From Halodesulfurarchaeum formicicum (GTDB taxonomy: Archaea; Halobacteriota; Halobacteria; Halobacteriales; Halobacteriaceae): 64,000 nt of DNA. A program made the position numbers and the translations under genes. The DNA is taken from positions 310,001 to 374,000 of the forward strand of contig NZ_CP016804.1 in the NCBI RefSeq assembly GCF_001886955.1. The letters run 5' to 3'. Each line of letters starts with the position of its first letter. Within the stretch, counting starts at the first letter, position 1. Positions 1 through 64,000 of this stretch are shown here, piece by piece. Under the pieces are notes generated by a model. The model did no database searches. It was not told where the DNA came from and was given only the letters and a program-made list of their open reading frames with translations.

Positions 1-1253
1 TCTTGTGTGGTCAGCCCCTCGCCGTCGGGGGCGTCCTCGCTGGTCACTGTCTCCGTGATCCCGGCGATCACCGTATTAATCGACGGCGGCTGGGAAATCG
101 CGTCGTATCGGTCGGCCAGCGTCGACCGGTGGTTTGGCTCGGTGATGTCCTCGGCCGGGTCGTCATAGCGGGCCTGTTCCCAGGGAACCCCGGCTGTCGT
201 AATGTGGCTTGCTAGCATGTCTTCCGCGAAATCGGGGATGGCGAACTCGAAGCTCAACTGGGGGCCTGTGAAGTCGGTGATGTGTTCGACCTCGCTCGTC
301 GGGACGAGGTCGTAGGCCACGGCGTCGTCTCGGTCGCTCTCCTCGTACTGAAAGACCGTGCCCGTCGCCCGGCCGGGCAAGTCCCCCGGTGGCGAAGTGA
401 GGTCGGCAAACGACCGGATCGTCAGTTCCTCGGCGATGAGGTCTTCGGGCTCGATCGAGGGGAGTCGATCGTGCTCGTAAATCGGCTCGCCATCGAGCTC
501 GGGCACCACGTAGGGGAGTCGTGACCCCTCGTCCCGTGGCAGGCCGTACGCGATCGGGATGTTGATGATGTCTTCGAGGCCCTCGATGCTGCTGTTGGTG
601 ATGTCCGCGAAGGTATCTTCGAGGGAGAATCGCTGGAACCGATCCGCGACGTCGTTGACCGAGAGCGCACTGGAGTGTGAGCCGAGTTCCGAGAGGATAC
701 GGGGAATACGCCCCGGGGCGGGGTCGAGAAACTCGTTGTTGGGCACGGTGCCCGAGTGGGAGCTTGCGACGTACAGCTGTGGCTCACCGGTGTCCGTATC
801 GACGAAGACGTGGAGGACCTCCCAGTCATGCCAGTGAAAGTTCGTCGTGAACTGGTCGAAGGTCGAGTAGTACCAGAACTGGATGACCGCGAGTGGCGAC
901 TCCTCGTAGCCGACCCCGTGGTAGAACACCGTCGGATCCGGTGGGCTGTCCGATTCTTTCGCTCGGTCGGTGTACCCGTCGAACGCGTCGAACCCGTCGA
1001 CGATGGGTTCGCCGTCCTGTTCGGTCTCGTAGACCCGTGGATCGGTCGGAAACCACTTCTCGTGGGCATCGAAGTACAGCGTCGGGGCGAACTGCTCGGC
1101 GAGTTCGCGAGCGCGCTGTTCGTCCAGGGGACTCGTCTTGCCGTCTTCGGCAGGCGAGATCGACGAACAGCCAGCCAGCGAGGACATACCAAGTGCCGTG
1201 GCTGCCGTGAGGAAGGTCCGTCGGTCGACGGTGGTCGAATCGTCGAGTGACAC
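1..1253 (-). CDS. Tat-exported lipoprotein with an HWHDWE motif (3' end outside window)
   Basis: The frame opens at a GTG at 1253 and stays open to the first base of the window, so about 417 codons are visible and the C-terminus is missing. Residues 10-15 read DRRTFL, a twin-arginine signal, followed by a hydrophobic stretch and the lipobox LAGC with Cys29 as the likely lipidated residue. The protein is therefore probably exported folded and anchored outside the membrane. Residues 140-145 read HWHDWE, close to the GHRHDWE metal-site heptapeptide of NPP1/NLP proteins and to the His-x-Asp-Trp-Glu motif of Vps62-like proteins. That resemblance is from memory of those families and the function is unknown. 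The codon usage and acidic composition are those of a real haloarchaeal gene. A small gene lies upstream on the same strand. Confidence 0.8.
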   Translation of the reverse strand, partial: MSLDDSTTVDRRTFLTAATALGMSSLAGCSSISPAEDGKTSPLDEQRARELAEQFAPTLYFDAHEKWFPTDPRVYETEQDGEPIVDGFDAFDGYTDRAKESDSPPDPTVFYHGVGYEESPLAVIQFWYYSTFDQFTTNFHWHDWEVLHVFVDTDTGEPQLYVASSHSGTVPNNEFLDPAPGRIPRILSELGSHSSALSVNDVADRFQRFSLEDTFADITNSSIEGLEDIINIPIAYGLPRDEGSRLPYVVPELDGEPIYEHDRLPSIEPEDLIAEELTIRSFADLTSPPGDLPGRATGTVFQYEESDRDDAVAYDLVPTSEVEHITDFTGPQLSFEFAIPDFAEDMLASHITTAGVPWEQARYDDPAEDITEPNHRSTLADRYDAISQPPSINTVIAGITETVTSEDAPDGEGLTTQ

Positions 1254-1308
1254 GATATATCTTTTCAGGGGAGTGAGCCGTTAAAGCGTGGCCGTTGGAT
1301 GACTTTGC

Positions 1309-1404
1309 TCAGAAGAGATCTAGCAACTCGATGGCCACCTCGATTAGCTTGTCGAGCCGCCCGCTCGATTCGGACTCGTCTGGCTCGGTTTCCGGGTCGG
1401 TCAT
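1309..1404 (-). CDS. small acidic protein, 31 residues
   Basis: A 31-codon reading frame starts at an ATG and ends with TGA 55 bases before the lipoprotein start, on the same strand. It reads MTDPETEPDESESSGRL and then an amphipathic segment ending in LLDLF. The acidic, Ser-rich N-terminus followed by a hydrophobic helix is typical of small haloarchaeal proteins. No family is recognised. It could also be chance, since the frame is short. Confidence 0.4.
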   Translation of the reverse strand: MTDPETEPDESESSGRLDKLIEVAIELLDLF

Positions 1405-1511
1405 AGGGCTTCTTCAACCGGTTGCTTCGTCAAATTATTGATGGTGGTCACGCTGGAAAAAGATCTTCAGTTGGAGAACACCGATCCTCGGATAGCTCGG
1501 ACAACCCTCGC

Positions 1512-1757
1512 TCACTGATCCTCGGGCGGCCGTTCGACAATCCGATCGGCGAGCGACTGGAGGAACTCGCCGGGCACGTCCTCCGGGGTCCAAAGCAGTC
1601 GCTCGACCATCACGAGCCCAGCCGCCACCCCCGTCCCGACGAACCCCAGCAGCAACTCTCCGCGGGCGAGAAGTGAGAGCCCGAACACGCCGATCGGGAG
1701 CGCGAACAGAAGCGTCCCACCGAGCGTGAACAGATCGACGATTCCCAGCTGCGACAT
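1512..1757 (-). CDS. small two-helix membrane protein, 81 residues
   Basis: The protein has two predicted membrane helices (about residues 9-31 and 35-51), the first rich in Leu, Phe and Gly, then a soluble acidic tail ending in PPEDQ. Small proteins of this shape (DUF7533-like) are common in haloarchaea, but no function is known to me. The ATG start at 1757 follows an AT-richer spacer shared with the divergent gene at 1865. Confidence 0.75.
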   Translation of the reverse strand: MSQLGIVDLFTLGGTLLFALPIGVFGLSLLARGELLLGFVGTGVAAGLVMVERLLWTPEDVPGEFLQSLADRIVERPPEDQ

Positions 1758-1864
1758 ACTGGTGATTTTGCCTCCGGCACGAAAAGCCGTTCGTCGCGTT
1801 CCCCGCGTATTGTGGCATCAGTGTTTTCATGTGAGAGAACCAATTAATATGTGCGAGTGTTACC

Positions 1865-2119
1865 ATGGAACAGGACACACAGGCCAGGCTCGAATCGATC
1901 GTCGACCGGCTCTCGGGCGACGAGGACGTAACCGCCGAGGAACTGCAGGAAATCGCCGAAGGGCTGGAGACCGGGAAGAAGTACACCTGTGCGACCTGCC
2001 AGATGTTCTGCACCGGCGAGGACATCATGGTGATTTACGACACCGAAAACGAATCGTTCCTCCAGATCGAGGTGCCGATGGACGAAGCCGAGCCGCTGGT
2101 CGTCACCCGGGTGGATTGA
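1865..2119 (+). CDS. small acidic protein with a CxxCxxxC cluster
   Basis: This 84-residue protein has an acidic helical N-terminal half (about residues 1-37) and a beta-rich C-terminal half. At residues 40-48 it reads TCATCQMFC, three cysteines spaced like half of a zinc or iron-sulfur site. A metal site would need a further ligand or dimerisation. Codon usage and composition fit a real haloarchaeal gene. It is transcribed away from the gene at 1512-1757 and lies 49 bases before the transporter gene, so the two may be cotranscribed. No function can be assigned. Confidence 0.75.
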   Translation: MEQDTQARLESIVDRLSGDEDVTAEELQEIAEGLETGKKYTCATCQMFCTGEDIMVIYDTENESFLQIEVPMDEAEPLVVTRVD

Positions 2120-2168
2120 GTCGTCGGCAAACGGGTGGCTTCTTGGGCCCGTCGGCCGGAGGGCCGGT

Positions 2169-3086
2169 ATGACTCTCGGTCCCGACGCCACGGTCTATCT
2201 CCTCGCGTTCGTTCCGGCGGTCATCTGGGGGTTCTCTCCCGTGCTCGACAAGCGCGGGATGTCCCTTTCGGGGACCGCACTCCAGGCCTCGCTGACAGTG
2301 GTCGTCGTGGACCTCACGCTTTTTGTCCTAGCGTTGCTCGTGTTCCGCGGCCCGGCCCTGCTTGCCGGGCTCGATCCGGCTGTGGCGGGGCTCTTTCTCT
2401 TCGCCGGCATGACTGGAACGGCCCTGGGTCGGCTGGCCATCTTCGTCGGTGTCGACCGGGTGGGGGCGAGCATCAACAGCGCCGTCGTCAGCGCCCGCCC
2501 GCTGTTCGCGACGGCCCTCGCTTTCGGACTGCTCGGCGAACCGGTCTCGCTCGCGACCGGCGTGGGGATCGTCGTTCTCGTCGCGGGCCTGGCGATTCTC
2601 AGCCTCTCGAAGGGCGGTGACATCACGGGTTGGGAGACCCGTGATCTGGCCTACCCGCTCGCCTCGGGCACGCTCTTTGCCTTCGGGAACGTGCTCCGAC
2701 GGCTGGGGCTTGGAACCGGCGGCGCGGACGTGCTGCAGGCCGTCGCGCTCAACGAGGCCGGGGCCCTGCTCGTCTTTCTGGGGTATGCCGCGGTCAGTGG
2801 GACGGCCGGCTTCCGGTCGGCAGAGCGCCGTTCCTACCTCTATTTCGCCGGGAGTGGTGTCCTCACTGCCGTCGCCCTGCTCTCGATGTTCGGGGCGCTC
2901 GCGCTTCCGGCCGGGCGAGTGGCCATCGTGGAGTCGTTGGCCTCGACGGCCCCGCTTTTCACCACCGTCTTCGCCTATTTCTTCCTCAAGGACCTCGAAC
3001 GGGTCACGCGGGGGATCGTCCTGGGTGCGTTGCTCGTGGTGATCGGGGTGGTGTTCGTGACGGTCGAACCCGGGCTTTTCTTGTGA
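2169..3086 (+). CDS. EamA/DMT-family permease
   Basis: A 305-residue protein with about ten membrane helices arranged as two EamA repeats (roughly residues 8-145 and 160-300). It belongs to the drug/metabolite transporter superfamily, whose members move amino acids, nucleotide sugars or other metabolites across the cytoplasmic membrane. The first helix contains the typical PAVIWGFSPV segment and the second repeat ends with a hydrophobic GVVFVTVEPG segment. The substrate cannot be inferred. The start is an ATG; the stop lies just before the tRNA-derived repeat array. Confidence 0.88.
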   Translation: MTLGPDATVYLLAFVPAVIWGFSPVLDKRGMSLSGTALQASLTVVVVDLTLFVLALLVFRGPALLAGLDPAVAGLFLFAGMTGTALGRLAIFVGVDRVGASINSAVVSARPLFATALAFGLLGEPVSLATGVGIVVLVAGLAILSLSKGGDITGWETRDLAYPLASGTLFAFGNVLRRLGLGTGGADVLQAVALNEAGALLVFLGYAAVSGTAGFRSAERRSYLYFAGSGVLTAVALLSMFGALALPAGRVAIVESLASTAPLFTTVFAYFFLKDLERVTRGIVLGALLVVIGVVFVTVEPGLFL

Positions 3087-3089
3087 CTA

Positions 3090-3173
3090 GGCGGCTGCTG
3101 GCGGGGATTTGAACCGAAATCAGCCGTGCTCGCTCCGCTGCGCGCGCCTGATAGGGTTCAAATCCCAGCCGCC
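3090..3173. repeat. array copy A, inverted repeat
   Basis: The left arm (3090-3114) reads GGCGGCTG, then CTGGCGGG, then GATTTGAACC. The right arm (3154-3173) is the complement of GGCGGCTGGGATTTGAACCC. The arms pair except for the extra segment in the left arm, which is the part matching the tRNA acceptor region. The loop differs from those of copies C and D. Confidence 0.75.
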
Positions 3174-3185
3174 CTCATCAGTCGA

Positions 3186-3229
3186 GTTCACGGCTCGCGA
3201 CACAGCAAGCTGGTCGCTCGCCGGTGAAC
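3186..3229. repeat. hairpin between copies A and B
   Basis: The ends GTTCAC and GTGAAC pair, and inside them GCGAC pairs with GTCGC around the loop ACAGCAAGCTG. The inner part CGCGACACAGCAAGCTGGTC recurs in the hairpin at 3616-3659, although the outer stems differ in sequence. Conserved pairing with changed bases suggests that the fold, not only the sequence, has been kept. Confidence 0.7.
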
Positions 3230-3241
3230 GTCTCGGAGAAG

Positions 3242-3341
3242 TGCGCTGGCGGGGATTTGAACCAGACCTTCACAGCCGATAGCGGTCTTTTCCCCAAGTT
3301 TTTGCGAGGGGCTGCGGAGCAGCCCCTCGGAAAAAGTGGGG
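3242..3341. repeat. array copy B with a long hairpin
   Basis: Bases 3242-3263 match the last 22 bases of the tRNA-Gly gene. The usual inverted partner is missing. Instead, 3305-3329 form a perfect 11-bp stem with a 3-base loop (CGAGGGGCTGC, GGA, GCAGCCCCTCG), extended by the near-complementary flanks CCCCAAGTTTTT and AAAAAGTGGGG. In the direction of the tRNA transcript this could act as a terminator-like structure. Confidence 0.7.
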
Positions 3342-3402
3342 CTCACGGGTCGTCCCTCCCCGTTCGCCGTATCGAGGCGCTCGCTCAGCTCGCGCCTCGC
3401 TG

Positions 3403-3470
3403 TGCGCTGGCGGGGATTTGAACCACGGTCACTTCGCTGCGCTCGTTCCCTGATTCAAATCCCAGCCGCA
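3403..3470. repeat. array copy C, inverted repeat
   Basis: The left arm (3403-3424) and right arm (3453-3470) pair imperfectly around a 28-base centre. Together with the bases that follow, this copy is identical to copy D over about 79 bases except for one C/T difference. That points to a recent duplication or to conversion between the copies. Confidence 0.8.
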
Positions 3471-3483
3471 TTCACGACCGCAA

Positions 3484-3522
3484 ATCGAACCGAGCGACAC
3501 CTGCGGGTCGCTCGGTGTCGAT
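3484..3522. repeat. hairpin between copies C and D
   Basis: ATCGA and CCGAGCGAC pair with GTCGCTCGG and the closing TCGAT, with one unpaired base between the two stem segments. The loop is ACCTGCGG. It occupies the same place relative to the tRNA-end copies as the hairpins at 3186 and 3616 but has a different sequence. Confidence 0.7.
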
Positions 3523-3534
3523 GTAATTGAGAAA

Positions 3535-3602
3535 TGCGCTGGCGGGGATTTGAACCACGGTCACTTCGCTGCGCTCGTTCCCTGATTCAAATCCCAGCCG
3601 CA
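3535..3602. repeat. array copy D, inverted repeat
   Basis: This is the near-identical partner of copy C, with arms at 3535-3556 and 3585-3602. The preceding bases GAGAA also precede the tRNA copy at 3672 and copy B, so the duplicated unit extends beyond the tRNA end itself. Confidence 0.8.
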
Positions 3603-3615
3603 TTTACGACCGCGA

Positions 3616-3659
3616 TTCTACCTCTCGCGACACAGCAAGCTGGTCGCTCGAGGGTAGAA
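3616..3659. repeat. hairpin directly downstream of tRNA-Gly
   Basis: TTCTACC and GGTAGAA form the outer stem and GCGAC/GTCGC the inner stem around ACAGCAAGCTG. On the tRNA strand it is the first structure after the mature tRNA 3' end, 12 bases away. It may help 3' processing or termination; this is inference. Confidence 0.7.
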
Positions 3660-3671
3660 GTCAATGAGAAA

Positions 3672-3742
3672 TGCGCTGGCGGGGATTTGAACCCCGGTTG
3701 TGACCATGGCAAGGTCACGTGATACCACTACACTACCAGCGC
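3672..3742 (-). tRNA. tRNA-Gly(GCC)
   Basis: Read on the minus strand, the gene begins GCGCTGG and ends CCAGCGC plus discriminator A, a perfect 7-bp acceptor stem. The D-arm is GTGTAGTGGTATCAC. The anticodon arm TGACC-TTGCCAT-GGTCA carries anticodon GCC, which reads GGC and GGT. The T-arm CGGGG-TTCAAAT-CCCCG is complete. There is no intron and no encoded CCA. The gene is 71 bases long. Its last 22 bases are the source of the repeats that follow it downstream. Confidence 0.96.
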
Positions 3743-3799
3743 AGGCCTTGCAACTGACTCTGAGTGAGCCATGGGAAAAACCCTTTCGAATCGAGGGGC

Positions 3800-3991
3800 T
3801 CACTCTCCGTCGCTTCGCTCCGTTTGCAACCGTTCGACGGTCCGCTCCAGGTCCTCGAGCTCCGCTTCGAGCTCGTCGATCCGCTCCTCGTCGACGTTGT
3901 CCCCGGTGAGCATGCGTTTCAGAATGACGAGCAGGCCGACGATCACCACGAGTGGCAGGACAAAGAGGAGCAGGATGATCAGCAGTTCCAT
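3800..3991 (-). CDS. small membrane protein with a coiled-coil tail, 63 residues
   Basis: The chosen start is the ATG that places one long hydrophobic helix (about residues 2-25, rich in Leu, Ile and Val) at the N-terminus. After KRMLTGDNV comes an acidic heptad-patterned helix (about residues 35-57) that probably forms a coiled coil in the cytoplasm. This is a PspB-like layout, but no family is certain. The frame also extends upstream to an ATG at 4135, but that extra part looks non-coding. Confidence 0.7.
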   Translation of the reverse strand: MELLIILLLFVLPLVVIVGLLVILKRMLTGDNVDEERIDELEAELEDLERTVERLQTERSDGE

Positions 3992-4167
3992 CCCGCCGGG
4001 AACCTGGAGGGGGAGCATATGAACATGTTTGTGTTCCAACCACATACCTCGTTCGGCGGCGAGTGCCCGTCCCGGACGGGACCCAGGATTTCGACCGGCC
4101 CAAAACACCCCGAAACGTCCGAAAACGTACGTCAAACCGACGCATACTCGCGGATTGAAACGCCATG

Positions 4168-4177
4168 CTTATATGGG
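4168..4177 (+). promoter_or_regulatory. TATA box of the ribosomal protein operon
   Basis: GCTTATATGG, preceded by a purine-rich BRE-like TGAAACGCC, is the clearest promoter upstream of the long plus-strand gene cluster. With the usual spacing, transcription would start near 4198, some 33 bases before the SPOUT gene and about 7 bases before a short upstream ORF. Confidence 0.65.
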
Positions 4178-4204
4178 CGAGTCGAAAAAGATGCCTACAG
4201 TCTC

Positions 4205-4234
4205 ATGGCGAGACGCGGACGCGGGCCGGCATGA
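4205..4234 (+). CDS. possible 9-residue upstream ORF
   Basis: An ATG directly after the inferred transcript start opens MARRGRGPA, and its stop TGA overlaps the ATG of the next gene as ATGA. If transcription starts near 4198 this would be the first, almost leaderless, ORF of the mRNA and could feed ribosomes to the next gene by termination-reinitiation. It may equally be chance. Confidence 0.3.
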   Translation: MARRGRGPA

Positions 4235-5097
4235 TCAGTGTACTCGTGCCGTCGTCCCTCGTCCGGGAGACCACCGACAAACGGTCGGCGACCCTCAAGC
4301 TGGGGTACGTCGCCCGGGCGGCGGCGGTCTTCCGGGCCGACCGCCTCGAGGTCTTTCCGGACCCCGAGGGGGAGAATCGATGGGGCGGCGGGTTCGTCGA
4401 GACGGTCCTCCGGTACGCCGCGACACCGCCCTACCTCCGAAAGGAGGTATTCGGGACGCGGGACGAACTGGAGTACGCCGGTGTGCTTCCCCCGCTCCGT
4501 CTCTCGGCATGGACCGGCTCCGAATCGAGCGGTTCGGGGTCGTTACGTCAGGGAGTAGTGACCCAGGTCGGATCTGACGGGCGCGTTCGGGTCAATTGCG
4601 GACTGCAACACCCGGTCTCCCTCCACACGCCACCCGGTATGGACGTGGCGGAGGGGGAACGCGTGACCATCAGGGTCTCTTCGCGACGACCGGTTCGCGC
4701 GAAGCTCGTGGCCGAGCCCCTTCCGGGCTTTGCCGTCGAGCGCGTGAACCTCCGGGACGCTCTCGGTCGTCCCGACGCCGGACTCCGGGTCGGTACCTCT
4801 CGTCACGGCACGCCGTTGACGGCGTCCATGGCGACCGAGGTAGCGACCCAGGGCGTCGAGGACGGACTGACCGTCGCGTTTGGGGCCCCGGGTCGTGGCC
4901 TGCCGGCGATGCTCGGACTCGATCCGGGCGAACTGGCGGCCGATTCGGGCCCCCCGATGGACAGCGAGACCCGTCCCACCGACTCACCGGCCGGATTCGA
5001 CGCCTGGCTGAATACTATCCCGGACCAGGGCAGCGAGGTCGTGCGAACCGAGGAGGCGATGTTCGCGACCCTCGCTCACCTGACGCTCACGGAGTGA
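4231..5097 (+). CDS. SPOUT-superfamily RNA methyltransferase-like protein (COG2106 type)
   Basis: The 288-residue protein matches the archaeal SPOUT RNA methylase-like family, often encoded at the head of the S10 ribosomal cluster in haloarchaea. It begins MISVLVPSSL, a strand-loop typical of the family. A central segment (about residues 105-160) looks like the OB-type insert, and the C-terminal half holds the part expected to form the knot, with the Gly-rich GAPGRGLPAML near residue 215. The ATG at 4231 was chosen because the TATA box lies just upstream; an in-frame ATG at 4165 would lie before the transcript start. A role in rRNA or tRNA modification is inferred from family and context. Confidence 0.8.
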   Translation: MISVLVPSSLVRETTDKRSATLKLGYVARAAAVFRADRLEVFPDPEGENRWGGGFVETVLRYAATPPYLRKEVFGTRDELEYAGVLPPLRLSAWTGSESSGSGSLRQGVVTQVGSDGRVRVNCGLQHPVSLHTPPGMDVAEGERVTIRVSSRRPVRAKLVAEPLPGFAVERVNLRDALGRPDAGLRVGTSRHGTPLTASMATEVATQGVEDGLTVAFGAPGRGLPAMLGLDPGELAADSGPPMDSETRPTDSPAGFDAWLNTIPDQGSEVVRTEEAMFATLAHLTLTE

Positions 5098-5101
5098 TAC
5101 G

Positions 5102-6115
5102 ATGCCACAACCAAACCGACCACGAAAAGGCTCGATGGGGTTCAGCCCCCGCAAGCGCGCTCAGAGTGTCGTGCCACGATTCGGCTCGTGGCCCGACGAC
5201 GACGGGCAGGTCGGCCTGCAGGGATTTGCCGGGTACAAAGCTGGCATGTCCCACGTCGTCATGATCGACGACCAGGCCAATTCCGCGACTGAAGGCATGG
5301 AGACGACCGTGCCCGTAACCGTCGTGGAGACCCCGCCCATGCGCGTTGCAGCCGTGCGTGCGTACGAGAACACGGCTTACGGGAAACGCCCCCTCACTGA
5401 GGTCTGGGCCGAGAACGCCCATCCCGACCTCGATCGAGCTGTCTCCCTACCGGACGGTGCACAGGACGAGAACAGAGACACACTGACTGCGGCCCTCGAA
5501 GACGGATCCGTCGACGACGTACGTGTCGTCTCCTATACGGTTCCCGCCGAGGTGCCAAGCGTGCCACGCAAGAAGCCAGACGTGATGGAGAATCGCGTCG
5601 GCGGCGGCACGATCGGCGACCGCGTGGAGTTCGCCCTCGACCTCCTCGACGCCGAGGGGGCCTTCGAGTTCGGCGACGTGTTCCGCGCCGGCGAGTTCCT
5701 CGACGTCGCGGGCGTCACCAAGGGCAAGGGCCTGCAGGGGCCCGTCAAGCGCTGGGGTGTCCAGAAGCGAAAGGGCAAACACGCCCGCCAGGGCTGGCGT
5801 CGCCGGATCGGCAACCTCGGCCCGTGGAACCCCTCACGCGTTCGCTCGACGGTCCCCCAGCAGGGGCAGACCGGCTACCACCAGCGAACTGAACTCAACA
5901 AGCGGCTCCTCGAATTCGGCGACGAGGATGACGTCACCGTCGACGGTGGCTTCCCCAACTACGGCGAAATCGAGGGCCCGTACGCGCTCATCGAAGGATC
6001 GGTTCCCGGTCCGGAGAAGCGCCTGGTGCGGTTCCGGCCGGCTGTACGGCCGAACCAGTCGCCGCGTCTCGATCCCGAGGTGCGGCACGTGAGCACCGCC
6101 TCGAACCAAGGATAA
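5102..6115 (+). CDS. rpl3: ribosomal protein uL3
   Basis: This large-subunit protein, 337 residues, binds near the 3' end of 23S rRNA and helps shape the peptidyl transferase region. The N-terminus carries the archaeal/eukaryotic RPRKGSMGFSPRKRA segment, and the GVTKGKGLQGPVKRWGV block near residue 205 is the conserved extension reaching toward the active site. It follows the SPOUT gene by 4 bases and precedes rpl4 by 3 bases. Confidence 0.97.
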   Translation: MPQPNRPRKGSMGFSPRKRAQSVVPRFGSWPDDDGQVGLQGFAGYKAGMSHVVMIDDQANSATEGMETTVPVTVVETPPMRVAAVRAYENTAYGKRPLTEVWAENAHPDLDRAVSLPDGAQDENRDTLTAALEDGSVDDVRVVSYTVPAEVPSVPRKKPDVMENRVGGGTIGDRVEFALDLLDAEGAFEFGDVFRAGEFLDVAGVTKGKGLQGPVKRWGVQKRKGKHARQGWRRRIGNLGPWNPSRVRSTVPQQGQTGYHQRTELNKRLLEFGDEDDVTVDGGFPNYGEIEGPYALIEGSVPGPEKRLVRFRPAVRPNQSPRLDPEVRHVSTASNQG

Positions 6116-6118
6116 ACC

Positions 6119-6868
6119 ATGCAGGTACCACTCAGAGACCTGGACGGCGAGGAAGTCGAGACCGTCGACTTACCGACGGTCTTCGACGAGCCAGTCCGCC
6201 CGGACCTCGTCCGGCAGGCTGTGACCGCCGCCCAGGCCAACCGTCGACAGGACTACGGTGCCGACGAGTACGCCGGGATGCGAACGTCCGGCGAGTCCTT
6301 CGGGAGCGGTCGTGGGATGGCCCACGTGCCGCGCTCGGAGGGACAGGGCGTTCGGGTTCCCCACACCGTCGGGGGCCGTACGGCCCATCCGCCGAAAGCC
6401 GAGAAGGATCGCACGCGAACCATCAACGACAAGGAGCGAAAGGCAGCGGTCCGCAGCGCCATCGCGGCGACGACGGATCCCGAACTGGTCGCCGAACGCG
6501 GTCACCAGTTCGACGCCGAGACACTCCCCATCGTCCTCGAGGACGACTTCGAGGACGTGCAGAAGACCCAGGAGGCACTCGCCACCCTCGAGGCCGTGGG
6601 CCTCGGGGCCGACATCGAGCGCGCCGACGAGGGACGATCCATCCGGGCTGGGCAGGGCAAGCGGCGTGGCCGCAAATACCGACGTCCGAGCTCGGTCCTC
6701 GTGGTCACTTCCAGTGAGAGCGGGCCCTCGCGGGCCGCCCGCAACCTGGCCGGCGTCACCGTGGCGACCGGTCGAGAGGTCAACGCCGAGGACCTGGCCC
6801 CCGGTGGCGAGGTCGGTCGACTCACCGTCTTCACCGAAAGCGGCCTCGCGGAGGTGGCAGACCGATGA
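6119..6868 (+). CDS. rpl4: ribosomal protein uL4
   Basis: The 249-residue archaeal-type uL4 has a basic exit-tunnel loop (about residues 60-100, with the conserved GSGRGMAHVPR) and a C-terminal globular part with KRRGRKYRRP. It lines the peptide exit tunnel and is an early assembly protein. Its stop overlaps the rpl23 start by 4 bases (ATGA). Confidence 0.97.
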   Translation: MQVPLRDLDGEEVETVDLPTVFDEPVRPDLVRQAVTAAQANRRQDYGADEYAGMRTSGESFGSGRGMAHVPRSEGQGVRVPHTVGGRTAHPPKAEKDRTRTINDKERKAAVRSAIAATTDPELVAERGHQFDAETLPIVLEDDFEDVQKTQEALATLEAVGLGADIERADEGRSIRAGQGKRRGRKYRRPSSVLVVTSSESGPSRAARNLAGVTVATGREVNAEDLAPGGEVGRLTVFTESGLAEVADR

Positions 6869-7119
6869 GCGACGTCATCGACCACCCCCTCGTGACCGAG
6901 AAGGCGATGAACGCGATGGACTTCGACAACAAGCTTCAGTTCGTCGTCGACATGGACGCGTCGAAGCCGGCGGTTCGCGACGAGGTCGAGGACCGCTATG
7001 ACGTGTCCGTACTGGACGTCAATACGATGATTACCATGAACGGGACGAAGAAAGCAATCGTGACACTCTCGGAGGACGACGACGCACAGGACGTCGCCTC
7101 CAGAATCGGGGTGTTCTGA
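6865..7119 (+). CDS. rpl23: ribosomal protein uL23
   Basis: An 84-residue protein at the tunnel exit, where the signal recognition particle and the translocon dock. It contains the family start HPLVTEKAMNAM and the VRDEVEDRYDVSV segment. It is short, as usual in archaea. One base separates its stop from the rpl2 start. Confidence 0.97.
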   Translation: MSDVIDHPLVTEKAMNAMDFDNKLQFVVDMDASKPAVRDEVEDRYDVSVLDVNTMITMNGTKKAIVTLSEDDDAQDVASRIGVF

Positions 7120-7120
7120 G

Positions 7121-7840
7121 ATGGGACGACGCATTCAGGGACAACGACGCGGTCGCGGAACCTCGACGTTCCGGGCGCCTTCCCATCGGTACAAAGCGGA
7201 ACTCTCCCACAAGGTCGAGGAGGAGGGCGATCTCCTCGTCGGCGAAGTCACGGACATCGAACACGACCCCGCCCGGAGTGCCCCCGTCGCTCGCGTCGCC
7301 TTCGAAGACGGCGACGAGCGACTGGTGCTGGCGCCGGAAGGGGTCGGGGTCGGCGACCGGATCGAGGTCGGCGTCTCCGCCGCCATCGAACCGGGCAACA
7401 CGCTGCCCCTGGCGGAGATCCCCGAAGGGGTTCCGATCGTCAACGTCGAAGCCCAGCCGGGCGACGGCGGGAAGTACGCCCGGGCGTCCGGGGTCAGTGC
7501 CGACCTGGTCACTCACGAACGGGACGCGACGGTCGTCAAGCTCCCGAGTGACGAGGTCAAACGGCTCTCCCCGGACTGCCGGGCGACCATCGGCGTCGTC
7601 GCCGGTGGCGGTCGGACCGAGAAGCCCTTCGTCAAGGCAGGGAAGAAACATCACAAAATGAAATCCCGGGGCACGAAGTGGCCGCGGGTTCGCGGGGTCG
7701 CGATGAACGCCGTCGACCACCCGTTCGGTGGTGGCGGCCGACAGCACCCGGGACGCCCGAAGAGCGTCTCGAAGAACGCCCCGCCGGGTCGCAAGGTCGG
7801 CGACATCGGATCACGACGAACCGGCCGCGGAGGGAACTAA
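7121..7840 (+). CDS. rpl2: ribosomal protein uL2
   Basis: This 239-residue protein is needed for subunit joining and peptidyl transfer. It has the archaeal N-terminus [17 protein letters not shown], the central beta-barrels, and the C-terminal [16 protein letters not shown] motif with the universally conserved histidine near residue 201. The gene is 1 base downstream of rpl23. Confidence 0.98.
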
Positions 7841-7841
7841 C

Positions 7842-8264
7842 ATGAGCGAACTACGCACCGGCCGCGAGGACGAGGCATTCACCTATCGCGGCTACGAACT
7901 AGAGGAGTTGCAGGAGATGTCCCTTGAGGAGGTCGCGGAACTGCTTCCCGCACGACAGCGGCGAACTATCACCCGTGGCCTGTCCACGGAACACGAGAAG
8001 CTGCTCGCCGAGGCGCGAGACGCTGAACCCGAACAGACGGCCGACGACCCGATCCGGACCCACCTGCGTGATATGCCGGTGGTCCCGGAGTTCGTGGGCC
8101 TGACGTTTGCCGTGTACACCGGACAGAGCTTCGAACGCGTCAAGGTCGAGCCCGAGATGCTCGGGCACTACCTCGGCGAGTTCCAGCAGACCCGGACACA
8201 GGTCGAGCACGGGCAGGCGGGCATCGGCGCGACCCGCTCTTCGAAGTTCGTGCCACTGAAATGA
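7842..8264 (+). CDS. rps19: ribosomal protein uS19
   Basis: The 140-residue small-subunit head protein contains the conserved [19 protein letters not shown] region and ends in the basic [12 protein letters not shown] segment. The N-terminal 60 residues are the acidic extension found in archaea. The ATG at 7842 lies 1 base after the rpl2 stop; the longer in-frame start inside rpl2 is rejected. The stop overlaps rpl22 by 4 bases. Confidence 0.97.
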
Positions 8265-8737
8265 GCATGGGAATCAGTTACAGCGTCGACGTCGATCCGG
8301 AGTCCTCCGCGAAGGGGATGCTCCGCGATCGGCCTATGAGCCTGAAGCACAGCAAGGCCATCGCCCGTGCCATCAAAGGGCGGACCGTCGAGGAGGCCGA
8401 AGCGTACCTCGAAGCGGTGGCGGCCGGCGAGCAGTCCGTGCCGTTCAAACAGCACAACAGCGGTGTCGGTCACCGCGGGGACATCGACGGCTGGGACGCC
8501 GGTCGATACCCCGAGAAGGCCACCGCGGCCTTCCAGTCGCTTTTGGGAAACGTCTCCAACAACGCCGAACAGGCCGGGCACGAGCCCGCCGAGATGGAGA
8601 TTGCCCACGTCGCCGCCCACAAGGTCGGCGAGCAGGAGGGACGAAAGCCCCGCGCGTTCGGGCGGGCCTCGCCCTGGAACACGACCCAAGTCGACGTCGA
8701 GATGATCGTCGTCGATCCGGAGGCAGGTGAGCAATAA
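8261..8737 (+). CDS. rpl22: ribosomal protein uL22
   Basis: At 158 residues it has the archaeal MSMGISYSV start and the [20 protein letters not shown] region. The conserved long hairpin (about residues 110-145, with [12 protein letters not shown]) reaches into the exit tunnel. The start overlaps the rps19 stop as ATGA; a second Met two codons in is the alternative start. The stop shares one base with the rps3 start. Confidence 0.97.
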
Positions 8738-9630
8738 TGGCAGACGAACTCGAATTCATCGAGCAGGGGCTACAGCGCTCCCAGATCGACGAGTTCTTCG
8801 CGGACGAACTCGCCCGTGCGGGCTACGGCGGCATGGAAGTCGCTCACACGCCGATGGGGACCCAGATCGTCCTCGAAGCGGAAAAGCCCGGCATGGTCAT
8901 CGGCAAGGGCGGAAAGAACATCCGGAAGATCACGACCGAACTCGAGGAGCGGTTCAACCTCGAAGACCCACAGATCGACGTGCAGGAGGTCGAGGAGCCG
9001 GATCTGAACGCCCAGATCGTGGCCGACCGGCTGGCGAACGCCCTCGAACGCGGCTGGTACTTCCGGAAGGCCGGTCACACGACGATCGACCGGATCATGG
9101 AAGCCGGCGCGCTCGGCGCGGAGATCGTGCTCGCCGGCAAGGTGACCGGCGCTCGATCCCGTGTCGAGAAGTTCAACCGTGGCTACATCAAGCACAACGG
9201 CGAACCCGCCGAGGAGATCGTCGATGCGGGTCAGGCCGTCGCGGTCATGAAACTCGGCACGATCGGGGTCAACGTGAAGATCATCCCGCCCGAGGCCGAG
9301 TTGCCCGACGACTTCACCATCGAGGAGGACGCCGACATTTCGGATCTCGTGGTCGAAACGGAGGGCGAGTCCGTCGAGGAGCTCCTCGAAGGCGAACCCG
9401 AGGACACCGAAGCCGCCGCCGAGGACTTCGAAGAAGTCGAGACCCCCGGCGGGGACGAGTCCCCGGAGGAGGCCGAAATCGAAGAGGAACTCCTCGAAGA
9501 CGTCGAGGAGGAGCCCGAGACCGAAGACACCGAGGCGGCCGAGGCGCCCGAAATCGAGGACGTCGAGGAAGACGCCGAGGCCGAGGCCGAGCAACTCCTG
9601 GATGAGATGGACGAGGAGGTGGAGGAATGA
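8737..9630 (+). CDS. rps3: ribosomal protein uS3 with a long acidic tail
   Basis: Residues 1-200 form the normal uS3: a type II KH domain with [15 protein letters not shown] near residue 50, then the C-terminal domain at the mRNA entry channel. From about residue 200 to 297 the protein is an almost continuous Glu/Asp-rich tail with few hydrophobic residues. Such tails are known in haloarchaeal uS3; this one is about a third of the protein. The stop overlaps rpl29 by 4 bases. Confidence 0.96.
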
Positions 9631-9845
9631 CGATCCTCTACCCCACCGAGATCCGGGACATGACTCCGGCCGAACGGGAGTCCGAACTCGAGGAGCTACA
9701 GACGGAACTTCTCAACGCCAAGGCGGTCAAGGCCGCCGGTGGCGCGCCGGAGAACCCGGCACGAATCAAGGAGCTGCGGCGCACCGTCGCCCGGATCAAG
9801 ACGATCCAGGCCGAGGAGAGCGACCCAGCCGCGGAGGAACAGTAA
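9627..9845 (+). CDS. rpl29: ribosomal protein uL29
   Basis: A 72-residue two-helix protein near the tunnel exit, containing the family signature around [16 protein letters not shown]. The first conserved helix carries [17 protein letters not shown]. It overlaps the rps3 stop by 4 bases and precedes rnp1 by 1 base. Confidence 0.96.
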
Positions 9846-9846
9846 G

Positions 9847-10209
9847 ATGACACTCTCGCCCGAGACGTTGCCCGGCCACGAGCTCATCGGACTGCGGGTC
9901 CGAGTCGCGACTTCGACTGACCCGACACGGGTCGGTATCGAGGGCCGGGTCGTCGACGAGACGAAACACACGCTCCTGATCGAGCGTGACTCGGGCGAGG
10001 TTCGGGTTCCCAAGGCGGGAACGACATTCGAATTCGTGATCACAGATGAAGCCGCGGCGTCCGCGAAGGGCGCCGGGACCGTCGCTCAACCGGCCGTGTC
10101 GGCTGGCTCGGCTGGCGAGGCGACGGCCTCCGTTACGGTGGATGGACGTCGATTGCTCTCACGACCCGCCCGCAGAACCGTTTCAGGAGGACGATTACAA
10201 TGGCGATAG
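9847..10209 (+). CDS. rnp1: ribonuclease P protein component 1 (Rpp29/Pop4)
   Basis: The 120-residue protein is the archaeal Rpp29 subunit of RNase P, which trims tRNA 5' ends. It starts MTLSPETLPGHELIGL and has the Sm-like barrel strands GRVVDETKHTLLI and VRVPKAGTTFEF. The C-terminal 35 residues are a loosely conserved basic tail. The ATG at 9847 was chosen because it follows the rpl29 stop by 1 base. The gene overlaps rps17 by 10 bases. Its place inside the ribosomal cluster is normal for archaea. Confidence 0.93.
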   Translation: MTLSPETLPGHELIGLRVRVATSTDPTRVGIEGRVVDETKHTLLIERDSGEVRVPKAGTTFEFVITDEAAASAKGAGTVAQPAVSAGSAGEATASVTVDGRRLLSRPARRTVSGGRLQWR

Positions 10210-10532
10210 GACTGAACGTAACGGAGCCGGAAGGCACCTGCGCCGATGACAACTGTCCGTTCCACGGAAGCCTTTCCGTGCGCGGCCAGGTCATCGAGGG
10301 CACGGTTGCCTCGACGGACATGGAAAAGACCGTCGTCGTCGAGCGCGAGTACGACGTGTACGTACCGAAATACGATCGGTACATGAAGCGTCGATCGCGC
10401 GTCGCGGCTCACGCCCCGGCGTGCTTTGACTTGCAGACAGGCGACACGGTCCGCATCGCAGAGACACGACCGCTCTCGAAGACGAAAAGCCACGTCGTCG
10501 TCGAAATTACCGACGACGGGGGTGAGGCCTGA
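10200..10532 (+). CDS. rps17: ribosomal protein uS17
   Basis: The 110-residue protein has an OB fold that binds helix 11 of 16S rRNA. The archaeal N-terminal extension carries [13 protein letters not shown], and the family core [18 protein letters not shown] follows. The start lies within the last 10 bases of rnp1, so translation is probably coupled. Its stop shares a base with the rpl14 start. Confidence 0.96.
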
Positions 10533-10930
10533 TGGAAGCCATCAAGGCCGATGTCACCCCGGGCCTGGAGAAGGGTTCGCTGATCACGTGTGCGGACAAC
10601 ACGGGCGCACGCGAACTCAAGGTAATTAGCGTCTCCGGGTACCAGGGAACGATCAACCGGCATCCGAAGGCCGGCCTGGGTGACAAAGTGACCGTCTCGG
10701 TCACCAAAGGCACGCCCGAAATGCGTCGCCAGGTGCTCGAGGCCGTCGTCGTTCGACAGCGCAAGCCCATCCGCCGACCGGATGGCACGCGTGTCAAATT
10801 CGAAGACAACGCTGCCGTCATCATCGACGACATGGGCGAGCCGCGGGGCACGGAGATCAAAGGCCCCATCGCCCGGGAAGTCGCAGAGCGGTACGGAAGC
10901 ATCGCGTCGACAGCGACAATGATCGTATAG
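10532..10930 (+). CDS. rpl14: ribosomal protein uL14
   Basis: A compact 132-residue beta-barrel protein at the subunit interface and factor-binding region. The core [15 protein letters not shown] and the later [21 protein letters not shown] are diagnostic. It begins one base inside the rps17 stop and precedes rpl24 by 2 bases. Confidence 0.98.
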
Positions 10931-10932
10931 CT

Positions 10933-11289
10933 ATGAGTGAACAACCAACCAAACAGCGTATGGGAACCGAACGTGCGCCGCTCCACGAGCGACACAAGCA
11001 GGTTCGGGCCACGCTCAGCGACGACCTCCGCGAGGAGTACGGACAGCGGAGTGTCATCGTCAACGCTGGTGACACCGTCGAGGTCCTTCGCGGCGATTTC
11101 GCCGGGGAGGAAGGCGAGGTTCTGGCCGTCGATCTGAAGGCCGCCGTCGTCCACGTCGAGGGTGTCACCCAGGAGACCGCGGAGGACGAGGAAGTGCCTC
11201 GTCCCCTCGACGCCTCGAACCTGCGGGTCACGGAGCTGGACCTGGAGGATCCCGTGCGCGAAGCGCGACTCGAAGGTGAGACAGAATGA
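10933..11289 (+). CDS. rpl24: ribosomal protein uL24
   Basis: A 118-residue assembly-initiator protein with a KOW motif (about residues 52-80, [18 protein letters not shown]). The basic N-terminus [15 protein letters not shown] binds 23S rRNA. The C-terminus is acidic. The stop overlaps the eS4 start by 4 bases. Confidence 0.97.
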
Positions 11290-12008
11290 GCAACCATCAG
11301 AAACGACTCTCGGTCCCGAAGTCCTGGCCGGTCGAACGCAAGACCGCCACCTTCACGGCGAAAGCCGCCGGCGGACCGCACGGCGAGGACGGCGTCCCCC
11401 TCGTGATCGTCCTTCGGGACGTACTCGGGTACGTCGACACCGCCACGGAGGCCACCTACGCGGTGAACTCCGGTGGCGTCCGCATCAACGGTGACAGCGT
11501 CGACGATCGCAACCGACCAGTCGGGATGTTCGACATCCTGGCGTTCCCCGAACGCGACGAGTACTACCGGGTGTTCCCGGACGAGGGCGGCCGGCTCGGC
11601 CTGACGCCGATCGACGAGGCCGACGCGGGCTCCAAACTCGGGAAGATCATCGGCAAGACGACCGTCTCGGGCGGTCGGACCCAGCTGAACCTCCACGACG
11701 GTGCGAACCTGATCGTCGAGGACGAGGACTACAGCGGGAACGACTCGATCGTCCTGGACAACGAGACAAACGAGATCGTCGCCCACTTCGTGTACGAGGA
11801 GGGCGCACTCGTGACCGCCGTCGCCGGCCAGCACGCCGGCGAGATCGGTACTGTCGAAGACATTAGCGTAACCCCCGGCAGCGCCTCGAACACCGTCACC
11901 GTCGACACCGGCGAGGGCGTCTTCGAGACCGTCGAGGAGTACGTCGTCGTCATCGACGAGAACTTCGTCGGCGAGGACGCCGAGTTGCCCACGGAGGGTG
12001 ATGCCTGA
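11286..12008 (+). CDS. rps4e: ribosomal protein eS4
   Basis: This 240-residue protein occurs only in archaea and eukaryotes. It has the N-terminal [18 protein letters not shown], an S4-like RNA-binding segment near residues 40-100, the central [15 protein letters not shown] and a C-terminal KOW region ([12 protein letters not shown]). It overlaps rpl24 by 4 bases and shares one base with rpl5. Confidence 0.97.
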
Positions 12009-12532
12009 TGTCCAGCACCGAGACTGACTTCCACGTGATGCGCGAACCGAGCATCGAGAAGGTCGTCGTCCACATGGGCGTCGGCCACGGTGGGGAGGAT
12101 CTGCAGCTGGCCGAGACGATCCTCGAAGAGATCACGGGCCAGGAGCCGGTCCGGACGACCGCCAAGCGGACCGAACCGGAGTTCGGCATTCGCGCGGGCG
12201 ACCCGATCGGCGCGAAGGTCACCATCCGTGGTGACCTCGCCGAGGACTTCCTCGACCGGGCACTCGCGATCGCCGACGTGACCCGTGGGAACTTCGATCA
12301 GACCGGAAACGTGAGCTTCGGCATCGAAGAGCACACCGACTTCCCCAGCCAGGAGTACGACCCGACCATCGGGATCTTCGGCCTCGACGTGACCGTCAAC
12401 ATGGTCCGGCCGGGCTATCGCGTCTCCAAGCGCGACCAGGCCACTCGCCAGATCCCGTCGAACCACCGGCTGACGGCCGAGGACGCCATCGCGTACCTCG
12501 AAGCCAACTACGACCTGGAGGTAACGACATGA
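12008..12532 (+). CDS. rpl5: ribosomal protein uL5
   Basis: The 174-residue protein binds 5S rRNA and contacts the P-site tRNA. It contains the archaeal start [20 protein letters not shown] and the conserved [20 protein letters not shown] region near residue 100. It overlaps rps14 by 4 bases. Confidence 0.97.
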
Positions 12533-12684
12533 GCGACACAGAAGATACCCAGGAGACCGGACAGACACACACGTGTCGCCGATGTGACCGCGAACAGGGT
12601 CTCGTCGGAAAGTACGACATCTGGCTGTGTCGACAGTGCTTCCGGGAGATCGCCCCGCAGATGGGCTTCAAGAAGTACAGCTAA
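12529..12684 (+). CDS. rps14: ribosomal protein uS14, zinc-binding form
   Basis: This short gene encodes 51 residues with CRRCD near residue 16 and CRQCF near residue 34, a four-cysteine zinc ribbon. The C-terminus is the archaeal [13 protein letters not shown]. uS14 sits in the head of the small subunit. The start is the ATG overlapping the rpl5 stop, and the next gene begins 2 bases after the stop. Confidence 0.95.
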
Positions 12685-12686
12685 TC

Positions 12687-13079
12687 ATGACAGCAGACGA
12701 CCCACTGGCGAACGCGCTCTCGGGCATCAACAATGCCGAGAGTGTTGGCCAGTTGACACATACGGTAACGCCCGCCTCGAACGAGATCGGTGCGGTACTC
12801 GAGGTCCTCTATGACCGCGGGTACATCGGCGGCTTCGAGTACGTCGATGACGGCCGCGCCGGAACGTTCGAGGTCGAACTGACGGGGTCCATCAACGAGT
12901 GTGGACCCGTGAACCCGCGATACTCGTCCGGCGTGGACGAACTCGAGAAGTGGGAGAAGCAATTTCTCCCGGCTCGGGACTACGGCACGCTGATCGTGAC
13001 GACCTCAAGCGGGATCATGAGCCACTACGAGGCCCGCGAGAAGGGCATCGGTGGCCAGCTCATCGCGTACGTATACTGA
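12687..13079 (+). CDS. rps8: ribosomal protein uS8
   Basis: The 130-residue protein organises the central domain of 16S rRNA. The start [16 protein letters not shown] and the end [20 protein letters not shown] (with the conserved Ser-Gly-Ile-Met) are diagnostic. An in-frame ATG at 12627 lies within rps14 and is not used here. The gene follows rps14 by 2 bases. Confidence 0.97.
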
Positions 13080-13081
13080 CA

Positions 13082-13618
13082 ATGTCACGAATCGAAATCC
13101 AACTACCCGAGGACGTTTCCGCCGAGACCGAGCGCTTTGACCTCACGGTCGAGGGGCCGGCGGGCTCGGTGCAGCGACGACTCTGGTTCCCCGGCGTGAC
13201 CGTTTCCGTCGAGGACGAGACCGTCTGCATCGAATCCGACGCGGCGGACGCCAAGACCAACGCCACGATGGGGACCTTCCAGAGCCACGTGGAGAACATG
13301 ATCCACGGGGTCACCGAGGAGTTCGAGTACCGGATGCAGATCCACTACTCTCACTTCCCGATGCAGGTCTCCGTCGAGGACGACGCGGTCGTGATCCAGA
13401 ACTTCCTCGGCGAGAAGGCCCCACGACGGGCCCCCATTCGCGGCGACACCGAGGTAACAATCGACGGCGACGAGATCACCCTTACCGGCCCCGACAAGGA
13501 GGCCGTGGGGCAGACCGCCGGCGAGATCGAACAACTCACCCGGGTTCCCGACAAGGACACGCGGGTGTTCCAGGACGGCGTGTACATCGTCGAGAAGCCG
13601 TCCCGTGGAGGTGCCTGA
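13082..13618 (+). CDS. rpl6: ribosomal protein uL6
   Basis: This 178-residue protein has two copies of the same alpha/beta fold (about residues 1-80 and 85-170). It sits near the sarcin-ricin loop, where GTPase factors act. The second copy begins with [20 protein letters not shown] and ends [12 protein letters not shown]. One base separates it from the eL32 start. Confidence 0.97.
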
Positions 13619-13619
13619 G

Positions 13620-14342
13620 ATGAGCGACAACGGCGAGCCAGGAGAGCTCGAAGACATCAGCGGGATCGGCCCCTCGAAGGCAGACGCCCTCCGGGAGGGC
13701 GGCTACGAGACGATTACGGACCTGCAGGCGGCAAGCCAGTCCGAACTCGCCGAACTCGAGGGAATCGGGAACGCGCTTGCGGCCCGCATCAAGGCGGACG
13801 TCGGCGGCCTCGAAATCGAGGAGGAGACCGAGGCCGAGGTCGAGACCGAAGCCGAAGAAGAAGAAGAAGAAGAAGCTGCGGACACGGAGGTCGAGACCGA
13901 GCTGCGCCCCCGTGGCGTGGCCGACAAGACGCCCGACCTCGACGGGGAGCGCTCCCGGCTGCTCGCCCAGCGAGCACGGGAGGGCAAACCGGCGTTCAAC
14001 CAGCAGGACCACCACAAGAAAAAGCGTGTGAGTGCCTCGTGGCGCAAGCCACGTGGGAACCTCTCGAAGCAGCGACTGGGTATCAAGGGGAAGGGCGCGA
14101 CCGTCGAGGCCGGTTACCGGACCCCGACGGCCGTCCGCGGCCTGCACCCCAGCGGCTTCGAAGAAGTGCGGGTTCACCGCCCCGAGGACCTCGAAGACGT
14201 CGATCCCGACCGGGAGGCGGTTCGGATCGCCAGCGCCGTCGGCGGACGCAAGCGCGAGCGCATTGAGGACATCGCGGCCGAGCGGGAGATCCGCGTGCTC
14301 AACCCGACCTACGAGGAAGTGGAGGTGACCGAGAATGAGTGA
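13620..14342 (+). CDS. rpl32e: ribosomal protein eL32 with an N-terminal helix-hairpin-helix domain
   Basis: The eL32 core occupies about residues 130-235 ([19 protein letters not shown], then [10 protein letters not shown]). In front of it is a domain of about 60 residues with two helix-hairpin-helix motifs ([20 protein letters not shown] and [15 protein letters not shown]), followed by a run of Glu/Asp/Ala (about residues 62-95) containing seven consecutive Glu. HhH-eL32 fusions are known from haloarchaea. The GTG-free start at 13620 was chosen over an ATG 15 bases upstream because it follows the rpl6 stop. The stop overlaps rpl19e by 8 bases. Confidence 0.95.
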
Positions 14343-14796
14343 TCTCTCGACCCAGAAGCGACTCGCCGCCGACGTGCTCGATGTCGGCGAGAACCGTATC
14401 TGGCTCGACCCGGACGAACAGAGCGAGATCGCCGAAGCGATCACCCGCGAGGACATCCGCGAACTGGTCCAGAACGGGACGATTCGGGCGAGCGAGCCGT
14501 CGGGCAACTCCCGCGGTCGCGCCCGGAAACGAGACGAAAAACGCGCCGCCGGCCATCGGAAGGGCCCGGGCACCCGCAAAGGGAAGGCCGGGGCTCGTTC
14601 GGACCCGGCGGACGAGTACCGGGACGGCATCCGGGCGATTCGACGCGAACTCCGCGAGCTGCGGGACGACGGCCCGCTCTCCCGCTCGCAGTACCGCCAG
14701 CTCTATCGGATGGCAAGCGGTGGCGAGTTCGACAGCGTCCGCCGGCTCCGGGCCTACATCGAGGACAACTACGACATCGAACGAGGTGACATCTAA
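14335..14796 (+). CDS. rpl19e: ribosomal protein eL19
   Basis: The 153-residue archaeal/eukaryotic protein begins with the typical [20 protein letters not shown] and has the basic middle [20 protein letters not shown], which threads into 23S rRNA. It helps form bridges to the small subunit and lies near the tunnel exit. Its stop shares a base with the rpl18 start. Confidence 0.97.
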
Positions 14797-15353
14797 TGGC
14801 CAGCGGACCACGCTACAAAGTACCGATGCGGCGACGCCGCGAGGTCCGGACAGATTACCATCAGCGGTTGCGCCTGCTGAAATCCGGGAAGCCCCGACTG
14901 GTTGCTCGCGTGAGCAACCAGCACGCCAGGGCGCAGCTGGTGACTCTCGGTCCGGACGGAGACGAAACGATCGCGAAGGCGATCTCGGCCGATCTGGCCG
15001 AGTTCGGCTGGGAGGCCCCCACGGGCAATCTCCCGGCGGCCTACCTGACCGGCCTCCTGGCCGGCACGCGGGCCCTCGAAGCGGGACTGACCGAGGCCGT
15101 GCTCGACATCGGCCTCAACCGAGCGACCCCGGGCGCGAAGGTGTTCGCCATTCAGGAGGGTGCCATCGACGCCGGGCTCTCGATCCCGCACAACGATTCG
15201 GTCTTCGCGGACTGGGAACGGACCCGTGGCGAACACATCGCCGAGTACGCAACGCAACTCGACGAGCCGCTTTACAGCGGTTCGTTCGACGCAACAGACC
15301 TGCCGGACCACTTCGATACAGTGCGTTCGGCCCTACTGGAGGATAACGAATGA
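14796..15353 (+). CDS. rpl18: ribosomal protein uL18
   Basis: The 185-residue protein binds 5S rRNA with uL5. It has the archaeal N-terminus [19 protein letters not shown] and the core [20 protein letters not shown]. The C-terminal 80 residues are the archaeal extension. It overlaps rps5 by 4 bases. Confidence 0.97.
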
Positions 15354-15988
15354 GTCACACCGACGCCTGGGAGCCCACGACCCGACTGGGTCGTCGCACC
15401 AAGGACGGCGAGATCGAAGACATGTCCGCCGCCCTCAACTCCGGCCTTCCACTGAAGGAGCCGGAAATCGTCGACACGCTCCTGCCGGGGCTCGACGACG
15501 AGGTACTCGACATCAACATGGTCCAGCGGATGACCGACTCCGGCCGCCGCGTGAAGTTCCGCGTGGCGGTCGTCGTCGGCAACCGCGACGGCTATGTTGG
15601 CTACGCCGAGGGCCGCGACGACCAGGTCGGCGGGGCGATCCAGAAAGCCATCGACATCGCGAAGCTGAACATCATCGACGTCTCTCGGGGCTGTGGGTCC
15701 TGGGAGTGTGGCTGTGGGCTGCCCCACACCGTCGCGCTCCGCACGACCGGCAAGGCCGGGAGCGTCGAGGTCGAACTGATCCCCGCGCCACGAGGCCTCG
15801 GTCTCGCGGCCGGTGAAACGGTCCGCCAGGTGCTCTCGATCGCCGGGATCGAGGACATCTGGACCCGCTCGTCGGGGAAGACCCGGAGTACGGTCAACTT
15901 CGGCAAGGCGACCTTCAACGCCCTCAAGCGGACGACCGAGGCCCGGGTCCCCGACCGCACGCTCGACGTGCGTGAGGTGATCGAGTGA
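15350..15988 (+). CDS. rps5: ribosomal protein uS5
   Basis: This 212-residue protein acts in mRNA decoding accuracy. It contains the double-stranded-RNA-like fold with [15 protein letters not shown] and the archaeal cysteine cluster [16 protein letters not shown] near residue 108. The start overlaps rpl18 by 4 bases and the stop shares a base with the rpl30 start. Confidence 0.97.
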
Positions 15989-16452
15989 TGCAGGCCGTCG
16001 TTCAGATCCGTGGTGACGTCAACATGATGGCGGCCGTCGAGGACACCCTCGACATGCTGAACCTTCATGGCGTCAACCACTGCACGCTAGTGCCGGAGAC
16101 CGACACGTATCGTGGCATGCTCACGAAGGTCAACGACTACGTGGCCTTCGGCGAGCCCAGCCAGGACGCGCTGGAGACGGTTCTGGCAACGCGCCTCGAA
16201 CCGCTCGAAGGCGACGCCGACGTGGACGAGGCGTGGCTGGCCGAGCACACCGAGTACGACTCCTTCGAGTCCCTCGCAGCCGCGCTGCTTGAGGAGGAGA
16301 CCACACTGCGAGAGCTTGGTCTCTCGCCGACCCTCCGGCTGCACCCACCACGGGGCGGCCACGAGGGCATCAAGAACCCCCGGAGCCAGGGCGGTCAGCT
16401 TGGCACTCACAGCACCGCGGAGATAGACGAACTCCTCGCGGCGATGCGATAA
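15988..16452 (+). CDS. rpl30: ribosomal protein uL30
   Basis: The 154-residue protein has the uL30 core in its first 60 residues (VVQIRGDVNMMAAVEDTLDM, then NHCTLVPETDTYRGML) and an archaeal extension ending with basic HPPRGGHEGIKNPRSQGGQ. The ATG overlapping the rps5 stop is preferred to the GTG one codon before it. It lies 2 bases before rpl15. Confidence 0.96.
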   Translation: MQAVVQIRGDVNMMAAVEDTLDMLNLHGVNHCTLVPETDTYRGMLTKVNDYVAFGEPSQDALETVLATRLEPLEGDADVDEAWLAEHTEYDSFESLAAALLEEETTLRELGLSPTLRLHPPRGGHEGIKNPRSQGGQLGTHSTAEIDELLAAMR

Positions 16453-16454
16453 CC

Positions 16455-16919
16455 ATGACGAGCAAGAAACGACGCCAGCGCGGCACGCGAACCCACAGCA
16501 GCGGGTCCCAGAAGAACCGGCGTGGAGCCGGTCATCGCGGGGGCCGTGGCCGCGCCGGCCGCGACAAACACGAGTATCACCACTACGAACCGCTCGGCAA
16601 GAGCGGCTTCAAGCGTCCGGAGAAGGTACAGACGACCGTCTCGGAGGTCAAACTCCGCGAGATCGACGAGGATCTTCCGCTTCTCGTCGAGTCGGGTGTC
16701 GTCACCGAGACCGACGACGGCTATCAGGTCGACGCCCGCGAACTGGGCGATGCGGAGGCCGACGTCGTGAAGGTCCTGGGTGGGGGGCAACTCCACCACA
16801 CCCTTTCGGTCACGGCCGACGCCTTCACCGACGGTGCCCGGGACGCACTCGAAGCGACCGGCGGGGACGCCATCGTTCCCGAGGACGCCACGGACGAACC
16901 GGACGAAAGCGAGGACTAA
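16455..16919 (+). CDS. rpl15: ribosomal protein uL15
   Basis: A 154-residue protein with the very basic, Gly-rich N-terminus KKRRQRGTRTHSSGSQKNRRG that penetrates 23S rRNA, and a globular domain from about residue 60. Its last 25 residues are acidic. It is the last ribosomal protein of the cluster, 3 bases before secY. Confidence 0.96.
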   Translation: MTSKKRRQRGTRTHSSGSQKNRRGAGHRGGRGRAGRDKHEYHHYEPLGKSGFKRPEKVQTTVSEVKLREIDEDLPLLVESGVVTETDDGYQVDARELGDAEADVVKVLGGGQLHHTLSVTADAFTDGARDALEATGGDAIVPEDATDEPDESED

Positions 16920-16922
16920 CCC

Positions 16923-18404
16923 ATGGGATGGAAGGAGGCCGCTGAACCCTATCTGACCCGGATGCCCTCGGTCGAGCGACCGACGGGCCACGTTCCGTTC
17001 AAGCGCAAGCTGGCCTGGACGGGCGCCGTGCTGGTGCTTTACTTCTTCCTGACGAACGTGTATCTCTTCGGCGTGGCGGGCGGCGGCGAGGACCTGTTCG
17101 GACAGTTCCGCAGCCTGCTCGCCGGCGGTCAGGGGACGATCCTGCAGGTCGGGATCGGCCCGATCGTCACCGCCTCCATCGTCTTGCAGCTTCTGGGCGG
17201 GGCGAACCTGCTGGGGCTGGATACCTCAGACCCCCGCGACCAGGCGCTCTATCAGGGCCTCCAGAAGCTCCTCGTGATCGTGATGACCCTGCTAACGGCG
17301 ATCCCGATCGTCTACATGGGCAATTTCCTGCCGCCCAGTGATCAGATCGCCGCCAGCCTGGGAATCGGGACGTTCGGCGTGCAGTCGCTGATATTTGCCC
17401 AGGTGCTCGTCGGCGGGATCCTCATCCTCTACATGGACGAGGTCATCTCCAAGTGGGGTGTCGGATCGGGGATCGGCCTGTTCATCGTCGCCGGTGTCTC
17501 CCAGAGTCTGGTCGGCGGCCTGTTCTTCTGGGAGGGCGAGGTCGGCAACGAGGGCGTGATCCCCACCTGGATCGACATCGCACTGGGGAACGCCGGGGCG
17601 ATGCCCTCGATCCTCTCTGCGGACGGGATCATGTTCCTGCTCATCGACGGGCAGATTCTCGCCATCATCACGACCATCCTCATCTTCTCGGTCGTCGTCT
17701 ACGCCGAGTCGGTGCGGGTCGAGATTCCGCTCAGTCACGCCCGCGTGAAGGGTGCCCGGGGCCGCTTCCCGGTGAAGCTCATCTACGCGAGCGTGCTGCC
17801 GATGATTCTCGTTCGGGCGTTGCAGGCAAACATTCAGTTCCTCGGGCGGCTGTTGCGGAGCCAACTCGGCGAAGCCGGCATGCCGACCTGGTTGGGCGTC
17901 TACCAGGAGACTCAGGGCCAACTCGTCCCAGTTGATGGGTTGTTCTATTACCTGGCGCCCATCTACCAGCGTTCGGACTGGATGTGGTGGCTCGGCGGGA
18001 CGGCCCAGGACCCGGCCCAGATCATGCTCCGGGTCGCGATCGACCTCTTCATCATGATCGTCGGCGGGGCGATCTTCGCCATCTTCTGGGTGGAGACCGC
18101 CGACATGGGGCCCGAGGCGACGGCAAAGCAGATCCAGAACTCCGGGATGCAGATCCCCGGGTTCCGGCAGAACGTCGGCGTTATCGAGAAGGTCATGGAG
18201 CGGTACATCCCCCAGGTCACCGTCATTGGCGGGGCCCTCGTGGGGCTGCTCGCCGTCCTGGCGAACATGCTCGGCACCATCGGGCAGGTCTCCGGAACGG
18301 GCCTGCTCCTGACGATCTCCATCATCTACAAGCTCTACGAGGAGATCGCCGAGGAGCAGCTCATGGAGATGCATCCCATGATGCGCGAGATGTTCCAGGA
18401 GTAG
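16923..18404 (+). CDS. secY: protein translocase subunit SecY
   Basis: The 493-residue protein has about ten membrane helices and forms the channel of the Sec translocase. N-terminal KEAAEPYLTRMPSVERPTG, the plug region after helix 1 and the loop VKGARGRFPVKLIYASVLP between helices 6 and 7 match archaeal SecY. Placement at the end of the ribosomal cluster is standard. No adk gene follows, unlike in many haloarchaea. Confidence 0.97.
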   Translation: MGWKEAAEPYLTRMPSVERPTGHVPFKRKLAWTGAVLVLYFFLTNVYLFGVAGGGEDLFGQFRSLLAGGQGTILQVGIGPIVTASIVLQLLGGANLLGLDTSDPRDQALYQGLQKLLVIVMTLLTAIPIVYMGNFLPPSDQIAASLGIGTFGVQSLIFAQVLVGGILILYMDEVISKWGVGSGIGLFIVAGVSQSLVGGLFFWEGEVGNEGVIPTWIDIALGNAGAMPSILSADGIMFLLIDGQILAIITTILIFSVVVYAESVRVEIPLSHARVKGARGRFPVKLIYASVLPMILVRALQANIQFLGRLLRSQLGEAGMPTWLGVYQETQGQLVPVDGLFYYLAPIYQRSDWMWWLGGTAQDPAQIMLRVAIDLFIMIVGGAIFAIFWVETADMGPEATAKQIQNSGMQIPGFRQNVGVIEKVMERYIPQVTVIGGALVGLLAVLANMLGTIGQVSGTGLLLTISIIYKLYEEIAEEQLMEMHPMMREMFQE

Positions 18405-18779
18405 TTATCGTAAGTGGCTTTCACCCCAATTTTATCTCGCTTTCACTAACTCGGACAGTCACATGTCTGATCCGACATCCGATTACGGGTATTCCCAGAA
18501 AAGATGAAGGGCGTGAGTCTACTGAAACCCACCACCACAGGACTTTACGTAGACCAAATCGAGAATCGTGGCAATCGTACAACCAATTTTCCAAAACCAA
18601 TCCCCTTACGGACGGGTGTCCGGGACCCTTCGTTTTTAGCAGTTGACAAGTAATCAGTAAGATAAACTGCTGTTTATCGACCATCGCTTGCCACGTTGGC
18701 CCGCATCGAGGTGAATCCCTACTGAACTGATCTGTCGGACAGCGTTTCGACCGGTAAACGGAGAAGCGGTTTCGGGGCG
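18405..18779. other. gene-free, AT-richer intergenic stretch
   Basis: About 375 bases between secY and the convergent amidohydrolase gene. Base composition is clearly richer in A and T than the flanks. A T-rich segment near 18425-18445 may serve as the secY terminator, and AGCAGTT...AACTGCT near 18638-18671 forms a weak inverted repeat. A minus-strand frame at 18421-18684 lacks haloarchaeal coding character. No RNA gene was recognised. Confidence 0.6.
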
Positions 18780-20084
18780 TCAGTCCACGGAAAGCGGATC
18801 CTCGAAGAGCCGACGGGCGACCGTCGAGAGGATGCCAACCCCGATCGGGAGACTGTCCTCGATGACGTCGAAGGTCGGTGTGTGATAGTCCCCGGGGTGG
18901 CTCGTTCCGATCCCGATTAGCGTGCTGTACCCGCCGGTGTCGCTGACTGCCTTCAGCAGGTAGGTGACGTCTTCGCTCGACCCCATTTCCATCCAGGGCA
19001 CTACTTCTGAGACGCCGTCCACGTCGTCTGCTACCCCGGTCACCAGCTCGACCAGCTCCGGGTCCGAATCGTGCCGGATGGACTCGCCGATGGTCGTGTA
19101 CTCGACGCTACACTCGTGCATCTCGGCGGCGGATTCCAGGATCCGCTCGACGGAATCCCGCATGTACCCCATCAGTTCGGTCGTCTCGCCCCGGACCTCT
19201 ACCTGCGCCTGTACGCGATCGGCGATGACGTTTGTGCCGTTCTCCGAGCGGACCTGGCCGACGTTCACCCGGGTTACACCCTCTCGATGTCGGGGAATCC
19301 CGTAGAGGTTCTCGGCCGCCGTGAGGAACGCCTGGAGGGCGTTGTCTCCCTGGTTCGGTGCCAGACCGGCGTGGGCCTGCGTGCCGCTGAACTCGAATTG
19401 CATCCGGTTGAGCGCGAGGGCTCCCCTGGCCCCAGCGACGACCCCGCCGGTCGGCTGTCCCAGGCCGACGTGGGTCCCGATCATGTAATCGACGTCCTCG
19501 ATGTGCGGGCCGTTGGCCATCGCTTTACCCCCACCGAGCAGCTCCTCTGCCGGCTGGAAGAACACTTTGAGCGTTCCCTCGAAGTCACTCCGCTGGAGGG
19601 TCTCGATGGTTCCGAGGCCGAACGTGATGTGTGCATCGTGTCCGCAGGCGTGCATGTAGCCCTCGTTCTCCGAGCGGAACCCTTCCGCTGCGGGAACGTG
19701 GGCCGGATCCTCGGACTCCGTGACCGGGAGCGCGTCGATATCCACCCGAAGGCCGACGGTGGGCCCGTCCCCACGGTCCAGTACGGCCACGGCCCCCGTA
19801 TGACCCCCTTCGATCGCGTCGAACACGTCCGACTGGCCGTCGTAGCGATCTTTGGCCTCCTGGAACCACTCGTCGAGTTCCTCGGTGTCCGGCACGCCGA
19901 GCCGTTTCGCGGTGTCGAGGGCCGCCGGCCCGACAGCGATTTCGTCCACGCCGATGGATTCGAGTTCGTCGACGATCCGGACCGTCGTGTAGAACTCCCG
20001 CCACCCGGGCTCGGGATAGCGATGGAAGGCCCGTCGAAGGCTGCTGAGCCGACGCCGGGACGGCACGTTGTCGAGTACTGTCAT
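18780..20084 (-). CDS. M20 family amidohydrolase, AbgA-like
   Basis: The 434-residue protein is an M20 peptidase/amidohydrolase that cleaves amide bonds with two metal ions. The metal-binding HACGHDAH lies near residue 140, the acidic PAEELLGGGKAM near 178 and a downstream His in TSHPGDYHTPTF near 400. The N-terminal insertion (about residues 40-90) before LRVDIDALPV resembles E. coli AbgA (p-aminobenzoyl-glutamate hydrolase) rather than hippurate hydrolases. The true substrate is not certain. It stands alone and converges on secY. Confidence 0.85.
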   Translation of the reverse strand: MTVLDNVPSRRRLSSLRRAFHRYPEPGWREFYTTVRIVDELESIGVDEIAVGPAALDTAKRLGVPDTEELDEWFQEAKDRYDGQSDVFDAIEGGHTGAVAVLDRGDGPTVGLRVDIDALPVTESEDPAHVPAAEGFRSENEGYMHACGHDAHITFGLGTIETLQRSDFEGTLKVFFQPAEELLGGGKAMANGPHIEDVDYMIGTHVGLGQPTGGVVAGARGALALNRMQFEFSGTQAHAGLAPNQGDNALQAFLTAAENLYGIPRHREGVTRVNVGQVRSENGTNVIADRVQAQVEVRGETTELMGYMRDSVERILESAAEMHECSVEYTTIGESIRHDSDPELVELVTGVADDVDGVSEVVPWMEMGSSEDVTYLLKAVSDTGGYSTLIGIGTSHPGDYHTPTFDVIEDSLPIGVGILSTVARRLFEDPLSVD

Positions 20085-20195
20085 TCACCGGTGCTACGCG
20101 TCGACGCTTCGAAGTAGCTTTTCCCGCTCGTCTTTCGGGTGTGCCACTGGCCATCGGAAGTGTCGCTGAGAGTGATCGACCGGGAGCTCCTGGAG

Positions 20196-20414
20196 TCATG
20201 CACTGCCCGATTCTTCTCGGGCGTATCGATGACCGATATGGAGGAGGAAGGCCGCGATGTACCCCCCGGCCAACGCCATCGTGAGCGGGGTTCGACCCAC
20301 GGCCGCGATCAGCACGAGGAGGACGGGACCGATCAGGAGGAGCCCGTCGAACAGGCGGTCCTGGGCGCCGACCTCGAATACGGTCTCGACGAGCGGGATG
20401 GCCGTCGGGTTCAT
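20196..20414 (-). CDS. small membrane protein coupled to trkH, 72 residues
   Basis: The start codon overlaps the trkH stop (ATGA), which implies coupled translation. The protein has two membrane helices (about residues 24-40 and 45-62) and a short basic/acidic tail. Because it is coupled to the potassium channel subunit it may be a structural or regulatory partner of TrkH. That is inference; I know no family for it. Confidence 0.75.
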   Translation of the reverse strand: MNPTAIPLVETVFEVGAQDRLFDGLLLIGPVLLVLIAAVGRTPLTMALAGGYIAAFLLHIGHRYAREESGSA

Positions 20415-21985
20415 TTGTATCCCCCCAGATAGTGGAGGGCCGACCGCATCGTCACCAGGATCGGGATGATCTCCAGCCGGCCGATCCACATGTGAAAGAG
20501 AAAGAGGACTTTCCCGATCCGGGGCAGGGATTCGGGGCCCGTGATGCCAGCCGAGAGGCCGACGTTCCCCTGTGCGCTTGCGACCTCGAAGAGGACGTTC
20601 TCCAGGGTGTAGGTGTCGGGGAGGATCACCAACAACACCATCACGCCGACCAACAGAAAGAGCACCCAGAGCAGCGTGATGATGGCGGCCTCGGTGAACT
20701 CGCGGTGACTCTCTTCCGGTGTGAGACTCCGGCCGTCGATTTTCATGCGTCGAACCGCCGAATCGGGATAGAAGACGCCCGCGATCTGGAACCGCATCCC
20801 CTTGGCCAGCGTGAGGGCCCGGATGAGCTTGATCCCGCCGACGGTCGACCCGGCTGCACCCCCGACGACCATGCCACCCGTCACGGTGAGCTGGGCTGCG
20901 GCCGGCCAACTGCCCAGCGCGACGTTCGTCGCGTCAACGGCGGTCTGGAACCCCGTACAGGTAGCCGCCGAGACGAACTGGAAGAGCCCGTACCGAAGCG
21001 CCGCGAAGGCGGTCTCGTAGACGCCAGTCGCGTACACGATCGCCCACACGAGTGCCGACCCGGCCCCCATGTAGAGGAACACCCACCGGGTCTGCAGGTC
21101 CTGATAGAGGTTTCGCAGATCGCCGTTGAGCATCAGATAGTGGACGGGAAAGGCGATCGAGCCCATGAGCATGATCGGAATCAACACGAAGTCGATCACG
21201 GCGCTGTCGTAGGTGGCAATCGAGTTGTCCGTGATCGAGAACCCGCCGGTCGCGAGTCCGGTCATCGCGTGGTTGATCGAATCCCAGATGGGCATGCCGG
21301 CGAGGAACAGCGCGAAGATGGAGACGAAGGTAAAGAGGAGGAAGATCCACCAGATGGTCCGGACCGTCGAGACGATGCTCGGGTGGATCTTCTTCGACCG
21401 CGCCTCGCTCTGATAGAGGGTCAACGAGCCACTCCCGGGTCGGGACAGAATCGCCGCGGTCAGAACGATCACCCCGACGCCGCCGACCCACTCGGTGAAC
21501 GTCCGCCACCACTGGAGGGTGTGTGGCAGGACCGATTCGTCGTCGGTCATGGTTAGCCCCGTTCCGGTAAAGCCGCTCATCGACTCGAACAGTGCGTTGA
21601 GCGGGTCCGTGAACGCGGCGAGCGTGGCCGTTTCAGCCGGCACGCGCAGCAGGGCCGGGTCGAGTCTGACCGTCCAGGCGATCAGGAGGAAGGGCAGGGC
21701 GCCAAAGAGCGCGACGAAGAACCAGCCGGACGCGGCGATCACCATCCCGTGATACCGCGTGGGGTCACTCGCCGACGCGAAGCGCTGGTGCAGAAAGCGG
21801 CCCAGGCCAATTGGGATCGCTGCCGAGACCAAAAGTGCCGGGATGGCGTAGAATTCCTGCCAGACGAGCGGAATCAGGAGGGAGACCACCATCAGTCCGC
21901 CGAGGGCCTCGAGCATCCGGCCGATGTCCCGAATGACCGTCTGGGGGCCGGTCCCGATGTGGAGGTTGAATCGTGGGTGATACAT
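20411..21985 (-). CDS. trkH: Trk potassium uptake protein TrkH
   Basis: The 524-residue membrane protein has about ten or more helices and the repeated channel loops of the TrkH/KtrB superfamily, for example SGFTGTGLTM near residue 140 and ATCTGFQTAV near 340, whose glycines line the K+ filter. It imports potassium, the main compatible solute of salt-in haloarchaea. It is followed by the coupled small protein and preceded by trkA on the same strand, 31 bases away. Confidence 0.94.
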   Translation of the reverse strand: MYHPRFNLHIGTGPQTVIRDIGRMLEALGGLMVVSLLIPLVWQEFYAIPALLVSAAIPIGLGRFLHQRFASASDPTRYHGMVIAASGWFFVALFGALPFLLIAWTVRLDPALLRVPAETATLAAFTDPLNALFESMSGFTGTGLTMTDDESVLPHTLQWWRTFTEWVGGVGVIVLTAAILSRPGSGSLTLYQSEARSKKIHPSIVSTVRTIWWIFLLFTFVSIFALFLAGMPIWDSINHAMTGLATGGFSITDNSIATYDSAVIDFVLIPIMLMGSIAFPVHYLMLNGDLRNLYQDLQTRWVFLYMGAGSALVWAIVYATGVYETAFAALRYGLFQFVSAATCTGFQTAVDATNVALGSWPAAAQLTVTGGMVVGGAAGSTVGGIKLIRALTLAKGMRFQIAGVFYPDSAVRRMKIDGRSLTPEESHREFTEAAIITLLWVLFLLVGVMVLLVILPDTYTLENVLFEVASAQGNVGLSAGITGPESLPRIGKVLFLFHMWIGRLEIIPILVTMRSALHYLGGYK

Positions 21986-22016
21986 GATCGTGGATCGTCT
22001 CGTACAGGGCGTGGCC

Positions 22017-22700
22017 CTAAAGGTGGTCCTCGAAGTGGCCGAACAGGTCAGTGAGTTCGGGGTCCGCGCCGAACCCGGAGTAGACGGTCACCAGATCGCC
22101 GGCCTGAAGAACCGTATTGCCGCCAGGGGTGATCGGCCGGTCACAGCCCTCCCGATCGATCGCGACGAACAGCACGTCTTCGGGGATCCGGCTCTGTTCG
22201 GCCGCCTCGCCGATGCTCATCCCTGCCAGTTCGGCGTCCTCGGTCACCGTGATCTCGAAGACCTCTGCATCCTCACCGATCCGAAGGAAGTCCCTGATCG
22301 CCGGTCGTTCGACCGCCCGGTAGAGGTGATCTGCGATCAGGTCCTCCGGGTTCTCCATCGTCTGGACGCCGATCCGCCTGAAGAGCTCACGGTGATCGGT
22401 GTTGTGCATAACCGAGAGCACGTGTGGAATTTCGAACTCCTCGGCAAGGAGACTCGTCATCACGTTCGTCGCGTCGTGTTCGGCCGTGGAGATGATCGCA
22501 TCGGCCTTCCCTGCGCCGGCCTCCTCGAACGTATCGATGTTCGTCGCGTCCGCGTTGAGCACCAGGCAGTCGTACTCGCTCGCGATGAAATCCGCTCGGG
22601 CTTCGTCGCGTTCGATCACGACGACTTCGTTTCCGGCCGCGGTCGCGATATCGATCAGTGGCGTGCCGATATCGCCCGCACCGACGATGATGAGATACAT
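22017..22700 (-). CDS. trkA: Trk regulatory subunit TrkA
   Basis: At 227 residues it has one RCK_N domain (residues 1-125, with the nucleotide loop IIVGAGDIG and the strand-end acid in VVVIERDEA) followed by one RCK_C domain (about 140-220). It forms the cytoplasmic gating ring of TrkH and senses NAD(H) or adenine nucleotides. It lies 31 bases upstream of trkH in the same operon. Confidence 0.94.
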   Translation of the reverse strand: MYLIIVGAGDIGTPLIDIATAAGNEVVVIERDEARADFIASEYDCLVLNADATNIDTFEEAGAGKADAIISTAEHDATNVMTSLLAEEFEIPHVLSVMHNTDHRELFRRIGVQTMENPEDLIADHLYRAVERPAIRDFLRIGEDAEVFEITVTEDAELAGMSIGEAAEQSRIPEDVLFVAIDREGCDRPITPGGNTVLQAGDLVTVYSGFGADPELTDLFGHFEDHL

Positions 22701-22745
22701 GGTTTTCGCTCAGTTTGGATGGGATGGGGTTAATTGTTGCACTTC

Positions 22746-22940
22746 TCAGGGTGGCCTTCGACGGCGAACCTCCCTGATAGCGAGGGCCAACACGGCCAAC
22801 ACGGCGACATCCAGCAGCAGGAACTCGATGGCCGGAAGGGCTCCGGAGTTGTGCCAGATCAGAATGTCCTCGACGAACAGGACCAGGAACACGATCACGA
22901 GGAGCGCGATTCCGGGCCGGCCAAGTGTACTACGGATCAT
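22746..22940 (-). CDS. small membrane protein upstream of trkA, 64 residues
   Basis: The protein has two hydrophobic segments (about residues 11-27 and 35-55) and a very basic C-terminus REVRRRRPP, which suggests cytoplasmic ends. It lies 45 bases upstream of trkA on the same strand and may be its first operon member. The start ATG at 22940 was chosen; an in-frame ATG at 22958 is possible. No family is recognised. Confidence 0.65.
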   Translation of the reverse strand: MIRSTLGRPGIALLVIVFLVLFVEDILIWHNSGALPAIEFLLLDVAVLAVLALAIREVRRRRPP

Positions 22941-23247
22941 GGGACATGTTCTCCACACCGAATTCCGTCAGGCGGGTGATGCCACCGCGTCGACCGGGTG
23001 GGCAGTCCCCGTATCGGTATACTGAGTGCTTTACCGGAGACTGTAAAACAATTACGCTTAGGTATTCGATCGGGCTATTTCGAGGCCAAAATTACGGTAT
23101 CGTTTGATCAGTGGCTGGCAGTGCTGTGGCTGTTTCGTGCTCCGTTCACCGGAAGCCGCCCGGCACCTCGGGCAAATATTTCAGCGGCACTGAACGAAGC
23201 GAAATATCGGGCATATATTACCGATCGAAACCAAGTTTCAGTCATCG
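22941..23247. promoter_or_regulatory. divergent control region between the Trk operon and the Lrp-type regulator
   Basis: This 307-base gap is AT-richer than its flanks and holds no gene. Near the plus-strand start there is a TATA-like GCATATATTA (23211-23220), whose spacing predicts transcription a few bases before the ATG at 23248. An inverted repeat, ATATTTC at 23176-23182 and GAAATAT at 23201-23207, lies just upstream of it and could be an operator for the regulator itself. Confidence 0.55.
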
Positions 23248-24006
23248 ATGACACGGGGTATCGATTCCATCGACGAGACGATCCTGTATCACCTCTCCCA
23301 GGAGGCCCGCCACACGTCCGCCCCGGAGATCGCCGAGGCGGTGGACGTTTCCGCGCCGACGGTACGCAATCGCATTCGGAAACTGGAGTCAGCGGGGATC
23401 ATCCGGGGGTATCACGCGGATATCGATTACGAACAGGTCGACGGTCGGTTGACCTACACCTTCGTCTGCTCGACCGGCGATCACGACCGGGAGGAGATGG
23501 CCCAGCGAATCCTCGACATCTCCGGGGTCATCGAGGTCCAGGAGTACATGTCTGGAAAAGGCGATCTGAGCGTGAAAGTCGTCGGTGACGATACCGACGA
23601 TCTGACCCAGATCGCCCAGCACGTGAGTTCGCTGGGCGTCGATATCGACGACGAAAAACTCGTCTACCGGGAGTACGTTCGGCCCTACGCGCCGTTTGGC
23701 CCTCGCGAGGCGGATCCCGTCTCGCCGGTCACGGGTGTCGATGGCCTCGCGGGCAACGCGGCGGTCTTCGAGTTGCTGGTCCAGGCGGACGCCGCCGTGG
23801 CCGGACAGACCCTCAAATCGGCAAAGGCGTCCGGACTGCTGTCCGAAGACGTGCTCATCGTTCGAATCAACCGGGACGGCGAGTCACTCACGCCGACCGG
23901 CGAGACGCGAATCGAGACGGGGGATTTCGTCACGCTGCACTCCCGATCGGGGCTCTCCGAAGCGACCCTGAAGGCGTTCCTCGGGGAGCGTGCACCCTCG
24001 CGGTGA
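23248..24006 (+). CDS. Lrp/AsnC-type regulator fused to a TrkA_C (RCK_C) domain
   Basis: The 252-residue protein has three parts: an AsnC-type winged helix (about residues 1-55, with APEIAEAVDVSAPTVRNRIR), a ligand-binding RAM-like domain (about 60-145) and a C-terminal TrkA_C domain (about 165-245). The last domain usually binds small ligands in potassium channels and transporters. A transcription factor with an RCK_C sensor, encoded divergently from trkA-trkH, fits control of ion uptake. Its targets and ligand are inferred only from context. Confidence 0.85.
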   Translation: MTRGIDSIDETILYHLSQEARHTSAPEIAEAVDVSAPTVRNRIRKLESAGIIRGYHADIDYEQVDGRLTYTFVCSTGDHDREEMAQRILDISGVIEVQEYMSGKGDLSVKVVGDDTDDLTQIAQHVSSLGVDIDDEKLVYREYVRPYAPFGPREADPVSPVTGVDGLAGNAAVFELLVQADAAVAGQTLKSAKASGLLSEDVLIVRINRDGESLTPTGETRIETGDFVTLHSRSGLSEATLKAFLGERAPSR

Positions 24007-24028
24007 CCGCGCCCAGCCGTCGAGCGCC

Positions 24029-24448
24029 CTATCTGACGACCGTGACCGGGACCGGCGACCGTCGGAACACCTTCTCGGCGACGTTGCCCACGAGCAACCG
24101 ATCGGAGAGCGAGCCACCGTGGCTGCCCAGCACCACCAGGTCGTACTCCTCGGCGTGGTTGATGATCGCCCGGGCCGGGTGCCCGACGGCGACATCGGTC
24201 TGGATCTCGACGCCGGCCGCGGCGGCCGTCTCTCTTGCGGACTCCAGGACCGGTGCGGCGTACTCGTCGGCTTTCGATTCGAAATCCACGGCGAGAGCCA
24301 GCCCAGTCGCCTGTCCCATCATCGAGGAGGGCTCGCCGACGACGGTGAGGACCGTGATCTTCGCGTCCGGGTGGGTCTCGATCGCGAACTCCAGTGCATG
24401 TGTCGCCATCTCCGAGTCGTCCATCGGGACGAGAACGCGTTTTGCCAT
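24029..24448 (-). CDS. universal stress protein UspA family
   Basis: A single-domain 139-residue Usp. The N-terminal RVLVPMDDSEMATHALEFA and the C-terminal nucleotide motif GSHGGSLSDRLLVGNVAEKV (about residues 107-126) mark the ATP-binding type. The ATG at 24448 was chosen because the frame upstream looks non-coding. It converges on the Lrp-type regulator and may form part of the same stress and ion response; this is inference. Confidence 0.88.
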   Translation of the reverse strand: MAKRVLVPMDDSEMATHALEFAIETHPDAKITVLTVVGEPSSMMGQATGLALAVDFESKADEYAAPVLESARETAAAAGVEIQTDVAVGHPARAIINHAEEYDLVVLGSHGGSLSDRLLVGNVAEKVFRRSPVPVTVVR

Positions 24449-24566
24449 ACGGGATCTATGGGCGACTGCACCATAAACGAGGTCCACGATAGCACGGTTC
24501 GATGGCGAAAATCCACGGGTTCGTATCGAGGGTAACGGGCTTAACTCCCCGGAGACTAATCCAGTC

Positions 24567-26393
24567 GTGACACGGTCCGATTCAACGCCACCCGCCGATC
24601 CCGACGCGGCCATCGAGGCGTTTCGCGACGCCATCGAAGCCGCCGAGCGACCCGTCGTCACCGCGACGGACGTGGCGACGGCCCTGGGATACACCCAGGC
24701 CGCGGCGGCCGACCTGCTCGATGAACTGGTCGAGGCGGGACAGGTATCGAGCGTGGCAGTCGACGGCGATCCGGTGGTGTTCTACGCCGAGCAGTGGGCG
24801 GACACGACCACCCGCGAGCGGGTCGTGCCGTTTCCCGACCGCCACGAGATCGTCGTCGACCAGCCCGCCCAGTTCACCCGCGCACAGCTCTCGCAGTTCG
24901 CCAGACTCGCTGACACGAACGGCCAGGCGGGCTACCGCTACGAGATCCGCCAGGCGGACGTCTGGGCGGCCCCACACGATTCCTTCGAGTCCTTGCGCGG
25001 AACCGTGAGAGACGTGCTGGGCGGGCCCGAACCAACCCTCGAAGACTGGATCGAGTCCCAGTGGCAGCGGGCCCGCCAGTTCACGCTTCGGACCCACGAG
25101 GACGGCTACACGATACTCGAAGCCCAGAGCGACTCGCTGATGGGCAACGTCGCTCGCGAGGAACTGGGCGACACACAGCTTCACGGCCCGATCGACGACG
25201 CCACGAGCTGGGTGGTCGAGGGCGCCGAAGCCGAGATCAAGCGCATTCTCTACGAGGCGGGCTATCCCGTACGCGACGAGCGGGAACTCGACACCGGCGA
25301 CCGGCTGGAGTGCTCGCTCTCCCTCGAACTCCGGGACTACCAGCAGGACTGGCGGGACCGCTTCCTGGAGGCCGGGGCCGGGGTGCTCGTCGGGCCGGCC
25401 GGGAGCGGCAAGACCGTGGCGGCGATGGGCATCCTCGCGGAACTGGAAGCCGAGACGCTGATTCTCGTCCCGACCCGGGAACTGGCCGGCCAGTGGCACG
25501 AGGAACTCCGCCGGCACACCGACCTCGACCCCGCGGATATCGGGGAGTATCACGGCGGCGAGCAATCGATCCGTCCGGTGACGATCGCGACCTACCAGAT
25601 CGCGAGTATGGACCGGCATCGTGGCCTCTTCGACAGCCGGCGCTGGGGCCTGATCGTCTACGACGAGGCCCACCGGGTTCCCTCGCCGGTCCATCGACTG
25701 ACCGCCGACCTCCAGAGTCGCCATCGGCTGGGACTGACGGCCTCGCCCCTGCGGGAGGACGACCGCGAGCGGGACATCTACACGCTGATCGGCCCGCCGA
25801 TCGGGACCGACTGGGACACCCTTTTCGACGCCGGCTACGTCGAACAGCCCAGCGTGGAGATCCGGTATGTCCCCTTCGAGGACGCGGCCAAGGACGAGCA
25901 TGCTGCAGCCAGCACCCACCAGAAACGGATGCTGGCCGCGACCAACCCGGCGAAAATCGAGGCGGTCCGGGACACGCTGGCCGAACGACCCGACGCGAAG
26001 GCGCTTGTCTTCGTGGAGTACCTCGATCAGGGCGACCGGCTCGCAAACGCCCTCGACGTGCCGTTCGTGAGTGGGGAGACCCCGCATGCCGAACGGGCCC
26101 GGCTGTTCCAGTCGTTCCGCCGGGGCGACCTCGACACCCTCGTCGTCTCGCGGGTGGCCGACGAGGGGATCGACCTGCCAGACGCCGAACTCGCGGTCAT
26201 CGCCTCCGGTCTCGGCGGGTCCAGACGCCAGGGTACCCAGCGGGCCGGTCGAATCATGCGCCCCTCGGGTAACGCCTCCGTCGTGGTCCTCGCCACCGAG
26301 GGCTCACGGGAGTCGGATTTCGCCGTCCAGCAGATGCATCATCTCTCGAGCAAGGGGGTGCCCGTCACCGAGCGCACGCTCGGTTCGGACTAG
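24567..26393 (+). CDS. rad25: XPB/Rad25-type DNA helicase
   Basis: The 608-residue superfamily 2 helicase begins at a GTG, with a TATA-like TTAACT about 27 bases upstream, so the mRNA may be leaderless. Residues 1-75 form an extra winged-helix-like domain (VATALGYTQAAAADLLDELV). The helicase core follows: motif I GPAGSGKTVAA near 276, DEAH near 367, motif III TASPLRED with the XPB-type RED motif near 392, and motif VI QRAGRIMRP near 561. Archaeal XPB acts in DNA repair and perhaps transcription-linked unwinding. The gene overlaps the stop of the convergent reductase gene by 4 bases. Confidence 0.9.
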   Translation: MTRSDSTPPADPDAAIEAFRDAIEAAERPVVTATDVATALGYTQAAAADLLDELVEAGQVSSVAVDGDPVVFYAEQWADTTTRERVVPFPDRHEIVVDQPAQFTRAQLSQFARLADTNGQAGYRYEIRQADVWAAPHDSFESLRGTVRDVLGGPEPTLEDWIESQWQRARQFTLRTHEDGYTILEAQSDSLMGNVAREELGDTQLHGPIDDATSWVVEGAEAEIKRILYEAGYPVRDERELDTGDRLECSLSLELRDYQQDWRDRFLEAGAGVLVGPAGSGKTVAAMGILAELEAETLILVPTRELAGQWHEELRRHTDLDPADIGEYHGGEQSIRPVTIATYQIASMDRHRGLFDSRRWGLIVYDEAHRVPSPVHRLTADLQSRHRLGLTASPLREDDRERDIYTLIGPPIGTDWDTLFDAGYVEQPSVEIRYVPFEDAAKDEHAAASTHQKRMLAATNPAKIEAVRDTLAERPDAKALVFVEYLDQGDRLANALDVPFVSGETPHAERARLFQSFRRGDLDTLVVSRVADEGIDLPDAELAVIASGLGGSRRQGTQRAGRIMRPSGNASVVVLATEGSRESDFAVQQMHHLSSKGVPVTERTLGSD

Positions 26394-27400
26394 AGTCCTG
26401 CGTAGGGCCCCGGTTTTGCCTCCGTGAGCCGAGCGACCTGCTCGTCACTCAGTTCGATCGTCGCCGCGCCCAGGTTCTCTTCGAGTTGGGCCACGGTTCG
26501 GGCCCCCACGATCGGTGCGGTCACGCCGTCCCGGTGCATGAGCCAGGCCAGGGCCGTCTGGGCCGGGGTCGCCCCGACGGCCTCGGCGACGGCATCGAGT
26601 TCCTCGTGCAGGTCGAAGTTCGCTTCGGTGAGGTAGTTCTCACGGAAGCGGTCAGACTCGGCGGCCCGGGACTCGCCGGTCAGGCCATCCTCACGGCTGT
26701 ACTTCCCGGTGAGAAAGCCCTGGCCGAGCGGGCTCCAGGGACAGACCGCCAGGTCCTCCCGGCGGGCCATCTCCAGGTAGTCGCCCTCGATCTCTCGATC
26801 GGCCAGGTTGTACCGGGGCTGCAGGACGGTGAAGGGCTCCCAGCCCTCCCGACGGGCGATCTGGTTCGCTTTAACGACCTTCCAGGCGTTCGGCCGAAGC
26901 GTCGAAGCTCCCAGATAGTGGACTTTCCCGGCCTCGACGAGCCCGTTCAGCGTCCTCATCAGCTCCCGGGCACCCGTGGCGTCGTCCCAGCGGTGGATGT
27001 AGAGCACATCGACGTACTCGGTGCCCAGTCGGTCCAGCAGTGTGTCGATGCGATGGCGAATGTTCTTGCGGTTCGTGCCCCGGCTGTTCGGATCCCCGTC
27101 GCGGGTCTGCCAGTAGATCTTCGAGGCGATGGTGAACCGCTCGCGGTCCCGATCTTCGAGCCAGTCGCCGATCCACGTCTCGGCCTGGCCGCCCCCGTAG
27201 ATGTCGGCCGTGTCGATGTAGCGGCCGCCGGCCTGTTCGTAGGCCGACAGCAGTTCTGTGCCCCGTTGTTCGTCGATCTCGACGTTCCCCTCCTGGGTCT
27301 CCCGGCCGAACCGCCAGGTTCCAAACTGCAGTTCGCTGGTCTGGATGCCGGTCGCACCGAGTTCGACGAAGTCGAGGTCGATCGACGCCAGATCCGTCAT
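26390..27400 (-). CDS. aldo/keto reductase
   Basis: A 336-residue NADPH-dependent aldo/keto reductase with a TIM barrel. The catalytic tetrad is visible as Asp and Tyr in YIDTADIYGGGQAE, Lys in TIASKIYWQ and His in LYIHRWDD. The NADP-binding end IVGARTVAQLEENLGA is near residue 305. The start at 27400 removes a poorly conserved N-terminal stretch beginning at 27427. The substrate is unknown. Confidence 0.9.
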   Translation of the reverse strand: MTDLASIDLDFVELGATGIQTSELQFGTWRFGRETQEGNVEIDEQRGTELLSAYEQAGGRYIDTADIYGGGQAETWIGDWLEDRDRERFTIASKIYWQTRDGDPNSRGTNRKNIRHRIDTLLDRLGTEYVDVLYIHRWDDATGARELMRTLNGLVEAGKVHYLGASTLRPNAWKVVKANQIARREGWEPFTVLQPRYNLADREIEGDYLEMARREDLAVCPWSPLGQGFLTGKYSREDGLTGESRAAESDRFRENYLTEANFDLHEELDAVAEAVGATPAQTALAWLMHRDGVTAPIVGARTVAQLEENLGAATIELSDEQVARLTEAKPGPYAGL

Positions 27401-27434
27401 GGACACGCAATTGGTGGCAGTCGCCAAAAAAGGT

Positions 27435-27980
27435 TCAACTGTTCCGGAGCGCGGCCAGCCCGACGAACACGCCAGCCCCGAGGACGTTCACCACGAGGTC
27501 GAGGACGGTGTCCGAAAGGTAGAACTGCCAGGACCAGGTGTGCCAGAAGCCCTTGAAGACGAACTCGTAAATCTCGAAGCCGGCCCCGATGGCCAGGACG
27601 GCCGGCAGGATCCACCACTGTGACTGCCGGCTTTCCTGCTGCCTGAAGGTGAGCGAGAGGATGGCGGCGACCCCGGCCCCGCTCAGCGCGTGGGTAAACA
27701 GATCCCACTGGGCGATCGCATCGTACACGGCAAAGTGCAGGCCGCCGAAGTGAAGCCCGGAGACGACGGCCCCGTAGACCAAAATTCCGACCCAGTAGTA
27801 CCGCTCTCGGCCGCCCGCTTGCAATCCTCCCAGCAGTCGGTTGAGAAAGACCTGGGGCCACCGGTGGGGAGCTTCCGGGGCCCCGCGGGCTGTGAGGGTC
27901 CACCGGGTGGCGAGGGCAGCGATCACCACCGAGAGGACGAGGACGATGGCGTGGAGGGGGACCTGTGGGCGGGCGGTCAT
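27435..27980 (-). CDS. DUF2238/YjdF-like membrane protein
   Basis: The 181-residue protein has about five helices and the family features HALSGAGVAAIL near residue 100 and FEIYEFVFKGFW followed by SDTVLDLVVNVLGAGVF (about 137-173). The family function is unknown. Starting at 27980 avoids overlap with the upstream gene; a longer start at 27998 is possible. It follows the YdjM-like gene on the same strand by 46 bases. Confidence 0.8.
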   Translation of the reverse strand: MTARPQVPLHAIVLVLSVVIAALATRWTLTARGAPEAPHRWPQVFLNRLLGGLQAGGRERYYWVGILVYGAVVSGLHFGGLHFAVYDAIAQWDLFTHALSGAGVAAILSLTFRQQESRQSQWWILPAVLAIGAGFEIYEFVFKGFWHTWSWQFYLSDTVLDLVVNVLGAGVFVGLAALRNS

Positions 27981-28026
27981 GTTTGCAGGTTGCCCCATCG
28001 ACTCATGTGTTTTGTGTCGGTCAAAT

Positions 28027-28998
28027 TCAGGCCAGCCCCGGAGCCAGCAGGAGTAGCCCATAGGCGAGCAGGCCCAGGGTGAGCGTGGCGGTCCCGGTGG
28101 CGATCGAGCGGTAGATTCGTTCCTCAGCCGGTCGCTCGCTGTCCCGCAGTGGGGCGAGCCCCAGTAGCGCAAACGGCACGAGGGGGAACCCCAGCCAGTG
28201 GGCCGCGGCCATCGTCGGGGTCGGAAGCAGTGTCATAAAGAGCGGAAACGTCAGGCCGGCGAGTGCCAGCCGGTCGATCGCACGCACGATATTCAGGTCC
28301 CGCACACGGGTAACCGCGAACAGCCCGATCCAGACCGCCCCGAGTTCGACCAGTGCGATCCTGAGCAGGTTCAGCGTGGGATCGGCGGCCAGCCTGATCG
28401 GGGCGGTCATGAACGGCCCCAGCGGGTAGCAGGCCTGGGGCGGACTCGCCATGAACACGTCACCGAAGGGATGACTGAGAAGCCCGAGCAGGGAAGCGCC
28501 GAGGACGGGTCGCCATCCAAGGATCGTCCGCGAGCCGACCACCCCGCCCACGACGATGGCCCCGAGGAGCATGAGGCTGTAGCCCAGCCAGCCCGTCCTC
28601 GGGACGGCCGGGCCCAGGAAAGCAAGCACCGCCACCACCGTCCCGACCCCGACCGCGATCGCTCCGGCTAACTCCCCGCGTCGGCCCTGCCTCGCTGCGC
28701 GCTGGCCGACCGCACTCGCGGCGAGCACCACGGCGGCACTGCCACCCGCGATCAGTGTGTGGGTAACTCCCCGATGGATCCCCTCCGAGGCGACCCAGAA
28801 CTGCTCCCAGCCGGCGACGCTCAGTTCCGCGAGGGCCCCCGCTGCGCCCACGACGGCGACGAGAACGTCGAGGTCGGGGAGCGCGGCGCTCACGCCGGCC
28901 ACGAGCCCGACTGCCAGTGCCGAATCGGCCCGTAACCCGGCCGCCCGGGCGAGGGCGATTCCGGCGGCAAGTGCCAAAAACTCGTGGCCCACGAACAT
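28027..28998 (-). CDS. YdjM-like membrane-bound metal-dependent hydrolase
   Basis: The 323-residue protein has about eight helices. It belongs to the YdjM/DUF457 family by its start GHEFLALAAGIALARAA, the acidic AALPDLDVLV loop near residue 40, HRGVTHTLI near 74 and LLSHPFGDVF near 176. These His/Asp residues are thought to bind a metal. The family is linked to stress and lipid metabolism, without firm activity. A second member lies at 38696. Confidence 0.82.
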   Translation of the reverse strand: MFVGHEFLALAAGIALARAAGLRADSALAVGLVAGVSAALPDLDVLVAVVGAAGALAELSVAGWEQFWVASEGIHRGVTHTLIAGGSAAVVLAASAVGQRAARQGRRGELAGAIAVGVGTVVAVLAFLGPAVPRTGWLGYSLMLLGAIVVGGVVGSRTILGWRPVLGASLLGLLSHPFGDVFMASPPQACYPLGPFMTAPIRLAADPTLNLLRIALVELGAVWIGLFAVTRVRDLNIVRAIDRLALAGLTFPLFMTLLPTPTMAAAHWLGFPLVPFALLGLAPLRDSERPAEERIYRSIATGTATLTLGLLAYGLLLLAPGLA

Positions 28999-29049
28999 CG
29001 AGTCCCTCTTCGTGACGGAGTGTCCTGGGTGTTGTGGCCGCCGCTCGTG

Positions 29050-29562
29050 TCAGTCCGAGTGGCTCCGCTTGAGAATACCCCGTGTCGCCAGGCTTGCCCC
29101 GGTCTCGAGGAACGAGGCGAGGGAGAACTGTTCCGGAATGACCCCGAGTTGCTGAAGTTGTCCGAGGGCGTCCCAGGCCGCCCAGGCCTCGGCGATCTTG
29201 CCGTCCTCGTATCTGTGCACCCAGATCCCTCGCGTGTTCCCCGGTTCATCGGTCGCCGGGATACCCATGTACTCCCCGTCGTGCGTTCCGGTGGCGGTGA
29301 ACCCGGCGGTGACTGTCGACTCCTCGACGTGCATGAACTCGATCGTCATCTCGAAGTCCGAGAATCCCTCGTGGGCGGTCTTGATGAACCGTTCGAGCCC
29401 CGCCAGATCGGTCGGGTCTTGCTCCGGGTCGAACCAGTGTCCGAGGAAGTCCTCGGTGTGCATCTCCGCGATTCGGTCGTACTGTCGACCGTTCCAGACT
29501 TCCTCGACGAATCTGCGCTCTGTCTCTTTGATCGTTTGTTCCGTGGTTTTCTCTGCTGTCAT
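29050..29562 (-). CDS. SnoaL-like/ester cyclase family protein
   Basis: The 170-residue protein has the cone-shaped SnoaL/NTF2 fold, seen in FVEEVWNGRQYDRIAEMHTE, a long central GLERFIKTAHEGFSDFEMTI and the C-terminal DGKIAEAWAAWDALGQLQQL. Members include cyclases and small hydrolases, but most archaeal ones have no known substrate. The start is the last ATG before the domain. Upstream at 29617-29626 an AT-rich TATA-like element on this strand may drive it. Confidence 0.85.
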   Translation of the reverse strand: MTAEKTTEQTIKETERRFVEEVWNGRQYDRIAEMHTEDFLGHWFDPEQDPTDLAGLERFIKTAHEGFSDFEMTIEFMHVEESTVTAGFTATGTHDGEYMGIPATDEPGNTRGIWVHRYEDGKIAEAWAAWDALGQLQQLGVIPEQFSLASFLETGASLATRGILKRSHSD

Positions 29563-29682
29563 GGTCCTCTCCCCTGCGATGCCAACCGGGCACCGACGCG
29601 TCCTAAAATGTTGGCAAAATATAAGGTAGTGCTGGCAATTCTCCGCCAGTGAGAACCAATCTCGGATCGGCCGCCCCACCCG

Positions 29683-29690
29683 TTTAATGT
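29683..29690 (+). promoter_or_regulatory. TATA box of the KhtT-like gene
   Basis: TTTAATGT is centred about 27 bases before the ATG at 29713. Transcription would therefore begin at the start codon itself, a leaderless mRNA as is common in haloarchaea. Confidence 0.55.
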
Positions 29691-29712
29691 TTCGGGCCGA
29701 CAACCCCACGCC

Positions 29713-30210
29713 ATGACCGTCTACGAGACCGATTTGCCCGGCGTCGGTCGGAAGTTCGAGATCGATGTCGACAACGGGGCTCAGTTGGTCATCGTGATCC
29801 ACAACACGGGCAAGCGGGAGGTCTACCGCAAGCCGAACCCGGAGGCCGATGCGGAGAAGGTCTTCGAGGCCTCGAACCAACTGTCCCAGACCATCGGCTC
29901 GATCCTGGAGGGGGCGAAGTTCCAGCCGGTGGAGGTGGACCACGAGGGGACGATGCTCCCGGGGGACACCGTCCTCGAGTGGTACACCGTCACCCCTGAC
30001 TCGGAACTCGCCGGCTGCTCGTTGGGCGAGTCGGCCATTCGGGAGGGCAGTGACGTCCTCGTGGTCGCTATCCAGCGTGGCGAGGAGATCATTACCTCGC
30101 CAGGGCCGGATACCACCGTCGAGCCCGGGGACGTCCTCGTCGTGATCGGGACCCAGTCCCAGGTCCTCGACTTCGAGACGCTGGTCGCCGACGAGGTCAC
30201 TGAGGAGTGA
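29713..30210 (+). CDS. KhtT-like regulatory subunit with a TrkA_C domain
   Basis: The 165-residue protein consists of an N-terminal domain with LPGVGRKFEIDVDNGAQ and a C-terminal RCK_C domain (about residues 80-160, with SELAGCSLGESAIREGSDV). This layout matches KhtT, the partner of the KhtU K+/H+ antiporter in bacteria. The antiporter gene follows on the same strand, supporting a two-part ion exporter. Nothing in the sequence settles whether K+ or Na+ is exported. Confidence 0.88.
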   Translation: MTVYETDLPGVGRKFEIDVDNGAQLVIVIHNTGKREVYRKPNPEADAEKVFEASNQLSQTIGSILEGAKFQPVEVDHEGTMLPGDTVLEWYTVTPDSELAGCSLGESAIREGSDVLVVAIQRGEEIITSPGPDTTVEPGDVLVVIGTQSQVLDFETLVADEVTEE

Positions 30211-30246
30211 TGGCCCTGGACTGGATCGACCCGGAGGTGTGGGCCC

Positions 30247-31446
30247 GTGGCGGGTGAGACGGCCCTGCTGGAGCTTGGCTTGCTGTTCGCAGCCGTCGGG
30301 CTCGTCGGGGCGCTTGCGGCCCGGATCGACCAGTCGGTCATCCCGTTTTACATCCTCGCCGGGATGGTGCTCAACCCCTTCGTCGCGGGCCGAGTCGCCC
30401 CGATCTCCCTGGAGACCACGCCATTCGTCGAACTCGGCGCGGAAGTGGGGATCGTGCTCCTCCTGCTTTTCCTGGGCCTGGAGTTCAATCTCGATCGACT
30501 GCTGGCCGATCGGGCCCGAATAAGTGCGGCCGGCGCGATCGACTTCGCGATCAATTTCGGCGTGGGACTGTTGCTGGGGTATGTCCTCTTTCGGGCCGTC
30601 CTGCCGGCGTTCCTGATCGCCGGTGCGGTCTACATCTCCTCCTCGGCGATCATCTCGAAGTCGCTGATCGACCTCGGGTGGATCGCCAACGACGAGGCCA
30701 GCCCGATACTGGGCACCCTGGTCGCCGAGGACCTCCTGATCGCACTCTATCTCGTGGTGGCATCCGCGATGCTGGCCGGTGGGAGTGATCTCGCGGGGAC
30801 TGTCCAGTCGATGGGGGTCGCCGTGGGCTTCATGCTGGGCTTGCTGGTCGTCGTCCACTACGGAACGCCGGTGTTCGAGGCGCTGCTCGAAACGAATTCC
30901 AGGGAGTTTCTCGTTCTTCGGGCGCTTGGACTCGTGGTGCCCATCGCCGGACTCGGGCTCCTACTGGGCGTGAGCGAGGCCGTCGCAGCCTTCTTCGTCG
31001 GAATGGCCGTCTCGGCGACCGGGCACGTCTCGCGGCTGGAGACGCTGCTCGAGCCGGTTCGGGACGTTTTCGCCGCGATATTCTTCTTCTGGATCGGCCT
31101 GGTGACCGACCCGCTCCTGCTGGGAGAGGTCCTCGGCCTGATCGTCCTGGCCGTTTTCCTGACCACCCCGACGAAACTCGCCAGTGGCTACCTGGCGGGC
31201 CGGATCTACGGGTTGAACGTCCGTCGCTCGACTCGGGTTGCCCTGGGCATGACGACCCGGGGCGAGTTCACGCTCATCATCGCCGCGCTCGCGCTCTCGG
31301 GGGCGGGCGGGGTGCTGTCGACCGGTCTCGCGGAGACGATTTATGCCTTCGCGGTGGGCTACGTGCTCGTGATGAGCGTGCTGGGGACCACACTGATGCA
31401 GTATGCCACCCCGATCGAGAACGCGGTCAGTCGGCGGTTTGCCTGA
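30247..31446 (+). CDS. CPA2-family cation/proton antiporter (KhtU-like)
   Basis: The 399-residue membrane protein has about twelve helices in the Na+/H+ exchanger fold of the KefB/KhtU group. Typical segments are ILAGMVLNPF near residue 38, the long VYISSSAIISKSLIDLG helix near 135 and LGMTTRGEFTLIIAALALS near 335. It lacks the C-terminal RCK domain of KefB/KefC; the KhtT-like protein upstream supplies it. The start is a GTG. A short ATG frame just before it (MALDWIDPEVWARGG) is probably spurious. Confidence 0.9.
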   Translation: MAGETALLELGLLFAAVGLVGALAARIDQSVIPFYILAGMVLNPFVAGRVAPISLETTPFVELGAEVGIVLLLLFLGLEFNLDRLLADRARISAAGAIDFAINFGVGLLLGYVLFRAVLPAFLIAGAVYISSSAIISKSLIDLGWIANDEASPILGTLVAEDLLIALYLVVASAMLAGGSDLAGTVQSMGVAVGFMLGLLVVVHYGTPVFEALLETNSREFLVLRALGLVVPIAGLGLLLGVSEAVAAFFVGMAVSATGHVSRLETLLEPVRDVFAAIFFFWIGLVTDPLLLGEVLGLIVLAVFLTTPTKLASGYLAGRIYGLNVRRSTRVALGMTTRGEFTLIIAALALSGAGGVLSTGLAETIYAFAVGYVLVMSVLGTTLMQYATPIENAVSRRFA

Positions 31447-31491
31447 AACGGCCGCCCAGATTTTTGACGGCGACGATCCAACGCACAGTCA

Positions 31492-32826
31492 GTGACCGAG
31501 CCGTCCCCAGCGAACGCCGAACCGTCAGCGGCCCCGGGGACCGAAGGGTGGGTTCTCGCCTGGGCGCTCGGAGCCGCGGCGTTCGGCGGGGCGTCGCTTC
31601 TGGTTCCGCTCTACATCGTCCAGCTCGGGGCCGGCCCGGCGGAACTGGGAATCCTGGCCGCGATGGCGGCCTTTGCCGGTGTTCCCGGGGCTATCCTGTT
31701 CGGCCGACTGGCGAGTCACGTCGGCCACCGTCGCTCGCTGGTGCTGGTGACACTGGGGACCGTCACCGTCGTGCTCGTGATCCTCCCGTTTCTCCAGTCC
31801 ATTCCCGCGGTGATCGCGGCGAACACGGTGCTCTGGCTGGTGGTGGCTGCGGTCGGACCGGTCGTGACGATGTTGGTGGTCGCCGACCAACCGGAGTCGG
31901 CCTGGAGCCGACAGATCGGCCGGGTGAACAAGTTCCAGGGGTATGGCTGGGCCGCGGGGCTCGTCCTGGGGACGGTCGTCCCGCTTGTCACGACACGGGT
32001 GTTCGAGCCGCAGGCGATCTCTCGCCTGCTCTTCTTTCTTCTCGCGGGCCTTGCCGCGGCGAGTACGATCGGCGCTGCGCGGACCCTTCCACGACCGGCG
32101 GGCGGTCCGCAAAGCGAGCGGGAGATCCGCCGAATCGCTCGTCTTGTGGAACGCTCCGGGCGTGGGGTTCGGGAGGCGACCTTCGCCATGTCGCCCAACC
32201 GCATCTACTGGTCGACGCGGGCGATCAGTCCCGGGCGCCTTCGCTCCAGACTGGATTCGGTTCTCGGGACCTATCTCCTCGCCGCCGCCCTCTTCTTCAC
32301 GGGCTTTGCGATGTTCTGGGCCCCACTGCCACACTTGTTGACCGCGGCTGGCCTCGACGCCGGGCGGGTCTTCGCGCTGTACCTGGTCTCCAGTCTCGGC
32401 TCGGCTGTGCTCTACGAGGGAGTGGGTACACTCGCGGACCGCCTGGACGTTCGGCTCCTCCAGTCCGGCGCGCTGCTCGTTCGGGGCCTGCTCTTCCCGC
32501 TGGTCGCGTTGCTCGCTGGGGTCGGGCTTACCAGTCTTGGGACGATTATGCTCGGTGTGTTGCTGACCGCGATCGGACTCACCTGGGCCGTCATTCTGGT
32601 GGTCGGAACCACGATCGTCTCCCGCCTCGCGACCCCGTCCGTTCGCGGGGAGGTGCTGGGGAGTTATACCGCACTGGGGGCGTTTGCCGGCGGGATCGGC
32701 AGCGTCCTTGGCGGCTGGCTCGCCACCTTCGGCTACGTCGTTGCCTTCACCGTCGCCGGTGGACTGGTGGTGGCTGGAGCCGTTCTCGTCGGCTCACTCC
32801 GGGCGCTTTCGGCCCGCTCACCGTAA
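31492..32826 (+). CDS. major facilitator superfamily transporter
   Basis: The 444-residue protein has about twelve helices in two halves joined by a loop near residues 200-245. The MFS signature between helices 2 and 3 is partly seen in GRLASHVGHRRSLVLV. No substrate can be assigned. Translation likely starts at a GTG. A T-rich TATA-like stretch at about 31460-31466 fits a leaderless transcript. The end overlaps the convergent YeeE gene by 9 bases. Confidence 0.86.
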   Translation: MTEPSPANAEPSAAPGTEGWVLAWALGAAAFGGASLLVPLYIVQLGAGPAELGILAAMAAFAGVPGAILFGRLASHVGHRRSLVLVTLGTVTVVLVILPFLQSIPAVIAANTVLWLVVAAVGPVVTMLVVADQPESAWSRQIGRVNKFQGYGWAAGLVLGTVVPLVTTRVFEPQAISRLLFFLLAGLAAASTIGAARTLPRPAGGPQSEREIRRIARLVERSGRGVREATFAMSPNRIYWSTRAISPGRLRSRLDSVLGTYLLAAALFFTGFAMFWAPLPHLLTAAGLDAGRVFALYLVSSLGSAVLYEGVGTLADRLDVRLLQSGALLVRGLLFPLVALLAGVGLTSLGTIMLGVLLTAIGLTWAVILVVGTTIVSRLATPSVRGEVLGSYTALGAFAGGIGSVLGGWLATFGYVVAFTVAGGLVVAGAVLVGSLRALSARSP

Positions 32827-33234
32827 CACGCCCTGGACGTACGCGCCGGCGAACATGCCCGCGATGGCGATTAGGATCGGGTAGTTGCCGATGCCAACAC
32901 TCGCGTAGGCCGCGCCCGGGCAGATACCCGAGAGGCCCCATCCCACCCCGAAGATCACGCCGCCGATGGCGACGTTCCGGTCGAACTCGCGGAGCCGCAA
33001 GCCGTAGGGGCGGCCGGTCAGGGGGGCGGACCGGCCCGACCGACTCGCGATCGCAAACACGACACCGGCGAGGGCTGCACCCCCACCCATGACGAAGAGC
33101 AGGCCCAGGTCCTCGAGCTGGAGGAAATCGAGGACGACCTCCGGCCGGGCCATCTGGCTCACCGCGAGCCCCAGGCCGAAGAGCAGGCCGCCGACGTAGA
33201 CCAGGCCCAGGAAGCCGAGTCCGCGGTCGTTCAT
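32818..33234 (-). CDS. YeeE/YedE family membrane protein, second half
   Basis: The 138-residue protein has four helices and the motif GVGWGLSGICPGAAYASVGIG (about residues 100-120, with a conserved Cys) of the thiosulfate/sulfur-transport DUF395 family. It is one half of a two-gene version; bacterial TsuA/YeeE carries both halves in one chain. The start overlaps the stop of the first half by 4 bases, so the two are translated together. Confidence 0.87.
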   Translation of the reverse strand: MNDRGLGFLGLVYVGGLLFGLGLAVSQMARPEVVLDFLQLEDLGLLFVMGGGAALAGVVFAIASRSGRSAPLTGRPYGLRLREFDRNVAIGGVIFGVGWGLSGICPGAAYASVGIGNYPILIAIAGMFAGAYVQGVLR

Positions 33235-33713
33235 GGGCTCACCCCCAGTGCAGCGACCGCCCCGGCGGTCAGGATCGCAACGGAAAGAAAGAGCAGGACG
33301 TTCACAACCGAGGTCCCGGAGAGCGACCCGATGCCACAGATCCCGTGGCCGGAGGTACACCCTTTCCCGACGCGGGTGCCCACACCCACGAGGAAGCCAC
33401 CGATCGCCAGCCGCCAGAGCTGGACCTCGGTCGTCCAGATACCCTCACCGAGGACGAGTGCGTACAGGGCCGCCCCCGAGACGATTCCGAGGGTGAACAC
33501 GAGCCGCCAGCTTCGGGAGGCAGTGAGCGAGGGTCGCTGGAACCACTCCCGATCCGAGACATACGAGAGGGTAGATTCGAGGACCGTGCTCGCTCCGGGA
33601 GTCAGGCCAGTTCCGAGGTAGATAACGACGACGCCCAGGCCAACGAGCAGGCCGCCGACGGCGTAGTGGATAATTCCGTTTGGAAACAACTCGAGGGGTG
33701 GGCCAAAGACCAT
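33231..33713 (-). CDS. YeeE/YedE family membrane protein, first half
   Basis: The 160-residue protein has four to five helices and the conserved loop GKGCTSGHGICGIGSL (about residues 115-130), whose cysteines are thought to handle sulfane sulfur during transport. It lies 2 bases after the rhodanese/beta-lactamase gene and overlaps the second YeeE half. The three genes look like a sulfur import and oxidation operon. Confidence 0.88.
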   Translation of the reverse strand: MVFGPPLELFPNGIIHYAVGGLLVGLGVVVIYLGTGLTPGASTVLESTLSYVSDREWFQRPSLTASRSWRLVFTLGIVSGAALYALVLGEGIWTTEVQLWRLAIGGFLVGVGTRVGKGCTSGHGICGIGSLSGTSVVNVLLFLSVAILTAGAVAALGVSP

Positions 33714-33715
33714 CC

Positions 33716-34909
33716 TTACCCGGTCGAAGCCCCGTGGCCGGCCGCGCAGTTGTTCGGCCCGAGTTCGATGCGGAAGGCCTCCTCGTCGTCGACGGCCTGT
33801 TTGCCGAGATTCGCCGCGATGATCTGCTCGAAGTTGGCCGGCCGTGGTGGCATGTCGGCCAGGACGTACTCCACGAACTCGTCCTCGGGCTTCGAGAGGA
33901 CGGGCATGCGATCGACGAGCGCGCCCAGCCGCGCGGTGAAGGTGCCGTCGGGACCAGGCGAGTCACTCGGGGCGGTGTGTCCGCCGGCGACGATCACGTC
34001 CTGATCGAGGGTGAGGAGCCGCTCTTGGAGGCTTCGATAGAGCTGTCTGGCGGCCTCGGGGGCCCCATCGTCGCCGGCTTCCAGGTCCGGCCGGGCGACG
34101 CTGTCCACGAACAAGCTGTCACCCGTTAGCACTACGCTTTCGCCGACGAGATAGGAACTCATACCGCTGGTGTGCCCCGGTGTGTGTCTGGTCTCGATCG
34201 TGGCGTTCCCAACCGTGAGTTCCTCACCGTCCTCGATGCGAAGCAGGTCGACGTCTGCTTCCATCCCCCGCTGGGTGGTCGGCTCCGGGACGACACCGGT
34301 CACACCCTGCTTTGCGAGGGCAGTGACGCCACTGACGTGGTCTGCGTGACAATGTGTGTCGATCGCGTATACCAGATCCGCGCCCTGGGCGGCGGCGTCC
34401 TCGACATACCGGTCCCGGAAGGCCCGCAGTGGGTCCACGACTGCGGCCTCCCCGCCGTCGACAAGCAGATAGGAGAGACAGCCAGTCGAGGGGCGATGGT
34501 ACTGATAGAGCTCGCCGGGGCCGTCGTAATCGGTGATCTCGTTGCGGTCGTAGATGCGCGCCCAGGCGGCCATGCCGCCGTCGAGGGTGACGGCGTCCCG
34601 GCCGGCCGACCGCAGTTCGCCGGCCACGTAGTCGCTGGCGTCCCCTTCCGCGCAGACGACGATTAGCGGGTCGCCCTGGGGTAGATCCTCGGGGAGTTCC
34701 GCCCCGTCGAGGAACTCGTAGTACGGCCGGTTTTCCACTGTCACGGTCTCCCCTTCGAGGTGCCATTCCTCGAAGTCACTCGCGGTCCGCACGTCGAGGA
34801 CCGTCACCGGATCGCCGCGATCGATCCGTTCGCGGAGCGCCGTCGGGGAGATCGACTCGGCGGGGGCCGGCGGTTCGGGAACGGCCGCTCCAGTATCGCG
34901 CTCGTGCAT
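33716..34909 (-). CDS. rhodanese-metallo-beta-lactamase fusion protein
   Basis: The 397-residue protein joins an N-terminal rhodanese domain (about residues 20-125, with active-site Cys86 in CAEGDAS) to a metallo-beta-lactamase domain (about 130-390) with THCHADH at 185-191. MBL domains of this type (ETHE1-like) oxidise persulfides, and rhodanese moves sulfane sulfur. Having the rhodanese first is the reverse of the common bacterial fusion. Together with the YeeE pair it suggests import and oxidation of thiosulfate or persulfide sulfur. The product cannot be read from the sequence. Confidence 0.85.
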   Translation of the reverse strand: MHERDTGAAVPEPPAPAESISPTALRERIDRGDPVTVLDVRTASDFEEWHLEGETVTVENRPYYEFLDGAELPEDLPQGDPLIVVCAEGDASDYVAGELRSAGRDAVTLDGGMAAWARIYDRNEITDYDGPGELYQYHRPSTGCLSYLLVDGGEAAVVDPLRAFRDRYVEDAAAQGADLVYAIDTHCHADHVSGVTALAKQGVTGVVPEPTTQRGMEADVDLLRIEDGEELTVGNATIETRHTPGHTSGMSSYLVGESVVLTGDSLFVDSVARPDLEAGDDGAPEAARQLYRSLQERLLTLDQDVIVAGGHTAPSDSPGPDGTFTARLGALVDRMPVLSKPEDEFVEYVLADMPPRPANFEQIIAANLGKQAVDDEEAFRIELGPNNCAAGHGASTG

Positions 34910-34962
34910 CGCTGTCACGAATTGGGTCCGGACGAGTATAAGGCTGTGTGCCCCTGCAAGGG

Positions 34963-35751
34963 TCACACGTCTCGGCGGCGAAACCACTCCGCGCTGGCGA
35001 TCACGAGCAACAGCGTGGCCGCAAGCAGGATGAGTGCGCCGGCGACGTCGTACTCCCCGTCGACGAGAATCGCGGCCGGGTCGTAGTACCGGGTCGGGCT
35101 CAGCGCGCCGACCCACTCGATGTCCGTGTCGTAGGTCACCGTCTCCAGGGTGAAAAGCGCGAAGAGAACCCCCAGTCCGGCCCGCTGGGGGATGTCGGCC
35201 CGGTCGAAGAACACCGAGAGGAAGAGTCCGATCGCCGCGGCGAGAAGCAGGTAGGGAACCGAGAAGGCATGCAGGACGACCAGGTCGAAGGCCGGCAGGG
35301 ACTCCCCGATACTGAGGACCGCGGCGAGCACCACGACCGGCATGAGGACGTTGATCGCCAGGATCGGCACCAAAAGTGACCCGAACTTCTCGACGACGAC
35401 GCGAATTCGGGAGACCGGCGCAGCCAGTAACAGGTCGATGCGCCCGGATTCGATGTCCCCGGCAATCAGCCCGCCCCCGAGGTAGGTGACATACAGCCCG
35501 AGCATGAGAATCCAGATGAACTGGTAGATCTCGGCGGCGAGAAACCCCTCGATGGTCGTGATCGACTCGATGGCGAAGGCCGCCTGCAGGGACTCGGGCA
35601 ACGCCTGGGCGTACTCCTCGAAGGACGGGCCCGCCGCCTCGATCGAGGGAAACAGCCACACCAAAAGCGCGAGATAGAAACTCACCACTACCAGAAGCGT
35701 CAACGTCCCTTTGAGGCGTTGTTGAGCCTCGTACTTCATGATCTCGGTCAT
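34963..35751 (-). CDS. ABC-2 type transporter permease
   Basis: The 262-residue protein has about six helices with the ABC-2 layout. It starts in the ATGA overlap with the ATPase gene. A central segment DIESGRIDLLLAAPVSRIRVVVEK (about residues 100-122), the amphipathic segment of the family, contacts the ATPase. It is the export channel of the complex made with the next gene upstream. Confidence 0.87.
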   Translation of the reverse strand: MTEIMKYEAQQRLKGTLTLLVVVSFYLALLVWLFPSIEAAGPSFEEYAQALPESLQAAFAIESITTIEGFLAAEIYQFIWILMLGLYVTYLGGGLIAGDIESGRIDLLLAAPVSRIRVVVEKFGSLLVPILAINVLMPVVVLAAVLSIGESLPAFDLVVLHAFSVPYLLLAAAIGLFLSVFFDRADIPQRAGLGVLFALFTLETVTYDTDIEWVGALSPTRYYDPAAILVDGEYDVAGALILLAATLLLVIASAEWFRRRDV

Positions 35752-36638
35752 CGGTCCCCCCGGTCGTCCCCGTAGTAATGCATGAAGACCTCCTCCAGTG
35801 GCGGTTCCTCGATCTCCATGTCGATCAGCGAGTACGTCGAGAGCGCTGCCAATAGCTCGTTGTAATCCCCCGTGAAGGTAAAGCGAGTCACCGTCCCGAC
35901 CTGCTCGAAGTCGACGATCCCCGGGAGGGCCAGGGCGTCTTCGTCGAGTGGCTCGTCGGTATGGAGTCGGACCCGCTTGCCACCCTTGCGCAAAAGCGAG
36001 TCGATGTCCTCCAGGGCGACCAGTTCGCCCTCGCGGATGATCCCGACCCGATCACAGACTCGCCGCACCTCGCCCAGCACGTGTGATGAGAAGAAGATCG
36101 TCGTGCCAGCCTCTCGCTCGGCCCGGAGGAAGCTGTTGAGCCGTTCCTGTTTGAGCGGATCGAGCCCGCTTGTGGGCTCGTCCATGATGACCAGATCGGG
36201 GTCGTGCATGAACGCCTGGATGAGGCCGAGCATCTGACGGTTGCCCGAGGAGTAGGTTCGGATGGGCTTTTCGAGTGGCGGGTCGAAGAGGTCGGTCATT
36301 TCAGTCAGTCGCTCATCGCCCTTCAGGGCGGCCTGATAGCCGAGAAACGACTCCCCGGTCACCGACTCGGTGAAACTCAACTCGGCGGGCAGGTAGCCGA
36401 TCCGTTTTCGGGCCTGCCTGAGTGGTTCCTCGTCCCGGACGTCGGCCCCCAGGACGGTGGCGGTCCCGCTCGTCGGGGAGAGCAACCCGAGCAGCGTTCG
36501 CAACGTGGTCGTCTTGCCGGCTCCGTTCGGCCCGAGGAAGCCGAATATCTCCCCGCTTTCGACGCGAAATTCGAGGGCGTCGTTCGCGACAGTCTCGCCG
36601 AAGCGCTTTGTCAGCGCTTGAACCTCGATCGCCGGCAT
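35748..36638 (-). CDS. ABC transporter ATP-binding protein
   Basis: The 296-residue ATPase has Walker A GPNGAGKTT near residue 37, signature YSSGNRQMLGLIQAF near 131, and Walker B LVIMDEPTSGLDP near 150. A C-terminal domain of about 75 residues ends IEEPPLEEVFMHYYG, typical of ABC-2 exporters. The ATG at 36638, 5 bases after the upstream stop, was chosen over a GTG at 36662. Confidence 0.92.
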   Translation of the reverse strand: MPAIEVQALTKRFGETVANDALEFRVESGEIFGFLGPNGAGKTTTLRTLLGLLSPTSGTATVLGADVRDEEPLRQARKRIGYLPAELSFTESVTGESFLGYQAALKGDERLTEMTDLFDPPLEKPIRTYSSGNRQMLGLIQAFMHDPDLVIMDEPTSGLDPLKQERLNSFLRAEREAGTTIFFSSHVLGEVRRVCDRVGIIREGELVALEDIDSLLRKGGKRVRLHTDEPLDEDALALPGIVDFEQVGTVTRFTFTGDYNELLAALSTYSLIDMEIEEPPLEEVFMHYYGDDRGDR

Positions 36639-36643
36639 CTCGG

Positions 36644-38503
36644 TCACCGGTTGAGCCACCACCAGCCCCCGGCCAGGATGAGGATCACGACGACGGCCCC
36701 GATGGCGACGGCGGTGGACCCACTCGTCCCGCCGCTGGGACTGTCGATGGTCACCGGCACCCGATGGGGACCGTCGACGACGGTTCGGTCAGCCGGCGTC
36801 TCGGCGGTCAGGTTCAGGGACAGGACATCCGTGGTCGGGACCCCGTCCTCCGGGGTGGTGACCTCGAAGGTCAGGATCGCCGATTCACCAGGGCCGAGGG
36901 ATTCGACGAAGGCGGTCGGGGATTGGCTGGTGTAGGGTTCCCGGACTGACAGCCGGGCTCTGAGGTCGGTTAATTGTGTCTCGCCCTCGTTTTCGACGGT
37001 CACCCGCAGTTCGTTGGTGGCGTCGATCTCGAAGGTGGCGTTTCGCGGCGTCACCTCGAAGAGGTGTTTCGGAGCGGTGACCGCGGGTCGAAGCGTCGTT
37101 CGGTCGCTTCGGTACGGCTGGTCGGCGCGGTCGTACTGGAGTTGTGCCTGGAAGGCCCCGGTGGCAGGGTTCACTCCGGGTGCACCGTCCAACTCGACGG
37201 CGATCGTTGCCGTCTCATCCGGGTCGAGGGTCCCGATCGTCGCCGGTCCGCCCACGTCGATCGTCGGATCGACCGACTCCAGGGTGGCCACGGCGTTTTC
37301 GAGCCGCTTTTCGCCCTGGTTTGTCACCTGGGCGGAGAGCACGGCCCCCGGTCCCTGGTGGGTGATTTCCACGGCGTCGAACTCGATGGGACCGCCTGCA
37401 GGCGGGCCCACACCGAGGGTGGTGGGTCCAGCCCGCGCAGAGAGGCCAGTCGGATGGACGAAGGCAACAGTCGCCTCGATCGGGGCGTCACCGGGTTCGG
37501 CTCCCTCGCCAATGGTCACGTCAGTCGAGACGGTGCGGGTCTCCCCGGGGGCCCAGGCCCCCAGGAACTGTGCGGTCGTGGCTGCCCCGTCGAAAGTGAG
37601 CCCCGGCGAGACGGCTTCCAGGTGCAGGACGGATTCGGTAAGCGTCGTGGAGCCCGCATTTTCGAGGGTCACCTCGACGCGGTTCGTCTCGCCCGCGACG
37701 ACTGTCCCGGTCACCTCGCGAACGTCGATCCGGGAGCCGCGCTTCGGTGTCGCCCCGATCGAGAGCGAGGGGGCTGTCCGCTCGATGCCGTTCTCGTTGT
37801 TGTAGGTCGGCGTGACGGTCACGGGATACGCGTTGGCGACTGCGGACTGACTCGCCGTGACGGGAACGGCGATTTCTGTGGTACTCCCGGGTGCCAACTC
37901 GGTGACGTGGGCGTTTGCAGTCCCCTCGCCGACGGTCAGTGCGGAATTCGGCGCGGCGACTGCGAGAGTCGCGTCGGTTGCGGGCACCGAACCGTTGTTC
38001 CGAACCGAGAGGTTGAGGACGCCAGTCTCGCCCACGTAGAGATCTGTCGCCCGTTCGGTCACCTCGAAGATCGGTCGCTCGGGGACCTCGACAGTCGCGT
38101 AAATGGTGTCGGTCTCACGCTCGTCGCCCTCGTACTCGTAGGTAATCTCGATCGGTAGTTCGTAGGTGCCCCCCGGGAGGTCGGCCGGCACTTCGACGGT
38201 GAATTCGACGGTGTCTGAGGCCCCATCCGGCAGGTCCGTGAGCCGCCGCTGGCCGGAGTGCACGTCGATCGGGGTCGAGCCGCCAGTCGCGGTCACCAGG
38301 ACGTTCGAGGCCGTCTCCACGCGGTCATCGGGGTCCTCGTCGTCGTTCGTGATCGTCACCGCGAGGGACTGTTCGACACCCGGCTGGAGCTGCGGTTCGG
38401 AGACCATCGTCTCGAAGCGAGGGTCCTCGATCGCCGCCACTGGCACGGCGAGCACGCTGCCGGCCACCAGCACGGCCAGCAGAACGACCCGGAGTTGTTT
38501 CAT
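36644..38503 (-). CDS. secreted NEW3/CARDB-like surface protein with a C-terminal anchor
   Basis: The 619-residue protein has a Sec signal (QLRVVLLAVLVAGSVLAVPVAA), four or five beta-sandwich repeats with the pattern of NEW3/COG1361 domains (for example LAVTITNDDEDP and LNLSVRNNGSVPATDATL), and a C-terminal hydrophobic helix before WWWLNR. It is probably displayed on the cell surface. It precedes the ABC exporter genes by 5 bases and may assist a transported substrate or be exported by them. Both are inference. Confidence 0.82.
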   Translation of the reverse strand: MKQLRVVLLAVLVAGSVLAVPVAAIEDPRFETMVSEPQLQPGVEQSLAVTITNDDEDPDDRVETASNVLVTATGGSTPIDVHSGQRRLTDLPDGASDTVEFTVEVPADLPGGTYELPIEITYEYEGDERETDTIYATVEVPERPIFEVTERATDLYVGETGVLNLSVRNNGSVPATDATLAVAAPNSALTVGEGTANAHVTELAPGSTTEIAVPVTASQSAVANAYPVTVTPTYNNENGIERTAPSLSIGATPKRGSRIDVREVTGTVVAGETNRVEVTLENAGSTTLTESVLHLEAVSPGLTFDGAATTAQFLGAWAPGETRTVSTDVTIGEGAEPGDAPIEATVAFVHPTGLSARAGPTTLGVGPPAGGPIEFDAVEITHQGPGAVLSAQVTNQGEKRLENAVATLESVDPTIDVGGPATIGTLDPDETATIAVELDGAPGVNPATGAFQAQLQYDRADQPYRSDRTTLRPAVTAPKHLFEVTPRNATFEIDATNELRVTVENEGETQLTDLRARLSVREPYTSQSPTAFVESLGPGESAILTFEVTTPEDGVPTTDVLSLNLTAETPADRTVVDGPHRVPVTIDSPSGGTSGSTAVAIGAVVVILILAGGWWWLNR

Positions 38504-38695
38504 CACGATCGCCTCTCTGGGCGCCCCTCGGACCGTCGGTGCACGCCCCAGCTACCCGCTTCGCTGTTCATACTCGCTCGTTCGCCTGGCTGGCCCATAA
38601 CAGTATGTGCCCCTGGTCGTCGTCGGATCGGCCCACCCCGCTGCCGTCGCCGGGATAGCCGTGGACTTTTGCCGCCCCATCCATTTCCTGTCGAC

Positions 38696-39289
38696 ATGCC
38701 TGGATACGACGAACACGTTGGTGCGGCCAAGATGGTCGCCATGCTTGTCGCCCCGTTGATAACTGGGCTCACGTACGTCCTGACCGGGGACCCGTGGCTC
38801 GCGGCAGTGGGGCTGCTGGGCTCGGGATTGGTCGTCGTGGGCGGAATGGCCCCGGATCTGGACTCGAACAGTTCGATCCCCCGTCGGCGGCTGGTCGCTG
38901 TCATCAGCAGTCTCCTCGTGCTCGCGATCGGTGTCTTCGTCGGGCGCTACTGGGAGTTGCTCGTCGCGGTCGTCGAGGGCTCCGCGAGCGAACGCCTGCC
39001 GACGGTCCCACCGGAATTGCTGGTCGTCTTGCTAGTGGCTGCAGCGGTGACGATCGTGCTGGCGAAAACTGACGACGGCCTGCAAGCCATCTTGCCCGCG
39101 CATCGCGGCCTGTTGCACGAACTGGCCTTCTGGGTCGGGGTCGGGGCGGCGTGTGGTACCGGGCTCTACGTCGCCGGTCCGGCGCTGGGGTTCTCGCCGA
39201 CGGCCACGCTGTACTCGGCCATCGTGCTGCCGGCACTGTTCCTCTTTGGCGTCTCCGTGCATCTCGTGCAGGACGGCGAGATCGTCTGA
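38696..39289 (+). CDS. YdjM-like metal-dependent hydrolase, membrane-bound
   Basis: The 197-residue protein has about five helices and a family start with GYDEHVGAAKM, an acidic GGMAPDLDSNSSIPRR loop near residue 50 and PAHRGLLHELAFW near 138. Asp and His residues in these loops are the likely metal ligands. The start at 38696 is the only one giving a family-like N-terminus. A related protein lies at 28027-28998. Confidence 0.82.
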   Translation: MPGYDEHVGAAKMVAMLVAPLITGLTYVLTGDPWLAAVGLLGSGLVVVGGMAPDLDSNSSIPRRRLVAVISSLLVLAIGVFVGRYWELLVAVVEGSASERLPTVPPELLVVLLVAAAVTIVLAKTDDGLQAILPAHRGLLHELAFWVGVGAACGTGLYVAGPALGFSPTATLYSAIVLPALFLFGVSVHLVQDGEIV

Positions 39290-39310
39290 AAAGCGTGCCT
39301 GGGTGGCCGC

Positions 39311-41191
39311 TCAGTCGTCGCTGTCGACGTGCCGCTTCAGCAGATACCCGGCAGCTCCCGCGCCGGCACCCGCCGTGAGGGCCGTGAAGCCTGGGGCGTC
39401 GGTTTCTGTGGTCGCCGTGTCAGTTTCCGTGGGTGTTTCGGTGGACGTTGCTTCCTGTTCCGTGGTCGTCGGCGTCTCGGTCGACTCGGACTCGGTGAAA
39501 CTGCCGTGTTCTCGGGGGAACTCGTGGGTGGCGTCGTCGTAGACGTACACCATGTCGCCCCAGCCACCTTCGGCCATCGGTTGACTCGTCCCAGGAGCCG
39601 TCTCACCGGGGGCCTCCTGCCGTTCTGGCCGTCTGAACCCGAACTCTTCCCGGGTGGTTGCCTGCACTTCGTCGGCGAGTTCCATCCCGAGGGAGAGGCT
39701 TTCGAGCAGGCGAGTCCTGACGTTCTCCGTGATCAGGTCACGCGCTTTTTGGTCCTCGCCTGATTCGTAGTGGCTGATCGCCTCGGACTCGATCTCGTCT
39801 CGTTCCGCGAGCAGATCTTGCTCGAAGCCCTCGATCGCGCCCGTCACGTCCGTGTAGAACTCCTCGGGATGCTCGGCAGTCAGGTAGAGCAACCGCTTGA
39901 ACTCGCGGGTCGCATATCGGGTCGCCTCCTGGTGCTGCCAGTTCTTATCGAGGAAGTTACTCGCTGCATCCGCCGTCATGTAACGATGCTGCTCGAATTC
40001 GAGGGGTACCTCCTCGGTTGCGATCGGGATTGGGACGAATGGGGTCCCCGCCGACGAGGTGACTGTCGTCCACAGGGTCTGCAATTCCTCCCTTGTGTCC
40101 GGACGGATGTGGGCGACCTGGCCGTAGCCCTGAAAGTCGGTCGACCAGCGTGGATCACGGATCCAGACGAGGGCGTCCTCCAGGCTCACCGGACTCATGT
40201 CCCGGAGGTCCTGCTCTCGATCCGGCGGGCTCCGGGCTCCCTGGTAGAACTCGGGGTAGAAGTACTCGTCTGCCTCGGCCGGGAACTGCCCCGCCCCGTA
40301 GACCTCGAGCAGATTGAGCGTGTCACCCTCACCGTCCCACCAGCCCTGGCCTTTCGCAAAGCTCACGAGCTTCTCCGAGCCCATGTAATCCGGGTCGTCC
40401 TCGTGTTCGACCGGGAACTCCTGGATATACCCCGGATACGAGACCCGAACCTCGTCCGAGCCGAGACGCTCGGCGGCCCACAGGTCGCCGTCGGGATGGG
40501 CGAAGTTGATGAACACCCAGCCCTCGTCTTCGTCGGCGAACAGGTGTGAGTTCCCGCCGTAGGTTGAATAGCCGTGTTCGTCCATCAGCCCGCCGACGAT
40601 TTCGACTGCTTCTTTCGCAGTACTCGCTCGCTCCATCGCAGCCTTCGCCAGGTCGGAGTACTGTGGTCCGGTCTGTGGTGCTTCGGCTTCGGCCATCTCC
40701 ACGAGTTCGGGTCGGGACGGCGACCAGATGTCCCGGGCGGCGACCCCCTGTTCGTTGAGTCCGCCGTTAGTCAGGGGCGGCGGAAAGCCCGCGTAAAAGG
40801 AGTACATCGAGGAGATGTACTTGTAGGTCTCCTCGGCCTGTGGGATCTCGGTGAGTTCCCCCGGGATGTCGGCGTTCTCGGTCACGCCCACGGTCCAGGT
40901 CGCATCGGAATCGTGTTCCTGGTGGGGGACGATCTCCAGCCAGTGACTCGACGGCTCGTGGCCGAACCCGGCCAGGATCGTCGAACCGTCCTCGGTCAGA
41001 TCGCTCCCCACGTAGATCCCCATGCTCTTCTCCGGTGTGTGGATCTCCGTTCCACCTGCCCGGTCGTCGATTTTGGCTTCCTGGCCAGTCGTGTCGGATT
41101 GGCCGGATGCAGCCCCAGCGATCGACGGCAGCGTGATGCCCGCGGCGACGAGTGACCCGAAATTGCGTCGGGTCAGTGGTGGTCCTTTCAT
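39311..41191 (-). CDS. Tat-exported C69-family dipeptidase homologue with Ser at the nucleophile position
   Basis: The 626-residue protein has a Tat signal (PLTRRNFGSLVAAGITLPS) and then a peptidase C69/U34 domain (about residues 50-480). Members normally begin their mature chain with a Cys nucleophile followed by a pattern like xxxxVG and DGST. Here the same segment reads SMGIYVGSDLTEDGST with Ser56 at the Cys place. A Ser may still work in an Ntn-type site. The C-terminus has a Thr/Glu-rich stretch and PGFTALTAGAGAGAAGYLL before basic residues, a PGF-CTERM-like anchor. A leaderless promoter lies just upstream. Confidence 0.83.
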   Translation of the reverse strand: MKGPPLTRRNFGSLVAAGITLPSIAGAASGQSDTTGQEAKIDDRAGGTEIHTPEKSMGIYVGSDLTEDGSTILAGFGHEPSSHWLEIVPHQEHDSDATWTVGVTENADIPGELTEIPQAEETYKYISSMYSFYAGFPPPLTNGGLNEQGVAARDIWSPSRPELVEMAEAEAPQTGPQYSDLAKAAMERASTAKEAVEIVGGLMDEHGYSTYGGNSHLFADEDEGWVFINFAHPDGDLWAAERLGSDEVRVSYPGYIQEFPVEHEDDPDYMGSEKLVSFAKGQGWWDGEGDTLNLLEVYGAGQFPAEADEYFYPEFYQGARSPPDREQDLRDMSPVSLEDALVWIRDPRWSTDFQGYGQVAHIRPDTREELQTLWTTVTSSAGTPFVPIPIATEEVPLEFEQHRYMTADAASNFLDKNWQHQEATRYATREFKRLLYLTAEHPEEFYTDVTGAIEGFEQDLLAERDEIESEAISHYESGEDQKARDLITENVRTRLLESLSLGMELADEVQATTREEFGFRRPERQEAPGETAPGTSQPMAEGGWGDMVYVYDDATHEFPREHGSFTESESTETPTTTEQEATSTETPTETDTATTETDAPGFTALTAGAGAGAAGYLLKRHVDSDD

Positions 41192-41211
41192 GACCTGCCT
41201 CCCCCGTCCGG

Positions 41212-41223
41212 AGATATATATTT
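41212..41223 (-). promoter_or_regulatory. TATA box of the C69-like peptidase gene
   Basis: On the minus strand the sequence AAATATATATCTC lies about 26 bases before the ATG at 41191. Transcription would begin at the start codon, so the mRNA is probably leaderless. Confidence 0.6.
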
Positions 41224-41345
41224 GAAGCTGTCTGTAGTTATGCGTCCTTTTACCGCGTGACACTGTGCCATGTGTAGTTCTGCGTTCTCGGTGCCCGGAT
41301 GAAGACAACTGTCTGACAGAACGCTTTTGCTTGAAAATGTGGTAC

Positions 41346-41747
41346 ATGGTCTCGATGGCCCATTCGGAGTCACGTTGCACCCCGATACCGGCCGAGAACG
41401 CGTCGTGTCTCGATCGAATCAGGGAGGCCAGATGGCCAGACGGGGTACGGTGTCCGTACTGTAGCTCTTCGTTCACGATAAAGAAGGGCACTTCACGGAA
41501 AGAGACACAGCGGTATCAGTGTCAGAACTGTGACCGCGGGTTTACAGACCTCACTGGAACGGTGTTTGAGAACCACCAACTATCCGTCTCGGAAATGTGC
41601 TATATAGTAACGCAGACGGACTCCGAGTCAATCACGTCCATCGCCAGCGACCTGGACCGGTCCTACAAGACGGTTCTCAACTTCGTCCACGACCTCCGGT
41701 CCGCCGCAGGATCCGACTCGCCAGCATTGTCTGATCTGGTCGGGTGA
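41346..41747 (+). CDS. orphan IS1595-type zinc-ribbon protein (transposase fragment)
   Basis: About 133 residues. A zinc ribbon is clear: CPYCSSSFTIKKG near residue 37 and CQNCDRGFTDLTGTV near 61. It is followed by a helix-turn-helix-like ITSIASDLDRSYKTVLNFV near 98. This matches the N-terminal part of IS1595/ISXO2 transposases. The DDE catalytic domain is absent, since the frame ends at 41747 just before the thrB promoter. Whether it is debris or a domesticated DNA-binding protein cannot be told. Several starts (41337, 41346, 41355) are possible. Confidence 0.65.
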   Translation: MVSMAHSESRCTPIPAENASCLDRIREARWPDGVRCPYCSSSFTIKKGTSRKETQRYQCQNCDRGFTDLTGTVFENHQLSVSEMCYIVTQTDSESITSIASDLDRSYKTVLNFVHDLRSAAGSDSPALSDLVG

Positions 41748-41766
41748 GTGCCGCCGGGTCGCCACA

Positions 41767-41774
41767 CTTATACC
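41767..41774 (+). promoter_or_regulatory. TATA box of thrB
   Basis: CTTATACC is centred 27 bases upstream of the thrB ATG at 41798, the standard spacing for a leaderless haloarchaeal transcript. Confidence 0.6.
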
Positions 41775-41797
41775 ACGATCCCGTGCTACGCAGGTGC

Positions 41798-42673
41798 ATG
41801 CTGACGGTCACGGCTCCAGCGACGAGTGCGAATCTCGGGAGCGGGTTCGACGTGTTCGGCGTGGCCTTCGACCGCCCGCTGGACGTGGTGCGGGTCGAGC
41901 GGGCCCCCGAAACCACGATCGAAGTGAGCGGCGTCGGGAGCCAGTACATTCCGACAGACCCCGCGAAGAACACCGCTGGCGTCGTGGCTCAGGAACTGGG
42001 AACCCCGGCCCGGATCGTCATCGACAAGGGCGTCCGGCCGTCCTCCGGGCTGGGTTCCTCTGCCGCGAGCGCCGCCGCCGCGGCCGTGGCACTCTCCGAG
42101 CTGTACGACACCGATCACACCCGCGAGGACCTGGTCTGGGTCGCCGCCGAGGGCGAGGCGGCGGTCTCGGGCTCTGCGCACGCCGACAACGTGGCCCCGG
42201 CCATCATGGGCGGGTTTACGGTCGTGCGGGAGGACGGCGTCGAATCCGTGGACGCGAAGGTCCCACTGGTGGCCTGTCTCCCGGAAACCGTGGTTTCAAC
42301 CCGTGAGGCTCGTGGGGTCCTCCCGTCGACGGTCGATCTGTCGACCATGACCGAGACGGTGGGCAACGCCGCGACGCTCACGATCGGCATGCACCGAAAC
42401 GATCCCGAACTGATCGGTCAGGGCATGGCCGAGTCGACTGTCACGCCCGCCCGGGCCGCGCTCATCGACGGCTACGAGCGGGCAGTCGAGGCCGCCACCG
42501 CGGCCGGCGCGACTGGCGTCACCGTCAGCGGGGCCGGCCCGGCACTGCTGGCTGTGACTCATCAGGGCGACCAGCGGGCCGTCGCCGGTGCGATGGTGGA
42601 TGCCTTCGAGTCGATCGACATCGACGCTCGAACCTTCTCCACGATGATCGGGTCCGGCGCGACGGTGCACTAA
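41798..42673 (+). CDS. thrB: homoserine kinase
   Basis: The 291-residue GHMP kinase phosphorylates homoserine on the way to threonine. It begins LTVTAPATSANLGSGFDVFG and has the GHMP ATP loop PSSGLGSSAASAAAAAV near residue 84. A later GHMP segment, GATGVTVSGAGPALLAV, is near 240. Threonine leads to isoleucine, so the gene's place beside the ilv/leu cluster, with which it converges, fits. The ATG at 41798 was chosen on the TATA box. Confidence 0.94.
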   Translation: MLTVTAPATSANLGSGFDVFGVAFDRPLDVVRVERAPETTIEVSGVGSQYIPTDPAKNTAGVVAQELGTPARIVIDKGVRPSSGLGSSAASAAAAAVALSELYDTDHTREDLVWVAAEGEAAVSGSAHADNVAPAIMGGFTVVREDGVESVDAKVPLVACLPETVVSTREARGVLPSTVDLSTMTETVGNAATLTIGMHRNDPELIGQGMAESTVTPARAALIDGYERAVEAATAAGATGVTVSGAGPALLAVTHQGDQRAVAGAMVDAFESIDIDARTFSTMIGSGATVH

Positions 42674-42674
42674 C

Positions 42675-43643
42675 TTACAGTCGCGAGAGAATCGCCCGGG
42701 TCACGTCCTCGGTCGTGCCCTCGCCGCCCAAATCGGGCGTCCGCGGGCCGGCTTCGAGGGTCGCCTCGACGGCCGTGCGGACGCGTTCGGCCGCTTCCGG
42801 TTCCGCAAGGTAGTCGAGCAACATCGCCGCACTCAGGATCGTCGCGCTGGGGTTGGCGATACCCTCGCCGGCGATGTCCGGGGCCGACCCGTGAACTGGC
42901 TCGAACAGCGCCCGCTCCGGCCCGACGTTCGCACTCGGGAGCAGGCCGAGGCCGCCGACCAGCCCCGCCGCCAGATCCGAGAGCACGTCTCCGGCCAGGT
43001 TCGGCGTGACGATCACGTCGTACTCCTCCGGACGCAAGACCAGGTGCATCGCCAGCGCGTCGATGAGTACCTCGTCGGTCTCGACGTCGTTTTCTTCGGC
43101 CACGCGGGCGACGGCGTCGCGGAATCGGCCGTCGGTCTTCCGCATGACGTTTGCCTTGTGCGCGATGGTGAAGCCCTCGGGGGCGTACTCACAGGCGTAC
43201 TCGGCCAGTCGCTCTGCGGCCTCGTCGGTGACGACCCGGGTCAGCGTGCTGAGATTCTCGCTCAGGTCGTCCTCGTGGCCCGCGTACACGCCTTCGGTGT
43301 TCTCCCGGAGGAAGACCAGGTCGGTCTCGCTCTTGACGGCGTCCACACCCGGGTACGTTCGCGCGGGGCGGACGTTCACGAAGGAGTCGACGGCGGCCCG
43401 GAGCGGGATGATCACGTCAGCGGCCGTCTCGCCGGCCGCCCCGAAGAGGGTTGCGTCGGCCTCGGCGGCCAGCGCTTCGGTCGCTTCGGGCAGGGGCTCG
43501 CGGCCCGCTTCGAGGAGGTGGTCGCCGGCCTCGGCCTCGGTGAACTCGAAGTCCACCTCGAGGGCCTCTAGTACTTCGATCGCGGCCGGAATGACCTCGC
43601 TACCGATGCCGTCCCCGGGGATCACGGCGATCTCGTGGGTCAT
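42675..43643 (-). CDS. leuB: 3-isopropylmalate dehydrogenase
   Basis: The 322-residue enzyme oxidises and decarboxylates 3-isopropylmalate using NAD+. It has the start [20 protein letters not shown], the substrate-site loop [14 protein letters not shown] near residue 115 and the NAD-binding [17 protein letters not shown] near 257. It is the last gene of the leu/ilv cluster and overlaps leuD by 4 bases. Archaeal members of this size may also act on related malates. Confidence 0.94.
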
Positions 43644-44266
43644 CGTGCCTCCGGGATCTCCTCGTCCTCGATGTAGGGCAGGGCCGCGGCCCGTTCACGG
43701 ACCTGTTCGAAGTTCGCCTTCATTACGGCGGTGGTGTCCCAGGTGCCCTCGGTCAGGGCCCGCTTCTGGGCGTCGTCGATCTCCACGTCGATTTCCTTGC
43801 CGCCGTAGGTCACCGTGGCTTCGGCCACGTCGATCTCGATGTCGCCGTCGGGATTGGCCTCGATCCAGTCCTGGATCTCGGTCACCGTCTCGCTGTCGGC
43901 GGTGACCGTCGGCAGGCCGAGCGAGAGGCAGTTCCCGCGGAAGATCTCGGCGAAGGACTCGCCGATCAGGCCCTCGACGCCCCAGCGCATCAGCGCCTGT
44001 GGGGCGTGCTCGCGGGAGGAGCCGGATCCGAAGTTCGCGTTGACCGCCATGATCGAGCCCTCGCGGAACCGGTCGTCTTCGAGGGGGTGTGGCTCCTCGG
44101 ATTCGACCCGCTGGTCGTAGAAGGCATACTGCCCCAGGCCCTCGAAGGTCACGACCTTCATAAACCGGGCCGGCAGGATCTGGTCGGTGTCGATGTCGTT
44201 GCCCCTGATCGGGACCCCGGTGCCGCTGACGGACGTGACACGCGGGGCGGGTGGTTCGTCGCTCAT
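43640..44266 (-). CDS. leuD: 3-isopropylmalate dehydratase small subunit
   Basis: At 208 residues it is the swivel-domain subunit. The conserved [15 protein letters not shown] is near residue 22 and [13 protein letters not shown] near 79. With LeuC it isomerises isopropylmalate. Overlaps of 4 bases with leuC and with leuB point to coupled translation. Confidence 0.94.
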
Positions 44267-45669
44267 TGGTCGAGGGTTCGCACGTCGGTCACTTCGCCTT
44301 CGATCGCCGCGGCGGCGACCATCTCGGGACTCATCAGGATCGTCCGGCCGTCCTTGCTGCCCTGGCGACCGACGAAGTTGCGATTCGTCGAGGAGGCCGA
44401 AACCTGGCCGTCCTCCAGGCGGTCGCCGTTCATCCCCAGACACATCGAACAGCCCGCGTCACGCCACTCGAAGCCGGCCTCGCGGAAGATCGAATCGAGG
44501 CCCTCCGCCTCGGCGGCGGCCTTGACCCGCTGGCTCCCTGGCACGGCCAGGGCTTCTACGTCCGTGTCGACCTCGTGGCCCTCGAGGACTTCGGCGGCAG
44601 CCCGCAGGTCGGGCAACCGGCCGTTCGTACAGGAACCGAGGAAGACCACGTCGACGCCGTAGCCGTCCATGGTTTCGCCCGGCGAGACGTCCATGTGCTC
44701 GTAGGCTCGCTCGGCGGCATCTCGCTGGCCGGCCGGAAGATCCGCCGGGGCCGGAATCGGCTCGGTGACGCCGACGACCTGCCCCGGGGTGATCCCCCAG
44801 GTGACAGACGGCTCGATCTGGGAGGCGTCGAACTCGACGACGTCGTCGTAGATCGCATCGGGGTTCGACCGGATCGACTCCCAGTAGGCCTTTCGCTCCT
44901 CGAAGGCCTCCCCTTCGGGGACCGCGTCGCGGCCCTGCAGGTACTCGTAGGTGGTCTCGTCGGGGTTGATGTACCCCGCAGTCGCACCGCCCTCGATGGA
45001 CATGTTCGCGAGGGTCATTCGCTCCTCCATGGACATGGCCTCGACGACGGGGCCGCCGTACTCATAGACGTAGCCCACGCCGCCGTCCGTGCCGAGTTCG
45101 CGGATAAGCCCGAGTACGAGGTCCTTGACCGTCGCGGCCTCGCTCAACTCGCCCGTGATCTCGATGCGCCGGACGTCGTGTTTCTCCGCGGCGACCGAGC
45201 CAGTCGCGAGGACGTCCCGGATCTGGCTCGTCCCGATCCCGAAGGCCAGCGCGCCGAAGGCCCCGTGGGTGGCGGTGTGACTGTCGCCACAGACGATGGT
45301 CATGCCGGGCTGGGTGAGCCCCTGCTCCGGACCGACCACGTGGGCGATCCCCTGATCACCCGTCTCGGGGCCGGAGTAGGTGATACCGGCCTCACTGGTG
45401 TTCGTCTCCAGGGCCGAGAGCATCTCCTCTGCGGCCTCGTCTTCGAGCGGTCGCGACCGATCCTTCGTCGGGATGACGTGATCGACGGTCGCGTGAGTTC
45501 GCTCGGGGAACGCGACGTCCAGGTCCCGCTCCCGGAGCATCCCGAACGCCTGGGGGCTCGTGACCTCGTGGATCAGGTGCAGCCCGACGAACAACTGGTC
45601 CTGGCCCGTCGGCAGGGTCTCGACCAGGTGCTCGTTCCAGACGTGGTCGTACAGGGTGCCCTCACTCAT
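44263..45669 (-). CDS. leuC: 3-isopropylmalate dehydratase large subunit
   Basis: The 468-residue aconitase-type enzyme carries the [4Fe-4S] cysteines seen in CTNGRLPDL (near residue 344) and [10 protein letters not shown] (near 405). The active-site strand [18 protein letters not shown] is near 132. It overlaps ilvC by 8 bases and leuD by 4. Confidence 0.95.
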
Positions 45670-46669
45670 CGTCGGCCCACGCGAACATCGACCGCAGGCG
45701 GTCCCCGACCTCTTCGATCTCCCGCTCGCTCTCGGCGTTGCGGAGTTGCGTGTAGGACGGCCGACCGGCCTGGTTCTCCGCGATCCACTCGCGGGCGAAC
45801 TCGCCGTCCTGGATCTCCGTCAGGATCTCCTCCATGTTCGCCTTGACCTCCTCGTCGACGACGACGTCGCCGCGGGTCAGGCCGCCGTACTCGGCGGTGT
45901 CCGACACCGAGTCCCACATCTCGCCGAGCCCGCCCTCGTACATCAGGTCCACGATGAGTTTGAGCTCGTTGAGGACCTCGAAGTAGGCCATCTCGGGGCT
46001 GTAGCCGTTCTCGGTCAGGGTCTCGTAGCCCGTTTTCACCAGGCTCGTGACCCCGCCACAGAGGACGGCCTGCTCGCCGAAGAGGTCCGATTCGGTCTCC
46101 TCCTGGAAGCTCGTCTCGATGACGCCGGCCCGGGCACAGCCGATGCCCTGGGCGTAGGCCAGGGCCTCCTCGAGGGCCTCGCCCGTCTCGTCCTGGTAGA
46201 TCGCGACCAGCGCGGGCGTGCCCTCGCCGGCCTCGTAGTTGCGTCGTACCAGGTGTCCGGGGCTCTTCGGTGCGACCATGGTTACGTCGACGCCTTCGGG
46301 CGGCTCGATCTGGTTGTAGTGGATGTTGAACCCGTGGGCGAACTGGAGGGTATCACCCTCGTCCAGTTCGGGTTCGATGGCCTCGTACACTGCGGGCTGG
46401 ACCGTATCGGGGACCAGCATCGAGACGATGTCGGCCTCGGCGGCCGCGGCCGTGGGCGTGGCGACCCGGAGCCCGTCGGCCTCGGCGGCGTCCCGGGAGG
46501 ACGAACCCTCCCGGAGGCCGACGACCACGTCGACCCCGCTGTCCGAGAGGTTCTGGGCGTGGGCGTGGCCCTGGCTGCCGTAGCCGAGGACGGCGACGGT
46601 CTTTGTGTCGATCTGTGAGCTGTCCGCGTCTTCGTCGTAGTATACCGGTCGGGTGAATTCCTCTGTCAT
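45662..46669 (-). CDS. ilvC: ketol-acid reductoisomerase, class I
   Basis: A 335-residue NADPH enzyme of valine and isoleucine synthesis. The dinucleotide fold carries [16 protein letters not shown] near residue 28, with [14 protein letters not shown] after it. The catalytic KSPGHLVRR is near 130, and the metal ligands are in [13 protein letters not shown] near 190. Its length is that of class I enzymes. It overlaps ilvN by 4 bases and leuC by 8. Confidence 0.95.
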
Positions 46670-47256
46670 GCTGTGGATCGCGTGCCGCTGGCGAGGGCGG
46701 CGGTGCCCGTGCGGGCGACTTCGTGAACGCCGAACTGTTCGAACGCCGCGATGGCGGCGTCGATCTCTTCCTCTGTCCCCGTCAACTCGACCGTGACGAC
46801 CTCGTCGTCGGCCCGCACGGCCTGTCCGCCGTGCATCTCCGCGAGGGCGGCGACCCCCGAGGGGTCGTGCCCGTCAACTTTGATCAGGGCGAGTTCGCGC
46901 TCGATTGCGCCCTCGACCTCCCGGACCGACCAGGTGTGGACCTGCTTGCGGAGCTGGCGTTTGGCCTGCTCGATGCCCGGTTCGGGCTCCTCGACGACGA
47001 TGGTCATCCGGGCCATCGTTTCATCGACCGTGGGCCCAACAGTCAAACTCTCGATGTTGAACTGCCGGCGGGCGAAGAGGCCGGAGACCTTCGCGAGGAC
47101 TCCGGGTTTGTGATCGACCAGGGCCGAGATCACGGTCCGTCGCGGCTTGGCCTCGGCTTCCGCCTGGGGGTCGATGCGGATGCCCTGTGAGTTGCGGCGG
47201 CCTGTCGGCTTCTCTCGGTCCTCGGGGGCCGGGCCGGCCATCTTCTCACCAGTCAT
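46666..47256 (-). CDS. ilvN: acetolactate synthase regulatory subunit
   Basis: A 196-residue subunit with an N-terminal ACT domain (about residues 38-110, [23 protein letters not shown]). It has a C-terminal extension of about 80 residues that resembles the second domain of archaeal IlvN. It senses valine and activates IlvB. The start at 47256 overlaps the ilvB stop by 4 bases. Confidence 0.93.
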
Positions 47257-49028
47257 AGGTGATCCGCCTCCAGGGCGAACTCCGCGTTGTTCCCACCGCT
47301 TGGCACCATCGGGTACACGTCCGCGACGGGATCGACGTGGAAGTCGATCACCGAGGGGCCGTCGTAGGCAAAGGCCTCCTCGATCACGTCGGGGACCTCG
47401 TCGTAGCCCATCGCCCGCAGGCCCTGTGCGCCGTAGGCCTCCGCCAGGGTTGCAAAGTCCGGGCCCCAGTCCCAGTCGCTCTCGTAGCGACGCTCGTCGT
47501 AGAAGGCGTCCTGCCACTGCCGGATCATCCCGACGTAGCTGTTGTTGAGGATGGCCACGGTGATGTCCAGGTTCTCGCGCACGGCCGGCGCGATGGCCTG
47601 GCTGGTCATCAGGAAGGAGCCATCGCCCTCGAAGGCGATGACCTGGGTGTCCGGGGCGGCCAACTTCGCGCCGACCGCTGCCGGCGCACCGTAGCCCATC
47701 GTGCCCAGGCCGTTCGAGGAGACCCAGGTCCGGGGCTCGGTGTAGGTCCAGTACTGGGCGGCCCACATCTGGTGCTGGCCGACGCCGGTGGTGACGATCG
47801 CGTCGTCCGCGGCGGCCTCGTTCATCGCCTCGACGACGAACTGGGGTTTGACGGCCTCGTCCTGTGGGGTTTCATAGCCCATCGGGTAGGTCGCCTTCCA
47901 CTCCATGGTCCGATCGCGCCAGGCTTCCGCGTCTGGTTCGCCGGGCATGGCCCCGTGGAGCTGTTCGATCACGGCTCCCGCGTCGCCGATCAGCGGGTAG
48001 TCCGCGTGGATGTTCTTCGAGATCTCCGCGGGGTCGATGTCGACGTGGATGACCTCGGCCTCCGGGGCGAAGGTCTCGATGCCGCCGGTCAGCCGGTCGT
48101 CGAAGCGGGTTCCGATCCCCAGCAGCACGTCACAGTGGCTTAGGGCCATGTTTGCATAGCCCGTGCCGTGCATGCCGCCCATCTCCAGCGCGAGGGCGTT
48201 GTCCTCGGGGAACGAGCCCAGGCCGGGCATGGTCGTGACCACGGGGATGCCGTACTCGATCGCGAACTCCCGCAGTTGCTCGCTGGCCTCGCTTTTGATC
48301 ACGCCGCCGCCCGAGAGGATCAGCGGCCGGTCGGCCGCGGCGAGGGCTTCGGCGGCCGCCTCGACGCTGTGGGGGTCGGCCTCGTCGGGTGGCACCTGAT
48401 AGGCTTCCGGGACTGTTGGTTCCGAGGGCTCGACGTCGGTCTCGCTCGTGGTGACGTTCTTCGGCAGGTCGACCAGGGTCGGCCCCTGTCGCCCCTCCGC
48501 CGCCAGCGCGAGGGCCGTTCCGACGTCGTCACCGACCGTGTCCGGGCTGGTGGCGAAGATGTTGGCCTTCGTGATGGGCGAGGTGATGCCCATGGTGTTG
48601 GTCTCCTGGAAGGCGTCGTTCCCGACCATGTCCTGGGGGACCTGGCCGGTCAGGGAGACGATCGGATCCGAGTCCAGGTTGGCGTCCGCGATGCCGGTCA
48701 CCAGGTTCGTCGCGCCGGGCCCGGAGGTCGTGATCGTGACCCCCGGTTTTCCGGAGACGATCCCGTAGGCGTCGGCCGCATGCGAGGCCCCCTGTTCGTG
48801 GGCCATCGAGACGTGGTGGATATCCGAGTCCGCCAGGGCGTCGTACACTGGCATGATGGCTCCGCCCTGGACGCCGAAGGTGATCTCCACCTCGGCCTTC
48901 TCCAGGGCCGTGACGACCGATTGGGCCCCCTTGGTTTTGTTTGCTGTCTGCTCGTCGCTTGCTTCCTCCGACAGCTCGTCTGTGTCTGCCGAAGCTTCTG
49001 ATTCGTTCGTCGGTTGGGATTTACTCAT
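47253..49028 (-). CDS. ilvB: acetolactate synthase catalytic subunit
   Basis: The 591-residue TPP enzyme joins two pyruvates, or pyruvate and 2-ketobutyrate. An acidic leader of about 35 residues precedes the catalytic core. The TPP-activating Glu is in AHEQGASHAADAYG near residue 80. The TPP/Mg motif begins at GDGSFLMTSQAIAPAV near 465 and ends in NNSYVGMIRQWQ. It opens a unit ilvB-ilvN-ilvC-leuC-leuD-leuB, every pair overlapping. The 223-base leader holds a promoter and a possible leader peptide. Confidence 0.95.
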   Translation of the reverse strand: MSKSQPTNESEASADTDELSEEASDEQTANKTKGAQSVVTALEKAEVEITFGVQGGAIMPVYDALADSDIHHVSMAHEQGASHAADAYGIVSGKPGVTITTSGPGATNLVTGIADANLDSDPIVSLTGQVPQDMVGNDAFQETNTMGITSPITKANIFATSPDTVGDDVGTALALAAEGRQGPTLVDLPKNVTTSETDVEPSEPTVPEAYQVPPDEADPHSVEAAAEALAAADRPLILSGGGVIKSEASEQLREFAIEYGIPVVTTMPGLGSFPEDNALALEMGGMHGTGYANMALSHCDVLLGIGTRFDDRLTGGIETFAPEAEVIHVDIDPAEISKNIHADYPLIGDAGAVIEQLHGAMPGEPDAEAWRDRTMEWKATYPMGYETPQDEAVKPQFVVEAMNEAAADDAIVTTGVGQHQMWAAQYWTYTEPRTWVSSNGLGTMGYGAPAAVGAKLAAPDTQVIAFEGDGSFLMTSQAIAPAVRENLDITVAILNNSYVGMIRQWQDAFYDERRYESDWDWGPDFATLAEAYGAQGLRAMGYDEVPDVIEEAFAYDGPSVIDFHVDPVADVYPMVPSGGNNAEFALEADHL

Positions 49029-49134
49029 GGTCCGTGTGCGTGTCCGGTGGGTTCCGTGTCGATACCGATCGCCGCCAGGTGGCGGGAACTGTCTCCGCGA
49101 TGGGCTACAGTCGGGTCAGGAAAGTAGTGTACTG

Positions 49135-49149
49135 GGGGCCCTAGGCCCC
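49135..49149 (-). promoter_or_regulatory. GC hairpin in the ilvB leader
   Basis: Read on the minus strand, GGGGCC-TAG-GGCCCC is a perfect 6-bp stem with a 3-base loop. The loop is the stop codon of the short upstream ORF at 49141-49188. It lies 107 bases before ilvB. No strong U-tract follows, so termination is not obvious. Confidence 0.45.
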
Positions 49150-49188
49150 TACGATCGCGATGCTGGCCGGACACGCGAGACGGGGCAT
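49141..49188 (-). CDS. possible 15-residue leader peptide before ilvB
   Basis: A short ORF MPRLACPASIAIVGA starts about 18 bases after the transcript start predicted from the TATA box at 49229-49236 and stops in the loop of a hairpin. Four of 15 residues are branched-chain amino acids (Leu, Ile, Ile, Val). That is only slightly above the usual share and may be chance. The arrangement recalls attenuation leaders of bacterial ilv operons. Confidence 0.25.
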   Translation of the reverse strand: MPRLACPASIAIVGA

Positions 49189-49228
49189 GCGTGTGTGGGC
49201 CATCTTGTCCCGAGTGTGGGCGACGGCT

Positions 49229-49236
49229 CGATATAG
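49229..49236 (-). promoter_or_regulatory. TATA box for ilvB
   Basis: CCTATATC on the minus strand is the best promoter element between leuA and ilvB. It predicts transcription from near 49206 and a leader of about 178 bases, unusually long for a haloarchaeal mRNA. Confidence 0.45.
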
Positions 49237-49251
49237 GGTTTGCGGTCCCCA

Positions 49252-50479
49252 TCACGCATGCACCTCCGTGGACTCGGCACGGTCCACCCCGACCTTGGCG
49301 GCGATCCGGTGGAGGTCCTCGACGGTGATCGTGTGTTTCTCCGCGGCCCGATTTTTCACCCGCTCGGTCACCTCCCGGACCTCTTCATCGGTGGGGGCAT
49401 AGCCCGCCTCCTCCAGGTGGTCCCGGACCGCGTGGCTTCCGGTGTGTTTCCCCAGGACGATCGCACGCTGGGCGCCGACCATCTCGGGGGTCATGATCCC
49501 GGGTTCGAAGGTGTCGGCGTTCTCGATCACGCCCGCGGCGTGGATGCCGCTCTCGTGGGAGAAGGCGTTCTCCCCGACGATTGGCTTGTTGGGCGGGATC
49601 GGAACGCCGGATTTCTCCTCGATGATGGCCGCGATTTCGGAGATCCGGGTCGTGTCGATCCCGGTGTCCGCACCGTAGATCGACTCGGCGGCCATCACGA
49701 CCTCCTCGTAGGCGGCGTTGCCGGCCCGCTCGCCGATGCCGTTGATCGAGACCTGGGCCTGGTCGGCCCCGGCCTCGATGCCCGCAATGGCATTGGCCGT
49801 CGCCATTCCGAAGTCGTCGTGGGTGTGGACGTCGATTCGCGCGTCGGTGTGCTCGCCCACGAAGCCGATCAGGTCGGCGAATCGGGAGGGACTGGCGACC
49901 CCGGTCGTGTCCGGGATGTTCACCCAGTCCACATCGACCTCGTCGATGGCCGAAAGCACGTCGGCGAGGTAGTCTCGATCCGTGCGGGTGGCGTCCATCG
50001 GCGAGAACATCACCTCGGCGTCGCTCTGTTTTGCCTGCTCGATGGCGGCGACCGAGCGCTCCTTGACCTCCTCGCGGTTGGAGTGCATGGAGTCCTCGAT
50101 CTGGACGTCGCTGGTGCTCGCGAAGACGTGAATCATGTCGACTTCGGCCTCGATGGCCGCCTCGACGTCGGATTCGACCACGCGAGCCAGGCCAGCGACG
50201 GTCGTCTCCGTCGACCGGGCGATGTCACGGACCGCCTCGAGTTCGGCGTCGCTGTTCGCCGGGAACCCCGCCTCGATGACGTGGGTCCCCATCTGGTCGA
50301 GTATCTGGGCTATCTCTCGCTTGTCAGCCTCGGAAAAGGATGTGCGCGGGGTCTGTTCGCCGTCACGTAGTGTCGTATCGAAGATCCGGACCGATTCGAA
50401 CTCGCTACGTGTAGCTAACGTGCCCTGGAAGAACTCGATCGCCCGAGCTTGCGCCGAGCGACTCCTCAGTCTGGGTCAT
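49252..50479 (-). CDS. leuA: 2-isopropylmalate/citramalate synthase with an apparent frameshift after the start
   Basis: The conserved frame, open from 50475, encodes ARAIEFFQGTLATRSE, then VRIFDTTLRDGEQTPRTSF, the acetyl-CoA-dependent HMGL-like motif, and later VHTHDDFGMATANAIAG and ENAFSHESGIHAAG. About 405 residues; no C-terminal allosteric LeuA dimer domain follows. The frame contains no ATG or GTG before residue M at 50292, which lies after the active-site motif. The nearest ATG (50479) is one base out of frame and gives a stop after 24 codons. Removing one C of the CCC after it gives MTRLRSRSAQARAIEFFQ. This may be a mutation, a sequencing error or a non-standard start. Confidence 0.85.
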
Positions 50480-50505
50480 CGTACGATGGGAAAGTCCCCT
50501 CCCGC

Positions 50506-50513
50506 AGTTAAGT
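50506..50513 (-). promoter_or_regulatory. TATA-like box of leuA
   Basis: ACTTAACT on the minus strand is centred about 30 bases before the ATG at 50479. This supports that ATG as the natural start of leuA and therefore the frame offset described for the gene. Confidence 0.45.
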
Positions 50514-50602
50514 CTTCCCTTCGACGGGGAACGTGTTACCACGGCACGTCCCCCGTGTCCGGGATCAGTACGGCTTTGACACCAGCCGCCCATTCCTGGA
50601 AT

Positions 50603-51268
50603 ATGTCCGCGGAGCGTCCACCGTGGTATCTCGCCCCGCTACCCCGGTTCATCGAGGATCTGGCCCTGCGACTGGCGGTTCCCATCGCCCTGATCAACAT
50701 CCTCGGCACTGCCTTTGGCTTCTGGTACTACCGGATTCAGTTCGCGGCGACCCCGATCGTGGCCTGGCCGCTCGTACCCGACAGCCCCGTTGCCACGCTG
50801 TTCGTCGCGCTCTCACTGCTGGCCTACCGCGTTGATTTCGACGCCGACTGGCTCCACGCGCTGGCCTTTTTCGGCGCGCTCAAGCTCGGGCTCTGGACGC
50901 CCTTCGTCCAGCTCGTGCTCAACGGTCCGGCCGGAGTCGCACCCTGGCTGTACGTCTTCCTCGTTACGAGCCACCTCGCGATGGCCGTCGAGGCCTTTGT
51001 CATCCACCGATACGCCACGTTCTCGATCCCGGCGGTGGCCGTGGCCGCGTTCTGGTACGGGCTCAACGACCTCGTGGACTACTTCGTCCCGTTCGCGGGC
51101 CGGCTCCATCACACCTGGCTCCGGGCCGAACAGGTCGCCGGCGGCTTCAGTCACGACCTCCCGGCCCACGATCTGGCCGCCGGCGCGGCCGTGGTCCTCA
51201 CGCTCCTCGCGACCTTCCTGGCGCTTTCGACCCGGATCGACGAACTCCGGCGTGGGACCGAGCCATAG
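50603..51268 (+). CDS. DUF1405 family membrane protein
   Basis: The 221-residue protein has about six helices. It begins ERPPWYLAPLPRFIEDLALR and has the ILGTAFGFWYYRIQF helix and the AFWYGLNDLVDYF segment near residue 155, features of the DUF1405 family found in archaea and Bacillus (YpjA). No function is known. It is transcribed away from leuA. Confidence 0.83.
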   Translation: MSAERPPWYLAPLPRFIEDLALRLAVPIALINILGTAFGFWYYRIQFAATPIVAWPLVPDSPVATLFVALSLLAYRVDFDADWLHALAFFGALKLGLWTPFVQLVLNGPAGVAPWLYVFLVTSHLAMAVEAFVIHRYATFSIPAVAVAAFWYGLNDLVDYFVPFAGRLHHTWLRAEQVAGGFSHDLPAHDLAAGAAVVLTLLATFLALSTRIDELRRGTEP

Positions 51269-51388
51269 AAACAATTTTGAGTGGGCGTGGGACCAACTAT
51301 CGATATGCCCGCCGCTTTGCCCGCGCTCTCACGGTTGCATCGTGCCGGTCGGCCACACTCTTTGTCGCCGGGCCCCACCTGATCGACA

Positions 51389-51835
51389 ATGACCCAGGTA
51401 GCCGAACCGAGCGTCTGGTTGTTCGATGGCCAGGAGCCAGGCCAGGATCTGCCCGCGGCGGAGGCGGCTCAGGTCGAGTCGATGGCTCTCGCATACGACG
51501 AGCCGATACTGGCATCGCTGCCCGACACGGCCGTCGAGGCCGTCACCGAACTGTTTCGCGGCTTCTACGCCCACACGCCCTACCGGCAGATCGCCGCGAT
51601 CGATCGCGAGGACGAGTACACGGTCGCCGTTCACGCCGAGCGCCGGGCGAGCAACCGCGACGACTGGGAACCACACGTGCACGCGACCCACGTCGCGGAG
51701 ATGCAGACGACCCTTTCCGACTACTTCGGCCCGCTGTGGCGAGCCAGTCGGGAAGCGAATGACACCGGAACTGGGACGGTCCACATCCACCGGGTCGTGG
51801 GCCGGAAATTCCACTACCGGGAGGCCGATCAGTGA
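51389..51835 (+). CDS. hypothetical protein upstream of the MoxR-type ATPase
   Basis: A 148-residue acidic, soluble protein with no recognised domain. It has several His-rich stretches (EPHVHATHVAEMQ near residue 92 and TVHIHRVVGRKFHYRE near 130). Its stop overlaps the start of the next gene by one base (TGATG), so it is probably part of the same operon as the ATPase and VWA genes and may share their function. Confidence 0.75.
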   Translation: MTQVAEPSVWLFDGQEPGQDLPAAEAAQVESMALAYDEPILASLPDTAVEAVTELFRGFYAHTPYRQIAAIDREDEYTVAVHAERRASNRDDWEPHVHATHVAEMQTTLSDYFGPLWRASREANDTGTGTVHIHRVVGRKFHYREADQ

Positions 51836-52881
51836 TGGCAACACCAGATCAGCAGTCCAGCGAGCAGACGGACGGCACGATCAACGGAATTCGAGTGGAC
51901 GTCGACCCAGACCGACTGCTCGCCGGCGCGCCGACGGGCGAACAGGTCAACGGGCTCAGAAAACTCGAGCCGGGTCATCCGGCGATCCCGGAGACTGCGG
52001 TTCCCTATTTCCCGGCCGAACTCCCGGACGTACCCCGAGACACCGAGGAGACCTTCTACCGGGCGCTCTCGCTCGACAAACCGGTCATTCTGGAAGGGGA
52101 GGCCGGCACGGGAAAGAACCACTTGATCCGCACGGTGGCCGCCACGGTGAATCATCCGGTCTATCGCCAGGAGTTCGGGGCGGAGACCTCGGTCTTCGAC
52201 GTGGTGGGCGAGAAGGACCTCGACGGCCAGGGTGGCACCTACTACATCCTCGGCGAGGCAGCGAAGGCAGCGATCTTCGGCGGCCTCTATGTCGCCGACG
52301 AACTCAACATGGCGACCGGGTCGGTCACTGCCGCGCTACACCCGCTGTTCGAGGATCGGGGCAAGCGCGAACTGCACCTGCGTGGGGTCGGGCGCACGCT
52401 CCGGGACCTCCCACGGGGGGAAACCTGGAACCCGGACGAACATCTGGGGCGCTACATCCATCCCGACTTCCACGCCACGGCGACGATCAATCCCCTGCAC
52501 TACGCTGATACCGCCGAACTCAACGACGCCCTGCGCTCGCGGTGTGTCGTCATCGAACACCCGTATCTGGCCGCAAGCGAGGACGATCAGGCGGGAATCG
52601 AGACCGAAGTCGAGTTGCTCGAAGCCGAGACCGGTGCGACAAACACCGAGCAACTCCGGGATCTCGTCCGCTTTGCGGCGGTCCTCCGGGAGGCCCGCCG
52701 GGAGGCAAACGCCATCGCGACCCCGATCGGCCACCGGGAACTCCGGGACACCGTCGAGATGGCTGGCCCGGACGAGGAGTTCATGGGCTTTGCGGCGGCC
52801 GCCCGGGTGAAGTTCGTCGGGCAGGCCGCGATGAAATCGGACAAGCAGTTCATCCGGGACGCGATCGCCGACGAACTCTGA
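51835..52881 (+). CDS. MoxR/CbbQ-type AAA ATPase
   Basis: A 348-residue AAA ATPase. Walker A is GEAGTGKNHLI near residue 88, Walker B is AIFGGLYVADELNMATGSV near 147, and sensor 1 lies in FHATATINPLHYAD near 217. The MoxR family remodels and assembles metal-containing or surface complexes together with VWA proteins, and a VWA gene follows 6 bases downstream. An ATG overlapping the previous stop was chosen over a GTG one codon before. Confidence 0.88.
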   Translation: MATPDQQSSEQTDGTINGIRVDVDPDRLLAGAPTGEQVNGLRKLEPGHPAIPETAVPYFPAELPDVPRDTEETFYRALSLDKPVILEGEAGTGKNHLIRTVAATVNHPVYRQEFGAETSVFDVVGEKDLDGQGGTYYILGEAAKAAIFGGLYVADELNMATGSVTAALHPLFEDRGKRELHLRGVGRTLRDLPRGETWNPDEHLGRYIHPDFHATATINPLHYADTAELNDALRSRCVVIEHPYLAASEDDQAGIETEVELLEAETGATNTEQLRDLVRFAAVLREARREANAIATPIGHRELRDTVEMAGPDEEFMGFAAAARVKFVGQAAMKSDKQFIRDAIADEL

Positions 52882-52887
52882 TTCGAG

Positions 52888-54792
52888 ATGCCCGTCACCC
52901 TCGATCCCGATCTGGACCGAGATGCGCTGGTGAGCGCCCTCGGCCAGGCCGTCGACCGGCAGGCAGTCCGGACGGGGGAGTCGCGTCGACGGCGACTCCA
53001 GCGGAACCTCCGGCGACTCTCCCGGGCCTGGGAGACGACCGTCCGAATCGACGAGTCGATCCGGACGACGGAACTGGAATCCACGGCGACCTCCGCATAC
53101 GAGGTCGCGATCACCGGGCGACGGGTCCACCAGCCGGTGACCGACTACGACCCGCGGGCCTGGGACTGGCTCGTCCAGCGGGCCCTCGCGGTGCACGAGG
53201 CCGGGCACATCCGGTACACCGACTACGCCGACTGGGAGGCCCGGCTGGCGGAACTGGACACCGGCGAGGCGGGCGTCGCCCACACCCTGCACAACGTCCT
53301 CGAAGACGCGGCGATCGAGACCCAGATCGTCCGGCGCTGGCCCAACTACGACGAACCGCTCCGGGCGCTGCGCGCGAACCTCCTCGAGGATGCCTCCGTC
53401 GGTATCCCGGACCCCGAACGCGGTGGCTTCGTGTATCCCCTCGCACATGCCGTCCACGCCTCGATTCTCGACCGCTGGCTCGCGGCGGACTACGGGCTGG
53501 ACCTCGAAGTAATCGGGTCCCTGCTCGATCCGAGCGATCCCGCTCATCACTTCACCACCGAGGCGGACAGACGGCGCTTCGAAACTGAACTGTGGCCCCG
53601 ACTCCCGGGAATCGTCGAGACCGTCCGCTCGACGCCGGAGGCGACCGATCGGAACGCGGCGATCTTCGAATTCGTCCAGACGGTCCTCGCGGTTCTTGCC
53701 GACGCCGATGCCGACGGCCGGACCCAGCAGAACGGTCGTGCGGGCGAGGGGGCGGCCGGTGAGGGGATGCCGGACGATTCCCGGAACAACGACTCCGGGG
53801 AGAGCATCGCTCCAGCCGACGCGCTGGACGCCGCGGACGCTGCGGATTTCGACCCGGACGAACGGGGTCCGGGCGACTCGGCGCCCGACTCGGCGGCGAG
53901 CGTCGAGGTGGACCCCGAGATACAGGCCGAGGCCGCCGAGGCGGCGGCGGACGACGCCCGAGAGGAGGCCGACGTGACGGAAGCCGCCCTCGAGGAGTAC
54001 GACGAACTCGAAGCGGCACTCGCTGGGGACGGCAACAGGGCCGGGGACGGACTGCGCTCCCTGGATCTCGTGGTTCCAACAGAATCCTGGACTGCCGACC
54101 CGACGGTGCTGGACCGCGTTCGCTCCGACTATCGCCCACTGGCCCGACTCTTCCGGAATCGGCTGCAGCACGAGCGCCGGACGAAGATTCGACGGGGCAC
54201 CCGCCGGGGACGGCTGGACTCGAAGCGTCTCTACCGGACCGCTATCGAATCGAATCCGGGGAATCTCAAGCGACGTCGCGAGGAACCCGACCGGAAGGAC
54301 TACTACATGGCGTTCGTGCTCGACCGATCCGCCTCGATGGGCCGGAAGATCCGGCAGGCCGAACTCGCACTGGGACTGTTGCTCTACGCGCTCGAAGACG
54401 TGGGGGTCGAGACGGCGGTCTTCGAACTGTACGATTCCACCGTTCGGATCGGAAAGCCCTTCGGGGTCTCCTCGGACTCGAACCGCGATCGCCTCTTTCA
54501 CGGCCGAACTGGTGGCGGAACGCCGTTGACGACCGTTCTTCATGTCGTCCGGCGGCGGCTGAACCGCGAATCGGCCCGCGAGACCAGGCGGGTCATGTTC
54601 GTCCTGACAGACGACAAACCGGCCAACCCGGGATCGTTTTCCGAGACCATCGCGGCGACGACCTTCCCAGTGGTGGGCGTGAACCTCGCCGACGCTCCGG
54701 CCACCGGGACCTACACGCGCTCGGTCACTGCGTCCCCGGGCAGCGATCTGCAGGAGAAACTCAGACAGCTAGCGACCGAAATCCTCGTGTAG
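52888..54792 (+). CDS. VWA-domain protein with an N-terminal zincin-like HEAGH motif
   Basis: The 634-residue protein has two clear parts. The N-terminal half has HEAGH at residues 103-107 followed by EDAAIE at 139-144, the shape of a zinc metallopeptidase-like (DUF2201-type) domain. The C-terminal VWA domain begins YYMAFVLDRSASMG near residue 472 with the MIDAS residues DxSxS. Between them is a long acidic linker (about residues 275-385). Such proteins pair with MoxR ATPases. Whether this zinc site is active is unknown. The stop is 141 bases before the next gene. Confidence 0.86.
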   Translation: MPVTLDPDLDRDALVSALGQAVDRQAVRTGESRRRRLQRNLRRLSRAWETTVRIDESIRTTELESTATSAYEVAITGRRVHQPVTDYDPRAWDWLVQRALAVHEAGHIRYTDYADWEARLAELDTGEAGVAHTLHNVLEDAAIETQIVRRWPNYDEPLRALRANLLEDASVGIPDPERGGFVYPLAHAVHASILDRWLAADYGLDLEVIGSLLDPSDPAHHFTTEADRRRFETELWPRLPGIVETVRSTPEATDRNAAIFEFVQTVLAVLADADADGRTQQNGRAGEGAAGEGMPDDSRNNDSGESIAPADALDAADAADFDPDERGPGDSAPDSAASVEVDPEIQAEAAEAAADDAREEADVTEAALEEYDELEAALAGDGNRAGDGLRSLDLVVPTESWTADPTVLDRVRSDYRPLARLFRNRLQHERRTKIRRGTRRGRLDSKRLYRTAIESNPGNLKRRREEPDRKDYYMAFVLDRSASMGRKIRQAELALGLLLYALEDVGVETAVFELYDSTVRIGKPFGVSSDSNRDRLFHGRTGGGTPLTTVLHVVRRRLNRESARETRRVMFVLTDDKPANPGSFSETIAATTFPVVGVNLADAPATGTYTRSVTASPGSDLQEKLRQLATEILV

Positions 54793-54890
54793 CACTTTTC
54801 GGCCGATTTTTGCTCCGGGTGCCCGATGCCCACTGGAACGCTTCTGCTCGCCCACCCGAATTTGGCAATCGATCAACGAGTGCACCCACC

Positions 54891-54900
54891 GATATTTAGA
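54891..54900 (+). promoter_or_regulatory. TATA box of the GAF-PAS kinase gene
   Basis: GATATTTAGA lies 34-43 bases before the ATG at 54934. Transcription would start near 54923. It rules out the ATG at 54826 and supports the shorter reading. Confidence 0.5.
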
Positions 54901-54933
54901 AGGACACAGGCTGGGAAATCGAACCATCCGGAG

Positions 54934-56574
54934 ATGGACTCATCCACAAACGACAGCCCCGATGGGCCTCACGTCGAGGAGCGGGCGCAGTCAGATGACA
55001 CGATAGCCGCCTTTCAGTCGGTGTACGACGTGACGATGGACACGGAGCTCTCCTTCTCGGAGAAGATCGATCGGTTGCTCACCATCGGCGTCGAGACCTT
55101 GGGGCTCCCATACGGGTTCCTCTCTCAGATCGACGTCGCGGACCTCGACGCGGAAACGGGCACCCAGACGATCGAGCAGGCGGTCGGCGACCACGAGTTA
55201 CTCCAGCCGGGGTCGGAGGCCCCACTCTCGCAAGCGTACTGTCGAAAAACGATTCAATCCGAGGACGTCCTGACCATACAGAACGCACTCGAGGCCGGGT
55301 GGGGCGATGACCCGGCCTACGAAACCTTCGAACTGGAGAGTTACATCGGCGGCCGAGTCGAGGTCGATGACGAACTCTACGGTACGTTCTGTTTCGCGTC
55401 CGACGATCCAAAGGCGAGTTCTTTCACTCGGGACGAGCGGACCCTCGTTCAGGTGCTCTCGAAGTGGGCGGGATACGAACTCACACAGGAACGCACCCGC
55501 CGAGAACTCGAGTCCCAGCGGGACGACCGCAAGCAGGCCCAGGAACAGCTTCGCCGAATCATCGACCTCGTCCCGGACCTGATCTTCGCGAAGAACCGGG
55601 AGGGAGAGTATCTGCTGGCAAACGAGGCGACTGCCGCGGCGTATGGACAGGACCCCGAGGCGGTCGAAGGACGGACGGAGCCCGAGCTGATTCCGGAAGC
55701 GAGCCAGTCCGATTCCTTCAGGGAGGACGACCTCGCGGTCATCGAGTCGGGCGAGCCGAAGTTCATCCCCGAGGAGAAACTGACCACGGCCGACGGCGAG
55801 ACACGTATCCTCCAGACGCGGAAGATCCCCTACACCGTGCCCGGGAGTGGTGAGGACGCGGTTCTCGGCTATGCCCGGGACGTCACCGAGCTCAAGGAGT
55901 ACGAGGCCCAGCTCGAAACCCAGCGGGACAATCTGGAGCTCATCAACAAGGTCGTCCGTCACGACATCAGAAACGACCTCCAGCTCGTACTGGCCTACGC
56001 GGAGACCGTCCAGCCATACGTCGAACCCGAGGGCGAGAGCTACATCGAACAGGTACTCGAAGCGGCCCGGGAGGCCGTCGAGATCACCGAAGTCGCCAGG
56101 GACGTGACCGACGTCATGTTGCAATCCACGGTCGACCTCCATCCCAAGAACATCCGGGCCGTTCTCACAGAGGTCATCAACGCGGCTCAGTCGAGCAACG
56201 AGAACGCCGTGGTGACAGTCGATGGCCCGCTCCCGGATGTCGAGGTTCTCGCCGACGACATGCTCGGCTCGGTGTTCCGGAACCTGCTGAAAAACGCGAT
56301 CAATCACAACGACAAGACCGTTCCAGCGGTCACGGTCGCGGCCGAACGGGACGAAAACACGGTCGTCGTGCGGGTCGCCGATAACGGGCCGGGCGTTCGG
56401 GCCGAACACAAACGAGCGATTTTCCAGGAGGGCATCGGATTCGACAGTGAAGGGACCGGCCTCGGTCTCTACCTGGTTCAGACGCTGGTCGACCGGTACG
56501 ACGGCACGGTGTCCGTCGAGGACAACGAGCCGACTGGGGCGGTGTTCGTCGTCGAAATCCCAGTCTCGGAGTGA
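54934..56574 (+). CDS. GAF-PAS sensor histidine kinase
   Basis: The soluble 546-residue kinase has a GAF domain (about residues 35-190), a PAS domain (about 205-335), a dimerisation/phosphoacceptor helix with His in NKVVRHDIRNDLQLVLAY near 345, and an ATPase domain with N box LLKNAINHND and G boxes VADNGPGV and GTGLGLYLVQ. There is no membrane segment, so it senses an internal signal. No response regulator gene is adjacent. It ends 3 bases before the stop of the opposing kinase gene. Confidence 0.9.
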   Translation: MDSSTNDSPDGPHVEERAQSDDTIAAFQSVYDVTMDTELSFSEKIDRLLTIGVETLGLPYGFLSQIDVADLDAETGTQTIEQAVGDHELLQPGSEAPLSQAYCRKTIQSEDVLTIQNALEAGWGDDPAYETFELESYIGGRVEVDDELYGTFCFASDDPKASSFTRDERTLVQVLSKWAGYELTQERTRRELESQRDDRKQAQEQLRRIIDLVPDLIFAKNREGEYLLANEATAAAYGQDPEAVEGRTEPELIPEASQSDSFREDDLAVIESGEPKFIPEEKLTTADGETRILQTRKIPYTVPGSGEDAVLGYARDVTELKEYEAQLETQRDNLELINKVVRHDIRNDLQLVLAYAETVQPYVEPEGESYIEQVLEAAREAVEITEVARDVTDVMLQSTVDLHPKNIRAVLTEVINAAQSSNENAVVTVDGPLPDVEVLADDMLGSVFRNLLKNAINHNDKTVPAVTVAAERDENTVVVRVADNGPGVRAEHKRAIFQEGIGFDSEGTGLGLYLVQTLVDRYDGTVSVEDNEPTGAVFVVEIPVSE

Positions 56575-56577
56575 GGA

Positions 56578-58362
56578 TCAGTTCGGCCCCGTGTCAGCCT
56601 GGCTGCTGGCCGGAAGCTCGACTATCACGACGTTGCCCTGGGGATCTCGCTCCCGGTGGGCTATGGCTCCCCCGCTGTGATCGACGATGAGTTTGACCAG
56701 CCACAGTCCGAGGCCGCTGCCGTGCCGCAGCGCCCCGAGTTCGTCCGCGCCCGAGATGACATCCTGGTCCATCTCGGGGATTGCTGGATTCTCGTCGACG
56801 ATTCGAACACGAACTCGCCGGGCCTCCGTCTGGACTGTCACGCGGGGGTTCGGCTCGGCACGCTCCGCGTGGACCACACTGTTCGTGAGGAGCTCTTCGA
56901 TGGCGTCGCCGACCGATCGGCTTGCCCACACGTGGACCGCCCCGGGGCAGGTGAGTGACACCGACGCGTGCGGGAATTCCGACTCGATCCGCCCGACGAT
57001 CTGGTCCAACAGCGCTTCGAGTTCGATCCGCTCTCTCGGCTGGGTCTCGGAGAGGAAATCCGTGATCTTGCGCTGCTTGTGGGCGATATCTAGCAGTCGC
57101 TGGCTATTGGACGCGATCTTCGCGGCGTAGCTGGCGGACACACCGCTTGCCTCTTCGCGGATCATCTCCGCATACCCCTGGACCACGTTCATATTGTTGT
57201 TGACGTTGTGCCGGAGCACTCGATCGAGCACCCGAAGCTGTCGCTGGTGGGCCTGGAGGTCGGTGACGTCCCGGCAGATCGCGACGGTGCCGTCAAGATG
57301 CCCCCGCTCGTCGTAATAGGGGTATCGGGTCGTCGAGAAGGTTCGCTCCTGGCCGTCGGGGAAGTTTGGCGTGACCTGATAGGAGACCGGCGCTTCGGTT
57401 TCGAGGACCCGGTCTTTCATCGCGGCGATCGTCTCTGCCGTGGCCTCGTCCATGAACGGGGTCTCGTCGGCCCCGAGCAACGCCGATCGTGATTTCCCCG
57501 CAACGGCCGTGACGGCTTCGTTGAGCACCTGGAACGTCCCATCACGGTCCTGAACCATGACCGGGTCGTCGATCCGTTCGACGATCTCGGCGAAGGATTG
57601 TCGTTCCGCCTCGAGGATCTGGGTGTGAACGAAGTAGCCGAAATCGTCCCCGATGGTCTCGAGTAAGTCGATCTCAGCCGGCGTCGGCGTGACCGACGGC
57701 GGGAAGTGAACTGTCAGCACGCCATATCGCTGTGCCTCGTGGCCGATCGCGATTCCGACGCCGGCGTGTGACCGCTCGTCAGTCTCGTGGTGGTCGAAGG
57801 GCGACGCCGTCACGTCTTCGATCCGGTAGGCGCCGGACTCGAAGACCTGCTCGATGTATGTCTCGGTGTGGAACGCCCGGATCGTGGCGGCTGTTTCGTC
57901 CGCGTTGCGGACACAGACGGTCTCGAATTCCGGCGGCGCAAAGAGGTGGACGTAGGTACACTCGAACAGCGAACTCGATCCCACGATGCCGGCGATCTCG
58001 GGACCCATCGCCGCGACGTCGTCGGTCTCGACGAGGGCGTGGTTGACCGCGGAGATGAGCCGCCGGATCTCGGTCTCACGCTCCAGTTCCCGGATCCGCC
58101 GCTTTCGCCCGACGTTGAAGTACCCATATACGAACCCGGTTCCGCCGCCGAAAAGTGCCGGCACCACGTACCCGACCAGGTTGCCGGTTGGCGCGCCGAT
58201 GAGCCACTTCTGGACGACCGAGAGCCCGACGAGCACCAGCAGGCCGAAACCAGTCGTGAGCCCGACGTATCGGCGATGTGCCGGGGCCGAAAACGTCCCG
58301 ATAGCCCCGGCTTCGCCCGCGGTCGACCGTGACCGATCCTCGGTGTGTCCCTCCATGTCCAT
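56578..58362 (-). CDS. membrane-anchored GAF-PAS histidine kinase
   Basis: The 594-residue protein has two N-terminal membrane helices (about residues 30-78) then a GAF domain (about 90-260), a PAS domain (about 265-380) and a kinase core with His in LDRVLRHNVNNNMNVVQGY near 385 and ATPase motifs EELLTNSVVHAERA and GSGLGLWLVKLI. The two transmembrane helices suggest a membrane signal. The start at 58362 was chosen; 58395 and 58356 are also possible. Confidence 0.88.
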   Translation of the reverse strand: MDMEGHTEDRSRSTAGEAGAIGTFSAPAHRRYVGLTTGFGLLVLVGLSVVQKWLIGAPTGNLVGYVVPALFGGGTGFVYGYFNVGRKRRIRELERETEIRRLISAVNHALVETDDVAAMGPEIAGIVGSSSLFECTYVHLFAPPEFETVCVRNADETAATIRAFHTETYIEQVFESGAYRIEDVTASPFDHHETDERSHAGVGIAIGHEAQRYGVLTVHFPPSVTPTPAEIDLLETIGDDFGYFVHTQILEAERQSFAEIVERIDDPVMVQDRDGTFQVLNEAVTAVAGKSRSALLGADETPFMDEATAETIAAMKDRVLETEAPVSYQVTPNFPDGQERTFSTTRYPYYDERGHLDGTVAICRDVTDLQAHQRQLRVLDRVLRHNVNNNMNVVQGYAEMIREEASGVSASYAAKIASNSQRLLDIAHKQRKITDFLSETQPRERIELEALLDQIVGRIESEFPHASVSLTCPGAVHVWASRSVGDAIEELLTNSVVHAERAEPNPRVTVQTEARRVRVRIVDENPAIPEMDQDVISGADELGALRHGSGLGLWLVKLIVDHSGGAIAHRERDPQGNVVIVELPASSQADTGPN

Positions 58363-58473
58363 CCTTTGGCGGTCCCCGAACCGGCACGGCCACATGGCAC
58401 CCTCCCCAATTGACCTTTGGGCTTCCCGTCACTCGATTCTCGGCGGCCCTACTTATCAATGATGTGCCGATTC

Positions 58474-59415
58474 TCACGCTGTTGCTCCCTCGGTGGCGTG
58501 TGAACGGACCCACAGTTCGCCGATCCGGGAGAGCCTGATCCGGTAGGACTTGCCCTCGGTCTCCCGTTCGATGTAGCCCACGCCACCCGGCCCCAGCCGA
58601 TCCACGTTGTAGATGACCTTCGAGCGGAAACTGTCGGTGTACTCCTCGCCGAGGTCCGCAGCCAGGGTCTCGGCGAACTCGCTGATGGACTCGAACTCCC
58701 CGTGTTCACCCAGGGTGTGGAGGATGAGCTCTTCGAAGGGCTTGACATTCGAGAACGGGGCGACCGGGAGTTCCTGGACGTGGCTGCCGTCGATCTCCGC
58801 CGTCCCGACGGTGGCGCCCCGCTCGTCGAACTCGGCGAGCAGCGAGGTCGCGGCGGCCAGCCGGTCGCGGATCCGTTCCGGGTCGACAGTCACGGTCCCG
58901 TCCTCGTCCATGTCGGCCGCAAGTGTTTCGAGCAACTCGATTCCCGCCCGGAGCTGTTCGGCGAGTTCGGTCTCCAGGTACTTCTCGGGGGCCGTGTAGT
59001 AGGTGTGGATGCGATCCCGGTCGGTCTCGCGCTCGACCATCACCGAGTGGGCCGCAGTCGCGAAGGCGAAACTCACCGGGCGTGGCATCGAGGAGACGTT
59101 CACCCAGACCTCGCGACCGGCCGCCAGTTCGGCGGTGATGCACGCGAAAGCCTGCTCGAAGGCCGCGTCGTAATCGTACACGTCCGTGACGGTCATCCGC
59201 TCGGTTCGGGCCCCCAGTAGATTCTGGAAATCAGCCTCCAGTTTGCGGGCCAGCCGTTTGGAGTACTCGACGTTGCCCTCGCTGCCGACCGCGCCCTGGA
59301 GCAGGATCACCCGATCTACGGTGAACTGGTCCCGGATCAGGGGGGCGATCAGTCGGTCGTACTCGAACCCGACGGGAACGATGTGTGTCTGTGGGACGGA
59401 CTCGGATTCACTCAC
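58474..59415 (-). CDS. DUF6293/HFX_2341-type regulator with a CARF-like N-terminus
   Basis: A 313-residue protein with an N-terminal Rossmann-like domain (about residues 10-150, HIVPVGFEYDRLIAPLI and VWVNVSSMPRPVSFAFATAA) and a C-terminal winged-helix segment (about 225-305). The layout resembles Csa3-type CRISPR regulators whose N-terminal CARF domain binds cyclic oligonucleotides. There is no cas gene or array nearby. Haloarchaeal DUF6293 proteins are called transcriptional regulators; the ligand is unknown. It overlaps the symporter gene by 4 bases. Confidence 0.8.
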   Translation of the reverse strand: MSESESVPQTHIVPVGFEYDRLIAPLIRDQFTVDRVILLQGAVGSEGNVEYSKRLARKLEADFQNLLGARTERMTVTDVYDYDAAFEQAFACITAELAAGREVWVNVSSMPRPVSFAFATAAHSVMVERETDRDRIHTYYTAPEKYLETELAEQLRAGIELLETLAADMDEDGTVTVDPERIRDRLAAATSLLAEFDERGATVGTAEIDGSHVQELPVAPFSNVKPFEELILHTLGEHGEFESISEFAETLAADLGEEYTDSFRSKVIYNVDRLGPGGVGYIERETEGKSYRIRLSRIGELWVRSHATEGATA

Positions 59416-60920
59416 GGCCTGGCACCTCCGGAACGGCGCTTGCGGTCGGCGACCGAGCCGAGTGCTGTCACCGCCACCCCGAAGAGCATCGCGTAGAGGG
59501 AGAGCCCCCAGCCGAAATAGCTGGTGGCGAAAAGCGGGAGGCCGGCGACGGTCGTCGCGGGGAGGAAGTTGAAGGCCACGTAGACGAGCTGTGGGGCCAG
59601 GATGCCGGCGATCAGTCCGCGTCGGGTCGTCCCGCGCCAGTAGAGGGCCAGCAGCACCGGGCCGGCGAGCTGGGCAAATCCCCCGAAGGCCAGGTCACCG
59701 ATCTCGATCAAAAGCGAACCGACGCTCGCAGCCCCGATTCCCCCGCCCTCGGCCCAGACGCTCGCGAGCAGGGCGGCGACGGCAAAGCCCACCACGCCGA
59801 GTCGGCCCAGCCGGTCCTCACGGCGCTCGGAGAGCGCCCGGTCCACGAAGGGTCGATAGAGGTCCCGGGTGAAATAGGAGGATCCGGAGAGGAGCATCGA
59901 GTCCGAGGAGGACATCATCGCCGCGATGGCCCCCGCGATGACCAGGGCGGCGAACCACGTCGGGGTGTAGGCCGCGAGGAGCTGGGGGAGGACACTCTCG
60001 CCGGCGGCCACGTCGGCCTCGATGCCCAGCCCGGCGGCCCAGGTGCCAAGTAGGAAGGCCGGGACGAAGAGCAAGAGGACGAGCACGGGCCAGAGCGTGA
60101 ACGAGCGCTTGAGCACCGTCTCGGAGGCCGCGGCGAAAAAGCGCTGGTTGATCTGGGGGAACATGGTGACCCCGAAGGCGATCGAGATCGCGAAGCTGAG
60201 CATGAACTGCGGGGTGTAAGCCCCACCACCCAGCGCGAAGAAGTCGGGCGCGTTCGCCTGGATGCCGGCGTTGATCGTGGCGATGCCGCCATCGACAGCG
60301 AGGAGGACCCAGGCCAGGGCGAGCCAGACCATCGCGAGCATGAACACGCCCTGGAGGGTGTCCGTCCAGGCGATCCCGCGCATCCCCGCCAGCGCGACGT
60401 AGGCAATCATGAACGCGGTGATGAGCGTCGCTCCGGCCCAGAACGGGACGGCACCCTGTGTGAGCCCGGTGATGGCCGCCCCCGCGCCGATCTGCTGGAG
60501 CATCACGTAGGGGAACAGCCAGAAAAGCGAGACGACCGCGACCAGGCCGCGGAGGGCCCGGGACCCAAAGCGGTCTCCCAGCAGTTCCCCCAGTGTCATG
60601 TAGCCTTCACGCTGGCCGAGCAGCCACTGCCGGTAGCCGATCACGTACCAGAGGATCGCGAAGATGATCCCGTCCATCAGTCCCATGACGAGGATCCACT
60701 CCGGGCCCAGCGAGTAGGCGTTGTCCGGCCCGCCGAAGAACGTGAACGCCGAGAGCAGCGTGGCAAAGACCGTAAAGAGCAGGACGACGGTGCCGAAGGA
60801 CCGACTCGCGAGGTAGAAGTCCTCGGCCGTCCGCTCGGTCACCCGGTAGGCGATCAGGCCCACGCCAAGCGCGACGAGGAGGTACCCCACGATGATGCCG
60901 AGTTGCAGTGCCACGCTCAT
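59412..60920 (-). CDS. sodium/solute symporter (SSS family)
   Basis: The 502-residue transporter has about thirteen helices of the LeuT-like SSS fold. The helix LISVFFGGPDNAYSLG-like segment near residue 60 (TFFGGPDNAYSLGPEW), GMRGIAWTDTLQGVFML near 180 and AAMMSSSDSMLLSGSSYF near 333 mark the family. It uses the sodium gradient to import a solute. The DUF3311 gene overlapping it by 4 bases supplies the usual small partner. The substrate cannot be told. Confidence 0.9.
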   Translation of the reverse strand: MSVALQLGIIVGYLLVALGVGLIAYRVTERTAEDFYLASRSFGTVVLLFTVFATLLSAFTFFGGPDNAYSLGPEWILVMGLMDGIIFAILWYVIGYRQWLLGQREGYMTLGELLGDRFGSRALRGLVAVVSLFWLFPYVMLQQIGAGAAITGLTQGAVPFWAGATLITAFMIAYVALAGMRGIAWTDTLQGVFMLAMVWLALAWVLLAVDGGIATINAGIQANAPDFFALGGGAYTPQFMLSFAISIAFGVTMFPQINQRFFAAASETVLKRSFTLWPVLVLLLFVPAFLLGTWAAGLGIEADVAAGESVLPQLLAAYTPTWFAALVIAGAIAAMMSSSDSMLLSGSSYFTRDLYRPFVDRALSERREDRLGRLGVVGFAVAALLASVWAEGGGIGAASVGSLLIEIGDLAFGGFAQLAGPVLLALYWRGTTRRGLIAGILAPQLVYVAFNFLPATTVAGLPLFATSYFGWGLSLYAMLFGVAVTALGSVADRKRRSGGARP

Positions 60921-61144
60921 CGCGTACCCCCGTGGCTGTCAGTTCGCTCGTCGATCCAGAGTCCCCATCCTCGCCGGGTAAAGTGTCGGAACACGAGTGC
61001 AGCCAGTAGCAGCCAGGCGATGTGATACCACAGCCAGACTGGGAGACCGAAGGCCATGGCCGCCGAATCCCAGAGAAACCAGGGGATCGCGAGGGCGGCG
61101 AGCAGGAAGAAGCCGATCGCCCAGCCGATCGAGCGCGGGTCCAT
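60917..61144 (-). CDS. DUF3311 family small membrane protein
   Basis: The 75-residue protein has two helices and the typical core LLAALAIPWFLWDSA and WLWYHIAWLLLAALVF. DUF3311 proteins are encoded directly before SSS symporters and are thought to be accessory subunits. The overlap with the symporter gene supports coupled synthesis. Confidence 0.88.
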   Translation of the reverse strand: MDPRSIGWAIGFFLLAALAIPWFLWDSAAMAFGLPVWLWYHIAWLLLAALVFRHFTRRGWGLWIDERTDSHGGTR

Positions 61145-61171
61145 CGTTAGCGTCGACCTCGTTCTGAACGG

Positions 61172-61181
61172 GTTAATAAAT
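61172..61181 (-). promoter_or_regulatory. TATA box of the DUF3311-symporter operon
   Basis: TTTATTAACC on the minus strand lies about 30 bases before the ATG at 61144. Transcription would start just before the start codon. Together with the element at 61258 it marks the divergent promoter region. Confidence 0.55.
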
Positions 61182-61257
61182 TACTATTGGTGTCCAACCG
61201 GCCGTATCGAACAAATTTTTTCTTCAACCGACGGGATCGACCGCGAACCGACGACAG

Positions 61258-61267
61258 CTTTTAAAGC
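61258..61267 (+). promoter_or_regulatory. TATA box of dnaG
   Basis: CTTTTAAAGC, followed by an ATG at 61299 about 36 bases after its centre, gives a leader of about ten bases. A longer in-frame reading to 61056 would start before the promoter and is rejected. Confidence 0.55.
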
Positions 61268-61298
61268 CGCCCAGCCGTTCATCCACCCGACAGAAACG

Positions 61299-62549
61299 AT
61301 GGAGGACACGGCGAAATATCTCATCCACGCGGGCTTTGTCGCCGACGGCGTCATCGAGCGCAGCGACGTCGTCGGGGCCGTCTTCGGCCAGACCGAGGGC
61401 CTGCTCGGGGACGAACTCGAACTCCGTGACCTCCAGGAATCCTCGAAGCTTGGACGGATCGACGTCGAGGTACGGAGCGAGGGCGGGACGTCCCGGGGAA
61501 CCATCACGATCGCGAGCAGCCTCGATCGGGTCGAAACCGCGACCCTCGCGGCCGCCCTGGAGGCGATCGACCGGATCGGCCCGAGCCAGGCCACCGTCGA
61601 AATCGACCGGATCGAGGACGTCCGGGCGGCAAAGCGCCGCGAGGTCGTCGAGCGGGCGAAGGAACTGCTCGCCACGGCCTTCGACGAACAGGTGATGGAC
61701 AGCCGGGCGATCCTGGAGGAGGTCCGTGAGAGCATCCGGGTCGGGGACATCATCGAGTACGAGGGACTGCCGGCCGGCCCGAACGTCGCGGAGAGCGACG
61801 CCGTCATCGTCGTCGAGGGGCGGGCGGACGTTCGCACGCTGCTCCGCTATGGCATCAAAAACGCGATCGCTGTGGAGGGGACCGACGTCCCGGAGGCGGT
61901 CGCGGCACTCACCCGGGAGAAGACCGCTACGGCCTTCCTCGACGGCGACCGGGGCGGCGATCTCATTCGGGAGGAACTCATGCAGGTCGGGGAGCTCGAT
62001 TACGTGGCGCTCTCGCCGCCGGGCCGGTCCGTCGAGGACCTCTCGCGACACGAGGTTCACACCGCCCTCCAGGAGAAAGTCCCCGTCGAGGCCCTGGAAC
62101 GCGAGCGATCGACCGAGTCGGATTCGGCCACGGCTTCACAACCCGGATCCTCGGCGACCGACGGCGGTGGCGGCACCGTCGCGGTCACTACCGAGACGGT
62201 GAGCCCCCAGCCCGCCGAGTCGGCCGACTCGGAACCCGACTCTGAAACCACGACGGGCGACACGGCGGCCACCCTGGCCGCACAGATCGAGGCTGTCAGC
62301 GGGAGTGAGTCCGCCCGCGTGCTCGACGCGGAGTTCCGACTCCTCGAGAGCGGCGACCTGGATGCAGCCCGCTCGCTCGTCCGGGCGGCCGGCGACGACG
62401 CGCGAACGGTCCTCGTCGACGGCTCGGTCGCCCAGCCCCTGCTCGATGTCGCGGCGAAACACGGTGTGACCGCGATTTATGGGACCGGCGAGGGCGATAT
62501 CGTCAAGCAACCCGCCTCGGTGCGGATCCGCTCGCTCGACGCCAGCTAG
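61299..62549 (+). CDS. dnaG: archaeal DnaG-like primase
   Basis: The 416-residue protein has the archaeal DnaG start EDTAKYLIHAGFVADGVIE and the Toprim domain (about residues 165-260) with VIVVEGRADVRTLLRYG and the acidic ATAFLDGDRGGDLI. A Thr/Ser/Asp-rich linker (about residues 270-320) precedes the C-terminal domain. Archaeal DnaG can make primers and is part of the RNA exosome. It overlaps the opposing DUF92 gene by 4 bases. Confidence 0.95.
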   Translation: MEDTAKYLIHAGFVADGVIERSDVVGAVFGQTEGLLGDELELRDLQESSKLGRIDVEVRSEGGTSRGTITIASSLDRVETATLAAALEAIDRIGPSQATVEIDRIEDVRAAKRREVVERAKELLATAFDEQVMDSRAILEEVRESIRVGDIIEYEGLPAGPNVAESDAVIVVEGRADVRTLLRYGIKNAIAVEGTDVPEAVAALTREKTATAFLDGDRGGDLIREELMQVGELDYVALSPPGRSVEDLSRHEVHTALQEKVPVEALERERSTESDSATASQPGSSATDGGGGTVAVTTETVSPQPAESADSEPDSETTTGDTAATLAAQIEAVSGSESARVLDAEFRLLESGDLDAARSLVRAAGDDARTVLVDGSVAQPLLDVAAKHGVTAIYGTGEGDIVKQPASVRIRSLDAS

Positions 62550-63838
62550 AAGAGAGCGAGGATCGCGCCCGCACAGCCACCGGCACTCGTGGCGATGAAG
62601 TTCACGGCCTGATTCCCGACGTGTTCGCCCTCGATCGTGGCCCCGGCGAGGCTGTCGACTGTCATACCCACGAGTCCAGCGAGCACCACGAGCACGACGC
62701 CGATCCCCGAGATCGGGAGGACCAACCACGCGAGCAGGCCGATGATCGTCGCGCCGCCAGCCCCCGCAAGTTCACCCTGCCAGGTCACCGCGCCGTCGGT
62801 GCCCGGTTCGACCCGCGAGAGGGTGGTGACCAGGCGCGGCCGGTCGTACAGGCCACCGATTTCACTGGAGAGAGTGTCAGCCAGCGCGGTCGCCACGCTC
62901 CCCGCGAAGGCATAGACGAAGACGATTCCCGGAACGGGAAGCTGGGCGTGGGCCGCATAGAGCAGCAGGGCAAAGAGCGCTGCCAGGGAGTTCCCGAGGA
63001 CGTTACCGGTCCCGCGAGCGCCCTCGTTCGGCTCCGCGACCCCTCGACTCACTTTCTCGTCGTAGCGGAACTTCGTGGAGAGCCCGCCGATCCCGAAGAA
63101 GGCGATCAGCAGGACGAACCAGCCGTACCCACCCAGCACGACCGCCAAAAGCGAGAGGAACACGCCGGTGAGCATCCCGGGAATCGAGGCGGTTTCGAGC
63201 GCGATCGAGAGCGAGCCGAACAGAAAGGACACGCCCAGGCCCACGAGCACCGCGGTCCAGGTAATGTCCCCGGCCAGCGCGGCGAGCAGCCAGAGCAGCA
63301 CGGTCAGAAACCCGAGCACCAGGGGATCGTTCCGGGCGACGAGCACCGAGCGGAGGAGCGCCCCGAGGAACGCGGCGCTCGCGGCGAGAAAGAGGATCGT
63401 CGGTCCGTGGCCGACCGCACCCGAAAACGCGTTCAAGAGGAGTTGGCCACCGATGCCGGCGGCCCCGCCGACGAACACGAACCCCGCCGTCGCGAGGATC
63501 GGGACTGGCCGGACCGCTTCAAAAATGCGTCGGCCCAGATCACCGAACCCGAGGGTCACCATCGCCGTGACGTAGACGGGTTTCGGGAGCTCGACGGCCA
63601 CGATCAGGGCCGCCAGTGCCGCCCCGGTGAGCGCAAACGAGATGAGGGTCCGCAGGCGACCGTCTTTTTCGTCGACGGCCGTCGAGAGCGCCTCGAAGAC
63701 CGGTCCTGTGGTCACCAGGGCCCCGGCGGTCGCGACCGCGAGAAAGGCTGTTATCGTCCCCCACACCGAAGGCGCCACGGCCAGGGAAACCGTGGACAGC
63801 GCCGCGAACGTCGCCGTTCGGGAGAGTGGACGGTTCAC
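62546..63838 (-). CDS. DUF92 family membrane protein (possible prenyl-phosphate kinase)
   Basis: The 430-residue protein has about eleven helices. A family-typical loop near residues 250-275 carries FGIGGLSTKFRYDEK and GVAEPNEGARGTGNV, and SGEIGGLYDR-like TLSSEIGGLYDRPRLV is near 337. Plant DUF92 members (VTE6) are phytyl-phosphate kinases, so a CTP-dependent prenyl-phosphate kinase is an attractive reading, but it is unproven here. Confidence 0.8.
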   Translation of the reverse strand: MNRPLSRTATFAALSTVSLAVAPSVWGTITAFLAVATAGALVTTGPVFEALSTAVDEKDGRLRTLISFALTGAALAALIVAVELPKPVYVTAMVTLGFGDLGRRIFEAVRPVPILATAGFVFVGGAAGIGGQLLLNAFSGAVGHGPTILFLAASAAFLGALLRSVLVARNDPLVLGFLTVLLWLLAALAGDITWTAVLVGLGVSFLFGSLSIALETASIPGMLTGVFLSLLAVVLGGYGWFVLLIAFFGIGGLSTKFRYDEKVSRGVAEPNEGARGTGNVLGNSLAALFALLLYAAHAQLPVPGIVFVYAFAGSVATALADTLSSEIGGLYDRPRLVTTLSRVEPGTDGAVTWQGELAGAGGATIIGLLAWLVLPISGIGVVLVVLAGLVGMTVDSLAGATIEGEHVGNQAVNFIATSAGGCAGAILALF

Positions 63839-63933
63839 ACGTCCTCGGGTTTTCGACGGCGCTCACTTAAGTATCTCGAACCGTCGCCGGGTCGATCCCG
63901 GCCCGTTTAGTAACGCCCGGTCGAACTGGGCCT

Positions 63934-64000
63934 GTGGCGCTTTACGACCGGTATCTGGGCCTTCGCGTTCGACTCGCGGCCGGCGAGCCACCGGCCCACG
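63934..64000 (+). CDS. start of a gene cut by the window end, possibly a cis-prenyltransferase (UppS)
   Basis: A GTG opens a frame VALYDRYLGLRVRLAAGE that stays open to the last base, only 22 codons. The LYDRYL start is like that of haloarchaeal UppS-type cis-prenyltransferases as I remember them, and divergence from a DUF92 gene fits lipid-carrier metabolism. Too little is visible to be sure. Confidence 0.4.
   Translation, partial: MALYDRYLGLRVRLAAGEPPAH

Follow-up and report, generated by a model that had tools for sequence, protein, structure and literature searches.

The window analyzed here, a stretch of 64,000 nucleotides from Halodesulfurarchaeum formicicum (NZ_CP016804.1, positions 310,001 to 374,000), contains a tRNA gene that is followed by several further copies of its own 3′ end. 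The question raised by this locus is what these copies are, and the original prediction offered three answers: attachment-site remnants of integrating elements, an array produced by slippage or recombination, or structured RNAs processed from the tRNA transcript. Positions without further label are those of the window.

Architecture of the tRNA-Gly(GCC) Array

The gene for tRNA-Gly(GCC) lies on the minus strand at 3671..3743 (ARAGORN; Rfam tRNA, 65.9 bits), and its tail, running from the T-loop to the discriminator at 3672-3692, ends the gene with the 21 nt GTTCAAATCCCCGCCAGCGCA. As had been predicted, this tail is found four more times downstream. On the same strand, a spacer hairpin at 3616..3659, recognized from sequence and fold, leads from the tRNA to tail hairpin 1 (3535..3599), whose 3′ arm is a perfect tail copy (3535-3555, 21/21) and whose 5′ arm has its core at 3586-3595. 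A second spacer hairpin (3484..3522, minus strand), also present in the congener G002, stands ahead of tail hairpin 2 (3403..3467, minus strand), with its tail copy at 3403-3423 (21/21) and its 5′ arm core at 3454-3463. Tail copy 3 (3242..3262, minus strand, 21/21) has no matching 5′ arm and is preceded by a different, terminator-like inverted repeat within unit 3 (3293..3341, minus strand), which is flanked by T and A runs. A further spacer hairpin (3187..3228, minus strand), recognized from sequence, precedes the distal tail hairpin 4 (3094..3170, minus strand), which carries a less exact tail copy (3094-3114, 18/21) and a 5′ arm core at 3157-3166.

The inverted partner that the original prediction had assigned to three of the copies is GGGATTTGAA on the minus strand, and it accompanies tail copies 1, 2, and 4 only. 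The hairpins said to separate the copies are present between the units, and the near-identity reported for two copies, there called C and D, extends across 84 nt at 96%. Together, these units take up the whole gap between the tRNA and a convergent gene ending at 3086, and the minus-strand fold of the array is much more stable than that of shuffled sequences (z = -8.4). Few units score as a tRNA gene or pseudogene, at about 22 bits against a curated cut-off of 29, and thus they do not qualify as cloverleafs.

The inverted repeat at 3293-3341 represents a recurring composite element, in which CCCACTTTTT and CAAAAACTTGGGGAAAAA enclose a GC-rich inverted repeat. It is also seen behind tRNA-Gly(tcc), Gly(ccc), Ser(cga), and Leu(caa) of the same genome and behind Gly(gcc) and Pro(tgg) of genome G164, two distant genera in all, often where tail hairpins are absent.

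Tail Hairpins Behind Haloarchaeal tRNA Genes

The array is not peculiar to tRNA-Gly(GCC). At about half of the tRNA genes in the 2.09-Mb H. formicicum genome, the gene's own tail recurs one to five times downstream and essentially never upstream. A strict tail filter retained 32 tRNAs. With one mismatch at most allowed, these have 19 downstream copies and 0 upstream copies, compared with 0.15 expected for the tail of another tRNA, and chance is therefore excluded as their source. The intron-containing tRNA-Trp, which tRNA finders miss, proved on direct reading of the sequence to have a unit as well.

Similar proportions are observed in three distant haloarchaeal genomes, where a tail hairpin or acceptor copy stands behind 24/44 tRNA genes in H. 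formicicum, 23/43 in Haloarcula rara (L112), and 22/40 in Haloferax denitrificans (L149), the latter two having been retrieved tRNA by tRNA. Copies of the acceptor end alone (12 nt, at most one mismatch) follow 20, 23, and 21 genes, respectively, compared with 0, 0, and 3 upstream and 0, 1, and 0 for the acceptor end of another tRNA. A unit of about 95-160 nt typically consists of a spacer, usually with its own hairpin, and the tail hairpin; first units of arrays measure 93-377 nt (median 128) and later ones 97-161 nt. Whether a given tRNA has an array differs among genomes, and about half of the tRNAs are without one, which indicates that the array is not essential for tRNA maturation.

The original prediction called for the core and its inverted partner to be sought in other haloarchaea, and there they were readily found. 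Of 145 Halobacteria, 103 contain the strict pattern GGGATTTGAA-(25-55 nt)-GTTCAAATCCC, while the reversed control occurs in none. A slightly looser pattern is present in 34 of 43 Halobacteria. All 15 members of the Haloferax genus group have it as well, and it is absent from all 204 other genomes of the phylum. In a collection of 85,000 species, the matches listed (at least 80 loci) include 77 with haloarchaeal titles, two of these 77 being titled merely "Euryarchaeota archaeon"; the remaining three of those listed are two from Nitrosocosmicus and one from an "uncultured bacterium". Nearly all of the listed matches follow a tRNA encoded on the same strand at a distance of 30-240 nt, and they usually carry its acceptor sequence as well. 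The strict pattern was found in no viral contig.

The uncultured bacterium (L111, 3655-3853) has a single unit resembling a tail hairpin behind tRNA-Asp, with a 28-nt exact tail copy, a GGGATTTGAA arm, and terminator-like hairpins on both sides. The two Nitrosocosmicus loci (L115, L165) show T-loop hairpins with a tRNA-like tail, and no tRNA gene was detected nearby.

A literature search that covered open-access papers found no description of such arrays. Partial tRNA copies in haloarchaea are mentioned there solely in the context of prophages (PMC3119063; PMC3623002). The tail hairpins appear to form a class-wide and so far undescribed family of tRNA-linked RNA structures.

Matching of Arm and Tail

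In each tail hairpin, the 3′ strand is a copy of the host tRNA 3′ end from G53 to the discriminator, and the 5′ strand is complementary to the T-loop region of that tRNA. Pairing of the arm falls mostly on T-loop positions 54-63. For position 57, arms were picked without reference to the tail base and each tRNA gene was given one vote. Genes with A57 have U in the arm in 30 of 30 cases, and genes with G57 have C in 15 of 15 (p = 3e-12). Counted per unit, the combinations are A-U 173, G-C 23, A.C 4, and G.U 4. Where the T-loop is unusual, as in tRNA-His and tRNA-Pro(cgg) or in Gly(ccc), Thr(ggt), and Lys(ttt) of G164, the arms are correspondingly unusual. The original prediction would have read copies confined to this locus, free of paired changes, and untranscribed as a local accident; the copies proved to be widespread and the arms to covary with the tails, an outcome that favors a real structure. 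To judge from this architecture and covariation, the tail hairpins are a real, class-wide, and tRNA-specific family.

The acceptor part of the tail copy behaves differently. It is usually exact, yet its pairing with the arm is weak (14% v 5%) and it is mostly unpaired, so that a helix along the whole acceptor stem was rejected. The exact acceptor half in tRNA-proximal units is beyond what hairpin folding alone explains.

In a recurrent variant of the tail copy, the T-loop is altered (GTTCACAATCC, GTTCACACTC) while the acceptor part matches exactly or almost exactly; this variant is seen at tRNA-Phe of H. formicicum (L056), at Phe (L265) and Thr(tgt) (L273) of G164, and at Thr(cgt) of G165 (L291). 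By eye, tandem GA resembling that of K-turns is also visible in inner and spacer hairpins.

The Folding Strand

Two kinds of observation bear on whether the hairpin forms in RNA or DNA. At arm positions, departures of the G.U type exceed those of the A.C type per opportunity, the absolute counts leaning toward pairing since the arms were chosen by complementarity. Among 1 × 1 mismatches inside helices, 64 are G.U and 36 are A.C (p = 0.007, a value inflated by kinship among the sequences, as are the p-values of the strand tests in general). In addition, of 178 units, 153 have a sense strand that folds more stably than the antisense strand, with a mean difference of -4.7 kcal/mol compared with -1.9 in shuffled controls. 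Because G.U is favored over A.C and the sense strand folds better, the evidence points to a single-stranded hairpin in the sense orientation, most simply in RNA. A single-stranded DNA hairpin would likewise tolerate G.T over A.C.

Gain, Loss, and Exchange of Units

At the same tRNA, two congeners differ in the number and order of units as well as in their spacers and inner hairpins, and the inner hairpins change independently of the spacers. Within a single genome, an identical inner hairpin (27/27 nt) is found at Lys, Arg(ccg), and Leu(tag), and another (39/39 nt) at Ser(tga) and Pro(tgg). At loci that share inner hairpins, the arm still fits the T-loop of each host tRNA, including the switch between A57 and G57. 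Units have also been duplicated inside arrays, as at tRNA-Ser(tga) and tRNA-Gly. In arrays that contain both matching and non-matching acceptor halves, the matching ones come first in 16 of 18 cases, compared with 7.7 expected by shuffling, and distal hairpins keep the T-loop match and lose the acceptor match. The tRNA-Arg(tct) of H. formicicum differs from its own copies, which agree with the tail found in other haloarchaea; these copies were therefore inherited and not constantly rewritten. The suggestion that the array arose by slippage or recombination holds insofar as units are duplicated, exchanged, and lost, but slippage alone fails to explain arms that match the tRNA.

A natural control for integration is provided by tRNA-Arg(tcg). 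In H. formicicum, this tRNA has no array nearby, and its unit is found about 55 kb away, next to a phage-integrase gene (Pfam PF00589), whereas in a congener the unit directly follows the tRNA. An element of about 55 kb seems to have inserted between this tRNA and the array that belongs to it, at a core, CCTGCAACGCCCA, that consists of the acceptor part only and includes no T-loop hairpin. The position of the unit in the congener indicates that the array predates the integrated element. The stretch in question (G000:C1 1166485-1221436; loci L055, L251) has the tyrosine-recombinase gene at its far end.

Known Systems and Competing Explanations

The only close parallel found in this analysis is one locus of E. 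coli K-12, tyrT. At tyrT/tyrV (L312), the repeats end in an exact 19-nt tail copy (19/19), and each tyrT repeat contains a 10-nt stretch, GGGGAAGGAT, that reads as complementary to ATCCTTCCCC of the tail copy; a variant with a one-base G.T change stands in the tyrT-tyrV spacer. This putative arm is the present reading of the sequence and not a known published feature. The annotated RttR RNA begins 8 nt downstream of tyrV and stops at the final base of the first tail copy. In architecture, the haloarchaeal array is of the rtT type, with tandem units behind the tRNA that each end in a copy of its own 3′ end. The differences are that E. coli has one such locus whereas about half of the tRNA genes are involved across Halobacteria, and that the E. 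coli unit is about 178 nt long, has other inner hairpins, and encodes CCA in its tail. A cmscan of 2900-4200 up to E = 5 returned no match to RtT (Rfam RF00391), and the relation between the two is one of analogy, not homology. Functional RNA can also come from a tRNA trailer without an array: 3′ETS-leuZ serves as a sponge by pairing to small RNAs. The likeness to the haloarchaeal arrays would lie in the predicted function of the trailer RNA, and the difference in that 3′ETS-leuZ has neither a copy of its own tail nor tandem units.

The explanation preferred here, at about even confidence, is that the array is one member of a class-wide set of haloarchaeal tRNA-trailer hairpins that yield rtT-like RNAs by tRNA 3′ processing. 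Transcription from the tRNA promoter would read through into the array, and the sense transcript would fold into the hairpins. If E. coli tyrT/RttR, where the annotated RNA ends exactly at the tail copy, is a guide, the tRNA 3′-processing machinery may cut behind each tail copy and release one small hairpin RNA per unit, which might then serve, for instance, as a regulator or a decoy. Of the parts of this proposal, the RNA form has the better support, and the release and the task of the RNA are guesses. Accordingly, of the three options in the original prediction, structured RNA from the tRNA transcript has the best support, though of an indirect kind (arm-to-tail covariation, G.U over A.C, sense orientation only, and the RttR parallel), and its processing would follow by analogy. 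In Haloferax mediterranei, about a dozen small RNAs verified by RNA-seq lie in gaps adjoining tRNA genes, on either strand (PMC5852579); when these were placed on arrays by coordinates in 15 genomes of the genus, none fitted.

A rather unlikely alternative is that the units are self-spreading DNA cassettes, which would land at the tRNA tail and recombine at the arm and tail folded as single-stranded DNA; insertion would be integron-like or target-duplicating, and the hairpin would serve mobility, not the cell. In integrons, the end of each attC cassette forms an imperfect hairpin, in which the 3′ arm is conserved and the inner part varies, and cassettes are gained, lost, and reordered. The haloarchaeal units share these traits, but their arms vary with the host tRNA and they carry no genes. 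The cassette explanation accommodates the differences between congeners in how many units a given tRNA has and in the order and content of these units, the identical inner hairpins at different tRNAs, the exact and exclusively downstream tail copies, and the proximal acceptor matches lost distally, which fit insertion at the tRNA end. However, both arms match the recipient tRNA, and an imported cassette would not bring such arms. The absence of the strict pattern from viral contigs also speaks against cassettes, as does the apparently fixed orientation of the inner hairpin in the units read, and no link between arrays and a recombinase was made. A casposon- or CRISPR-like target duplication is improbable, as the arms match the recipient tRNA too. 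It is doubtful that tRNA genes act as landing pads where hairpin modules are inserted or exchanged and both arms are then rewritten to the host tail by an undescribed templated process. Equally doubtful is a local by-product, in which short T-loop repeats behind the tRNA undergo tandem duplication and gene conversion with one another and hairpins are retained only to keep stray tails from competing with tRNA folding. Duplicated units at tRNA-Ser(tga) and tRNA-Gly fit such an origin, and a distal T-loop match without an acceptor match is what duplication from the tRNA would give; on the other hand, spacer and inner families are common to different tRNAs and distant genera, the feature is class-wide and absent from the 204 other genomes of the phylum, and the acceptor part, which is the more probable competitor, is for the most part left unpaired.

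It is slightly more doubtful still that the hairpins, with a pyrimidine tract (YTTCTC) behind tRNA genes, are transcription terminators or attenuators. Sequence rich in T and followed by C often comes after the tails, YTTCTC is common, and intergenic terminators in Haloferax volcanii are T stretches ending in C, with one tested hairpin terminating as well (PMC7237163). Against this, T runs near tRNAs are the same with and without arrays, T4-T6 is not enriched at array tRNAs, and a terminator needs neither the tRNA's own tail nor a tRNA-specific arm. Attachment-site remnants of integrated viruses or plasmids, the remaining option of the original prediction, are very improbable and largely refuted by tRNA-Arg(tcg). 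Archaeal integrases do use tRNA 3′ ends, and a remnant likewise has a direct repeat of the tRNA 3′ end downstream, though at element distance, without an arm hairpin, and not in short arrays (PMC8371274). The genome itself offers a genuine scar at tRNA-Arg(tcg), but its acceptor-only core lacks a hairpin, and the element displaced an array unit that was already there. Since the element split the tRNA from its array at a different core, integration scars are an unlikely origin of arrays; a spacing of about 100-160 nt, with no gene inside the units, and class-wide hairpin arms also fit scars poorly. Two further candidates were set aside: guide RNAs for T-loop modification, as no C/D boxes were seen by eye, and a bulge-helix-bulge splicing motif, as the helix between the bulges has about 10 bp and not 4 (PMC7714728).

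Implications

If the trailer-hairpin reading is correct, the Halobacteria as a class carry a large and so far overlooked set of structured elements that correspond one-to-one with tRNA genes. These elements occur in genetically tractable genera and have a single-locus parallel in E. coli, which would make the purpose of tail repeats and the processing of tRNA trailers in haloarchaea testable, along with the spread of inner modules while the arms stay matched to the tRNA. Annotation would benefit too, as the arrays generate spurious short ORFs and degenerate tRNA calls. Reading the tRNA-Gly(GCC) array in antisense yields short ORFs, for example MRWRGFEPRSLRCARSLIQIPAA (3224-3722, plus strand), and small annotated haloarchaeal proteins that resemble such ORFs may be spurious.
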